Positions 1 to 64,000 of a DNA stretch of 64,000 bases are shown here, piece after piece. The stretch is from contig NC_030381.2 in assembly GCF_001625215.2 (NCBI RefSeq), positions 49,003,214 through 49,067,213 of the forward strand, in the 5' to 3' direction. The DNA is from Daucus carota subsp. sativus (taxonomy: Eukaryota; Streptophyta; Magnoliopsida; Apiales; Apiaceae). The first letter of the stretch is position 1; every line of letters starts with the position of its first letter. A program made the position numbers and the translations under genes. The notes under the pieces were generated by a model that searched no databases, was not told the origin of the DNA, and saw nothing but the letters and a program-made list of their open reading frames with translations.

Positions 1-1435
1 GTCATAATTACCATCATTAAATGTTCTTTTGACTTGCATAAGTATCAGTGCATGTGTATATATACTAATTATATATCTATTTATAACTTATCTTTCAAAT
101 TTTATACTTATGATAAAATATTATTTTATTTCAAAAAATGTGGGGATTATAAGATAATTTTTTTACTAGATTTTAATCGAGTATAAAACAAATTTTAATT
201 GATCTCAACCCACAAATAATAACAAGCCACCCTGCATATACATTAATTTTTTAATTAAAACCAGCCTCCTAACTAAATCAGCCAATTTTATATTTAATAA
301 CAAATGTATGAATTTTTTATTATTTTAATATTATTAAATAATATAAATAATAAAAATATAATATGATACAAAAGTAAATGAAATATCAAGTTTTCTTGAT
401 AGATGTGAACATTTGAATTTTCTAATCAGTAATTAATACATTAACAATGGTACTAGTGCACTGTGCATGAAAACAAGATACAATAAATGTCCTAAACCTG
501 TGCCCTGAGGGCACAGGTTAGACAAACCCTTAAACTAATCCTGATTTACGAAGATCAGCTGGATGGTTAGTTTCAAGAAAATCACTTAACCTAGAATAAA
601 TAAATCAAGTGTCTAAAAAAATTTAGCCTTCTCTCTCTTCTTTTCATGATGGTCGTCGGGAAAGTTTCAAATCAGTTAATTTTGTAAATCCGTGCTTATC
701 TTTTCATAATACTCCTTGTCATATTTAATTTGGATGAATTTTGTTCCTAGTTTATTTAGACTTTCTTTATCCTCTCCTTGTGAAAACTTGACATGTTTCT
801 TTGGATTTTTAGTCTAATTCAACGTTCGAGATATTAGATCTCCTGGATTTTAAGATTTTGATTCGGTGACAGATGTTTGTATGAAATTATAGTTACAATT
901 GATAGTTCAAACGGGTTATAAAAAGAGTATATGTTTATATATTAGTTTTAACAAATAGTCTTGATTGTCTTTGCTTGAAGAATTAATCATTGATATGATT
1001 TATATTATATTTGTTAGACTCACTTATTTCTTAGATTCCGTGTAACTTTTTATTATTGAATTAATTTTATTGAAAATAAAAATCACATAACATGCCTCGT
1101 CAAAAATAGTCATCTGTACAGGATGTATCATGTATTTGCCTTTATCGAGGTCCAACCGAGATAGTCCAATATACTCCCTTACTCTCAATTTATTTGTCAT
1201 ATTTGATTTTCAGTGATCAAATTAACCAAATTTTAACTGTAATTTATATATATTAAATAATTAAATCGATCATGATGCAAAACTGACACAAAAGATTTCA
1301 AAAAAATTAAATCATCACTAAATTCTTTATAAATATCATAAAATCAATATGAATGCAAAAATAGAATAGAGCATTTTATAAGTTAATTTTTTTAAATATA
1401 TGTTTAAATCTCTTTATTTTTTAAAAAAGTAGAGA
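1..1435. other. AT-rich intergenic DNA, no gene seen
   Basis: No open frame or splice-flanked coding segment that I can support. The only structured item is a near-perfect inverted repeat at 497-517, with 10-base arms around one central base; its GTGCCC/GGGCAC core resembles the terminal repeat of the MITE at 55832-56005. A sequence resembling a Stowaway terminus (CTCCCTTA) occurs near 1173 without a matching second end. Confidence 0.6.
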
Positions 1436-3955
1436 ATTCTAAAACCGACAAAAAAAGTTACAATCATGTAACCGACGCTTCTTTCTAACGCGTTAAAAAT
1501 ATAAACACAATATAAATACACGTATCTTGCGCTTTAGTGCGTGTTATTAATCATTTACCAAAATTTAATTATAATAATTTAAGATTGCATCGATCGATCA
1601 GAGACACAAAATAAAGTTTAGAAATTGTAAAATAAATGTGAAAACTATAGTTACGAAAAGATTAAAATTTGTTGAATTAATCTCGATAAATGTATACAAG
1701 ATTATTAACAAATATTTTCGCTTAAAAATTAAATATAGTTATTGATAATTCAGGAAAAATAATCTTAAAACCGACAAAAAAAGTTACAATCATTTAACCG
1801 ACGTTTCTTATTAACGCGTTAAAAATAAAAAGATAATATACATATGTGTATCTGGCGCGTTAACGCGTACATAAATCGTGCTATTAATCATTTAACATAA
1901 TTTGAAGACAATCAATTGAGATTGTATGATCGATCATATACACAAAATAAAGTTCAAAAATGGTAAAAAAAGAAGAAGTGAAAACTACAATTATGAAAAG
2001 ATTAAAATTTGTTGAATTAATCACGATAAATGTATATAAGATTACAATTAAATTTACCAAAAATTAATTATAATAATTTGATATTGCATCGATCGATCAG
2101 AGACACAAAATAAAGTATAAAAAATATAAAATAAATGTGAAAACTACGGTTACGAAAAGATTAAATTTTGTTGAATTAATCATGATACAAAAAAAATTAT
2201 TAACAAATATTTTCGCTTCAAAGTTAAATATAGTTATTGATAATTCAGGAAATATAATTCTAAAACCGACAAAAAAAAATTACAATCATGTAACCGATGT
2301 TTCTTAGTAACGCGTTAAAAATATAAATATAATATACATATGTGTATCTGGTGCGTTAGCGCGTACATCAATAAAACGCGTTAAATCGTGCTATTAATCA
2401 TTTAACAGAATTTTAAGACAATCAATTGAGATTGTATGATCGATCAGATACATGAAATAAAGTTCAAAAAATTGGAAAAAAAATGTGAAAACTACAATTA
2501 AAAAAAGATTAAAATTTGTTGAATTAATCTCGATAGATGTATATCATATTATATTTAAATTTACCAAAATTTAATTATAGTAATTTGAGATTGCATCGAT
2601 CGATCAGAGACACAAAATAAAGTATAAAAAATATAAAATAAATGTGAAAATTACAGTTACGAAAAGATTAAAATTTGTTGAATTAATCTCGATAAATATA
2701 TTCAAAATTATTAACAAATAATTTCGCTAAAAAATTAAATATAATTATTGATAATTCAGGAAAGATAATTCTAAACCCGACAAAAAAAGTTACAATCATG
2801 TAACCGGTGTTTCTTAGTAACGCGTTAAAAATATAAATATAATATACATATGCGTATCTGGCGCGTTAGCGCGTACATCAATAAAGCGCGTTAAATCGTG
2901 CAATTAATCATTTAACATAATTTTAAGACAATCAATTGAGATTGAATGATCGATCAGATACACGAAATAAAATTCAAAAAATGTAAAAAAAATTTGAAAA
3001 CTACAATTAAGAAAAGTTTAAAATTTGTTGAATTAATCTTGATAAATGTATATAAAATTATAATTAAATTTACCAAAATTTAATTATAATAATTTGAGAT
3101 TGCATCGATCGATCAGAGACACAAAATAAAGTTTAAAAAATATAAAATAAATGTGAAAACTACAGTTACGAAAAGATTAAAGTTTGTTGAATTAATCTCG
3201 ATAAATATATACAAAATTATTAACAAATATTTTCGCTTAAAAATTAAATATAGTTATTGACAATTCAGGAAAAATAATTTTTAAACCCGACAAAAAAAGT
3301 TACAATTATGTAACCGATGTTTCTTATTAAGACGTTAAAAATATAAATATAATCTACATATGCATATCTGGCGCGTCAGCGCATACATCAATCAAGCGCG
3401 TTAAATCGTGCTATCATCTAACATAATTTTAAGACAATCAATTGAGATTGTATGATCGATCAAATAAAGTTCAAAAAATGGAAAAAAAATGTGAAAACTA
3501 CAATTATGAAAATATTAAAATTTGTTGGATTAATCTCGATAATTGTATATAAAATTGTTAATAAATTTTTTGTTTAAAAATTAAATATATTTATTGACCG
3601 TTTAGGAATGATAATATGAAAATTGCCGAAAAAGTTACAGTCATGTAACCGATGCTTCTTATTAACGCGTTAAATATATAAAAGTAATATATATACGTAT
3701 CAAGCGCGTTAGCGCGTGCATTAATCAAGCGCGTTAAATCGTATTATCGATCATTTAACATAATTTTAATATAATTATTTAAGATTGGATCTATCGATCA
3801 GAGATATTAAATAAAATTAAAAAAATTCAAATGTGAAAATTATAATCGTAAAAAGATTAAAATTGGTTGAAATAATCTGAATAAATATATACAAAATTAT
3901 TAATAAATAATTTCGCTTAAAATTGAATAAAGAAGTTAATAATTTAGGAAAGGGT
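1436..3955. repeat. Satellite-like tandem array, ~500 bp higher-order unit
   Basis: A block centred on ACCGACAAAAAAAGTTACAA, followed by a GTAACCGATG box and an ACGCGTTAAAAAT box, recurs at about 1441, 1769, 2262, 2773, 3285 and (degenerate) 3620. A second box, GCATCGATCGATCAGAGACA, recurs at about 1585, 2083, 2592 and 3099. Most steps are close to 500-512 bp; the first and last are ~330 bp, which suggests a composite unit with a shorter subunit lost or added at the edges. CG dinucleotides are concentrated in GCGCGTTAGCGCG palindromes inside an otherwise AT-rich unit. Nothing in it looks protein coding. The array stops about 400 bp before the trihelix start codon. Confidence 0.85.
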
Positions 3956-4247
3956 AACAGGCCTTTCTTTTTATTTCATTTTCTTCACGCCATATAATGA
4001 TCGTCTCGTTAAAATCGAAAACCAAAAAGTCCGTTTAACTTAGAAACTAGCAGTCCGATTTATCTGACATTACAGTACGCCTATCGAAATCGCCTCTCTA
4101 TGCCCGCCCAGTCTCGCGCGTGATCACGCGCTCACCCCCGGCAAACGCACCGTTCGCAACGACAATTAGCGTTACTGACCCCCACGCCCACGCACCCACA
4201 CATGCGTCCCACGCGTCTCTCCTCGCCAACCGGCGGTTCGCCGCACC

Positions 4248-4372
4248 TTTATATCATATATTTACACACAAAACACAGATGTATAGAGACAAATCCTCGG
4301 CGATTGCGATCGACGATTTAACATCTCTCTCTCTCAAAACAAGATCTCATCTTTCTCTCTCTACCTGTTACC
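4248..4372 (+). promoter_or_regulatory. TATA-like box and CT-rich 5' leader of the trihelix gene
   Basis: A TTTATAT motif at 4248-4254 is followed by a leader with CTCTCTCTCTC and TCTTTCTCTCTCT runs (about 4326-4364), a common plant 5' UTR composition. The stretch 4070-4250 is locally GC-rich and separates the satellite array from the gene. The start codon context is ACCATGG. Confidence 0.5.
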
Positions 4373-5383
4373 ATGGGTGATTTTTCTGCTCCGATGAAAT
4401 CCTCGCCGGCGTTTAACGCTGCGCCGCCGCGAGCGACGGCGTTTCGGGAGGACTGCTGGACAGAGGAGGCCACGGCGACGCTTGTCAACGTTTGGGGCCG
4501 GCGCTATCTTGAAACGAATCGCGGGAGTCTCCGGTGTGAGGACTGGAATCAGGTGGCTCTAGCCGTTAATGAACGGCACGGTGCGACACAGAAGCAGGTG
4601 CGGACTGATGTTCAGTGTAAAAACCGGATCGATACGATTAAGAAGAGATTCAAGGCGGAGAAGGCTAGGGTTTGCGCGTCCGGAGGGGCTTACGTCAGCA
4701 CCTGGAGGTTTTATGATCAATTGGATATGTTGATTGGACAGGATAAGGTGGAGGCGAGGAAAACGCCTCCTGCAGGCAGTAGTTGGAGGGGGGAGGCGTT
4801 CCCTAGGGGAACGCGGAGTGGAATTGGTGGGGGGTTTGGGACGGGAACCCGGTCCCGAACCCCTCCAATGGCAATTGCGTTGCGGAGGGAGGCAAAGCAA
4901 TTGCCTGAAGCGGTGGCTGTTACTCCGCTTAAGAGGAGTGGGGGTATGGATGATTCGTTCTTTAGGCGGAATTATTCTGCGATGGCTGCTGCTGCTGCGA
5001 AAGAGGAGGCGTATGATGAGGATGATGAGAGTGAGGATGAGGAGCAGAGCGAGGAGGAGAGAAGGTATGCGAAAAGAAGGGGGAAGGAAGTGGCTGTGGA
5101 TGTTGAGGAGAGAGGGGGTGTTGAACTGCAAATGAAGGAGGGTACTAAGATGATAGCTATGGCAATTCACCATTTTGCGGAAACCTATGAGAAAGTTGAA
5201 ATGGAGAAGCTTAGGTATGTGAAGGAAGTCGAGGTTAAAAGGATTGATGCTGGAAAGGAAGTGGAGTTGAAAAGGATGGAGCTGATGATGAGCACACAGG
5301 TTCAGTTTGAGAAGATGAAGCGTAAGGAAGTGAAGAAGAAGTCGTCAGGACTGGATGGTGAGCATTCTTTTCTGCTGTTCTAG
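4373..5383 (+). CDS. Trihelix (GT/SIP1-clade, ASIL-like) transcription factor
   Basis: Predicted 336-residue nuclear DNA-binding protein. Residues ~24-122 form a Myb/SANT-like trihelix domain: tryptophans in DCWTEEAT, VNVWGRRY and EDWNQVA, the helix QCKNRIDTIKKRFKAEK, and the closing STWRFYDQLDMLIG. A strongly acidic stretch follows (~213-229), then a basic segment and a long charged helical C-terminus (~255-328) that probably forms a coiled coil. This order matches the SIP1/ASIL clade, whose known members act as repressors in seed maturation; that role is inferred from the family. The start is the first ATG after the CT-rich leader. The last residues (EHSFLLF) look like intron read-through: a GGTGAGC donor lies at 5357/5358, and an acceptor at ~6738 would replace them with a few residues and a stop, so the true 3' end is uncertain. 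Confidence 0.9.
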   Translation: MGDFSAPMKSSPAFNAAPPRATAFREDCWTEEATATLVNVWGRRYLETNRGSLRCEDWNQVALAVNERHGATQKQVRTDVQCKNRIDTIKKRFKAEKARVCASGGAYVSTWRFYDQLDMLIGQDKVEARKTPPAGSSWRGEAFPRGTRSGIGGGFGTGTRSRTPPMAIALRREAKQLPEAVAVTPLKRSGGMDDSFFRRNYSAMAAAAAKEEAYDEDDESEDEEQSEEERRYAKRRGKEVAVDVEERGGVELQMKEGTKMIAMAIHHFAETYEKVEMEKLRYVKEVEVKRIDAGKEVELKRMELMMSTQVQFEKMKRKEVKKKSSGLDGEHSFLLF

Positions 5384-8300
5384 TTTTACTTTGTGTCACA
5401 CTGTAATTGGTGGTATCAAAGTTGGTGCTTTAGATTGAGATTAAATTTTTTATTATGAACTGAGAATTTGAGCTTTAGCATTAATATTAATCTGTGCAAA
5501 TTGAAAGTGTCTCACTTCTAGTAAATTTTATGAATCAATTGTTGGTTTGCTTGCCTAATTGTAATTGTGAAGCAGTTTGCTTGTTTGAATGGAATGATAT
5601 TTGGCACATCGTATCCTTGCTGCAAGTAAACATGTCTTCGGGTTTGTGGAAATTTAGAATAGTTTTAATTATTTTGTTATGTGTTAGCGTTTATCTTGAG
5701 GAATTTATCCCATATTTTTTGTGTATGTGTGTTTCTAGTTGTTTATAAACATATTTTAAGCTGTTGGCAGCTGTCTTGTAAATCATCTATTTTCTTTGAC
5801 TTCCGAGTTTTACCTGACTTTAATGAAAACTTGCTTGTTTTATGATTTTAATCATTTATCATCCAGTATCGTTTTCAGGTTGTTTTACTTGTAGTTTTAT
5901 TGAAAATGGTTTTCCTCTGTAATGTTAATCCTTACTAGCACTTAAGAAGCATGATGATAGCACTAAGGCAACTCGTCTAGTCTCTACTTGTTGGTTTAAT
6001 TGTGTGTTGATGTAGAGTCAGCCATGGGATTATTTGAAGGGATAATTTGTGGTTTAAATGATTAAAATTATAAACAGGGAAAGGATTATAGTACTTGCAA
6101 ATAAGCATACCCTTGTTTGTGTTCTCGAAGGGGTTTGTATAGTTGATTCTTTGTCTTTAAAACTCTGTTCTACTTTTCTGTTTTATCTTTTTTACCTGTT
6201 ATGAAGAACTGTTTCCTTGCTTAATGTTCCTCTCTGTGTCAGTACTGGTCTTTATATGTTGCTGGTTTTAAGGATGTTTTGTTCTAGAGAATCATAAATC
6301 AATAGAACTCCGAAAGAGCAGGTCATACTTTAGGATGGGGGCAGGGGCTCTGATATTCTGTGTGTAATCTGCCTATCTGTGACGTCATTTTTTGGTACCA
6401 ATTACAAAAGAGTCAGTTTCAGTGGCAATTGTTTGTAAATACTACCCTGGTATTGTTATGTAGTGGGTTGTCTAGTGTTTGCGGTTGTATAATTATCCAC
6501 TTCAATCTAGCCAGTTACGATTTTAATTCCATCTGTTTCACTTGATAATTCCATCTGTTTCACTTGATCAGTTAGCTGGTTAGAGTATTTGAAATACTTG
6601 GTAAATTACAACTTTGCTTGTCATTTTTTTTATGCTCATGTTCAAATTGTGTGATTACACGATTCTATTGGACAGCTCTTTATTTTGACAATCTTTTTGA
6701 TACATCTTTTAAGTATTTTATCCGGTATTGTTTTGTAGATCTTTGCAGCTCGTAATTGGGAGGGTCTTTGCTTGATGCACTTGCACTAATGGAGGAAGCT
6801 TGATGAGGATGGTGTTTAGTAGCATCGAGCCTAGGAAGTCGAGTAGGTTGTTTAGTTTTCGTATATTATAATACATTTTAGTAGTGATTGCTGTTCAAAA
6901 TTAAAGTATATTTAACTGCGGTGACTCCATTTGGGAGAGTAGAGAAGTCCTTGATTTTAACAGCAAATTATGCACACCGCTGACCAGAGAGTTTTGCGGT
7001 TTAATTTCTTAGATTATACAAATGACTTATCTGTTGAACTACATGTTACTTTCTTTGCATCAAATTATAATTTAACTGCTGTGCTCTGTCAGTTTTAATA
7101 ATGATGCATCTCTGTTTTTCGTTAGTAGGAAATAATTCTGCATTTTTTTTATTTACAAATATGGAAAACTGGATTATGAAAATTTTGCTTTCTTGATGTT
7201 GTCAATGGAGTTGCTCGTTGTTAAACTTTTAAAAAATTGCATTAAAACCAAATACACCAAATGTTTTGCTTTCTTGAGGGTGTTCTGAACTTCTGATTGT
7301 ATTGTTGTTTCCATGAAACTTGCCTTAAAGTGGATAAATATTACTATTGTTATTTTTTACATGGTATGTAAATTGTATGCATATATGTACATTTTGTGTG
7401 AAACCTTAGGAAGTGGATATTTAACTATCATGAAATGAATATTTACCTTGTATTAGAGGAATTTCCTAAAAAACAATTTGAGCAACTCCACTGCGCTCAT
7501 CTTTATCCTGTTTTTGGTAAAATTGTGAGCTAGATAAGTAGATAGCTAGGATCTCTGTCTAACCGTCTTAGCTGGCTTGAAAATCTTACTCAGATCTGCT
7601 GTTTTTGAATATCCTGTATTTAGAGCTGATCTGATGTATAAGATCCACTGTTTAAGTAGACTGATATTAGCATGCACATAGTTTAGAAAATTGTCTAAAG
7701 TGAAATGCTGAGTTTACAATATTTGTGTAACCTGAGCTTACCAAGTGAGGGAAGCCACCTGTTCTATTGATCCGGTGTTTATGTTATTTGCAGCATATGT
7801 TGTAGCTTCCTGTGTTCTGGGAAATGCGGTGGCTTTTTCAATGTCACGCCATATCCAAAACCCAACATACATAGTGATGATGTTATGCTTCTTGTATTTT
7901 CGTAATTGCTTCTTTGTTACTAGTTTCTCTATTCTGCAAATGTCTAGGTGTTATAGATTTTTAAATATACTTGTGAAATGGATCTGGATGACTTTAATCT
8001 AGAGTCAACCTTTCCATGCTTATTATCCGGGGAGAAAAAATATACTTGGTTTATATATTGATATGAGATGCCTGCAATCTCTTTCCTCAGTCACAAGTCA
8101 GTAGTCACTTTATCCTGCTCCCCGTCAAGATTTTAGATAGAAATTATGTTTGCCCGGAATGTACTAAGATTGTGTTCGGAACATGTATTTTATATGAAAT
8201 GTTGAATTTTAAATTACATGATTTGAATTGTCATTTTAAATTCTCAAGTTTATACTAGTATTTGAGTGTTTTGGAGGATTCTCATTTGAAATCCCGATCA

Positions 8301-8505
8301 GTTTTATGTTTATCCAAACATGTCATTTTATCAAATCCATATTTTCAAATGAAATCTGTTACGGGATATGTTTGGTTTGAATTACTGCATAAACGTATTC
8401 TCTGTGCCAACATGTTGACATATAGGCCGAGTTCTTTCTCGCAGTAGTAGCGGACTTTTGCAAGCATTAACTCACAGCTGGCTATATGATTAAACACGAT
8501 ACTTA
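5384..8505. other. Non-coding: probable 3' UTR/intron of the trihelix gene, then intergenic
   Basis: The plus strand is T-rich from 5384 to about 6740, as expected for a plant intron on that strand, and TTTTGTAG at ~6733-6738 would be a plausible acceptor. No recognisable protein segment follows. At about 8170-8360 there is a degenerate copy of a MITE (TTTCAAATGAAAT repeats) related to the one at 15979-16164. Confidence 0.45.
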
Positions 8506-8750
8506 GGGACCGTTTGGGTGAGCTTAAAATAAGTGCTTATTGCTTAAAATAAAAAAGTGAAGTAGAAGTTAAAAGCAAATTAAGATTTATAAGTGATAAA
8601 AGTGTTTGGAAAATAAGTAGAAGCCGTGATACAAAAGCTAGCAATCGTAGATTTTTTTAAGTACTTCTTGACTTCTTACACAACCGGTACAAATAAGTGC
8701 TTCTAACTTATATTTCAGAATCCGGGCTTATAAGCCCGTGCCAAACACCC
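8506..8750. mobile_element. hAT-like MITE, copy 1
   Basis: Starts GGGACCGTTTGGGTGAGCTT and ends CCAAACACCC, so the ends form an imperfect terminal inverted repeat. The interior (AAGTGCTTCTT, GTGAAGTAGAAGTTA, AAGTGTTTGG) is shared with copies at 9785, 20791, 24525 and 27480. It is non-coding. ACTTA flanks both ends, but other copies do not give a clean target duplication, so family assignment rests on terminus style. Confidence 0.75.
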
Positions 8751-8758
8751 ACTTAGTT

Positions 8759-8828
8759 TCTCCTCATGTCTGATCTATGCTCATCAGCAGCTGTCTCCTC
8801 ATGTCTGATCTATGCTCATCAGCAGCTG
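8759..8828. repeat. Perfect 35-bp direct tandem duplication
   Basis: The 35-base unit beginning TCTCCTCATGTCTGATC and ending CATCAGCAGCTG occurs twice, back to back (8759-8793 and 8794-8828), with no differences that I can see, so the duplication is recent. It lies just after the hAT-like MITE and about 240 bp from the possible orphan exon on the minus strand. Neither strand is open across both copies. Confidence 0.85.
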
Positions 8829-9066
8829 CTAAAATGATCTGCATCTGGATCTGGTTCTGGACTTGATGAAATATACAGTTTAGCTTGAACTAACAATGAA
8901 TATACACATTGGTACTTAATACTAGCATCTAATATATGATTAACACAGAGCTACATGCAAATTAAAGATCACAAGAAGCAAATTTTGGAAGCTGGTTCCA
9001 TCATATACATATATATATCGGATTGTACTAAACATTATTTGGAAAAGTAGCTAGCCTAGCTAGACT

Positions 9067-9183
9067 CTAATAAGTTGAATCTATATGATCAGCTACTGAG
9101 GGAAATGGAATAAAGCATTTGCGAAGCAGTGATCTATTTCCTTGACACTTGGTGTCCATTTGAACCAAAGCTGCATAGTACAC
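9067..9183 (-). CDS. Possible orphan terminal exon, product not recognised
   Basis: On the minus strand a good acceptor (TGTTTTGGCAG) is followed by 38 open codons and a TAG stop. The peptide begins VYYAALVQMDTK and ends FPSVADHIDSTY, with a composition unlike random AT-rich frames (Cys, Trp-free, mixed polar and hydrophobic). I do not recognise the family. No matching upstream exon is visible to the right before the Mutator-like element at 9594, so it may be the 3' remnant of a gene cut off by insertions, or a chance frame. Its reading frame extends cleanly only in this phase. Confidence 0.3.
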   Translation of the reverse strand: MYYAALVQMDTKCQGNRSLLRKCFIPFPSVADHIDSTY

Positions 9184-9593
9184 CTGCCAAAACATTTCAC
9201 AACAACAGAAAAAGATTAATTTCAGTCTATTTATGATAAGATTGGCAGCTAGCTATGCACAATATCTTGAGATGAAAACGGGAAAAGAATGTGTGATATG
9301 ATGTGTTCAGAGTGCACCATTAAAGGGATGAAAGACTAGTGGAAATAGATGCTGTCTGAAACGTGAATTGATGTAAATGTATGTCTACGCTCAACACCTT
9401 TAACTGGGGGAAAAGACTACATTGTGAAATTATAAATTCAGTTGTCTTCTCAATCGCATACTCCCTCGGTCCCCTGCATTACTCATGTTGGGACGGAAGA
9501 CGTACATGCATTTTATTTTATATTGGGATGAAACGCTCGACATGTATTTCATTTTAAAACTCGTGTAAAATATGGTTTCATTCACAAAATATA

Positions 9594-11071
9594 GAGTAAA
9601 TCACACTTTGCACCACTATCATTGGGTCGTTTTGCGATCTGGTCTCATTGTTTAAAACTTTGCAGGTTGCACTAATAAGTTTTTAATTTGTAACGCTTTG
9701 CACCAACTTAACGCTTTCCATCCAAACTACCGTTAAGTCTAACAGAAGGGAGGGGTAGTTTAGGAAAAATCTGCATGAGATTTAGGGGCCGTTTGGGTGA
9801 GCTTAAAATAAGTGCTTCTTGCTTAAAATAAAAAAGTGAAGTAGAAGTTAGAAGTTAGTTAAGGCTTATAAGTGATAAAAGTGTTTGGGAAAAAAGTAGA
9901 AGTCGTGAAACAAAAGTTAGGAATCGTAGCTTTTTATAAGTGCTTCTCGACTTTTTACACAAACGGTACGAATAAGTGCTTCTAACTTAAAAGTCCAGAA
10001 GCGGGGTTTAAAAGCCCCGCCAAACACCCACTTAATTAAAAGCAGGTTTAACGGGAAAAAAAAATCTGTTTTAACGAAAAATAAAATAAATATTAAAACA
10101 TATTTTATAAAATAACAAATAAATATTATAAATCACTACAAAGGATTTTAAGAATTTTATAAATTCTATTTTAATATTTATTTTATTTTGAATATAGAGA
10201 TATGTAAGAATAATATGTGATTTTGCCGTTAAAATAGACTTTGAACATTTAATATTTAAATATATTTGATAATTTTTTGCTATTTTAATATTTAATATTT
10301 AAAAATAACAAATCGGGCCAGTGTACGATTAAGTTATAATAAGTATCAGAATTCAGAAGATAGGCTCTAAGTTTGTAATAACAGTGATGTATTATCTTTT
10401 GGTTCTTACTTTTCTTCATATTAACTCAAACCGCATAGGTTGAATTTATAGATCACAGTTCCTTGGAAGCTCCTCCTTTTCTTTTTTCTACTTGTCAAAA
10501 ACTGGGTTTTAGGCTACTGGTGTTATAATTTTGATTTAACATTTGTTGATATTTGGACACTTTTGTAGCAAAAAATTATCAAATATATTTAAATAGTTAG
10601 CGAAAATTGTGCTTTAAAGTAAAGTTAAAGAAGAATTATCAAATATATTTAAATATTAAATGTTCAAAGTCTATTTTAACGAAAAAAACAAATATTATTC
10701 TTACATATCTCTATATTCAAAATAAAATAAATATTAAAATATATTTTATAAAATTCTTAAACTTCTTTGCAGTGATTTATATGTTTTAATTCTTAAACTT
10801 CTTTAAAATATTATTCTTAAATATGTTTTAATATTTATTTTATTTGTCGTTAAAACAGATTTTTTTTCGTTAAACCTGCTTTTAATTAAACCCCATTTTT
10901 CCCAAACTACCCCTCCATTCTGTTAGACTTAACGGTGGATTGGATGGAAAGTGTTAAGTTGATGCAAAGCGTTACAGATTAAAAATTTATAAGTGCAACC
11001 TGCAAAGTTTTAAACAATGAAACCAAATTGCAAAACGACCCAAAGATAGGGGTGCAAAGTGTGATTTACTC
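9594..11071. mobile_element. Mutator-like foldback MITE with 9-bp target duplication
   Basis: The ends are inverted copies over about 170-180 bp (GAGTAAATCACACTTTGCACC at the left, the reverse complement at the right, roughly 90% alike). Further inside, a second inverted pair (~10060-10310 against ~10560-10860) makes the element largely a giant palindrome. The flanks are identical 9-mers, CAAAATATA at 9585-9593 and 11072-11080, the size made by Mutator-like transposases. There is no transposase frame; the short frame at 10607 is in the AT-rich arm and is not coding. A hAT-like MITE sits inside the left arm (9785-10029). Confidence 0.85.
9785..10029. mobile_element. hAT-like MITE, copy 2, nested in the Mutator-like element
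   Basis: Begins GGGGCCGTTTGGGTGAGCTT and ends CCAAACACCC, close to the copy at 8506. It interrupts the left arm of the 9594-11071 foldback element; the right arm has no counterpart, so this insertion is younger than the host element. Confidence 0.8.
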
Positions 11072-11080
11072 CAAAATATA

Positions 11081-12103
11081 TTAATAAATACAAAGTTAAA
11101 CATCAAACAAATTAGCCTGCTTAAGAAAATATATATCGATTTGACATTAAAATCATCTTAAATAAAATTAAAGTAAATTATCATATATGTAATGGAATTA
11201 TAAACCCTAGTGATAAACTCGTCATTTTTGAATAAAATTCATCCAGAGTTTATGCAATCTCTTACATACTCCTATCCACGTGACTTGCATATTATTTTTG
11301 GCACGCACGATGGGTCCAAGCTTAAGGTATTCTTACATGATTTTCTTGTCGAAACATGCAAGCAAACTTTCTAGTTCTCTCGGTAAGTATCGACTAGGAT
11401 AGTTGTGAGAACGCATTAATACTCAGTTCTCCGCAAGAAGACAGGTATTTCCAACTCAAACCCCACGACTCAATTGACTCATTGTTCACACACACATATT
11501 ATATCGGTTCATGTTGAACTGATAAATGGCAACCGTGATTTAGCGAAAAAATGGCAACCGAAATAATCAATTCGATCACTCAGAGCTCAAAAGTCAATAT
11601 ATATAATTTTAATAACACTGTAGCAATTTAGCAAAAAAAATAAATAAAAAATAACACTGTAGCATGAATAGCCTAACTACACACTCACAAAATTCAAGGG
11701 TGTTTATTGCTTCACGGGTCTTGGTGGTATGTGCTTAGATAAATGTTTTGATGTTTATAACTTGGCGGTATAAAAATTATTAATATAATAATAAATTATA
11801 TAAATTATCTTTCAGAATAGTCATCTACATATTTGTAAAATTAAATTTTAAAAATTAATAAATCACTAAAAATCAGGATTTTCAACATCTCAGATATTGA
11901 CTTATAAGTCGAAAATTACTTATAAATTTGTTACACAAACGAAACAAATAAACTGCTTATTATTTATAAAGCCAGAAGCTGGTTTTATAAGTCAAGCCAA
12001 ACAACCCCTTATTCTTTTAAGCAGAAGACTCACACGAGAAATCTAAATACTAAAGATCAGGCTATAGTCTCATTTGATTATATTATTTGTTAGAAATAAA
12101 TTA

Positions 12104-12145
<42 letters not shown>

Positions 12146-15100
12146 TGAAATTTGATGTAAATATGAAATTTTTATTCAAAATAGGTCATTATTTTTGTAA
12201 AAAATGAAAAAGACAAATACCCTCATATGTATTATTAAAGTTTGATAAAAAGTAACATTCATATCCATATACCATTAGTCCATATACAAAGCTGATTCCG
12301 ACCACAAAATGATGATGAATTTGATCTAGGAGGGAATCCAGCGAATATCAAGCTCAAGAATAATCGTGAAAGTGCCACAACATGATCATGTATAAGAACT
12401 ACCATATGAACATGATAAAATTAAATATCGTTAAACAAACATTGATGGATTGAGGTTATGGTGCATGATGGATTGAGGTTACGGTACATGATCATGCTCC
12501 AACCTGAAAATCTGCTTAAATTTAATAGATCTTTTTTTAATAAGAATATGATTTTATCTTATGTCATAGTCTTATATCTTTGCATAAGGAAATTATATTG
12601 TTAAATAGATAATTTTTTATTGAATTAAAAAGGCTTAATTTTTTTTCTTTTCATCTCCTCTTGAGGTTCACTTGGATTTAAGAATTGTCTTGGGTATACA
12701 ACTCAAAAAAATTTATTGAATACGAGTTATTTATGGTATATATCTATATTTTTCCTACATTTTGGGAGATTATTAGTTTTTTTTAAGCAGCGCAAGCTAT
12801 ATCCTTTCTTTTTATTACCTGATTTGATACAGGGGAACCCAAGTTCTTACAAGTGTTACTACGGTTTTACCCACAATCCTAAAGACTTTGGAAAGATCAC
12901 ATAAATTTGTTCATAATTCATGAAAACAACAATAACTGATGACGTTCAAGTAATTTTAGATGTGATATCTTATTATTTTATGAGTCTTTGGGAGTTGAGG
13001 AGTTCCAAAATTTTATACTCGATTTGAAAAAATTTTAGATGTTATTGGGCTATGAAAATAAACAGGCTGAATGGCTAATATTCTTCGGATCTTATAGTAA
13101 GAAAGAAAGTCAATCATAAAATGATGAATGAAACAGTTGATGTTTGATTAATTTTTACCACCTGACTACTTATGAGCTGATCTCATCTAAGCCTAATCAA
13201 AAAAATGATATTGTTCAACATACAAAACATGTTCATGCTGATAATTTCGATGAATAATCTTAACCACGACAAGATAGGTCGTTAAATATGGCGATAGTTG
13301 GAGAAAGTTATGAGAGAGCATGTTCTAAAAATTTTATGTCCACAAATTGTTATAAAATTGATAAAGATATAGAAGAAGACAAAATGAGGATGGAGAAAAT
13401 GAGGATGGAGAGGAACACAACAAAGAATATTACAACGATGTCTATGAACATGAATGTGATAATAAAAATCAAGTTGAAGGTGTGCACAAACTATTCATAT
13501 ACACCTATAAGTTAGTGGATGATTTGCAACCTCAGAATATAATTCAGACAATATGTGAGGTGTGTCACTGAATTTTGAGATAGTGATAAATGATGAAAAT
13601 CATTAAAATTTAATTTAAAGTGATGTTATTAATGAATATTGTTTCCCCCACAAATTTGTTAATCACCAAATAAAATTGTTGAGATTAATCATAATTTGTC
13701 AACGCTAGTAAAGTTAAAAATTTGTATCATTGACATTGTGAGTTTAAAGTACAAGAATACTATATATTTAAATAATTTGGATGTAGATGCATGCTAGTTA
13801 GTATTGCATCGAATGTACCAATTTGATTTGAATTTATGTCATAAAATTTGGGTAGAAAAACTGACTTTCGAAATGATAGTACAAATTGTATTTTACACCT
13901 ACTGGAGTATAATGGCATGTGAAAAAGCTCTGTAAAATCTTTAGTGTCGATTTTTCTTGCGAAAGAGTTTAAAGTGATTGAAACTAGTTCAATTTATACA
14001 TCAGCAATGGTTGATCAAGGTTGTGTTGAATTAAATCAACGATTGTTCGCATTATATGACGATCTTAAAAAGGAATTGAAATACAAAGTTTTAGTAAAGT
14101 GTTTATATACAAAAGTACCATCAGGGATAGAGAAGTAACAAGTGTATAAAGTTTATTGTTACCCATGCTCGAGCTTTTCAGATGTGGAGGAGGCTTATGT
14201 AGGAGAATTTCTCATGCATATCAAGGCCATGAAGAATCGCGAGAAGACAATGACATGATCATGTCGAGAAATACCACATGAACATGTCAAAACTCGATAT
14301 CAATGGATTAGGATCATGGTGCGGAAATATACTCGAAGATACATGTTCATGCTGTTTATATTTAATATCTATATTTTACATTAGATCTTTTTTATATTTA
14401 TTTTCACACTTTTGTATTGTATCATTTATCATAATAAAGTTATATTTTACAGCCCTCATGGCCCCAACTCATGTAATTCATTATTATTTTAACTTTTACG
14501 TACATACACGTAATATATGTATCTTTTGGTTTCAACTATGATTGATGTCTCATGATTATAAAGTGACAAAACACTATAAGTAGTCAACATTTGTAAACTT
14601 ATTAATAGGTGAAAAACATTAATATGCTTGGCAATATCAATAATCACATTTTTGTAAGTAAAATACATAGTTTGGAATAAATTAATAGTTTAATTTCAAA
14701 CACCAATCCAAGTTAAAGTACACAATAAATATTTATATTTACAAAGGAGATATGTAGCTTAAATGAATCTTCTGTTCGTTACGGAGAGTGTACGAAAATT
14801 TCCCGTATATGGATATGGATTTGTAAATAGGACACAGAATAACCAAATTTTTGAGAATTGATGATGTAATAAGAATGAGTATTCTTGTCTCTATCTCCAA
14901 ATATTTCTTGATTTTTATCACACATACGAAAAAAAAATTAAAAAAAGTTTAGAGATGAGGTTTAGCATTGATGGTCAAAATTTCATTTAAAGAGATTTAT
15001 GAAACAAAATAATAAATTTTAGCGGAATTATAATAATTGATGGATTTCGATAGAGTTGAGGCTTATCGGGGGAATCCATGTCTAAGCATATAAAATTTCA

Positions 15101-17201
15101 TAGATTGAATGTAGAGTGTTTGGGATTTAACTTCAAGTTCTTCACAATCTCATTGATTTTGAAGATATTTTTAAAAGTATAACATACATTAACAAATCTT
15201 TTAAAATCTATCATTTTACAATGTCCATAAAAAGTCATCTATTTTTAAATACCGTTATTTTAGTGAATTTGAGAGATAATCATAATTGAGTGTCATTAGA
15301 TTTTCAAAAATAATTCACATGCTATCATCATATTTTTAAGGATAATTTATCGCCCTAGTTTAATAACCCAATTTTTTAAATATATTTTCTAAAATTTGAA
15401 TTGAATACACTTGAATTTCTAATTTTGAAAAATTCTAGACCGATTACACCTTTTGGAGTTTTCATAGCTAAAATTACTGTTTTCATTTTCTTTCCAGCTT
15501 CATTTTCATAGCTAAATAACCGTACGCGTATACGTTATCCGTCACTATTTTTTGTCCTACCCATCAAAAGGAGCACAAACTTGTCGGCAGAATATTCATC
15601 AGAATTATCTGGTATCGACCCTGTTACTGATCTAATTATTAAAACAGTACTAGCTAGTAGTTAAATTTTGATTATAATAATAAGCAAAATCCCTTCTCTC
15701 TGAACATCAAAAATATTAAATATCAACATACTAAAATTTGATTATTATATATATTAATTTTATTTGAAAAATTTAGTATTATACCCCTCCTAGGAAAAAA
15801 TTTCATATTACCAAAATACTATATATTCTATTTTTATTTAATAATTATTATTACCCTACTATGAAAAATATTTCATATTAACCAACATTCTGTAAAAATA
15901 AACATTATCCTACAAATAGAATTACACCCAACAGAACTAAACATTTTAACTTTTAAAACTCAAATAATTTAAGAGATCATTTGGAAACATGCATTTCATT
16001 TCATTTCAAATGATGGATTTCAAATGAGACTTGTCATTTCAAATTCTCATATTTATACTAATATTAGAATGTCTTGATTTCAAATGAAATCTAAATCCAA
16101 ATTTTCAAATATATTATTTGATCAAATCCAAAAATTCAAATGAAATTGAAATTCCCAAACAGACCACAAGCGCATAATTTATACTCCAATGAATAATTTG
16201 TAATATAACCTTCTAGCTCTTGTGAAATCAAACCGGTAAATATAAAATAATAACTTTACACTCTAATGAATTTTTAAGCAAGATGTTTTTTCACCATTTG
16301 AACATGAAAATTTCACAAACTGAATATGCCTGCATGCATTTTCAGGAAATTAACAACTATATCTCCTTATCCTAGCTAGCTACGCATCAAATAAAGATAT
16401 GTAATAAATATAAAGCTTAGACTGTTGATATCTATATATAATCATATGTTAATTACCAAGTGAGGCTGCATTTAAATTATTTTTTTTACCAAATTAAAGT
16501 TAAGAAAATATTATCGAAAGCTTAATTAGTGAAATAATTTTAGATAGATATATGTCACCCTACGTCAATTAATGTAAGCTCTACATATAATGCGTAAACG
16601 CAGAGGTACTAACACACATTTGTATAATGTATCACATGACCATCCCATGGGGGGCAAAAGATCATGGCGAATCCCCAAAGAGCCAAAAACAAGAAAAAAG
16701 TGAACTTTTAATCAATAGATTCATTTAATTAAGCCCAACACATATATTAAACAGTGTTTTGCCTGATATGACAGAGAGTATCAGCAAAGAAAATATAGTA
16801 GAGATGAATATAACCCAGTTTCATTAGTTCCTCAGGGTGAGATATACTGTTTTAAGAGGGGTTTTATCTTGTTTACTGTGTTGTAATTAATTTTACGATA
16901 TAAATTGTTTTCCGAATCAAATCAGTCGTATTCATTTACGTATTCAAGTATTTTTAACTAAGATCGGTAAGATCCGCGTACATGTGAACAGTAAATTACT
17001 TTGTAGTGAAATATACGTAGGAATTTCATTTGTTTCGATAAATTCAGAAATATACAAGCTAGGGTTACTTGTTTCTGTATTAGGGTTTTGATTCTAATTA
17101 CAACTTAAGCTGAAATTTAATCATCAATTTCAAAACGGAAAGTAAACAGTAATTATGAATATAACAGAGGGAGTGAAGATTAATTACCTTAATAAATAAG
17201 T
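11081..17201. other. Intergenic DNA with transposon relics, no gene supported
   Basis: Contains a partial hAT-like MITE (~11885-12008, ending AAGTCAAGCCAAACAACCCC), an (AT)n microsatellite (~12109-12142), and two loosely similar segments rich in ACATGATCATGT and AACATG at ~12336-12520 and ~14210-14345 in the same orientation, perhaps the ends of an old degraded element. Short open frames between them (for example 13288-13515 and 13944-14138) show no recognisable domain. Confidence 0.5.
15979..16164. mobile_element. Small MITE with TTTCAAATGAAAT motifs
   Basis: Starts CATTTGGAAACATGCATTTC and ends AATTGAAATTCCCAAACAG, an imperfect inverted repeat; the interior repeats CATTTCAAAT and its complement. 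A second, more degraded copy lies at about 8170-8360. Non-coding. Confidence 0.55.
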
Positions 17202-17759
17202 TTAAGTAGTTTGCTTGGCGAACTTAACTTGATCTTGATCATTTGTTTTAGTTGGAAGTTTCCGCTTCTTCTTCTTCTTGTAAGGAATTCCCCTAGCTTT
17301 AGCTTGACACTCCTTGACTTCGCGTAAATAAACCCGAATAGCTCCGTTTCCAAACGGGTTTTTCTCTGGTGACCCGCCATTCTCTTCGTAGGCAGCTCGG
17401 AGGCGTCCGATGAGCGCATCGAGGCTCCCCCAAGCTTGCCTAAGTGGACATGTACAAGGGGCCGGAGGGTCGGGTTGTCCGTAAAAGACACACCCGAGTA
17501 AATGAACTTTGGTCTTTCCAAACTGATCTAGGTATCTGAGGAACTCGAGTACATGGTTGCAGTTACACTGTGGTAGTGCCACTGGAGGCCTTTGATTCTT
17601 CAAGTACTGCCCGAACGTGTTCCAGTCTCTGCGTTTCTGCGACTCGTATCGGCTCAGAGGGGCCGGAGCAGGCTGAGCAGATACGAGTTGCTGGTTTTGT
17701 TCAGTGACGGATCGCGACGATCCCTCACCGAAATCATTAGGTTTAATATCGAGAGACAT
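17202..17759 (-). CDS. ALOG-domain (LSH-family) transcription regulator
   Basis: Intronless 185-residue protein. Residues ~35-160 are the ALOG domain: it opens [18 protein letters not shown], carries the zinc-ribbon insertion (CNCNH at 65-69, C90, CTC at 102-104), and continues [20 protein letters not shown] and [18 protein letters not shown] run of basic residues KKKKKRK (161-167) is the usual nuclear localisation signal after the domain. The N-terminus (1-34) is a Gln/Ser/Pro-rich linker, as in the family. ALOG proteins (Arabidopsis LSH, rice G1, tomato TMF) act at shoot organ boundaries and in inflorescence timing; which paralogue this is cannot be told here. The start is the first ATG on the minus strand and gives the normal family length. 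No frameshift or missing ligand is seen. Confidence 0.95.
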
Positions 17760-18610
17760 AATTAAGAAAGTGTTTTAGCTAGTAGTGGAAAAGTTTCTAT
17801 TTTGAAATAGGGCAAAAAATGGGAAAGGGGCGGTGAAGAAGGTGAAAGAAAAGATGGGTTAGTGCAGTAGAGAGAAAGATGAATATCACATCTTGAGTCT
17901 ACTGAGGAGACATTTCATGGGCCCTCATTGGAGCTGCCTTTGTTCCTCTCACTCACTGATCACTCTTTATTTTTCATGTTTTGAATTTTCTCCCCTTGAA
18001 ATAACACACTATATACCATAATATTTTATATATATGTATAACCACTATCTTTTTTTGAATATATATTAATTACTTCTTTTTAATTGACCCACAAGTAGGG
18101 TATCCATTATTAAAAACATGTACAATGATTTTCATTTGCATCATACAACCTATTGTGATATACAGCCACTCATGAGGTGGAGTGCCTAGGAGAGACTCAC
18201 AGGCTGCTACGTAATTCTATTTTTAAATCAAATGCATGTATATATAGCTAAATACTACTCAGTTTTTCTACACAATCTAGAAAAGTTATGCGTGCCACTT
18301 GGCTATGTATATATATATGTGTGTCACGGAATGTTCTGAAATATTATTTTCAGATTTTCTCTAATTTTTAAATACTAAATATATCACTACATGTCCTTTG
18401 GTTCCATTATGCCACCATCTATAGATAGTGATTGATGTATTAGTGCGTTCTAATAAGTTTCCGGTTACCCTACTTACATAATATGGTCCCAAGGACATTA
18501 ACCACATTTTAGTCTAGTGACGAATACGTACGAAATTCTAGATTGTATATATATAATAATAATTTCTATGTTCGATTTTCATTTTGACTTATAGTAAAGA
18601 CACTTATGTT

Positions 18611-18900
18611 GCGTTCACTTGGATGGAATAGAATGAATATATATAGAGAAGTTTTATGAAGAAAGAAGAAAATTATGTGTGAGCTAAAATTTTTCGTGAA
18701 GAAGATGATAGGGAAACATGAAGAATAAATAGAATGGACATTCCTTCCAAAACATGTGGTCAGATTTATAGTTCAAATAGTTGAAATAGAATGACTGAAT
18801 GCAATGAAAATTATAGATAATTTCTCTAATCACCTCCAACTACATAGTACAAATTTCATTTTATTTTTCTCTCATTCCATTCCATCCAAGTAAACAGAGT
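18611..18900. mobile_element. MITE with CTTGGATGGAAT terminal inverted repeats
   Basis: Left end GCGTTCACTTGGATGGAATA, right end the reverse complement of CTCTGTTTACTTGGATGGAA; about 290 bp, non-coding. A lone relic of one end is seen near 49613-49640. Confidence 0.7.
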
Positions 18901-19812
18901 GTTAGAATCCTTTAATTTACTGATAAAAAAATCTTGAATAATTCACATATAAGTATGATTAACCTATGCATAAAAGTTATGCTATTGTTTTAGGTGGGCA
19001 AACCTTTGTCTTACTGGCTTTTCATTGTTTACTATTGATGGGTAAAAGGAATGAAAATCATAGATGCCCCTAAAGGCCTGTTTGGAGGAATTAAGCTCAA
19101 GCACAGACTTTGACTGCATGTACATGCATTGAGTGACAAATATATGAATGATTGTTCACACAGGCTACCTTTGTTTTTATCTTTACTTTATCCTATGTAT
19201 GATAAGTTTGATACCAGCAAGCAACGAGGTACTTGTGTGAATGTCATAGGCGTTCAGGTGAAATTTTGAGGAAATTAAATCATCTCAAAATGCAAAAACT
19301 ATTCTCTGGTATAAAGTTTCAGTGATTTGGGGGCCCCAGAAATAAATTTGATTGCCCACATTGATTCAGTTTAGTTTATTCAACAAAAGCGCGTTTAATT
19401 ATTGGAGGTGATTTAGCTCTAAATCTCTGGTCTCAACCTCAGTAAATCACAAGTGATTGCAGAATATTAATATAATAATCTTATTACCAATCAATGGACG
19501 GAAAAGAAGAAAAGGCAGCAGACCACAGTGAGGAGATGCACCAATGGCTATGCAACAAAGCATTGTGTATTTAAATATTAATCAGAGAACATTAACTTGT
19601 TTGTAATCACCTCTGATTGACTTTAATGTGAAAGGTCATTAAGCACTAATTACTATGTATATTATGTGTGAGGAAATATTCTGCCTGATGGGGGAAGAAA
19701 GGTCTGAAAAGAAAGGAGAGAATATATATATGTTTGCTTGCCTGTGTAATTATTAAGGTGAGAATGAAGCATTAGATTATGAATAATTCAAAAATGCTGG
19801 ACAAGGTCATGG

Positions 19813-19835
19813 TGTGATGGGTCCAGCCCATCACA
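19813..19835. other. Perfect 9-bp stem hairpin
   Basis: TGTGATGGG and CCCATCACA face each other around a five-base loop TCCAG. The short stem is not extended by flanking complementarity, so it does not look like a microRNA precursor, and no T-run suggests a terminator. Confidence 0.5.
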
Positions 19836-20790
19836 GCTGAGCCACTGCTTGTAATGCTATTTGAGGTACAACTTTGGACAGTCTCTTTATAAATATTGCT
19901 TTATATATATTGTTTTGTTAATTAAAGAGTATATATGCAATTTCATTCTTAATCCATAAATCACCATTTTGCCTATACTTATGAATAAAAAATGATCGAT
20001 CTAACTTTATTATCCATTATTATTATAGAGGGTTCGGGTTCCTAACATGATATTAGCCGGGGAAAAAGTTGTTACACTGAAAATTTGACTATTTTAGAGT
20101 TTCTATCATTCGGGACTTTTTTTCCTCTATATATGTTATTAATTATCAATATTCTGTACTATAATACATTTTTATAGAACTGCATTCATATACAAGCAAT
20201 GTCATACAAATTGGACATAGTAATTCATTTTCATTTTAAAGACCAGGCGTACATGTTTCCCTAGCTAACTGCTAAATGTTACTACTTCTCATAAATTTTC
20301 TCCCTTCATCTGTCTGTATTTAGGGAAGAAACTCCCATCTATGGGCTGTCCTAATTTTGACCAGAATTGGAGATATAACTTCTGTTGTTCCTGAATTATT
20401 ATCAAGTAAAACAGAGAAGCCCCATGAGGAATTTAAATTCCCGAACATCAGCGCGCGCCAACAGATATATTCAGTCATCTTGTTTTACAAATAAAATGAG
20501 TATAAGAAGATCCAACATAAACTGGGGCCTGTTGGTTCCACTTTCATACTTCAGAGACTTATTTTTCCGGAATTATACACTTTTGTGTGGTCCTGGTCTT
20601 ATTATCCAAAAATAAAGGTTTTTTTATGAAAGAAGGATATATATAATTTATTTTTTCATGAAATGAGTTCTTAATTTTTTGCTAAATAATGAATAAAAGT
20701 TGTTAATATATGTATTTAAAAAAATATATATTTTCTAAAAAATAAGCCTTTAAGTTTGAAAAGTAATGGTTGCCCAAACTGATCCTATAT

Positions 20791-21038
20791 GATGCCGTTT
20801 GGGTGAACTTAAAATAAGTGTTTCTTTTTAAAGTAATGAAAGCGAAGTAGAAGTTAAAAGTTAGTTAAAACTTACAAGTGATTAAAGTATTTGAGAAAAA
20901 AAATAAAAGTCATGAAAACAAAAACTAGGAATTCTAACTTTTTATAAGTGCTCCATTTTTTACACAAACTGTAAGTGCTTCTAACTTAAAACTCAAAACT
21001 CCAGAAGAATAGGCTTAAAAGCTCCGCCCAAACACCCA
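20791..21038. mobile_element. hAT-like MITE, copy 3 (degraded)
   Basis: Shares GCCGTTTGGGTGAACTTAAA at the start and CCCAAACACCCAC at the end with the other copies; the interior has more differences. CTATAT occurs at both borders and may be a remnant target duplication. Confidence 0.65.
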
Positions 21039-22591
21039 CTATATATGTTTTCCAGAAATAAATACTTTTAAGTGATATTTAGTGGACATGATAAGAAATT
21101 AATTGTTTTGCAACAAATTCAGGTTTTGCCAAGTTTTTGAAGTTGATATTTCAATTTGTGGCCAGCGACTCGGCAAACGTCTATATAGGTCATAAGGGTG
21201 ACTTGTTATTTGATATTTTCCCATATATAAATAGGAAGCATAGTGATCAGTCAAATTAAGTTACCGTATATGCATACAGAAGTTTGGTACGTTGAGATTA
21301 TATAGAACATGCAGGGCGTCCTTTCATGCCTCATCTTTGTCATGTACATAAATATTCACGCGAATAGTTCCATTTTCAAACTCGAATTGAATTCTCACCA
21401 ATATTTTTTTGCCAATACTAGTATTCAGATCTTATGTGGGGGCATTGTCCTTAAAACGTGCTGATCACTTGGTCTTGAACTGTGGAACCCAGTGTCTTGT
21501 ACAAGAATCAACTCTGGACTGTGGAGAGAATTTTCAAAGAGTGTTATGATTTTAAGTTGATGGAACAAATTGAAAAAATAATGCAACTACATATTACTAT
21601 CCCACCTATCATCATCAGTATTATTAGTATCATTAATTGTTACTCCCACACAAAAATAATCCCACTTTCTCTTATATAATCAAAAAATTAAATAAGTGTC
21701 TGTTGGTTACTGGAGAAAGTTATACTATCATAGTACAATAAACTTTTTTGATTGACAAAGTGAATTTCATACTTTCTTATATACATTTTATTTAATTAGA
21801 ATATTATAAATTTATCACTTCACATATATTTTAGATATTTAAATAATTTCTTATTAGTAAAATGATATGATACTTTCTCCTACTTAATTAATTAGTAAAT
21901 GATTAAATTAATTAAAAACTTGCTACACTTTATATATGTTAATGTTTTTTGTTAACTAAAACTCATTTATGAAAACGAGGATTGGTTGAAACTTGTGTAT
22001 AAGTCGAACTTGAACATAGTTTTGAATTCATTTAGTTAAGTAGTTGAATCAATTGTTTCAAACTAGAATTACAGCTCGACTCAAATCGCTCTGAATTGAT
22101 ATTGGACGGAATTTATTATTATAAAGAGTGTATCTTAATTTTCCAACTTGTTTAAATTTGAAGAGGCTATCACTAATTCAACCAGATGCATGAAACGGGT
22201 ACTTGTATTTGTATATACATTTTTTTCAAAATATTGTTTAACTGTTTACTTATGAGAACATGCGATTGCAAATTGCAATTTACTGTTTGTTCGACTATAT
22301 CATTAGTCGAGATGCCTTATGACTTTTTATGATTAGATTAGATATTTTTGATTTAAAAATAAATAATTGTAACATATAGTCCTACTCAACCATAGGGGCC
22401 TAGTCGATCCCCACCTTCATATGCATAATGTTATGTTTGCTGTCTACGCTATCACCAGTCTCTTTGTCGTTTAATTAATAGAAATCCGTACATCCAGAAC
22501 GCATAATTAATTCAAATTTAACAACAATGACAAAACCATCACATCAAATTAAGATAACCCCATTTAATCCTATTATTTGTAGTTGGTGGAT

Positions 22592-22836
22592 GATCCGTCC
22601 CAGTCAATTGTATACGTTTCTTTTTCACTGCTCGACATGTTTTTTAAGCCTCTTATAAAACATAGTTCTACAACTTATTTTTAAGATTTTCTATAAAAGT
22701 ATAACTGTTATACTTTTATACAAAAAAAGAAAATCTTAAAAATAATTTACAAAACTATATTATATTGAAGCATTTAAAGTCCGTGCCGCGCCCCACCCCC
22801 GTCCCCCAATGTATACTATTGATTGGGACGGAGAGT
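22592..22836. mobile_element. Stowaway-like MITE (Tc1/mariner type), degraded ends
   Basis: A ~245-bp element whose interior (CTGCTCGACATG, GTGCCGCGCCCC, TATACTATTGATTGGGACGGAGAGTA) is the reverse complement of the better preserved copy at 50437-50687. The left end has lost the GAGGGAG motif, so the border is approximate. Confidence 0.65.
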
Positions 22837-24524
22837 ATGTGTTTTTGTAATTGACAACGAAAATGGTTCATGCATACTCCTCAAATTGTACAGTAATGGA
22901 TGACAAAACACAATTGCAAATAGCGATAATTAATAGGTATTATTTTTAGTTTTGTTGTAAATAGATATTTAAATTTATGTGGTCCGGAAAGAAAAACACT
23001 TTAGGATATGAATTTATTAGTTTGAAAAACTTTGACAAGGAGAGTGACAGCAATGTTAAAATTCTTCAACCTGCAGGCCCTCTTCCTGCAAGCATTATTA
23101 GCCCAGATCGCTGGGGCTATAAGCCACAAGGTCCATCAAGACAAGGTCCATCAAGACGTATTTAATACTATTGCATGGTGCTCCAAGTTGGGCCCGTCTA
23201 ACGTTTCTGGAATAAACCAATATTGGTGCACTAGTAAATTTAGAACATATTTATTTCGCAAGATTCAAATAAACAGATGGCCATGATCTTCAGATTTTTA
23301 AGATGTATAATTTATGTTTGTTTTGTAAAAATATATTTATTGACTTATTCAAGAATTATTATAATATTTTAAATGATTAATATAATATTTTGAGTGTTAA
23401 CATAACTAGATTTTATAATTCGACTATAAAAAAATTATCAAAAAACCTAGTTTTTACAATTCAATTTATACATACAAACAACTATGAATTATATAATTTT
23501 AAACATTTTAATAATAATAAAAAAATATAGTAAATTAATAAATAATAAACTATATAATAATAAATAAATTTGATAAAATGTTACTATATTATTATAAATA
23601 TTAGAATTCATAACTTTTTACTAACTTTCAAAGATAATATGTAAAACTTAGAGCTTGAACTCATATTTCGACATATTTGTTTGATATTTACGATGATTTT
23701 GATTATTTTTCAGTTCAGTGAACCATTGATACTAAGCAAATTGATAATTAATCCGTTTTGAAACTATTAAAGCCCTGCATCCCATAGCCTCTGTATACGA
23801 GATTTTTAATGTTACCATTTGCCAATACAAGAACAGAGTGGAGAATCCTTGAAAATATTTATCCAATTCATCATGCCTAGAAAAGTCAACTAAGAAGGAC
23901 ATGTGGTTAACACATTCACGGGTCTACTGACGGCTGGTTTTCTAATATAGGGAATATATTATTAATTACTTATTAATTAAATAAGAATAAATTTTAAGTT
24001 TATTTATTGAATAAAATTTTTAGACTTCTTAATTATAAAATAATAGTGTAAAATTATAATCAATTATATTTTAAGTAATCGTCTAGAGTCGTACAAAGTC
24101 AAGTTTTAAAATTAAAATGAATAAAAAAAGAGTTTTCTCGTCTCAAATTTCAACAATAAACGAGGAATTATCTTATAAATTTGTTAAACAAATGATATAG
24201 GTAATATAGATAAGATTATAAGTGAGACGTTATAGACTTTATAAATCGAGCCAAATGCTCATGTTGTTCCAAGCTTTTCTAGGACACATTATGATTTTTA
24301 TTACATATTTTGTATATATTTAATTCAAAAAATTTAATTTTTTATAAAGAAATTTAATTAAAAATATAAATAAAATTGTAATTCATAAATAACTTTTACT
24401 AAAACTTATAATTTTATAGTTATATATTAAAACTGAAATATTAAATAAAGAATTGAAGGAAATAACAATATTTTCTTGACTTAAAATAGAATCATGAAGC
24501 TACAGTCGGGTAAACAAAGATTTT

Positions 24525-24771
24525 GGGGCCGTTTGGCTGAGTTTAAAATAAGTTCTTCTTGCTTAAAATAAAAAAGTGAAGTAGAAGCTAGAAGTAACAT
24601 AAGACTTATAAGTGATTAAAGTGTTTAGGAAATAAGCAGAAGTCCTGAAACAAAAGCTAGCATTCTTAACTTTTTATAAGTGCTTCTTAATTTTTTAGAC
24701 AAACAGTACAAATAAGTGCTTTTAACTTATAGATTATAAACCCGGCTTAAAAGTTGGAAACAAACCCCCCC
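24525..24771. mobile_element. hAT-like MITE, copy 4
   Basis: GGGGCCGTTTGGCTGAGTTT at the left, AAACAAACCCCCC at the right, with the shared interior AAGTGAAGTAGAAGCTAGAA. Non-coding. Confidence 0.7.
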
Positions 24772-25887
24772 TTTATCCTTTGATCTAAATACTTGACATT
24801 TAAGTTGTGTTTTGTTTACCAAACATGTTTTAATATTTATTTAAGATAATGTTAAGAAGAATTATCTGTCATATGCTTCTTTAATTAAACAATTATAGGT
24901 CTAAGCCGGCTCCGAGTAGAAAATTGTGACCGGGATAGAATAATTCAGAAGTACTCAGCTGTTTTATACTTAAATTATTGTTAATTTTATTTATCCCGGC
25001 TTTCAAAAGACTTTACACGCAACTTACATGGTGTGGGCCCTGAAATGAAAAGTACTACTTTTAACTTGGCAAAAAATGATTTTGTGGACTAAAAGCTCGT
25101 CATTACCTTTTCTAGCAAAACCTCTGCGACTTGGCGGCTCTACAGTTTGCTAGTATTAATTTACACATAAATATATTATTTTAGTTTTAACTTATTAATA
25201 ACCATGTATTTTCTCGCCTACGTCAAGGTCTTACTAACATGCACATCGTGAGTACATACCGGTTCTTGGGCTTTTTATTAGGGAGGTTTTATACATATGC
25301 AAGATTATTTTTATTTAAGAGACTAAAAATAATTATAATTATTTATTTATTCAAAAAACAATTTTTAATCTGTTTCTAAGATACATGTGAAAAATATATA
25401 GGTTTTTAGTAGCATCAAGCTCATTAAAAAATATTCAAAAATTATATAAGAATCTCGTAAGAAGATAGATATTGATGCAATCAAGTCTCGAAAACATTTA
25501 TATGTGTCCTCTGCTCATAATAATCTTGCAAGCGGGAAGATAAAACCAGTGACCGGGGGTGGAAATTATATTCAGCAGCTTTAAGGATAATAACATGCAT
25601 GATAGGATAGGACTTTAGGAGAGGATAGATACAAGAACATAGTATTTTGTTTAAATGACGCATCATTTGTGACGCATGGTTTTCAAAAAGAAGAAAGAAA
25701 AAAGAACCAAAAGGGTATATGATTCTCATCTAAGAGAGTCCCTTTGGTACATATGGCTATTTCTTTATATTTTCTACTAACCCTGTAATATGTTCACACA
25801 CATATTATTATATTTTCTACACAACAATACGCACAATAACATGTTCATATAGTTGTGATATTCATCAACCTCTTCCCATCGAAAAAT

Positions 25888-25952
25888 CTCTCTCCCTCTC
25901 TCAATCTCTCCCAATCTCTCTCGTTAACATCTCTCCCGTGTTGCACCCTATT
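25888..25952 (+). promoter_or_regulatory. CT-rich 5' leader of the Dof gene
   Basis: A nearly uninterrupted pyrimidine stretch (CTCTCTCCCTCTCTC and similar, 25888-25935) directly precedes the start codon, a typical plant 5' UTR. The frame extends five codons upstream of the ATG at 25953 only through a GTG, which is not a plausible plant start. Confidence 0.5.
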
Positions 25953-26426
25953 ATGGCGAAAGTGCAGAACAAACAGCAAGACGTCCAGGGGATCAAGCTC
26001 TTCGGAAAAACAATAGCGGTGCCGGAGAAACAAGAACAAGATGAGCAGCCAGTTCTAAAAGAACCTAAAGAAGATGAGAAAAATGAAGATGATCAAAACC
26101 TAGACAAGAAGCCCGAAAAGATAGTCCCATGCCCTAGATGCAAAAGCATGGAAACAAAGTTCTGCTACTTCAACAACTACAACGTTAATCAACCTAGACA
26201 CTTCTGCAAAGGCTGCCAGAGGTACTGGACGGCAGGTGGGGCCCTCCGGAACGTTCCCGTCGGAGCTGGCCGTCGGAAAATGAAGCTGCCGGGCCTCGGC
26301 GGAGTTGAAGGGTTTTCCGAGAGTTGTAGCATGTTTGAGCATGTGGGTTCCGGGGTGCAACCGCTTGACATGGCGGTGGATGGTGGTTTCCGCCATGTTT
26401 TTCCGGCGAAGAGGCGGAGGTGCTAG
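25953..26426 (+). CDS. Short Dof zinc-finger transcription factor (CDF type, Dof1.5/CDF4-like)
   Basis: Intronless 157-residue protein. The Dof domain covers ~55-110 with the CX2CX21CX2C ligands at C60, C63, C85 and C88 and the hallmark core [20 protein letters not shown], followed by [15 protein letters not shown]. The N-terminal IKLFGKTI motif (14-21) is typical of cycling Dof factors. The protein ends soon after the finger (basic tail PAKRRRC), lacking the long C-terminus with the FKF1/GIGANTEA-binding motifs of full-size CDFs; the short Arabidopsis members COG1/Dof1.5 and CDF4 have this plan and length. Expected role: nuclear repressor or modulator of light and clock outputs by binding AAAG sites (inferred from family). 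The ATG at 25953 is chosen because upstream in-frame codons have no other ATG. Confidence 0.93.
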
Positions 26427-27479
26427 CTGCTAGGGTGGCATCTCATGGGTTGAGACTTGATGATTCTCTTGTTTGTCTCTAATGTAGGATTAATTAATTC
26501 CGAAGGAATGTATAATATAATAAAACGATAGTATATTAATATTGTTTTAGATAAATGTTGCAAGTTAGTGTATATCTCTTGCGCTTTTGGTGTATATACA
26601 GGCTGTCGATATTTGACAAATTTGATTGTTGATGCGTAACATTTGACAATCATTGTGCTGGCAGCATTATAGTATTAACGGAAGAAAATAGTTACGGTCA
26701 ATTTTTATAATGCAAGTCATTTTCAATTATATTATTAATAAAATATATATAAACTCTTTTCTTTTTTGAAAATAAAATATAAAACTCTTATATCTATTAC
26801 TTAAAATCTTCTAATTTTAAGTCTATCATTTATCGTTTATTAGTTACTATTGACAAACCATATTTGGTGGAATGGAAAGTTTATTTAATATTTATTATAT
26901 TTTAATTTAACAATAAAATGATTGATAGATAATAACAAATAACAATAACATTTTTAAAGATACTCTTTTCTTGAAAATTATTAATCGAAATTGAAATACA
27001 GTCCAATCCAATTTAGTCAACAATATATAACATGAAATAGAACTTGCATACTTTTATGTTTACGTAATGGTTTCATAAAAAAAAGTGAGGACTTTCTTCT
27101 GGCTTACGTTAGCGGTTCTTTCTTCTTCTTGTTCAGAAGCAATACATTAACGGTTATTAACAATTCAGAAACAACATTAATAATTCTTAAAATTTCATCG
27201 TCCCATATGATTACCATCAATAGCGTTTGTTGATTAATTCAAAAAAATATTTATTATTTATAAGTGAGAAGATAGTTTTAATTTATATATATATTTGGAT
27301 AATCTTTCTAATATGTACAATTTATTAGGTACAATATATATTCATATATTGATAATTATTATAAATTAATTTTTAAGATGATCATATATATACTTTTATA
27401 AGGTCAAATTAAAAAAATCACTTAAATAAGCTGGACTTATAAGCACAGCTAAACAGCCTCTTAAACTTCCTCTTATGTA

Positions 27480-27770
27480 GGGGCCGTTTGGCTGGGCTTA
27501 AAAAAAAGTGATTTATTGCTTAAAATAAAGAAGTGAATTACAAATGAAAAGTTGGCTTAAACTTATAAGTTATTAAAAGTGTTTGGATACCCGTGACTTA
27601 TAAGTTGCAAAGAAGCTCCAAATCAAAAAAAAGCTAGGTTTCCTAGCTTTTTTTCTTAGGCTTCTCAAACACTATTTTAAGCACTTCTTTCAACTACCCA
27701 AACGCTCCGAAAAAAGCCAAAGCTCATTTTTTTATATAAATAAGTCATAAGCCGGGGTTGCCAAACACTC
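27480..27770. mobile_element. hAT-like MITE, copy 5 (longer variant)
   Basis: GGGGCCGTTTGGCTGGGCTT at the left and GCCAAACACTC at the right; about 290 bp. The interior has an internal inverted stretch around AAAAAGCTAGGTTTCCTAGC that the shorter copies lack. Confidence 0.65.
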
Positions 27771-28584
27771 ACGTTTATTTCACAAGTTGACTTATAGTCA
27801 TTTTTACCCAAACCGTATGTATAAAGAATATGTACAATATCGCCGCTCCTCCCGCCATCCTCTTCCGAATCTGAGATGACAAAAGAAAATGTGTACCGGC
27901 GCTTGTGAACTTATATTTAAATTTCTTATGTGAAGTGTCAAAACTTAAATTAAAACAATTTATGGTCAGAAGTAAATTATTTACCAGAACTTTTATATTT
28001 ATCAGACACCTGTTGCACCAACCGTTTGAGGCTTCTTTTATGTTTTATTGTTGAAAAGGAATTTGTTTATGTTTGAGCAAATCATACTGATTGAGAAAAT
28101 GTGAAGCTCAACTCTGCATTTCTGCTAATAGTTTATTGCTTAATTTTTTATAAGAATATTCTCAAGGATAAACAAGAAAAGTCGTTTTGCGAGGTCAAGA
28201 GTATGCATCATCCAGTTTGTTTCTTTAGAAAAATAACTACATTTAATACACCCTGGTTATGTACGTGCACAATGGCTGCTCAAGTTCATTTATGGTAGAG
28301 TTCGGCAAAACTTATACTTCTGCAGGTTGAAACTTTTATACACTTTTCAATTTATAAATTAGTACATCCCGGTCACCGCCTGTGATAGTTTTATATTATC
28401 AAATCTCAAAGAGATAGACACAAAAAACTAAATTATATATGGCCGATTTGCTTTTGAAATGTATGAGGATATATAAAACATCGTTTTCAGTATTATCTTG
28501 ATAGTTCTGTTTTAGTATCATATTTTGTTCATAATTTTGTAAGGATACACAACATGTTTGAGCATCATGATACTTTTGAAATTA

Positions 28585-29830
28585 CACACCTAGAGGGGGG
28601 TGAATAGGTGTTATGGCTAATATGACCGATTTTTAATGTTACCGAATAGTTATACTGTCACAGACAGCTTGCTGTTAATTATCAGAGTAAACAGTCAGCT
28701 AGCTAACAATGCAGATGCAATGCAAAACAGATATAATCAGTAAGCTAGCAACACAGAGAATTTTAGCCAGGTTCGACCCCTAACCCTAATGGTCTACGTC
28801 CTGGTCCCCTACCAACTGGTAAGAGATTATATTATTAATCAATAATGTTAACGATTACAATGATTCAATAATATAACTCCCTTTATCCCTTGTTCCTGTT
28901 ATCAGCTTGCTGAAACCCCTGAACCACGAACCAAAAGCTCTCCAAGACCTATACTTCCCAAGTATACTCTTCTAGCTAACTAGTCCCCTTGTTCCCTGTT
29001 TCACAAGCTCGATACACAGCAACAAACCTTTACACTTAAACAATACAATGTATGAGTGTAATACAACCGAAACTATGAACTCAATATAGATATATAATCG
29101 AATATAAGTACTAGAGCTCAAAGAAGATTTTGCAATATAAGTGTGTTGTATTTCAGAAGCTTGAAGTGTGTTCTTGTTCTCTACCAAAACGGAAACCACA
29201 CTCAAGTTTATATACCATCATTCCAAACGGTCATAACTCAACAAACTATCCAACGTTCTTGGCCCAACAACCTCACGTTTAATTTGCTTGAATAATGAAC
29301 GTTTGAACGATGTATCTTTACTGAGTAAAAGCATAAAGACGTTTGAAACAACTCAGTAAACGTTTGTTTATAAAACAATAATTTGAAATCAAATAGGAGT
29401 AGTTTTAGAGATAAGATCGAAAGAGATAAACACTCCTATAAGTTAGGAAATCGTTTTTGTTTGAAATACTGATTTAAAAACTGAGCTCTAATATTTATAT
29501 AAGTCATATATAAATATTAAAGTCCTTACAAATCGATTCCTAATAAATCTCCTTGCTTTTCGACTTTGATCCTTATCCATTTGTTATTCTGTTCACGCTG
29601 TGAGCTTGCTGATAAGCCTGAATGACAACCTGTAAGCTTGCTGACAGTTGAACATAATACTGGATCATATCAAGCTGTTAGCACATGCAAATATATCATT
29701 GATAGCTCGCTAACAAGCACAAGTTTTATGCTATTAGCTTGCTGGCAGTGTGATCATCAAAACCTTGAGAGTATCAACTTTTTCTTTAATGTCTCCAACA
29801 TGTGTGATCATTTTTTGTATTAAACTGATA
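28585..29830. mobile_element. Possible non-coding retroelement-derived segment
   Basis: The strings CACCTAGAGGGGGGTGAATA and GGTCTACGTCCTGGTCCCCT are of a kind I associate with large non-coding plant retroelements. GC content and codon-like composition differ from the flanks, and phrases such as AGCTTGCTGA recur (near 28670, 28910, 29600, 29640 and 29730). I cannot find both termini or any gag/pol frame, so type and borders are uncertain. Confidence 0.3.
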
Positions 29831-30938
29831 GACAAACATATGTTTCAGAGTTTTAGAATATCAAAATGACTGACTAATAAAAATAATATGAAATATAAAA
29901 TATTTATTACATACCCTTTATTTTATAAATTGTCACGAGGGTCGAGGGATGTGCAATAATATTTTACATAATTATTCTAATTTTTAATTATGAGGTGTCA
30001 TAATTGATATTTTACTAAAATTTATTTCTCGTTAAATATGCTCTCATGTTTTTTGTTTATTTTCTATATACTACCTTCTCTGTTTTAGGATGTTCTTTAT
30101 GTTATTTTTTGACATCCATTTTGAGGTTATTATAAACTAGAATTCCATATAATTTTTTAAAAAAATTTCCTCAACAAAAGTTTAACGTTTAACCTCTCTT
30201 TCAAAAACAATGAATTAAAAACCACTCTAACCATTAATTCTCTCCGTAACCAATTTGAGAGAGATGCGTAACTGGAACCCGGAAAGTACCATAGTCTGAA
30301 GTTTCATGAACGCAGTTGTTCAATTATCTACTCTCCTCGAACCATGATTGATAACATTGTTGGTACAATTGGACTTCTGCAACGGGGCATTATTTTCCTG
30401 TTCTATATAAAACGATTTAAGAATCTACAATTTTTTAAGGCGAACCAGTTTTTATAAAATGGACTAATATTATATTTATGAAAATGAGCATGGCTCCATT
30501 TGCATATTATATATGAAACATTTGGATCCTAAACATAGGTGCTCAGCACAATACTTGTACCTTTAAAATTTCTTCAGAAACGACTTGCCCTGGAGAGTTG
30601 CCAGTTATAGAAAAACTTCTTTCTTCCGAGTGAAAAAATTGAGCCAATATAGACCTTTTATCAGCAATTCAAAAACTAATGAGATATAAATTGATGCAAT
30701 AAACTCCTTGTAAAAGTCAAACAGAATTATTCAGGTAATATAAGAAATTGACAGTGCTAATAGGAGGTGCAAAATATAGAATTAAATTAGTACCTAGGAG
30801 CAGAGTTTTTTTATGATTATTATAGATCAGATCAACAAGGATGATAAGATCCCACGGAAACTATATGTACTACTATTGTTTTCAGCATCCTGGATAATGG
30901 ATATATTACCACACGATTAAGATAGTTGATGAGTCAAC

Positions 30939-31416
30939 TCACAGACTGCATTCATCCATCCGATTTTTGTGCAGCTGAAATGCAGGAATAACCCATGCTC
31001 CACAGTTGCACCGCATTCCTGCCCAATTGAAAGAACCCAGGCGACCTTTACAGCCAATGCACTGCAGCTTTTGTCCCACAAAACCTTCTTGAACTGTCAG
31101 TTTACAAGACAACCAGATGAGACATTTGATAGAACAAGTTGTTCAAGGAAAGTATAGTATTCAGGATTTTGATAAAAATTAAACCTGCTTCCATCCACTT
31201 CATAGGTTCTACATAAATGGAGGAACATTCTGCAGGCTCTTCATTCATGTGCACTGGTCCTCCCTTTTTCCCTGTCCACCTGAAACCTTTTTTAGCTCCA
31301 GGTTCATGAGAAACTATCTGCTCCTGTGAAGCAACAATCCTTCGGCACTTCTTGCAGCGATAGATGATTTGAGGTATTGGCTCGGATCTACAATCTAAAC
31401 TACTTGATTCCTCCAT
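30939..31416 (-). CDS. YVH1/DUSP12-type zinc-binding domain protein without phosphatase (At4g18593-like), copy A
   Basis: Two coding exons, 31185-31416 and 30939-31093 (phase-1 intron of 91 bp, donor GCAG/GTTTAA, acceptor CTGACAG), give 128 residues. Motifs in order: IYRCKKCRRIVAS (C21, C24), ECSSIYVEPMKWMEA (C64), LQCIGCKGRLGSFNWAGMRC (C89, C92, C106), CNCGAWVIPAFQLHKNR. This is the C-terminal zinc-binding half of YVH1/DUSP12; the HCX5R phosphatase domain is absent, as in the plant protein named probable inactive dual specificity phosphatase-like At4g18593. The function of the stand-alone domain is not established; in yeast and human YVH1 the zinc domain works in 60S ribosome maturation. A 5' UTR exon ends at 33137 (CAAG/GTAAGC), so the first intron is ~1.7 kb. 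The ATG at 31416 is the first in frame. Confidence 0.88.
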
Positions 31417-33240
31417 TGCAACAGTTTTCAAATTTTAGTTGTACTAAATGAAATTGAATGAGGAGAATTAGCAAGACCAGTTAAACTTCAAACATTAGCC
31501 AAGTGAGAAAATAAAGACCCTCTTGTAAAATTAATAAATAGACAAATAAACTATAAGTAGATAACTTACACTGAAAATTTAAAATGCGTCTACATAGTAT
31601 ATGTCCAGTTAGATCATTACCACGCAAAGAACAATCAATTATTACTTCAATCAGAAATGGTAAACTTCAAACATTTATATTTCAATTTATATATGCCACG
31701 TTGAAGAACAACAACAGTATAAAGAAGCAACTTTTACCTAAATTATTCAGAGGTTAGCCGAATTTAATTAGTTAGGATCTAAGCTTTATAATGCACCCGA
31801 GATTCTTCCAGGCATAACATAAAAATAATAACTGGGAGAAAAGTCACAAATAGCAAAGGTTCCATAGGAAACACCTAACCAAGAAGAGGCACAATCCACT
31901 GCAGATTGATGGAAACTTTGAAGGAACAAAAGAAGTTTAGCTATACGACAACTTAAACTACAAATAAAGTAATATATAAAAATCAACAACACCAACAATG
32001 CCTCCTGAAAATATATCAAGAGTCATACCGCTGATGTTGGATGTGCAATTTATGGAACAAAAGTAAGTAGTTTAAGTTCACAAAATGCAAGCATTTAAGT
32101 CATATTTAACATCCCTTTTCCAATCTTTTTCAGTTGTTTTGATTGCTACCTAAAACATATAAATCAATGATTGATCAATCTACACTGCTGACAAGCAATC
32201 TACTACTCACCCTTCTCAGATACAATAAGATGCCCTAGGGTGCATAATGGCTACATTAGTTACTATATTCTTACACAAGATATATAGTAGAAGGCACAGT
32301 AAAATCATATATCACTTTCTAATCTAACTTCATACACAAGATGACTCAACTTAAAATAAAGCCAGCTCTGCCCAACTTCAAGAAAAAATCAAATCTTCCA
32401 GTTAATTTATGCTTTATAGTTATTTTCCCTATTAATGAAGTAACGTGGCCAAAGAACACAAATCTGATGAAGCTTGGCAGCAACCAAATGTTGACATCAA
32501 AAAAAAATACACAATCCCCTTCTGTCAAATTTCTCTTCTAATTAGCAATTCGATAAAGTATGAATATCCTAATACCACCAATACAAGTATCGTCTACAAA
32601 GTACTGTTTATAAATTATTATTCAAGAAAAAGCACCAAACTTTAGCGTGTACGATAAATGAGTTCAGCATAATAAACATCCTATAAGGTGGACTATCTCA
32701 TACAACCGATCAAATAGCAATTCTTGCATATATTAATCATTCTTATTTGTACAAACCTAGGCAAAACTAAAAATAACCACTTTTCTGTATTATTTTTCCA
32801 AGACTTTAAACAACTAATTATGACAACCCCTCTTTCTGAAACACAAGTAAAGATCAAACTCCTAGAACATAAGTATCAGATACAAAGAAACAGGGCTTCT
32901 ATGCATGTCACTTAAACAAACAAGAAAAACCCATTATAGTTATCAGTAAATATAAATCACTTCTACACATATTCATCATGTCTATTACTCCTACATGATT
33001 AGTACTTAAAAAAACATAATCAAGCCCAGGATTTTGCACAACAACAAAAACATACAAACAGAGACTGTGTGTACTATATATAGAGACAACATCAGTAATA
33101 AACATGGGAAAAGGACAGGTGGGATCATAAGCTTACCTTGTAATAAGCATGAGGAATTGGCGTCGAGTCTGTAGTAGTATTAAGCAATCTCCTAAAGAGT
33201 TTAATAAAGTTTATGATTCTGTTGGGGATGGGATGGGAAG
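31417..33240 (-). other. First intron and 5' UTR exon of zinc-protein gene copy A
   Basis: The segment before the ATG holds an acceptor (TTTCATTTAG near 31450). A non-coding exon lies at about 33137-33230 on the minus strand: it contains GACTCGACGCCAATTCCTCA and ends ACAAG/GTAAGC. The same exon with the same donor is present in copy B at 44782, which supports it as real transcribed sequence. Frames inside the intron have no domains. Confidence 0.6.
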
Positions 33241-34450
33241 ACATGTGTAACGACGTCGTTGCGATGTACTTAAGATGGACTGGACTTCGTTATTGGTCTT
33301 TCTGGACTTGTGATGGGCTGCTCTTGAAGTGAGCTGATCTGCTCAGAGTTATTGTTTTCTCAGCTAATTAGCCCAGAGTTTATTCTCAGCCTTTTTTATT
33401 TATTTATTTATTTAATCTAGAGTTAATTTGTTTGGTAAATAGCATGGTTTTAAAAATCATAGATGTAAAGTGTTGATTTTTCGCATCTGACAAATTATTA
33501 TGTGTATATCTATATAGTTAAATAATTATAAAAGGCGTAATATAATATGAATTATTATATTATAATAATCATATACCTATAATCAAGTTAGTAAAAAAGT
33601 AAATCAGTTTAACTCGATTTTATTTTAAAAATTAGTACTCGAAAATCGGAAAGTCCTCGAAGAATTATCTGGATATTTTATTCTCTCATATTTAAAATTT
33701 ATTTCAATAAAATTATAAGTGTACTTTAAACTTAAAACATTAACAATAATAATGTTTTATTATATAATATATAGGTCAATTATATACTAATAATATTAAT
33801 AATTTATTAATAAAAAGTCATATTACTGATAATACGTTAATAATAATTGAGCTAATTATACATTACCTATTTATTAATTTTTGATAAAATAATAAAATAA
33901 TTTTAATAGTCAACTACAAATAATATCCCTTTTATTGTCATAACTAAAAATAATATCTCTAACCATTCACATATTTCCGATTTCGAGAATTTGGAGTAAA
34001 GCCAAGTCTTGCGGTATTTTCTCAGATTTTGCACGCGTGAATTTTTACGAAATTATTTACAAAATCAATTTTTTTTTTTTTTTTTAGAATTTGATTACCC
34101 AGAACTCGGATCACTCAGTACTCGACCTGACTCCTGACTCTTAACACAACTCAAAAATTATCAAAAAAGAAGAGTACATTACGGCTGAATTGAAGCTTAT
34201 TTTCGTGGAAAAAGAAACCCGGGTGAAGTTAAGAATGGTGCATGACATACTTAGATTTAGGAAAATAATGAAAAGTATATCGAAAAATGTCAATATATTT
34301 GGTGAAAAAAATAATGTAATTTTTTAATTTTTTTATTAAATCGAACCACTAATCCGATTGGCATACTATCACACCTATACCTACTAGTATGATAGCCTAT
34401 CCAAAAAAATCGAACTTATAACCCTAATAATATAAAGATATAATATAATA

Positions 34451-35027
34451 CTAGCCTTTAACCCGTGCGAAGCACGGGCGGGTATATATAGTTCGTAATT
34501 TATTATTTATAATTTAATTTTAACATCATTTTATTAGTATTTTAGTATTAACGGATTGAATTTTAATTAAATTATATTATTCAACTGACTATATTTTCAC
34601 CCGATTACTTGAAAATGGACAAACCCTAATACACACACAGTATTTTAGTACATTTAATCCGAATTTAGTAACGTAGATTTAAATATAAAAAAAATCAGAA
34701 AATTTAAATCTTTTCCGAACATAACCGTCGTGTAATACCTTTGAAAGATTTAGTAAATTAGTCGAATTTCAACATAATTTTGTAATTTTGGTTTTTTGAC
34801 AACAATAACTTTTAAGATTAGAGTTGGAAAGGGTTATATAATGGTTCGTGTTTATATTGAGATAAAACACGTTAAAGTTATAAAGAGTTATACGAAGGTT
34901 CTTATTAAAAGAAGATATTTAAAATTGTATATTTATAATTTTATTTATAACATCATTATAATTTTTTTAATAAAACATTATATGATAATGGATTGTTATG
35001 AGTGTTTTTAGGATTTGAAACTGTTTA
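34451..35027 (-). mobile_element. Short non-autonomous Helitron, 3' terminus clear, 5' end tentative
   Basis: On the minus strand the element ends with a perfect 7-bp hairpin (CCCGTGC/GCACGGG around three bases, 34462-34478), then TTAAAGG and CTAG, followed by a T outside: the standard Helitron 3' structure. The homologous spacer in unit 2 (46250-46320) lacks this whole segment, consistent with insertion after duplication. The other end is placed near 35027 (minus strand TCTATTAGTATTATATTG), but the expected A/T context is not perfect there. Confidence 0.6.
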
Positions 35028-35089
35028 ACAATATAATACTAATAGAATCTAGATTTGTAGACTTGTAGCACTAAAAGAAGAGTACCAAA

Positions 35090-36390
35090 GCAAAAAATAT
35101 AACTAAAACTTTGGATTACAATTATAACCATGGCTTATAGTAGGAGTGTCGAATGCGGGAAGAAGTAACTGCATAGCCCAAATCAGCCGATCAAGATACG
35201 TGGACAGTTACAACAAGTCCACTAGTCAATACTAAGTCATGCAGTCAATCTGAGCGCGATTTACGTTGAATTTAGTATAATTACAAGATTTTTAAAACTA
35301 TTTTTTTGTTGAGCACGGTTAGATAATTCAAAATTAAAAACTTATCCTTTGTTGTTCTAAATTTTAGATTGTCTCTCAATCAATCGAGAATTTATTAAAA
35401 TAAATATTTATTTCAAATTTATCTATCATCTCCGACTTCTGTAACCCTTAATGTAGAGACCAAATTTTCTACTAAATTTATATTTTATTTATGACATGCT
35501 AACTTAAATTATTTTTCAATATTCAACTTAATATATATATATATATAATATTTTTTAAATACATAATATTATAATATACAAATATGTTCATGATTATTAT
35601 ATGTATTAACGTACTTTTTGTATTTTTAATCTATAAAGTTATAATATTGTGTAATATTATTAAGTGTAAAAATATTATTTTAATAATTAACTAAATTTAT
35701 GTAATTCTAATATAATAAGATGTTTTTTTTATCATAACAAATATTTATATTTATTTTATAATGTTTACTCTAAAATGTTGTATAAAAATGTTATAATATT
35801 ATCATTAAATATCTTTTTATTAAATATGTTATTTTGTTTTACATAAATCTAATGATTATAGCTAACAATATGTGTTTTAATATTTTATAAGATGTGTTTT
35901 ACTTATAACATTTATTTATTTTTATTTTATAATGTTTACTTCAAAATATTGAAATAAATATTAAATTGTTATGATATTATCATTAAATATCTTTTTATTA
36001 ACTATGTTATTTTGTTTTCTCTAATATATAATAAAATTAGTTAATTTTATTAAAATTTATTTTAAAATAAAAAAATATGTTACATATAACTAATGATTAT
36101 AACTAATACCACCTAATCCTCACATGTTTAATAAAATAAAATCTAATACTATTTTCCAGGTGCCTGGGCGAATACATATGTGGGCCTTAACCAACAAAAA
36201 TATCCAGCGATATGATTATAACTTACGTCATTTATTCGATATTTTTTACCCTTAATTTATAAAGTCTAAGCAGTTAAAAGGCGTCGGATTTATTAAAATT
36301 TTATTTTAATTCTGACGGTGAGGAAAATGTCTTGCTCTTGGAGATGCTGTCCGGTGGAAAATTAAAAACTAGGACTCATCTAGTCATCTT
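35090..36390. other. AT-rich spacer upstream of protease A
   Basis: About 35145-35260 matches 46310-46410 upstream of protease B (AAGTAACTGCATAGCCC, CAACAAGTCCACT, AATACTAAGTCATGCAGT). The interval 35280-36330 is extremely AT-rich, with recurring ATCATTAAATATCTTTTTATTA (near 35800 and 35980), and has no counterpart in unit 2; it may be a second insertion or be lost from unit 2. Confidence 0.5.
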
Positions 36391-36397
36391 AATCTTC

Positions 36398-36420
36398 CTA
36401 TAAATGAGCTGCATGCATGC
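36398..36420 (+). promoter_or_regulatory. TATA box and RY-like GCATGCATGC of protease A
   Basis: CTATAAATG at 36398-36406 lies 76 bases before the start codon and is followed by TGCATGCATGCATTG. Protease B has the same arrangement (TATAAATAAG at ~46537, then ATGCATGCATTG), so the core promoter was duplicated with the gene. GCATGC is the RY element bound by B3 factors; its use here is an inference. Confidence 0.55.
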
Positions 36421-36481
36421 ATTGTAGACTACACAAATTATTACTACTAAGCTTAGTGAGTCTGGTTAAGTACACTGTGCT

Positions 36482-37657
36482 ATGGCTTCTCAATATGCCT
36501 TGTGCATGGCTCTTTTCTTGTTGATCATGGGAATTCTGCTGCCCTCCGAGGTTTCCTCGTCTCGGTCCGGACCGCACCTCGGAAAAACCATGTTCGAAAG
36601 GCATCAAGAATGGATGCTTCAGCACGCTCGGGTGTACAAAGATGCCATGGAGAAAGAGGCGAGGTTCAAGATTTTTAAGGAAAATGTGGAGCGTATCAAA
36701 GCTTTTAATAGCGATCCAAATAGAGGATTTAAACTAGCTGTTAATCACTTTGCCGATTTAACCGATGAGGAGTTTCGAGTTATTCATGCCAGTGGTTACA
36801 ACAGAAGCATGATAAGGACAGCGCCGTTCTCGGGTTCCTCAGTAAGGCCGGAATTTAACTATGGACGCCGTAATAATTTTAAGTATGCAAATGTACAGGG
36901 GGTTCCGCCTAGTGTGGACTGGCGAGACAAAGGGGCAGTCACGCCTGTCAAGAATCAAGGATCATGTGGTAAGTGTTTCGGGTTTTGTTAATTATTTTCC
37001 TATCGTGTCCTGTTTCAGAGTGGGACATATCGAGTATGTTTATAACTGGTTTTTAATTGTGAATGTTTGTGAATAGGTGACTGCTATGCATTTGCATCTA
37101 TTGCTGCTGTAGAAGGTCTTAATGCAATTGCAACTGGACAACTAGTCTCATTATCTGAACAAGAGATACTGGACTGTGACCAATCAAACAACCACTGCAA
37201 TGGTGGTGCCATGGAGAACACTTACGACTTCATTGGGGAAAATGGTGTCACCACCGAATCAGAGTATCCGTACAGAGAACAACAAGGCTACTGCAAAAAT
37301 GCTGCGTCAAATCCAGCTGTTCAGATCGGTGGATACGAAGATGTTCCTAGAAACAGCGAAACTCAAATGCTTTTAGCTGTGGCGAATCAGCCCATTTCAG
37401 TTGCTGTCGCTGGTGGTGATTATTACTTCAGATATTACAACAGTGGTATTATGGATATGGAATGCAGCACGGGCACTGATCACGCGGTTGCAGTTGTGGG
37501 CTATGGTGCGACAGATGACGGACGTAAGTATTGGATTGCCAAGAACTCCTGGGGCACAAACTGGGGAGAAAATGGATATATCTACCTAGCCAGAGATGTT
37601 GGAGATCCTCAAGGCCTCTGTGGCATTGCCACTAATCCGGCGTACCCTACTATGTGA
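36482..37657 (+). CDS. Papain-like cysteine protease (C1A, SAG39-type), copy A
   Basis: Exons 36482-36968 and 37077-37657 (phase 1, donor G/GTAAGT, acceptor GTGAATAG) encode 355 residues. Order: signal peptide (~1-26, hydrophobic [15 protein letters not shown]), I29 inhibitory propeptide with the ERFNIN pattern ([20 protein letters not shown]) and [11 protein letters not shown], then the mature enzyme from about PPSVDWR. Oxyanion Gln is in NQGSCG, catalytic Cys165, His298 ([11 protein letters not shown]) and Asn319 (KNSWG). Length and intron position fit SAG39-like vacuolar/secreted proteases linked to senescence. Odd point: the Cys is followed by Tyr (GDCYAF), where the family nearly always has GSCWAF. 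No C-terminal granulin domain or ER-retention tail. Secretion and acidic-compartment activity are inferred from the family. Confidence 0.93.
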
Positions 37658-38157
37658 AAGGGCTGGAACATACATATGTTATCCTCGTCATAATTATTCT
37701 ACACTAAGCTCTTATATATGGTGTATAATTCTATTAATGAAAATGAGCATGGCTCCATGTGCAAATTATATATGAACATGTGGATCCTAAACATAGGTGC
37801 TCACCACAATACTTGTACCTTCATAATTTCTTCAGAAACGACATTGCCCTGGAGAGTGGCCAGTTATAGAAAAACTATCTTCTTCCGAGTCCAAAAGTCG
37901 AGCCAATATAGACCTTTTATCAGCAATTCAAAAACTAATGATATACTCTACAAATTGATGCAGTAAACTCTTTGCAAAAGTTAAACAGAGTTATTCAGTT
38001 AATATAAGAAAATGTCAGCGCTAATAGGAGTTACAAAATATAGAATTAAATTAGTACCTAAGAGCAGATTTTTTTTATGATTATAGATCAGATCAACAAT
38101 AATGATAAGATCCCGCGGTAACTATATGTACTACTATTGTTTTTAGCATCCTGGATA

Positions 38158-38379
38158 CTCCCTCTGTCTCATAATAAGCGTCGCTTTGATTTTTAACACG
38201 TAATTTGAGGTGTAAAAAAAACATAATTCTACATATTATTTTTTTCCAAATAAAAATTTAACATCTATATTTTTATTCAGATAAAGAAAATTTAAAAAAT
38301 AATATATAAAAATATGTTTTGTTTACACCACAAATTACGTGTCAAAAGTAAAGCTACTCTTATTATGGAACAGAGGGAG
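38158..38379. mobile_element. Stowaway MITE with TA target duplication
   Basis: CTCCCTCTGTCTCATAATAA at the left, TTATGGAACAGAGGGAG at the right, flanked by TA on both sides (38156-38157, 38380-38381). The interior is a long imperfect palindrome (CACGTAATTTG..CAAATTACGTG). The paralogous place in unit 1 (~30893) has no such insert, so it entered after the duplication, 38 bp downstream of the stop of zinc-protein gene B. Confidence 0.9.
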
Positions 38380-38416
38380 TATATCACTAAAATATTAAGA
38401 TAGTTGATGAGTCAAC

Positions 38417-38892
38417 TCACAGACTGCATTCATCCACCCGATTTTTGTGCAGCTGAAATGCAGGAATAGCCCATGCTCCACAGTTGCACCGCATTCCTGC
38501 CCAATTGAACGAACCCAGGCGACCTTTACAGCCAATGCACTGCAGCTTCTGTCCCACAAAACCTTCTTGAACTGTCAGTTCACAATACAACCCGATGAGA
38601 CATTTAATAGAACAAGTTGTTTAGGAAAGTGCAGTATTCAGGATTTTGATGAAGATAAACCTGCTTCCATCCACTTCATAGGCTCTACATAAATGGACGA
38701 ACATTCTGCTGGCTCTTCATTCATGTGCAATGGTCCCCCCTTTTTCCCTGTCCACCTGAAACCTTTTTTAGCTCCAGGTTCATGAGAAACTATTTGCTCC
38801 TGTGAAGCAACAATCCTTCGGCACTTCTTGCAGCGATAGATGATTTGAGGTATTGGCTCGGATCTACAATCTAAACTACTTGATTCCTCCAT
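38417..38892 (-). CDS. YVH1/DUSP12-type zinc-binding domain protein (At4g18593-like), copy B
   Basis: Same structure as copy A: coding exons 38661-38892 and 38417-38571 with a phase-1 intron between, 128 residues, all Cys ligands kept. I see three amino-acid differences from copy A (V to L near residue 55, V to A in the GAWVIP segment, M to V near the C-terminus), so the frame has been maintained since duplication. Its 5' UTR exon ends at 44782 (ACAAG/GTAAGC), which puts a first intron of ~5.9 kb, filled with transposons, between leader and coding part. Whether this long intron is still spliced correctly is the main doubt about its expression. Confidence 0.87.
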
Positions 38893-39198
38893 TGCAACTG
38901 TTTTCAAATTTTAGTTGTACTAAATGGAATCGGATGAGGAGAATTAGCAAGACCAGTTAAACTTCTACCATCAGCCAAGTGAGAAAATAAAGACCCTCTT
39001 GTAAAATTAATAAAACACAATTCCCTTCTTTCAAATCTCTCTTCTAATTAGCAATTCGATAAAGTATGAATATCCTAATACCACCAATACAAGTATTGTC
39101 TACAAACTACTGGTTATAAGTTATTATTCAAGAAAAAGCACCAAATATTGCGTATACGAAAAGTGAGTTGAGCATAAAAACGATCAAATAGCAATTCT

Positions 39199-39201
<3 letters not shown>

Positions 39202-39230
<29 letters not shown>
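39202..39230. repeat. (AT)n microsatellite, left flank of TA-flanked element 1
   Basis: Pure AT run between the duplicated intron text CAATTCTTGC and the first base of element 1. The unit 1 counterpart (~32728) has only CATATATTA. Confidence 0.9.
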
Positions 39231-39232
<2 letters not shown>

Positions 39233-39880
39233 CTCATGATCAAATAGAAACCAATTTTAAAATAAAAACTAGAAACCAATTCAAATTAGTGATATTCTCA
39301 ATATAATTTAGTGATATCCTCTTTAGAATTTAGTGATATGCGTTGCAAAAATTAGTGAAAAACTCCAGAGTCAGCGAAAATTTCAGATCTGTGCTTAGAT
39401 ATGTGCTTGTTATCGCTTCTGGGAGTAATATCGATTCTGAGAGGAGGTGAGCATGAAAGGGCAGGAGCATAGAAGGGATTGGGCAAGGTAAAAATAGGGC
39501 GGCGAAAGAGGTAGCAGATGAGGCAGCTGAGATGGCGGAGGAGGTAGACAACGGAGTGACGCTGTGGTTTCAAGCGTCTTAGCTTCGCCGGAGCCGTGGA
39601 AGACAGCTGGGGTTGCAATTAAAAGGCGGCAATGGAGGTGAAAGAGGCGGAGGAAAGGAGCCGGCATCGGTGGAGGTGAGGAGGCGGTGGAGGAGGAGGC
39701 AGCGACAGAGGTGGAGGAGGCGGAGGTGGAGTGACGGAGATGGAGGTGGAGGTGAAGATGTAGATGGCAGGGAAGATGGAGAAGAAGGTGTATGTACTGG
39801 TGATATGTGCTTTAGGATTTAGTGATATTTAAGATGGGTTTTTAGTTTCTAGGATAAGAAGGTTTCTATTAGAGTAAGAC
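39231..39880. mobile_element. (TA)n-flanked element 1 (Micron-like)
   Basis: Ends are imperfect inverted repeats rich in ATAGAAACC: GATCAAATAGAAACC at the left, reverse complement of CTAATAGAAACC at the right. It sits between (AT)n runs (39202-39230 and 39881-39897), the insertion preference described for Micron-type elements. The interior 39600-39790 is unusually GC-rich and purine-biased, with many GGAGG/GGTGGAGG blocks; the open frames there are low-complexity and not convincing genes. Superfamily is uncertain. Confidence 0.5.
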
Positions 39881-39897
39881 TATATATATATATATAT

Positions 39898-41690
39898 GAG
39901 TGAGGTTCCAGAGAAAACCAAAGTATGGAGAAAACCGAGAAAACCTGTATTAATTACGTATATTGTACCGTATTCCTTTTTTAATTGCAATCATAAATAT
40001 GAGGACAATCCTAGACAGAATCTGGTGAATAATAACATATCTTCTATTTATGGTATTTCCAAAATTCAATTATGTATATCAATTAATGTGAATTATATTT
40101 CCAAAATTCAATCAATTAACTTGATTTCTTAATAAATATATTAACTTCTAATAAAACACTCAGTGGAATCAACTAAATAATAAATTTAGCAAACATAAGA
40201 TTCTACTAAACGTCATACTAATAAATACATTGAGATTCTATTAAAAAATTTATTAATATTCTACAAAATGTCATATCAATATTATTAAGATTCCACTAAG
40301 TAATTTCCTAATGACACTAGATTTCTATTATTTTAATATTCGATATATTTATTCTAACATTTATATTAAGTTATAGGCGAATCACTTAATAGAATCTTAA
40401 TATTATTAATATATATAGAAGATTCTCTAAAATATTTTATTATTTCTAGTAATAAATATTTGTATCGTGCAAGATTCTTTTAGAATATTTAATTTTTCTT
40501 GTATAAATTATTCACATTGTAATATTCTTTTGACTCTTCAAATATTTTTAAAATTAATATTCTTTTGAAGAATTTAAACTAATTAATATTATAGAATCCT
40601 AATTTAAAAATTATAATATTATTTAAAAGAATACTTCAAGAAACATTCAAATGTTTAAAAGTTATAGGTGAAACACTTAATGGAATCTTAATATTATCAA
40701 TATATATTGAAGATTCTCTAAAATATTTTATTATTTCTAGTAATATATATTTGTATCGTGCAAGATTCTTTTAGAATATTTAATTCTTGTATAAATTATT
40801 CACTCTATAATATTATTTTGACTCTTCAAATATTTTTAAAATAATATTATTTTGAAAAATTTCAAACTAATTAATATTAAAGAATTCTAATTTAAAAATT
40901 ATAATAATATTCAAAAGAACACTTCAAGAATCCTTCAAATGTTAAAAGTTATAGGTGAAACACTTAATAGAATCTTAATATCGGTAATATATATAGAGGT
41001 TATTCTAAAAATATTTTATTATTTCTAGTAATAAATATCTGTATTGTGCAAGATTCTTTTAGAATATTTAATTTTTCTTGTATAAATTATACACCCTATA
41101 ATATTCTTTTGACTCTTCAAATATTTTTAAATTAATATTTTCTTTGAAGAATTTCAAAATAATTAATATTAAAGAATCCTAATTTAAAATTTATAGAAAT
41201 ATTTAAAAGAACACTTCAAGAATCCATCAAATATTAAAAGTTATAGGTGAAACACTTAATAGAATCTTAATATTATTAATATATATAGGAGTTTCTCTAA
41301 AATATTTTATTAATATATATAGAAGATTCTCTAGAATATATTACAAGATTCTCTAAGATATTTTATTATAAATATTATATGTTAAATGTAAAATGTAAAA
41401 TGTAAGATGTGAAATAGTAGTTTTTAAATCTTTTCAAGGTGAATCTTTAAAATTTGAAATTCAAATTGAATAGACATTAAATGATTGATTAAGATATGGA
41501 GAATGTGTTAATGTCTGATTGATTTGGTTATATTTATGTTAGAAAATTAGCATTTATACGATAGATTTGATTGACATAATTAAATATTAGAATACAGTAT
41601 ATTATCAAACAAGAATACGTGATCAACGGTGATGAGAAGGGTTTCTCAGTTTTCTTGATAAGCTGGGTTTTCTTAGGATCTTCCGCCTAT
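39898..41690. mobile_element. (TA)n-flanked element 2 (Micron-like) with an internal tandem array
   Basis: Left end GAGGTTCCAGAGAAAACC with further AGAAAACC repeats; the right end reads, in reverse complement, GGCGGAAGATCCTAAGAAAA and more AGAAAAC repeats. (TA)n runs flank both sides (39881-39897 and 41695-41738). After the right run, AATTCTTGCATATATTAGTC repeats the left host text AATTCTTGCATATA, so a ~12-14 bp host segment is duplicated around the pair of elements. No protein is encoded. Confidence 0.5.
40370..41345. repeat. ~290-bp tandem repeat, three and a partial units
   Basis: Units begin with GTTATAGGTGAAACACTTAA at 40370 (variant), 40661, 40948 and 41240; spacings are 291, 287 and 292. 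Each holds TATATATAGAAGATTCTCTA, CGTGCAAGATTCTTTTAGAA and TTTTGACTCTTCAAATATTT. The fourth unit is cut short. The array lies wholly inside TA-flanked element 2. Confidence 0.85.
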
Positions 41691-41691
41691 A

Positions 41692-41694
<3 letters not shown>

Positions 41695-41738
<44 letters not shown>
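41695..41738. repeat. (AT)n microsatellite, right flank of element 2
   Basis: About 44 bases of AT repeats, followed by TGCCAAGAATTCTTGCATA, where the collinear match to unit 1 resumes. Confidence 0.9.
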
Positions 41739-41740
<2 letters not shown>

Positions 41741-41951
41741 CCAAGAATTCTTGCATATATTAGTCATTCTTATTTGCACAAACCTAGGCAGAAATAAAAG
41801 AACCACTTTTCTGTATTATTTTCAAGACTAAACCACTAATTGTGACAACCCCTCTTCTTGAAACACAAGTAAAGATCAAACTCCTAGAACATAAGTATCA
41901 GATACTAAGAAACAGGGCTTCTATGCATGTCACTCAAACAAACATGAAAAA

Positions 41952-42750
41952 TGTTAGAATTCAAACCCGGCTCAAAGCAATGCAGTAGAGACAAACATTC
42001 TCAAATACTGGACATTGGGATTAATTATTAGAAACATAAAATGGAAGCTGGGTTTTATAAAATACATTGCAGTCAAGTGTAGAAAATAAAAGAGCAGCAG
42101 CTTGGTCAAATAAACAGCTGGGGTTTATAGATATAATAGAAGCAGTAATATCAATGCAAGAAAATAAAGAGGGTCAATTGTGGTGTGCTGAAAATATAAA
42201 CAAGCATCCTAATATAAGCTGTTGGTACTTGGTATAAGATCGGAAGGTGGCGAAATAGGTGAACTACAACAGCTCCAGGAATCAAGGTTTTAAAGAATGG
42301 TAGCTGTGCATGGGAGAAATAAAAGGTGGCTGTGCATGAGAACAGAAGAAAATATAGTAGGTTCTCATGGTCAAAATAACAGGCTGCAGGTTGTAATAAT
42401 GTCCTTAAAATATGGTAGGCTATTAATATGTATAAGGATAAAAATGTGAGGTGTGCAGTGATGTTAGAATGTGAACTTAAAGCCTATATATAAGTCTGTC
42501 CATCTGTAGTAGATAACACACTGAGTGAAACTACAACAGCAGTTGTAGAGAGAAATTTAGAAGAGCTGAAGCTCTGAGTGAAAAGGCCGCGTGCCATCTC
42601 TGTGTGTAACAAGAAAGGCTGAAGCCTAGCTAGCGTGTGTAGCAAATTATAAGTAGTGTAGCTGCGTGTTACATTAATATACAAGTTGTGTGTGTTTGTA
42701 TCCTAATATATCGGAAGTTTTTGGTTTAAGGCCCATACACGTTTCCAACA
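41952..42750 (+). repeat. 5' LTR of the Gag-only retrotransposon
   Basis: Starts TGTTAGAATTCAAACCCGG and ends CACGTTTCCAACA. A TATATATAAG motif (~42485) and a CTGAGTG segment mark a likely U3/R region. A short minus-strand frame here recurs in the other LTR and is not a gene. Confidence 0.95.
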
Positions 42751-42753
42751 AGT

Positions 42754-42765
42754 GGCATCAGAGCC
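42754..42765 (+). other. Primer-binding site
   Basis: TGGCATCAGAGC, three bases after the 5' LTR. The usual copia PBS, complementary to the 3' end of initiator tRNA-Met, is TGGTATCAGAGC; this differs at one base. Confidence 0.85.
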
Positions 42766-42787
42766 GAGGTTTCGTTCGAGAAAAAGA

Positions 42788-43750
42788 ATGGTAAGTTTCC
42801 TGGAAGCCCAAGTTCCAATGTTGACGGGCACAAATTATGGAGACTGGAGTATCCAAATGAAGGAATTACTCCATTTTTATGATGTTTGGGATATAGTCGA
42901 AAGAGGGTATGATGAGTTCACATCAGCGGCTGAAGTAGCTCTGTCAGAAGCCGAGAAGACGACATTAAATGGGTGCAGGAGCAAAAATAACAAGGCATGT
43001 TTCATGATTTATCAAGGTGTCGACGAATTAACCTTTGATAATATTGCACATGAAAAAAAAGCAAAAGACGCCTGGGAGATTCTGCAGAAATCATTCCAAG
43101 GAGTTGATAAAGAAGAAGAGGTGGAGCCTCAAGTATTGCATGGCGAGTTCAAGAATATGAAAATGAAAAATTCTGAAAATATTGAAGAAAATGTTACGCG
43201 TTTGAAAACGGTGACAAATGAGATGAAAAGAAATGGGGAAAGTCTGGATGATGTTCGGGTCATGGAAAAGTTGCTCCGTTCATTGACAAGAAAATTTGAT
43301 TATGTTGTAACTACGTTAGAGGAGTCGAAAGATTGGTCCAGAATTTCTATTGAAGAGCTTGTATGTTTGTTCCAAGACCACGAGCTGCAGATGAATCGTT
43401 ATGATGAAGAAATTAGCAGTTTGGAGAATATGGTGCAATGGAAAGTGTTTGATAATAGGAGTCCTAGTAGTGGCATTATTAATATTTCAGGGGAAGCGCC
43501 AAGGTATATGCTGAGTCCAGATAATATCTACAAACCAACAAGTCTGATACAAACAATCATTGATGATTTAGTGTCTTGTTTCAAGGCAACCGACGAAAGC
43601 AACAAAATTCCAGAATCTGTGCATCAGAAAATTGCAGGACGAGTTAACTACACGCCCAAAGAAATTCTAGATGATATATTCATGAAGTCATTGAAGTGGG
43701 GCATCTTTCACAAAGCGAAAGAAAAGCTCGGTATGCAAAGCTGGGTTTGA
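42788..43750 (+). CDS. Copia-type Gag polyprotein, intact, with an atypical C-terminus
   Basis: 320 residues from the ATG at 42788; the frame is open upstream to a GTG in the PBS, so the start is the first ATG. The N-terminus has the DUF4219-like LTGTNYGDWSIQMKELL, and the middle is a Retrotran_gag_2/UBN2 domain (AKDAWEILQKSFQG, LHGEFKNMKMKNSENIEE, VRVMEKLLRSLTRKFDYVV, LVCLFQDHELQMN). A CCHC zinc knuckle should follow but is absent; instead about 100 residues (from ~MVQWKVFDNRSPSSG to KEKLGMQSWV) match nothing I know. The stop codon abuts the polypurine tract, so the frame fills the interior to the last base. Probably packages RNA in trans with an autonomous relative. Confidence 0.88.
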   Translation: MVSFLEAQVPMLTGTNYGDWSIQMKELLHFYDVWDIVERGYDEFTSAAEVALSEAEKTTLNGCRSKNNKACFMIYQGVDELTFDNIAHEKKAKDAWEILQKSFQGVDKEEEVEPQVLHGEFKNMKMKNSENIEENVTRLKTVTNEMKRNGESLDDVRVMEKLLRSLTRKFDYVVTTLEESKDWSRISIEELVCLFQDHELQMNRYDEEISSLENMVQWKVFDNRSPSSGIINISGEAPRYMLSPDNIYKPTSLIQTIIDDLVSCFKATDESNKIPESVHQKIAGRVNYTPKEILDDIFMKSLKWGIFHKAKEKLGMQSWV

Positions 43751-43757
43751 GGGGGAG
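43751..43757 (+). other. Polypurine tract
   Basis: GGGGGAG immediately before the 3' LTR TGTTAG; plus-strand priming site of LTR elements. It directly follows the TGA of gag. Confidence 0.85.
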
Positions 43758-44556
43758 TGTTAGAATTCAAACCCGGCTCAAAGCAATGCAGTAGAGACAA
43801 ACATTCTCAAATACTGGACATTGGGATTAATTATTAGAAACATAAAATGGAAGCTGGGTTTTATAAAATACATTGCAGTCAAGTGTAGAAAATAAAAGAG
43901 CAGCAGCTTGGTCAAATAAACAGCTGGGGTTTATAGATATAATAGAAGCAGTAATATCAATGCAAGAAAATAAAGAGGGTCAATTGTGGTGTGCTGAAAA
44001 TATAAACAAGCATCCTAATATAAGCTGTTGGTACTTGGTATAAGATCGGAAGGTGGCGAAATAGGTGAACTACAACAGCTCCAGGAATCAAGGTTTTAAA
44101 GAATGGTAGCTGTGCATGGGAGAAATAAAAGGTGGCTGTGCATGAGAACAGAAGAAAATATAGTAGGTTCTCATGGTCAAAATAACAGGCTGCAGGTTGT
44201 AATAATGTCCTTAAAATATGGTAGGCTATTAATATGTATAAGGATAAAAATGTGAGGTGTGCAGTGATGTTAGAATGTGAACTTAAAGCCTATATATAAG
44301 TCTGTCCATCTGTAGTAGATAACACACTGAGTGAAACTACAACAGCAGTTGTAGAGAGAAATTTAGAAGAGCTGAAGCTCTGAGTGAAAAGGCCGCGTGC
44401 CATCTCTGTGTGTAACAAGAAAGGCTGAAGCCTAGCTAGCGTGTGTAGCAAATTATAAGTAGTGTAGCTGCGTGTTACATTAATATACAAGTTGTGTGTG
44501 TTTGTATCCTAATATATCGGAAGTTTTTGGTTTAAGGCCCATACACGTTTCCAACA
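43758..44556 (+). repeat. 3' LTR of the Gag-only retrotransposon
   Basis: 799 bp, identical to the 5' LTR as far as I can compare by eye. Followed by the AAAAA duplication and then the resumed intron text ACCCATCATAG. Confidence 0.95.
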
Positions 44557-44561
44557 AAAAA

Positions 44562-46530
44562 CCCATCATAGTTCTCATTAAATATAAATCATTTTTACAC
44601 ACATTCATCCATCATGTCTATTCCTCCTACATGATTAGTACTACAAATACATAATCAAGCCAAGGATTTTGCACAACAAAAAAAACATACAAACAGAGTG
44701 TGTGTTTATGTGTGTTTACTGTATATAGAGACAACATCAGTAATAAACATGGGAAAAGGACAGGTGGGAACATAAGCTTACCTTGTAATAAGCGATGCTG
44801 CTGAGGAATTGGCGTCGAGTCTGTAGAAGTATGAAGCAATCCCCCTAAAGAGTTTATGATTCTGTTGGGAATGGGAAGACATGTGTAACGACGTCGTTGC
44901 GATGCACTTAGGATGGACTGGACTTGTTATTGGTCTTTATGAATTTGTGATGGGCTGCTCTTGAAGTGAGCTGATCTGCTCACAATTATTGTTTTCTCAG
45001 CTAATTAGCCCTTGTTAGTTTTTGATTATTTTTATTATTAAAAGCACAATTTCTGTTTTTTTTAATAAAACAATTTCTGTATTATTAGTTTTATTTAATC
45101 TAGAGTTAATTTGTTTGGTAAATAGGATGGTTTTAAAATCATGGATGCACCCTATCAATCTGTAAAAAGTGTTGATTTTCAAATTCTACTAATTATTTAT
45201 TAGGGCTTTTTTTATAACTGCCTCGTAATTTTTTTTACAAAAACTACGTTGCAAACTTTCAATATTTTAAAAATATTATTTTATACAAATTATTTACAAA
45301 AATACGACTTGCAAATTCTGCAACCTCATTTGCAACAACATTTAAATAACATATATTGTATAAATTATATACATCAGTTTAATTGGATTTTTTCCTGAAA
45401 AATATTACTCGGAAATTGGAGAGTCAGGTTGAGTACTAGAGTATCTGTCGGGATATTACTTTTTTTTTTCTCATATTTTAAATTTATGTTAATGAAATTT
45501 AGTATGCAAGTATTTAAACTTTTTTTTAGAAAATAATGCAAGTATTTAAACTTAAAAATTAATAGAAGTACTTTTCTGATGTATATACTATATAGGTAAA
45601 TGCTATATATTAATAATGTTAATAATTTATTATTAAATGAGTAATATTATTTATAATATATCAATAATAATTGACTTCAAGTATACATTAACTGTTTAAT
45701 GATTTTTAAAAATAATAATAAAATAAATATTTAAAATTAGCTACATATAATTTCTAAACCATTCACATGTGTTATTAATGAGATTTAGATTTCAATAGTT
45801 TATGCCGATTTTACAAAATCATTAAACTATGTACTTGATAGACTCTTCATTAGTTAATTAGGAAATTTATTTGATACATCCCAAATTAGATGGCTCCGTT
45901 GAATTTGGGCACACTATTTAGGGTTCATTGACCGCATAGATACGTGACTTATCTTTAAAATTTTATTTTTGCAAATTAAAATTAAAATATGAAATTTTCA
46001 TTTATAAAAGAAAAAATAAAAAAATAAATTTCAGAAGTAGACGGTCAATGCACTTAAGTCCAAAGTCAACGGGGCACATGGGATGGATGTAGACATGTAG
46101 TATTTTGAATAACACATTTGACCGGCTCTATAAAATGCCAAAGAAAGAAAAGCAAAATACGTTATACGGCCGAACTGAGTCAACAGTACTCTTCTCTTCT
46201 TCTTTTTTTCTGGAAAAGAAGCACGGATGAAGTAAGAAAAATAACGATAAACTATAACTAAAAATGTCAATCTGTTCTGTAAAAAATAAATAACAAAAAA
46301 TAGTGCAAACTACGAGGAGAAGTAACTGCATAGCCCGTTTCATTCGATCCAGATACGGCCGGCCAGTTACAACAAGTCCACTCAATACTAAGTCATGCAG
46401 TAGTCTCAGTTCAAATTATAGTTTAGCTTCATATCCAGATCAAGTTGTTATAGATTTACGTTGGATTTAGTCTTAAATTTCCCCCTTAATAGGTGGAAAA
46501 TTAAGAGTAATACTCATCTACTCATCTTAA
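44562..46530. other. 5' UTR exon of zinc-protein gene B, then spacer to protease B
   Basis: The non-coding exon lies at about 44782-44870 on the minus strand (donor ACAAG/GTAAGC at 44782). The spacer resembles 33240-34300 of unit 1 (GATGGGCTGCTCTTGAAGTG, GCTGATCTGCTCA, TAATTAGCCC) with much divergence further on. No other gene seen. Confidence 0.55.
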
Positions 46531-46541
46531 TCTCCTTATAA

Positions 46542-47825
<1,284 letters not shown>

Positions 47826-47830
47826 AAGAG

Positions 47831-48299
47831 CTGGAACAATATGTTATCCTCGTCATGATTATTCTAGACTAATGTCTTATAAGAAGCTTTTCAGTTGTAG
47901 CTAGCAGTATAGGCTTAATTGGCTTATTAGTTAATAAGTAGGTGCTCATTTGCTTAGTGTTCTTTCGCGTTAAGTTTTGATGATTTGTTTAGTTTGAAGA
48001 AATTAGATATCAGGGAATTGGCAAGAACTGTGTATAAAATAAGTTCTGTTTATGTTTATATTTCATGCTTATAACTAGCTGGATCCAAGGCATTCTGCAA
48101 ATCACACAAAGCAACAAAGAGTGCTCAATCTAGAAACATGAGGGCTGCAGGTTACAGTACACATATATTTATGTCAGTCTAGCAAACGTAGAAGTAATTA
48201 ATTATGTTTAAAAATTAATGAAGTATTAAATTTAAGCTAAAACAGATTACTCTCTGTCTTTACCTATAAATTGAACCTTTTAAATTTGTATTTGCAGAC
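47831..48299. other. Spacer between protease B and the third protease copy
   Basis: No gene. TACCTATAAATTG at 48261-48273 is a TATA-like box ~30 bases before the start codon of the third copy. Confidence 0.5.
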
Positions 48300-49409
48300 A
48301 TGGCTTCTCCTAGTGCCATGTTTATTATTATAATTTTTGTGATCTTGGGGTTAAACAATTTATCCTATCAAACTTCCTCTCAGACTATTCCTTATGAAGA
48401 TATTGTGAGAATTTTCGACAACTGGATGTTCAAATATGCCCGCGTTTACAAAGATTTAGCAGAGAAGGAGATGAGGTTTACAATTTTCAAGGAAAATGCA
48501 GAACTTGTAGAGGCTTTTAGTAGAGGGGGAAATAAAGGATTTAATTTAACTCTAAACAATTTCGCAGATTTAACAGATGAAGAATTTCAAGATTTTTATA
48601 CTGGTTACAGTAAAAGCTCGAAAGCTTACTCCCCCGGGATGTCCATGGCCAAGAACGACACCTTTTTCAAGTATGCAAATTTAGAATCCGTTCCAAGTAG
48701 CATTGACTGGCGAAAAAAAGGGGCGGTCACTCCCGTGAAAGACCAGGGACAGTGTGGTCAGTTACATTCTTGCTTTGACAATTCTATTTTTTTAATAATT
48801 TTGTGACTAATTTTTGGTGTTATAGGCAGCTGCTATGCATTTTCAGCAGTTGCAGCTGTGGAAGGCATTGCATATATTACCCGAGGGAAGCTCGTATCGT
48901 TGTCTGAGCAAGAAATTGTAGACTGTGACCATGATGACCATGGTTGCAACAAGGGTAGCATGCAGAATGTATTTAGTTTCATATAAAAGAATGGTATCAC
49001 CGCGGAATCAGACTATTCTTACACTAGCGAACAAGGCACGTGCCAAAACAGCGATGTCAATCATGCAGCTGTTAGAATAAATGGATATCAAAATGTGCCC
49101 CAAAATAGTGAAGCTGATTTGTTGAAAGCGGTGGCAAATCAACCTGTTTCAGTTGCTGTTGATAGTAGGGATTACCGGTTCAGATTTTACTCCAGCGGTG
49201 TGTTCAATGCAGGGTGTGGCACACAATGTGACCATGCGCTTACAATTGTTGGCTATGGTGCAAATGGTAACGGAGTCAAGTATTGGATTGTGAAGAATTC
49301 GTGGGGAACGGGATGGGGTGAGGGAGGATATGGATACTTCATTCGAGATGTTGCTGATCCTCGAGGCATTTGTGGTATTGCCACAGATGCATCGTTTCCT
49401 ACCATCTAA
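48300..49409 (+). pseudogene. Papain-like cysteine protease, copy C, interrupted by one in-frame stop
   Basis: Exons 48300-48756 and 48826-49409 align end to end with the other two copies and keep the splice sites and frame over 347 codons including the end. A TAA at 48984-48986 (codon 206) stops the frame in the segment FI-stop-KNGITAESDY, where copies A and B have R or G. The catalytic Cys155 (GSCYAF) is upstream; His (CDHALTIVGYG) and Asn (KNSWG) are downstream, so the product would be a dead 205-residue fragment. ERFNIN is slightly altered (the last I and N are V and S). This copy is more diverged than A and B are from each other, so it is an older paralogue. It is either a young pseudogene or one miscalled base. 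Confidence 0.9.
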
Positions 49410-52400
49410 AAGGCGCTTTTATTATTAGTCGACAGACATATTATCCATATAAAGGGGGTGATATTCTTTCATTAAGCTTAGTTTAAGCAAATCTAGAATA
49501 TCTCTGATATTAAAGTTGTTGCAGTTAAGTGCTCTTTTGCTCTCTGACATGAGTTACTAAAATCATACCTACATCATCCAGTCGAGTGAATTATTGAAAC
49601 TTTTGTATCTCTTCATTCTATTCCATCCAAGTGAACGCAAGTTTACGGGCTTCTAATGCTTTATGAATGTTTCATAGATAAATACGAAGATGCATTCAGC
49701 TCATCAAATTGACATTCAAGCACGGGTATTCCAAGGCAGAGACCAGTCCACGTTCGATTCCGGCTGGGGCAAGTTATAATTTTTAATTATTCCACTACAT
49801 CTGTCTATTGATTAATTGATTTATGTATATTTAAAAAAACCTTTTTGCCGCAGCAGCAATTTAGGGCTCCTTTTCGCTTAACTGTACACTGAACACAGTT
49901 ATGACTTGTCAGGTCCAAGTGCAACTCTCAAATACTTCTTCAATGTTTGAATATTTCCAAAAAAATAAAATTATAAGCTCAAATATAGTGCTGAGAGCAT
50001 ATAGGAGGGTTCCTTTAGAGTCTCAAATAACAATAGTTACTCAATATGCAGCAAGCACTTTTAGTGGTCTAACCTTTGCACTTTTTCATTTTCTGTGGAA
50101 AATATTCCAAAGTGTTTTTGCCTCGCAGCAATGAAAATAACAATCAACTACATTTCGTCCAACTTGCTGATTCCTCGTGAAATCATATTGCGTCCAATGA
50201 AATTTACTGATTCTCTGCAGAAGACTGCAACGCGTCATCTGAGTATTAATGATTCCACGACGAACTTTATTTTCCTTCTTAGACTTGTTAATCTGAGTTG
50301 CAGTCTTCAAACGATCAACATGTAAGTCTTATGTGATGGTAATGGACATTGCTATCAGTTGAATGTTTAAATCCACTTTTAGTTTGGCTATTGTTGGTTC
50401 TATGGTGGAAAATTGTATCCTGATCCAGTATTACTACTCCCTCCGTCCCCCTGAGTAGTATACATTGGGGGACGGGGACGCGGCACGGACTTTAATGCTT
50501 CTGTAAAGTATAGTTGTGTAATTTATTTTTAAATTTTTTTTTTTCTAAATTAAAGTTTAGATGTTATATTTTTATTCAGAAAAAGAAAATCTCAAAAATA
50601 AGTTACGGAACTATGTTTTATAAGAGCATTGAAATGCGTGTCGAGCAGTTGAAAAGAAACGTATACAATTAAATGGGACAGAGGGAGTAATTGTCAAGCT
50701 CCCCTGGTTTCATTTATTTAGTGCCAAGTGGTTTCTCCACTAATTTGACTTCTATTATCGCTTTCCGCGCTCTTTATCAAGGATAAAAGTCACAATATAG
50801 TTTGAAAGTGCAGAATCTTGAATTAAATCTGGGAACAAATTTGCTGTAGCGAAGATTTCAAAATCTTATGTGAAAGTAGACGGCTGTTTACGTTTAGGAA
50901 ACCAGTGTTGCAGACTTATTCTAAGATGTGAATTCCTAACATCTTTGTCCCATAAAAGTAAGCAATAGCTACAGTTAAACGGATTTTCTTGTGTATGCCT
51001 GCAAGCACACACTAACAACCACTTTTTAGTTAGGTGGCGGAGTTCTATTGTCTTCTTATAATAGGATTATATTTGAATTTAATGAGAACATGTGTAATAT
51101 TTCTACAGAAGTTGCCCTCGTCTTAGTCAAATCATGATCTGTCGCTGCATATGATGTCAATAGCATACGTTTGATTTGGAATATTATGGATAAATGAACG
51201 AATTTGAAACGTACACCGAATTCTAAGTGTGCCTCTTACTAGATCCGTCCCTGCATGTCTATATAACAGAAACAATAAATTGACTTTATCCATGTCTTAA
51301 TGCAAAAGTGATATTCAGTGGCTTGAGTTATAAAATGGACCATTTAATGGAATTACAGCTCGATGATGCACCATGAATTTGTACGGTAACCCAAATATCT
51401 TGTGGCTAGCTTTGAAGGTCCCTCACATCTTTTAGCTGCCTGGAGTTTACAATTCTTATTAATCCTCCACAGGTAATCAGAATTCTCTAGTACGCGAGTC
51501 CGAGTAATAACAGAGGAACTAATTACTGATACGTCTGCAGACAGTGTCCCAACATATCAGTGGATTAACAGCTGGTTCAGTTTGAATTATGATCTAATTT
51601 AACTAATGTGCATTCGTACTTCTAAAACAGATTCTAGTCCATTAATTGTACATTCGCATGAGCTGTCTCGCAAGCAGTCTTCATTGTCCAGTTGATGCAT
51701 AGAGCTAGTGTCAGTATTTCTGAGTCCCTTGATCATATGAGCTGTCCGCCTCCATTTTCCAGTTAATTGAGCGTCGATGAAGGATCACAACAGGTGCTGC
51801 AGCCATATCGTATCATTGATACCTGATAACTGAATATTCGTGCATGAATTGTATCGCGTATTCACGTGTAAATCTCTGACACTCATACGCGTGGATGTGC
51901 AATGTGCGCTCATAAATTATAAATTCGCCGCTTTCTGAGGAATCTCTCGATACCAGATGTTGCATACAGCTTGAGTACTAGTATAATGTGCATGGCTCTT
52001 AAGCAAACTAATAGATCACATTAATAAAGTAAGACTAAGATTGAGTTTCTGGAACTTAATGATTTGTGTATTAAACAAACTTAAAGGGCGTCTTCAACGC
52101 AAAGGAACCATTGAGAAGAGTGATAACTGATAACCGTATGATCTCTCTCGATCTTCCACACTCAGATTCGATATTCGAGCAGATTCGGATGAAGTGATTC
52201 ATAAGCAAAACACAGAACAGAGAAATTATACAAGTTATCCAAGCACTAGAATATCAATTGACAATTTGCAGCCGAAAAGAGGTCCAAAACTTGGACCTAG
52301 TTGCACATATATAATAAAGTTTTGCTAGGAAAAAATATATATAATATAAGTATTATAATACCAATGTTCTAATCATTCCCGATTTATTGAAAAATTCCCA

Positions 52401-53015
52401 ATTAATTTTGATTAATCTTTAAAAATTATAATAATTTATTGATTACAATTCAATTTAGCTTACAATTTTTGATTTATCGAAAAAATTTCCTATAAATCTT
52501 ATTGATGTAACCCATTAGTTCTGATTCTCGATACACAAAATCTGACTCGTGTGCTGCGGAAAATGCTGCATGTAGAATTGAAACATGTATGAAAGTGTTC
52601 AAAGAGTCCTTGGCTACAATCTTTAGGTGCATTCGGCAACCTAACTTAAGTCAACTTTATTGCTCTGCCTCTTTGAATTGATTACCAAGTGCGCCAATGC
52701 CAAACAATTAGCAAATGATGCAATATGTTGTATTATAATTCGACATTACGAGAAAATTCGAGATATTGAATGATTCCGGTTCGCTCAATATCATGATTCC
52801 GCTACAAATTATATACACACAATCGAATTCGATAAATATTTTAGGTGCATACAATATTTATAGGTAGATCAATAGACCCCATTTCTTCGAGACACTGTTG
52901 TGAGTCCGCATGTGCTCTCTTTGTTTTTACCTTCAAAGTCTTCTTCTATAATTTTCAGATTCTGTAATATCTCCCTTGTTTTCTCTCTCTCTTAAAAATA
53001 GTCTACAAAACCGGA
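49410..53015. other. Intergenic DNA between the protease cluster and the ARM gene
   Basis: A lone relic of the 18611 MITE lies near 49613-49640, a tRNA-like B-box string (CGTTCGATTCC) near 49752 is not part of a complete tRNA, and a Stowaway MITE is at 50437-50687. The short frames at 49901-50325 have no domain. The stretch 50700-52900 has mixed composition without a recognisable gene. Confidence 0.5.
50437..50687. mobile_element. Stowaway MITE with TA target duplication
   Basis: CTCCCTCCGTCCCCCTGAGT at the left, AATGGGACAGAGGGAG at the right; TA at 50435-50436 and 50688-50689. The interior matches the reverse complement of 22592-22836. Confidence 0.9.
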
Positions 53016-53019
53016 CTTG

Positions 53020-53088
53020 TATAAATAACCAAAAGCACCTCATAGAGATATTGTTCTCTCTCCCCCTTCTCTCTCTCTCCCTCTCTGT
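53020..53088 (+). promoter_or_regulatory. TATA box and CT-rich leader of the ARM gene
   Basis: TATAAATAAC at 53020-53029, followed by TTCTCTCTCCCCCTTCTCTC and CTCTCTCCCTCTCTG up to 53088, then the start codon at 53109. Spacing is normal for a plant core promoter. Confidence 0.6.
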
Positions 53089-53108
53089 TTTCAAAGCTTT
53101 GATTGAAA

Positions 53109-55817
53109 ATGTCTGATCACACTTCAACATGGCACTCGACCATCACAAAGCTACGATTCTTTACTCGAATCCGACGGTTCCTCAACCCCAAGAGTTCCAT
53201 CAAGCCATCTGAGCCATCAAACACCACAGCCAAAGTTGCAGACATGAATGATCAAGAAGAAGAAAAGAAAGAACAAGAGATGGTAATTTTGCAAAGGGCA
53301 GTTAAGAAGCTTCTCTTCGGGAGCCCCGAAGAAAAGGATATTGCTGCTAAAGATATCAAAAACCTCGCGGCAGAAGCGTTGAGTAGGCGAAAATTAATGG
53401 CCGAGCTAGGTGTGATTCCACCACTGGTGGCAATGGCTGGATCAGAAGCCACGGCACGACAGAGGCTGGCAGTTCAAGCGCTTACTGAGCTCGCTAACGG
53501 CACTTACACGTAAGTTCTTTATCAAATATCACATTTTTAAGTAAATTTATAATCAAAATTTATTAATTTGAAGCAGTTTATAAACAGTGGGCGTTCAAGT
53601 TCTTGATAAAATGTTCTTACAATTAAAAGAAACTTATTTCTACGCAATGGTGGTTTGCGAAGACTTAAGTGGATGATAACTTATTTCCTAATCCATCATG
53701 GAGCTCGTGTGTGTTTGTTTATTTTAAAAGGTTATCGATAACAGAAATGTAAATACTCGTTTATTTTAGCAAGTACTGCTGTTTTTGTTAGTCTGCAAAT
53801 TTCTTTATATGTGAATTATCTTAATTATCATGGTTGATGAGACACTCTATTTATAGAGTTGGAGAAGATACATTTATCGACTTAAATAGGCATGATCTCT
53901 GCTTGGATATTTAGATTTCAGCGCCCACCAGCAAACTCTTGGCTCTTGTGTTTGTTCAAGATTCTATGCTGGGTCCAGTTAACCTGACTTTTGTACCATC
54001 GTTTTCTGACCTTTTCATATCTTTCCAAATGAAATTATGAGCAAGAAAAATCAGTAGTAAAAAACTGTTCTCAGTCATCTTTTGCCCTTAAGAATGAGTA
54101 GAATTTTTTGTTTGAGCCCCCGCTAATCTTCAAAATTTGTTCATCATCCACATGTAAGCACTAGTACTTTCTTGACCCGGCTATTTCAGAATCCTGGTTC
54201 TCCCGGCCCTAGCATGGCATGACATGACAGTGTTTTTGTTATAATAGTCGGTAGGTGGGTTGGCTCTATTTGAACTTCTATCTTCAAACTTAATATCCCA
54301 AATGGGACAGCACTATCCTCCATCCTATTGCTCCATTTGTTATAAATATCTGTGTCACTGATCTAGACTTTTCGAGTAACAAGACAAAAAAACCAAACAG
54401 AAACCTACTAAAAAATCGCTTGTTATTTAAAGTTATTCCCATTGTCATATCTGGAATTTCACATATACAGATATGCATTGCCAAGGAGAACCATTTTTTC
54501 AACGATCTAAATGAAGACCAATACTAATTATTTAAAGAATGAACTAACTTATATGGAAATAAGGGGCATGAGCTGCGCTGACTGTCCACTAAGCTCCATA
54601 GTTGTAGGTGGCTCAACTCTGCTTAAGCAGACAAGTTGTTTTATTTAAATGCTTTATTCTATAATTATGTTTAATCATCTGGTATTTTTTTGCAGTTCTT
54701 GTGATTTTATTTCAGTTGTTGAGATATCCTCTAGCTTATAATATATTCAGAACATAAAAAACTGTTTGTTGACCTTCATTCTGTTTATTTTCTGCATTAT
54801 TGGAAAACCCCACAATTACATATGATGTTCATGATTTTTGAGATTCAAAGAAATGGGACATGGGGAAGTCAAGTCTTTACTATATTATTGGTCTCATATG
54901 GACTTAAGTTTGAAGCTCATGGGGTTTGCATTCATATTGATTATCTTTTTGTTTGTTGTTGGTTTTTCAGGAACAAGGCACTGATAATGGATGCAGGAAT
55001 CTTATCAAAACTACCCGGGAATATCGGTGTTTTAGATGAAGAAACAATGCATGACTTTGCACAGCTAGTCCTGTCTGTATCTTCCCTAGCCAACAGCCAA
55101 TTTCCAGTAAACTCGTCGATGATGGTTCCTTTTGTGATCTCCGTGCTTGAATCAAATTCAAGTCTTGACACGAAAGAATATTGTTTAGGCACATTATACA
55201 ATCTTTCTAATATGCTAGACAATGCAAACACTCTGGCTTCAGATGAAGTGTTTAACATCCTCTTGAGACTCTCTTCGGTTAAACAAACATCAGAAAAAGC
55301 TCTGGCAACCTTAGGAAACTTAGTAGTGACCTTAACAGGGAAAAAAGCACTGGAAAGTAGTCCAATGGTTCCCGAGAGCTTGATAGAGATCATGACATGG
55401 AATGATAAGCCAATAAGCCAAGAATTATCTGCTTATGTCTTGATGATTTTAGCACATCAAAGCCCGGTACAAAGATTGAAAATGTCGAATGCAGGCATCG
55501 TTCCTGTTCTTCTTGAAGTTTCCTTGTTAAGTAGTCCTCTGGCACAAAAAAGAGCATTGAGATTGTTACAATGGTTTAAAGATGAACGACAAACAAAAAT
55601 GAGGCCTCATTCGGGACCTCAAACGCAAAGATTGTCCTCTGGCTCTCCGGTGAATCAAAGAGAAGTGAGTGAAGGAAAGAAGGTGATGAAAAACATGGTG
55701 AAGCAAAGTCTGTACAAAAATATGGAATCAATGGCTCGTCGTGCTCATGGCGATGAAAGCTCTTCTAAGCTCAAGTTTTTGGTCATTAGTTCAAGTTCTA
55801 AGAGCTTGCCTTATTAG
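53109..55817 (+). CDS. Armadillo-repeat protein (PUB-ARM-like, no U-box)
   Basis: Exons 53109-53509 and 54971-55817 (donor TTACAC/GTAAGT, acceptor GGTTTTTCAG) give 415 residues; the join reads [15 protein letters not shown]. The N-terminus (1-45) is basic and Ser/Thr-rich; a charged linker EEEKKEQEM follows, then ARM-type helices from ~55: [134 protein letters not shown]. The tail is basic and Ser-rich. The repeats resemble those of plant U-box E3 ligases, but there is no U-box, so it is probably a scaffold or adaptor; partners are unknown. The 1.46-kb intron is T-rich. The start is the first ATG after the leader. Confidence 0.88.
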
Positions 55818-55831
55818 AATAAGGGATTTTC

Positions 55832-56005
55832 TATGGTGTGCCCAAGAGCACACAATAGTCCCTAACTCCAATAAAAATAGCTCCTTTTGATTGGTGGATG
55901 AGTAATAAATGATAATGCCCCCCCTGCATTCACATCACCTCCACCAATCAGAATAGGCCATTTTTATAGAATTTAGTGATTATTGTGTGCCCTTGGGCAC
56001 ACATT
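55832..56005. mobile_element. Small MITE in the 3' UTR of the ARM gene
   Basis: TATGGTGTGCCCAAGAGCAC at the left pairs with the right end ATTGTGTGCCCTTGGGCACA (reverse complement TGTGCCCAAGGGCACACAAT). It begins about 15 bases after the stop codon, so the transcript's 3' UTR is probably made of it. Each end is itself a small hairpin. Confidence 0.7.
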
Positions 56006-56167
56006 AGAAAGACCGTTAGAATAAAGTCATTAGTTTAAGTTCTCTTTGTTTTCTGTTCTTTAATCTCGTGCTCTGTATATTATGGAAATAAAGCATTAAT
56101 TTTCTGGGAAGGGGTTAGCCATAAAAAGGAGCAAACAAGTCCTGATTCTTTCATGTAGTAGTACTTA

Positions 56168-56539
56168 GAGCATCACCAATGGGGGGTGCTAAGTAGAGTT
56201 GCTTAAAATGCCAAATCATCAAAAGTACTACTATTTTATTTTCTCTCTCTTCATTTGTACTTTTGGCAACTTCTACCTATATATTTGCTCCAATGGTTGG
56301 CACCCAAAGTTGCCACACATTTATATAAAAAAATTAAATTAAACATAAGTATAATAAGATAGGGAAGTATATGACTTTAGGGTGATATATCAACTTTTAT
56401 CTATTTTAAGAGGGTGCCAAAAGTTGGCAACTTTACTTGGCACTCCTTGTACTCCAATGGAGAGCCAACAAGAGTGTCATGCCATGTCATGCCACATGGC
56501 ACTTAAGCACTCTTCTTGGCACCCCCATTGGAGATGCTC
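56168..56539. mobile_element. PIF/Harbinger-type MITE with TTA target duplication
   Basis: GAGCATCACCAATGGGGGGT at the left; right end CACCCCCATTGGAGATGCTC. TTA flanks both sides (56165-56167 and 56540-56542), the 3-bp duplication of PIF/Harbinger. About 370 bp, non-coding. Related pieces are near 63493 and 63879. Confidence 0.8.
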
Positions 56540-56549
56540 TTATTTTTGA

Positions 56550-56578
56550 CTAGATGATGACCTGCGTCGAGCACGGTC
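56550..56578 (-). mobile_element. Helitron 3' terminus (degenerate), element extends to the right
   Basis: Read on the minus strand: imperfect hairpin GACCGTGC..GCAGGTC, then CATCAT and CTAG followed by T. It has the same layout as the termini at 34451 and 57478, with one bulge in the stem. The 5' end was not found, so the length is unknown. Confidence 0.45.
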
Positions 56579-58289
56579 TAAATAAAGAATTTGTTGTTAA
56601 AATAATCGTTAAATTATAAAGTTCTTTTTAATATATAAAAACCTTTTCTTAATACTATGATGGTTATTATTATTAAAATAAAAAATTGTCCTATTAAATA
56701 TAAAAGTTTTTTTATAGTAATATAATAATAAAGCTTTTTAGCTTATTTTTTTATTTAAATAATTTTGTTTATTTCATGTTCTCATATCTGCACAAAAACT
56801 CTGTTGTCTCCTTATATTTATCTTATTAAAATTTTATAGAGTTAATTTATAAATTAAATTGTTTCAATTTTAAAAATCAAAATATTTAATTCCATTAGCA
56901 TGTTATTATGTTTCATGATTAATCATTATATTATAAAGTTCTAATATGTATATATGTCTTTTAAGTAATAAATAATAATAGAATAATAGAATATTTAAGC
57001 TTATTTTTATGTAAAAAAAATTTTATTTTATATTCTCATATCCACACAAATGCTCTGCTCGAACGTTATATTCATTTGATAGAATTTTATAGAGTTAATT
57101 CGCAAGTTAAATTATTTCAATTTTGAATAAAAAACATTTAGTTCTGTTGGGATACAAATATCTTTCATGAATAATCGCTGTGTTATAAAGTCAAGACCAA
57201 TATATATGTCTAGTAGAATGATGATGATAATAATTAAATATAAAAGTAATCACCAAATGTTGGTACTTTGAGATATGTTACTTTGATATTTGGTACTTCT
57301 AATTTCACCGAAATTGAATCTTGCTTATTGATAAAAGATATTGATTGTTTTTGGATATCCATATCATAAAAGATATTATAAAAGATCAAAAGTACTTTGA
57401 TACTTTCGCATATGATACTTTGACAGTTAGTAATTTTGATATTCCACCAAAATGGAGTTTGGCTTATTAATAAATAACTAGGGAATTATGCCCGCGCTAC
57501 GCGAGCTCCCTTTACAGAATATTAAAATTTATACATCTTATGTTTTATTATGAAAAAAAAAAGGAGTTTTATGTATATTAATAATATTTTTTGAAAAATA
57601 TCTGAATCATTCGGAGATACTTATAGCTTACTTTGGAAAATAAATGAATCATGCAAAGATACTTATAGCTTTCTTTTGAAAATTAACAGCAGCATGATTA
57701 GTATACATGACTCGTCACATTTACTGTGTGCACCCCGAAAAAAATAGCGCTCTATAAAAAATTTGTCGATAATTTTTATAAAAAAAAATACCATATAATC
57801 AAAGTATATCTCTGATCTTATGAACCAACAAAAAGAATGGTTTATATTTTAGTGCAATAAATTAACTTGTCAATTCTATATATTACGAATATCTTAACAA
57901 AAAATTGTACAAAACATAGTAGCTTAAATATGAATTGTTTTATAGTATTTTAGTCCCTGCTTACACAATCCTGGCTATGTTACATGCACATCAATTATGC
58001 TTGATGGTTAAACGTAAATGGCCTTTAGACAATTCACCCCACTGTGTGATGAAATAAGGTTCACATTTGCCTCATTGATTTTTGTTGTACAGGTCCGGGA
58101 GCAACTTACTATACTGAATGCAGAGAGTTTCTTTGTCTTGAACCCCAAGTAAAACTTGGTTGTAGCTAATTCATCACATTCTTCTGTGCATAAGAAAAGC
58201 CCAGATAAAGGAGGAGATGAAATGTGCTGCAAATTCACCATATTCTGCTTCATTGCCCCCCCATTGCATCTGGAAATTCAAATTGATTA

Positions 58290-58592
58290 TCAGTAGGCTG
58301 CAGATGGGTCATTTGACACTTGTCGTTGCGACTGCAGCATGGAGGGCACATTTGATGGGATAAGTGATTGGTCCAGCTGCATAGGAGGAATAGGCTTCTG
58401 AGGCCTATTCGAGTTAATAATTTGCTTTTCATAAGAGTCTAATTTATCCTTGTATCCCATCTGTATATTGCTCTTCGAAATTTGTACGAATGATAGAAAA
58501 CGCTCAAGCACATTTTTAAAAGATTTAAGCTCCTCAAGTTGTGGGTTGTTCCCTTGCTGTGACTGTGGCTGTTGTAGTAGAAGAGACTCGTG
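58290..58592 (-). pseudogene. MED15 (Mediator tail subunit)-like exon fragment captured by the Helitron
   Basis: After an acceptor (TTACTACAG at 58593-58601) 100 codons are open to a TGA. The peptide is Gln-rich (LLLQQPQSQQG), then QLEELKSFKNVLERFLSFVQ, ISKSNIQMGYKDKLDSYEKQ, INSNRPQKPIPP, and a Gln/Met/Ser tail. Plant MED15a proteins have just this order (LERxxxFLxVSKSNI..KEKLxSYEKQI..NxNRPRKP) C-terminal of the KIX region. Full MED15 is well over 1000 residues and its KIX domain is not here, so this is a captured piece. The stop soon after the conserved block and a frame change downstream (~58250) fit a decayed or truncated fragment. Confidence 0.65.
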
Positions 58593-59344
58593 CTGTAGTA
58601 AGAAGTAAAAGATACATTTTTTAAGATCATGGTTATATCTAACTCAAAATGTTTGCTTATCAAGAAACTTGATTACATACATAGCTCACTGAAACATTAT
58701 TAACTTGGAAACCAACTCTTTATGGTAGTATTGAACTCAAATTTTAAATTATAAAATAAGCTCATAGAAATAAATGTCCATTTATAATTATCAGTTTCAA
58801 ATCTATAACCCCAAAAATAAAAACACATATCAACTTAAAAAATATTAGAAAGATTAATTTTATTATGTATAATTTTCTTTTAAAAAAGTAAAATTTTAAT
58901 TTTTTCCAAACATGTATTGGTCATTTTAATATTAACTTCCCGAACTTATAATCAATTCATACCCAATTTTTTAAAAATGATATTAACATATGAACTCATA
59001 TATAAAAAAAAATTATACCTGACAACTGTCTACATCAAAACTTTATCCGCTCAAAAAATAAACACGAAAATCATATCACACAAAATTATTTTGGGAAGAA
59101 TAATTATATCAAGTTCTTGTTAAATTTTTACTACGTATAAAAAAACATATTTGTTAATGTTATTCCCCAAAATTAATATAAATTAGTTTCTAGTTAGTTA
59201 TCCATATTAACTCCTAAATAAATTAAATAGAGACGAAATATCAATTAGACACATCTAAAAAGGTCTTTACATAAGGCACAACTTAAAAAGAGGAGCCTAA
59301 TAATTGTCCAAAAAAGCTAAAGCAAAACACTTCTCTCCCCTTGC

Positions 59345-59475
59345 ATGCATTCAAACAGCCGCGCTGCAGTAGAAGGGGCGGCAGATTTGTCCGAGGAAGA
59401 AAACGCCGATATGGAGTCCAGGCCTGAGATCACGACAAAAGGTAGTCTGTACACTATATTCCCTGTAATGCGTAT
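59345..59475 (-). other. GC-richer island, possible captured exon, strand uncertain
   Basis: Open on the minus strand (YRLPFVVISGLDSISAFSSS and on) after an acceptor-like GCATTACAG, and on the plus strand from an ATG (MHSNSRAAVEGAADLSEEEN) to a donor-like AAAG/GTAGTC. Composition is clearly coding-like against the surrounding AT-rich DNA, but I do not recognise either translation. Confidence 0.3.
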
Positions 59476-60258
59476 AACAACCAAGAAATAGTTACTTGTG
59501 TTTCAAAGGGGGATTAAACTCTGAACTGATTAAAATTACTTGAAGACTATACATGTGCTCCATCACCAACAATTGTGTAATGTATGAAAGATTAAATCAT
59601 ATGCCAAATTCTGATTTTGCATAGCATGCAGAAAAATAATAAACTTAAGTACGTGTGTAAGTCTCTTCCAGCGAAATTGGTAAACTTATGCATAGAATGC
59701 CTCATTAGTCTGTTTTAAGAAAAATACAATCATGATCATAGATTGTATGAATTTCAAATTATTAGTAAAATAATATATGATGTGCATTTTATGATAATCC
59801 AAAATTAAGTGAAAACTACCCTTGAAACAACCACTGACTTCTCGGAATGGTTTATATGCAAACAGATTTTGACAGGGATATATGCTCTGAACACCTCACT
59901 ACGCAACAACTTATAATTAACACTATAAAAAATAAGGGCTTTTATTAGAAACTGAGAAAAAATTCTTTTATTTAGGAAATTTAGTATGGTGAGATTCTTT
60001 TTTTCTTTTTAGTGAGGTGATCACCAAATTCCAAAACGGTGTACTAAGCAAACAACACATGGAATTAATCTCAAAAGAAAGAATCCAATATCCACCATCT
60101 TTTTATCTCTTTTTAAGGTATATTATAAATTAGCAGTTCTAACACTTTTAAGACGTCATTGTTCAGCCAACTTTGGTCGTGAAAGTAGAGTGCGGAGAGC
60201 TCAAATTTTATGTGAAAGATGTCAATTTAATTAAATCTTAATGATTTGCTAAACTAAC

Positions 60259-60362
60259 CTCTTTGATTTCGTTCCACATGTCCTTTGTTGCGATGCACGA
60301 AGAGTTTCCAGATATTATAAAGACAGGGCAGTCAGAGATATGTACATCTTCCGTCTCTTCAA
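60259..60362 (-). other. Open, splice-flanked segment in the Helitron
   Basis: Acceptor TAATTGCAG, 104 bases open in one frame ([20 protein letters not shown], then [14 protein letters not shown]), donor GAG/GTTAG. No family recognised. An overlapping plus-strand frame (60263-60481) also exists but lacks splice support. Confidence 0.35.
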
Positions 60363-61639
60363 CTGCAATTACAAAAGTTACTGGTGGTAGTCTATTTGCA
60401 GCTTCGAATCAGTTAGGAAAGAGATGTTCTCTAAGAAAGTATGTAACCATGATTGGGGATATAGTACTGACTTATGTATAGGACTACTAAGGTGACTGTA
60501 TAAATAATATGTTACCCTGTAATGGAACAATACATGTAGCCATGAAAGCTCACAAAAATGCTATAAGCCTGGAGGAGACTAAAATTATTTAACCTTTGAC
60601 ATATAATGAAAATTGTCTTTAGCGCAGGTGCTTATATATAAGTTGGCTTTAAACTCTTTGTGATTTTTGTACTATTTTGTAGATGATGAAGAGACTCATT
60701 GTTCTTTCCTAGGATTTTTATTAGTTACACACCTACTGAATTGATGTTAGAATAGAAACTCATGGCTGTAAAAATATACAGAGCTGCAATATGAAAATTA
60801 ATGATACCTGGGTGATAATGAACAAAACTCATTCCCAATTTGAATATCTTGCATCTTTTTGTAGCTTCTAGTCTTTAGTCTTTAGTAGGTACACATATAT
60901 ATAGGTGGGATTTCCTGTAAACAAAACACATAAAACAAAATTCACTGGAATTTCAAGTCTAGCATTATGTCCCAAAATAGTCTATCACTATTATATCACT
61001 AAATACAAATGTATTAAAGCTTAACACCACTTTTGCCAAAGTCTGTTAATAGGTCATTCTTTGTTGCACTGAAGTAAATTCTGATACTAAAAATCCACAA
61101 TCTTTATTTGCAACCTCAACTCTACGGTATAATATCCCTAAGGAATATATAGTAGCATTAATTTCATGAAAATTATCAGCCACTTTTTTTTTAATCGTGT
61201 AGGGAGCTTAAACTTCCGATACTTATTTATTTTAACAGGAAGTTCTTCACTAAAGTGTTTATTTATTTTAACATAAGATTTATTAACCTCACATCAGAAA
61301 AGATTACATCTTCCCACTGTTTAGCTATTACGTTCTTAAACATTTTATTACTATTGCCATATCACTAAATAAAGATGCATTAAAGCGTAACACCGCTAAA
61401 AAAAGATAATATCAAGAAAATGTTAATAGTTACTACTCTTCTCTGGAAAAATGTGTATAGAAAACACCAACACATGCATAATATAAATCTACATATATCA
61501 ATATTATACTATATACTGAGATTATCAAATATTAGATTTTAAATCAATAGGCAGCAAACAGTTGCGAAATAATGTTAAAACTTTAAAATAAAATAGCTTT
61601 CAATCAGAGGAATACCACCACTTTTTTGTGTATTCTTTT

Positions 61640-61934
61640 ATGATTCTGGCTACCACCATACCATCGCGGCCAGGGTGACAAACTTCGATCCGATTTCTGA
61701 AAGAAGAAACTGTAAAATATAAGCTACACACTGAAATTGGACGGTTGATACTTGAAAATTTTATGTCTTATAAATAAACTCTAAAAGTTATTCAAGAGAT
61801 GACCTAGAAGGAATAACCATTTTTTGTGTAATAAAGGCAATATTGCAAAATTTTTATAAAAGCAATCACCTCAAGTTGCTAGCCAGATTATTGTGCTTAT
61901 GCACTGGCAACAGAAGCAACCAATCGCGGAGCAC
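61640..61934 (-). other. Two adjacent splice-compatible open segments in the Helitron
   Basis: First segment 61870-61934: acceptor GTGTACAG, 65 bases (VLRDWLLLLPVHKHNNLASN), donor TTGAG/GTGATT. Second from 61696 downward: acceptor TCTTTCAG, then in the matching phase NRIEVCHPGRDGMVVARIIK and on to about 61640. Joined they stay open, which suggests they come from one gene. Not recognised. Confidence 0.4.
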
Positions 61935-62775
61935 CTGTACACCTTAGACAATTCTGGCCACTATCAATAAAGTTTGAAGAAGTCTATTATCGTTAATGTT
62001 TGAATAAGTCTGCGATGAGATGCAAGATTGTAGGATCAAAATGACAAACCTTCCGAGAAAATCTGTGATGAGATGCAAGATTGTAGGATCAAAAATGTAC
62101 TTGCTTTTCTATTCGAGTAAGGGTTGTTTCTAATGTGTGCACAACGCAGGACTATAGAGAATCTGGAAAAAAAAAAGATATAACAGTGAAACAGGACAAT
62201 TGTTATCTAAGTATGTAAAAGAATAAGAAGATACAAACAGAAGATATAATGCTATAATCCATCATAAAATTTGTAACACTTTACCATTTAGGAAAAAATT
62301 ATTTTCCGTCCACTTCTGGTCAGTAAGAAACAATTCGAAAGAAATCTCAATCACCAATCCAAGGATTATGATGTTAGTTGTGTTTAAAAAGGAAGGTTTC
62401 TAACTTGGTCCCTCCATTTTTTCTTCCCTGTTTATAGACTATGCATCGCTACAACATCCAAAGAAATCAAGATTATAAAGAATCATTATGATAAGAAGCT
62501 AGGTCTTAGATATATTAAAATAAATAAACAAATCATAAAGAGAAGAAAAAACCTGAAGGGAATCGACATGATACAACTATTTTCTTCCACGAATTGTAGC
62601 TATTGATTTAGTTCAAAACTATATATACATCCTTATGAAACAATGTAAAATAATATCAAGTGATATTAATTATAGATGAAAATGAATATCTACATACAGA
62701 ACTCAAATTGAGAGCAGAAGAGAAAAATTTAAAGTAAAATAAATGACTGAATTTAAAATACAGACAAACCAATAC

Positions 62776-63130
62776 CCTTATCTGACGACGAAGGAGAGTG
62801 GACACTTAGTGACACTGGCTTTTGACCTGAACATATATTTAAAAAAATGAAAAAGGTTGAGCAGGTGAAGTACTACACAATCATATCTACTTAACACCTA
62901 AGATGAGACTTGGAATGAAAAAGTATAAAAGTGTGAGAATATCTTACAAAATCAAACAAACCCACATAGAATCACAAATCAAACACCTTATATGCATCAA
63001 TCAAAAACTATCTGCAAGAAGTCAAATTCTCTTGAACCATATTGTAGCATTCAACACATCACAACATTGCAAGATGGATAATATGGGTGTGGAAAAACTT
63101 ACCATCTTTTATCGAAGGGAGAGACGGCAT
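62776..63130 (-). other. Possible first two exons of a gene carried by the Helitron
   Basis: Exon 63103-63130 runs ATG to donor G/GTAAGT (MPSLPSIKD); exon 62776-62826 has acceptor TATGTTCAG, continues in the matching phase (GQKPVSLSVHSPSSSDK) and ends at a donor-like G/GTATTG. A plausible leader with GC-richer sequence lies at 63140-63400, near the Helitron's 5' end. No family recognised; too short for certainty. Confidence 0.4.
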
Positions 63131-63450
63131 CTGAGAGTAATTCGTTTCCGACCTTTAAATCAAACTTGATGAAACACGAAGATAATACACACCGGCGACA
63201 CGGTTATGATTTTTGATATCACAGGTTGAAGCCCGTATGAATCCAAGAGGATGCCACATAATCCAAGAGGTTAATCCACATGATTGGAAATTTGAATTCA
63301 GAGGAAGAGAATTGAACGGCATAAATTAAGGAACAAACTGTGCTGGGCAGATGGGTTAACGGGTCTCGGGTGGATGGAGCAGGCAAATAAAACGGGCAAA
63401 ATTAGGATTATTTTTGGGGCCTTCACTAGCATGCATTAAGAATATATGGA

Positions 63451-64000
63451 TATTTATTGATTTTGGATATCTATATCAAAAAAGATGTTATAAGAGTATC
63501 TCCAACCATTAAAACTCCTTAGCTAAAAGATGAGTTGGCCTACTAAAAATACAAAATTTTAGCTAATAGCTTGAAAAACTCAACTTCAACCATACTCAGC
63601 TGTTGTCTATAATTTTAGTCATCCTCCTGTGAATGACTAAATTTATCGAACCTCTACAGATCTGAAAGAAATCTGTAGGAAGATTGCACATCATACATTA
63701 CTATATTGAACTGATATATTCTATTTTAACAATCTAAAATATTAATAACATACTATTTTTAAATTATAACCAACCAATATAGCCAATACCATTGAAACAA
63801 AATGTCTTACAGGTTCAGCAAATTTTACGTAATGTCTTACAAGTCCCATTTAGCAAACGATCATAGCCAACGTCGTTGGAGATGCTTGAAAACCCTTAGC
63901 TAAATGGTGAGTTGGCATTCTAAAAATAAAAAATTTTAACCAACAGCTCGAAAAACTCGTACTCCAACCATACCCGGCTGTTGTCTATAATTTTAGCCAA
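63451..64000. other. Host flank of the Helitron and two copies of a MITE-like repeat
   Basis: 63451-63490 completes the host repeat unit interrupted by the Helitron. From ~63493 and again from ~63870 the strings GGAGATGCTT/AGTATCTCCAACCA, CCTTAGCTAAA, GAGTTGGC, CTGTTGTCTATAATTTTAG occur in the same order, about 380 bp apart, as expected for a MITE or its duplicated ends. No gene. Confidence 0.5.

Follow-up and report, generated by a model that had tools for sequence, protein, structure and literature searches.

A gene-carrying Helitron of carrot with an identical copy on the same chromosome

Structure and borders of the element

The window analysed here, a 64,000-nucleotide stretch of the carrot (Daucus carota subsp. 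sativus) genome, contains a complete Helitron of 5,973 bp on its minus strand between positions 57478 and 63450 (Table 1). The terminal CTAG occupies 57478-57481 and is followed by a host T, and a host A directly precedes the TC at 63450-63449. The 3' end folds with an energy of -9.4 kcal/mol (z -3.1), a value equalled by 2 of 200 shuffles, and a search of the window for its 29 bases at up to three mismatches gives a single occurrence, with 0.00 expected. An earlier, sequence-only reading had placed the borders at TC after A and at a hairpin with CTAG before T, and had observed that the flanks rejoin into a repeat unit found intact nearby. Both proposals hold: the same ends recur in an exact twin and in other copies, and the joined flanks match the neighbouring unit with 78% identity over 127 bases (E 1.2e-23). 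Inverted pairs numbered 55, and none of the 25 that were listed links the two ends of the element as terminal inverted repeats.

On neither strand of the element does an open stretch reach 150 codons, and by this test the element appears non-autonomous with respect to RepHel. A Pfam scan of the masked minus frames was empty and gave no RepHel, which is weak evidence because that scan also missed a GH116 exon touched by the scan of single segments.

Table 1. Features of the element and its insertion site (window coordinates).
Feature	Position	Strand	Evidence
Helitron, complete, apparently non-autonomous	57478..63450	-	exact copy with unmatched flanks; family ends
5' terminal TC, 5' end TCCATATATTCTTAATGCATGCTAG...	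63449..63450	-	host A before; exact twin
Family 5' terminal region	63268..63450	-	97-98% over 183 bases at C3:37546398, C7:40800634, C1:40969409
Stretches common to sibling element C6:22998605-23007211	62094..63261	-	95-100%; 62094-62204, 62575-63213, 63212-63261
Fragment common to several loci	61293..62063	-	C2 92%/87%, C3 83%, C4 80%, weaker elsewhere
Hexokinase gene locus piece, presumably intron 1	60697..60832	-	88% to C3:34768950-34769081
Piece shared with C5	60453..60688	-	94% to C5:34402090-34402325
53-bp mitochondrial-like match	60443..60495	-	92% to C10 (contig with nad6)
GH116 non-lysosomal glucosylceramidase exon with bits of both introns	60252..60444 (exon segment 60241-60408)	-	87% to host gene C9:2611206-2611397
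Fragment common to three loci	59827..60065	-	87% to C1:44766677, 81% to two others
Stretch common to two loci	58669..59124	-	77% to C5:14213711 and 75% to C6:30960110, each next to a family 3' end
MED15-like exon fragment, frameshifted	58021..58607	-	82% to C2:52701376
3' terminal hairpin and CTAG	57478..57506	-	fold z -3.1; host T next
Neighbouring repeat unit, resembles unoccupied target	57260..57384	.	joined flanks align, 78% over 127 bases

Captured pieces and coding potential

The interior is a patchwork, put together from short stretches of host genes and of other genomic DNA; genome queries of their own covered it apart from 57701-57989, 60951-61549 and 62451-63150. The MED15-like exon named in the sequence-only reading was confirmed against host genes. 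Its counterpart at C2:52701376 has an open frame of 472 codons, while the piece in the element is frameshifted and contains stops. The name MED15, for the piece and for the C2 gene alike, is our own attribution; Pfam named no MED15 family for either. PDB searches gave nothing for this segment and nothing for the two remaining masked minus frames. The piece is 96% identical to C6:16472779 and has most of its lesions in common with that locus, which is probably a sibling. Further MED15-like places lie at C8:16518822 (80%, frame broken) and C6:19647436 (80%).

The GH116 exon, which the earlier reading did not name, gave a PDB match to 9wiz (E 6.3e-13). Pfam searches of ten single segments returned only a GH116N match below the cut-off, together with weak chance matches. 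This exon keeps its frame and splice donor over 46 codons, with dN 0.10 and dS 0.26 relative to the host gene; the resulting dN/dS of 0.38, like the 0.67 of the MED15 piece, rests on few sites. At the hexokinase locus on C3, the first exon lies about 1 kb upstream of the matched stretch on the same strand, and motifs of a second hexokinase exon were not found in the locus sequence. The mitochondrial-like stretch matches two nuclear places on C1 as well as it matches C10, which we take from its nad6 to be mitochondrial, and the C5 locus at 34402090-34402325 shares most of it. At 26.7 kb the window has a further match, of 63 bp, that looks like an AT-rich chance match and has no Helitron end beside it.

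Siblings share different subsets of the interior: C6:22998605 shares 62.1-63.45 kb in blocks, and the locus at 16.47 Mb on C6 shares 57.67-58.61 kb in two blocks. The junctions, inspected by eye, include a 2-bp overlap at one join and 8-bp gaps at two, which proves little about microhomology. All three pieces for which a host protein gene was traced (MED15-like, GH116 and the hexokinase locus) lie in the sense of the element, in agreement with the earlier proposal that captured fragments follow the Helitron's own strand; three of three would agree by chance one time in eight.

An expressed chimeric gene, in which a promoter near 63.1-63.4 kb would drive a coding transcript with the captured exons spliced together, is an alternative that we consider improbable. 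The common sense of the three traced pieces speaks for it, as do the GH116 exon, with its frame and splice donor kept, and the chimeric transcripts produced by maize Helitrons (PMC4528327). The two exon joins said in the sequence-only reading to keep phase are indeed open, but at chance level. Among 5,000 GT/AG pairs drawn at random within the element, 796 (16%) reach the 73 open codons of the 63103/62776 join and 1,775 (36%) reach the 56 codons of the 61870/61696 join. The former requires an AAG acceptor; the better CAG acceptor at 62782 gives a joined frame of 43 codons at most. Its donor at 63102 is GTAAG in the element but GTAAA in the C6 sibling. The frame of the latter hinges on a base missing at 61870 relative to three of four aligned loci, the fourth having a gap there, and a PDB search with the 61.9/61.7-kb peptide found nothing credible. 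With a broken MED15 piece and joins that do no better than chance, a chimeric protein is unlikely on the sequence at hand, and the multi-exon coding chimera put forward earlier is not borne out. If the element is transcribed at all, its RNA would more probably be non-coding or serve as a source of small RNAs.

An exact twin and a family of related ends

The twin, at C1:48563787-48569759, is identical to the window element at 5,973 of 5,973 bases and lies 497 kb away on the same chromosome. Its flanks show no match to the 1,978 bases to the left or the 550 bases to the right of the window element, and an exact copy between unmatched flanks fixes both Helitron borders and suggests recent movement. 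Both copies sit between A and T, and neither has duplicated its target. With its exact twin half a megabase away, the element probably jumped recently, as far as sequence comparison can tell, although the identity of the two copies could also be kept by gene conversion. Segmental or assembly duplication without transposition would likewise yield complete identity and two copies spaced 497 kb apart on one chromosome. We regard it as very improbable, since the identity ends at the Helitron termini (beyond them, three chance bases agree on one side and one on the other), the flanks are unmatched at the twin site and many further copies stop at identical terminal bases. A host gene region with chance Helitron-like ends, or a pair of truncated Helitrons lying next to each other, might account for a large interior without transposon genes, but the exact copy elsewhere as one unit and the matches of the pieces to different chromosomes leave this reading with almost no credibility.

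The sequence-only reading would have been undermined had the 3' end proved unrepeated in the genome. The search instead gave at least 42 matches for the 3' query, for which 40 of the 55 candidates were scored and some matches are second pieces of one element, and at least 36 for the 5' query. The match begins at the terminal base in 36 of the 42 listed for the 3' end and in 28 of the 36 listed for the 5' end. From these, 20 copies per end were picked because the match starts at the terminal base, a choice that conditions the presence of CTAG in 20 of 20 3' ends and of TC in 20 of 20 5' ends. T follows CTAG in all 20; A precedes TC in 16 of 20 and T in the remaining four. Hand pairing of the listed ends gave at least 14 elements whose two ends agree in orientation and lie no more than 11 kb apart, a count that includes the window element and its twin. 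On these matches, the element belongs to a carrot Helitron family of some dozens of copies.

A motif corresponding to the first six bases of the element, TC[C/T]ATA, lies within 12 bases upstream of 10 of the 20 chosen 5' ends, against a background of 120 of 14,493 sites between A and T in the window (0.8%). Five 3' ends directly adjoin the 5' end of another copy that lacks its first six bases (on the near side of the inserts only), a layout as if insertion had taken place between TCCATA and TATTC. Either new copies might choose sites between A and T that have a match to their tip in front, or rounds of transposition might leave six-base relics of the tip. Homing of the family to its own 5' tip is a tentative suggestion that we rate somewhat below even, and the window element and its twin, which have no such motif upstream, argue against it.

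Relation to known Helitrons and implications

Gene-carrying Helitrons are already well known as a class, of which this is one further member. We are highly confident that it is a gene-capturing Helitron which belongs to a carrot family and appears non-autonomous; it was probably mobile in recent times. A RepHel protein encoded at another locus would move the element in trans through the rolling-circle 'peel-and-paste' mechanism, in which the 3' hairpin would act as the stop signal. The pieces may have been gathered stepwise in older family members, through filler-DNA repair of breaks or recombination between siblings.

The gene-capturing Helitrons of maize have TC and CTRR ends, insert between A and T and combine exons of different genes in one element (PMC4528327). 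The carrot element resembles them in all three respects but differs in host and in terminal sequence family. The non-autonomous Mothra Helitrons of rice (1,682 copies) share TC and CTAG ends, a hairpin and a captured gene fragment (PMC4683698); they carry one fragment in their consensus, whereas the carrot members carry different ones. The Hel1 Helitrons of Spodoptera are described as acquiring pieces stepwise, so that related elements differ, as here, by internal pieces from several loci; the repeats at their junctions are reported to measure 2-13 bp (PMC6544945).

In carrot itself, a Helitron insertion is reported in DCAR_730022, the Y2 candidate gene for orange colour (PMC10581907). The best PF12014 match on C7, at C7:38992106, was taken as the candidate for this gene; the nearest family ends among the matches listed lie at 36.92 and 40.35 Mb, which leaves the presence of the present family in that gene unsupported. 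The look-up was based on our assumption that EXECUTER1 carries PF12014.

The tip-motif pattern, if true over all copies, would inform how Helitrons choose their targets. Two identical gene-carrying Helitrons whose borders are resolved to single bases offer a good entry point for observing how such elements move and take up DNA in a crop in which a candidate colour gene is itself reported to carry a Helitron insertion.

Borders, exact second copy and family ends

The element runs from 63450 to 57478 on the minus strand; it begins with TC preceded by A and ends with a hairpin and CTAG followed by T. The proposal of the sequence-only reading that the flanks rejoin into a repeat unit present nearby held: the adjoining unit at 57260-57384 matches the joined flanks at 78% over 127 bases (E = 1.2e-23). 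The decisive evidence on the borders is a twin outside the window (which spans C1:49003214-49067213), at C1:48563787-48569759 (C1-C10 are contigs), in which all 5,973 bases are duplicated exactly; the window flanks (1,978 bases left, 550 bases right) gave no match at that site. For a plant substitution rate of 7e-9 per site and year, the 0 differences mean that the copies separated at most ~36,000 years ago (95% bound), provided that their identity was not maintained by gene conversion.

The terminal 223 bases of the 3' end matched at least 42 places in the genome (the best 40 of 55 candidates were scored, several rows being second pieces of one element), and the terminal 300 bases of the 5' end at least 36. 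Among the matches listed, 36 of 42 rows (3') and 28 of 36 (5') start exactly at the element's terminal position. Pairing by hand on orientation and a distance under 11 kb joined the ends of 14 elements, 6 to 10.5 kb long, among them the window's element and its twin. Twenty 3' and 20 5' ends were fetched, excluding these two copies; CTAG (20/20) and TC (20/20) were expected, because only rows matching at the terminal base were chosen. Independent of this choice are the adjoining bases: T follows CTAG in 20/20 copies, and TC is preceded by A in 16/20 and by T in 4/20.

The element's own first six bases, as TC[C/T]ATA, recur at most 12 bases upstream of half (10/20) of the 5' ends chosen (loci L073-L092), at times in repeated copies, against 120 of 14,493 A|T sites of the window; the binomial value of 2.7e-16 ignores copy relatedness and local repeats and has the window as sole background. 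The motif is absent upstream of the window's element and its twin. Five 3' ends directly adjoin the 5' end of another copy without its first six bases (TCCATA), as if inserted within that copy's tip.

A search of titles and abstract beginnings, with most subscription journals outside its range, found no paper on this element. Elsewhere in the window, a different Helitron-like 3' end (CCCGTGC stem, CTAG then T) lies at 34451 on the minus strand, and repeated open frames, presumably of the papain-like cysteine protease type, occur at 36470-37657, 46542-47825 and 48270-48806.

Captured pieces

Captured pieces and abutting family ends
Feature	Position	Strand	Evidence
MED15-like piece	58607-58021	minus	82% to C2 locus with open frame of 472 codons
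GH116 glucosylceramidase exon (one)	60444-60252	minus	PDB 9wiz, E = 6.3e-13; Pfam match below cut-off
53-bp match to C10	beside GH116 piece		two C1 places match equally well; C5 locus has most too
236-bp piece	beside GH116 piece		94% on C5
136-bp piece	beside GH116 piece		88% in C3 hexokinase locus, ~1 kb beyond first exon
Multi-locus fragment	61293-62063		recurs at several loci, best C2, C3, C4
Abutting 3' end	L066 (fetched locus)		by sequence
Abutting 3' end	C6:30968182		by sequence
Abutting 3' ends	C6:31002572, C3:20683061, C3:20704907		by position only

Plant Helitrons with captured genes are well described (PMC13317346). Here the MED15-like, GH116 and hexokinase-locus pieces all lie in the element's sense. 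The first, which we assume, with its host relatives, to merit the name MED15, also matches a C1 locus (73%) and two more loci (80%), and is 96% identical to C6:16472779, a probable sibling element. Compared with the C2 gene it has deletions of 9, 2, 20 and 13 bp, one-base insertions and stops; most of these lesions are common to the C6 copy (the 20-bp gap being 22 bp there). The piece was already broken before the element reached its present form. The GH116 piece is 87% identical to a C9 locus, where the exon next to the match hits GH116N (E = 3.8e-13). C10 contains nad6 and is thus probably mitochondrial. An imperfect 36-base repeat (62006-62094) lies at the border of the multi-locus fragment.

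Coding potential and mosaic structure

Two phase-keeping splice joins (63103/62776; 61870/61696) had been proposed. They leave 73 and 56 codons open, a result equalled by 796/5,000 and 1,775/5,000 random GT/AG pairs drawn 80-600 bases apart within the element, and so lend the proposal no support. One base present in three of four aligned loci is missing from the element at 61870; the fourth locus is gapped at this position. Substitutions relative to the sibling at C6:22998605-23007211 (1/108 aligned bases in the first segment, 6/325 in the intron, 0/37 in the second segment) are too few as proof of constraint. A coding chimera is unlikely.

In that sibling the element's 5' 1.36 kb recurs in blocks, as does ~450 bp of its 3' terminal stretch at 75-80%, and the C6:16.47-Mb locus has 57.67-58.61 kb of the window in two blocks. 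Family member C7:40790303-40800816 (loci L038 and L039) contains PPR and GH18 fragments; other members or related loci include an MTHFR piece near a C2 locus and a Myb-type piece in locus L027. Filler-DNA capture, set out in PMC6544945, may be a model for how the element gained its pieces. Siblings have different blocks in common, and this sharing fits acquisition in steps or recombination between them.
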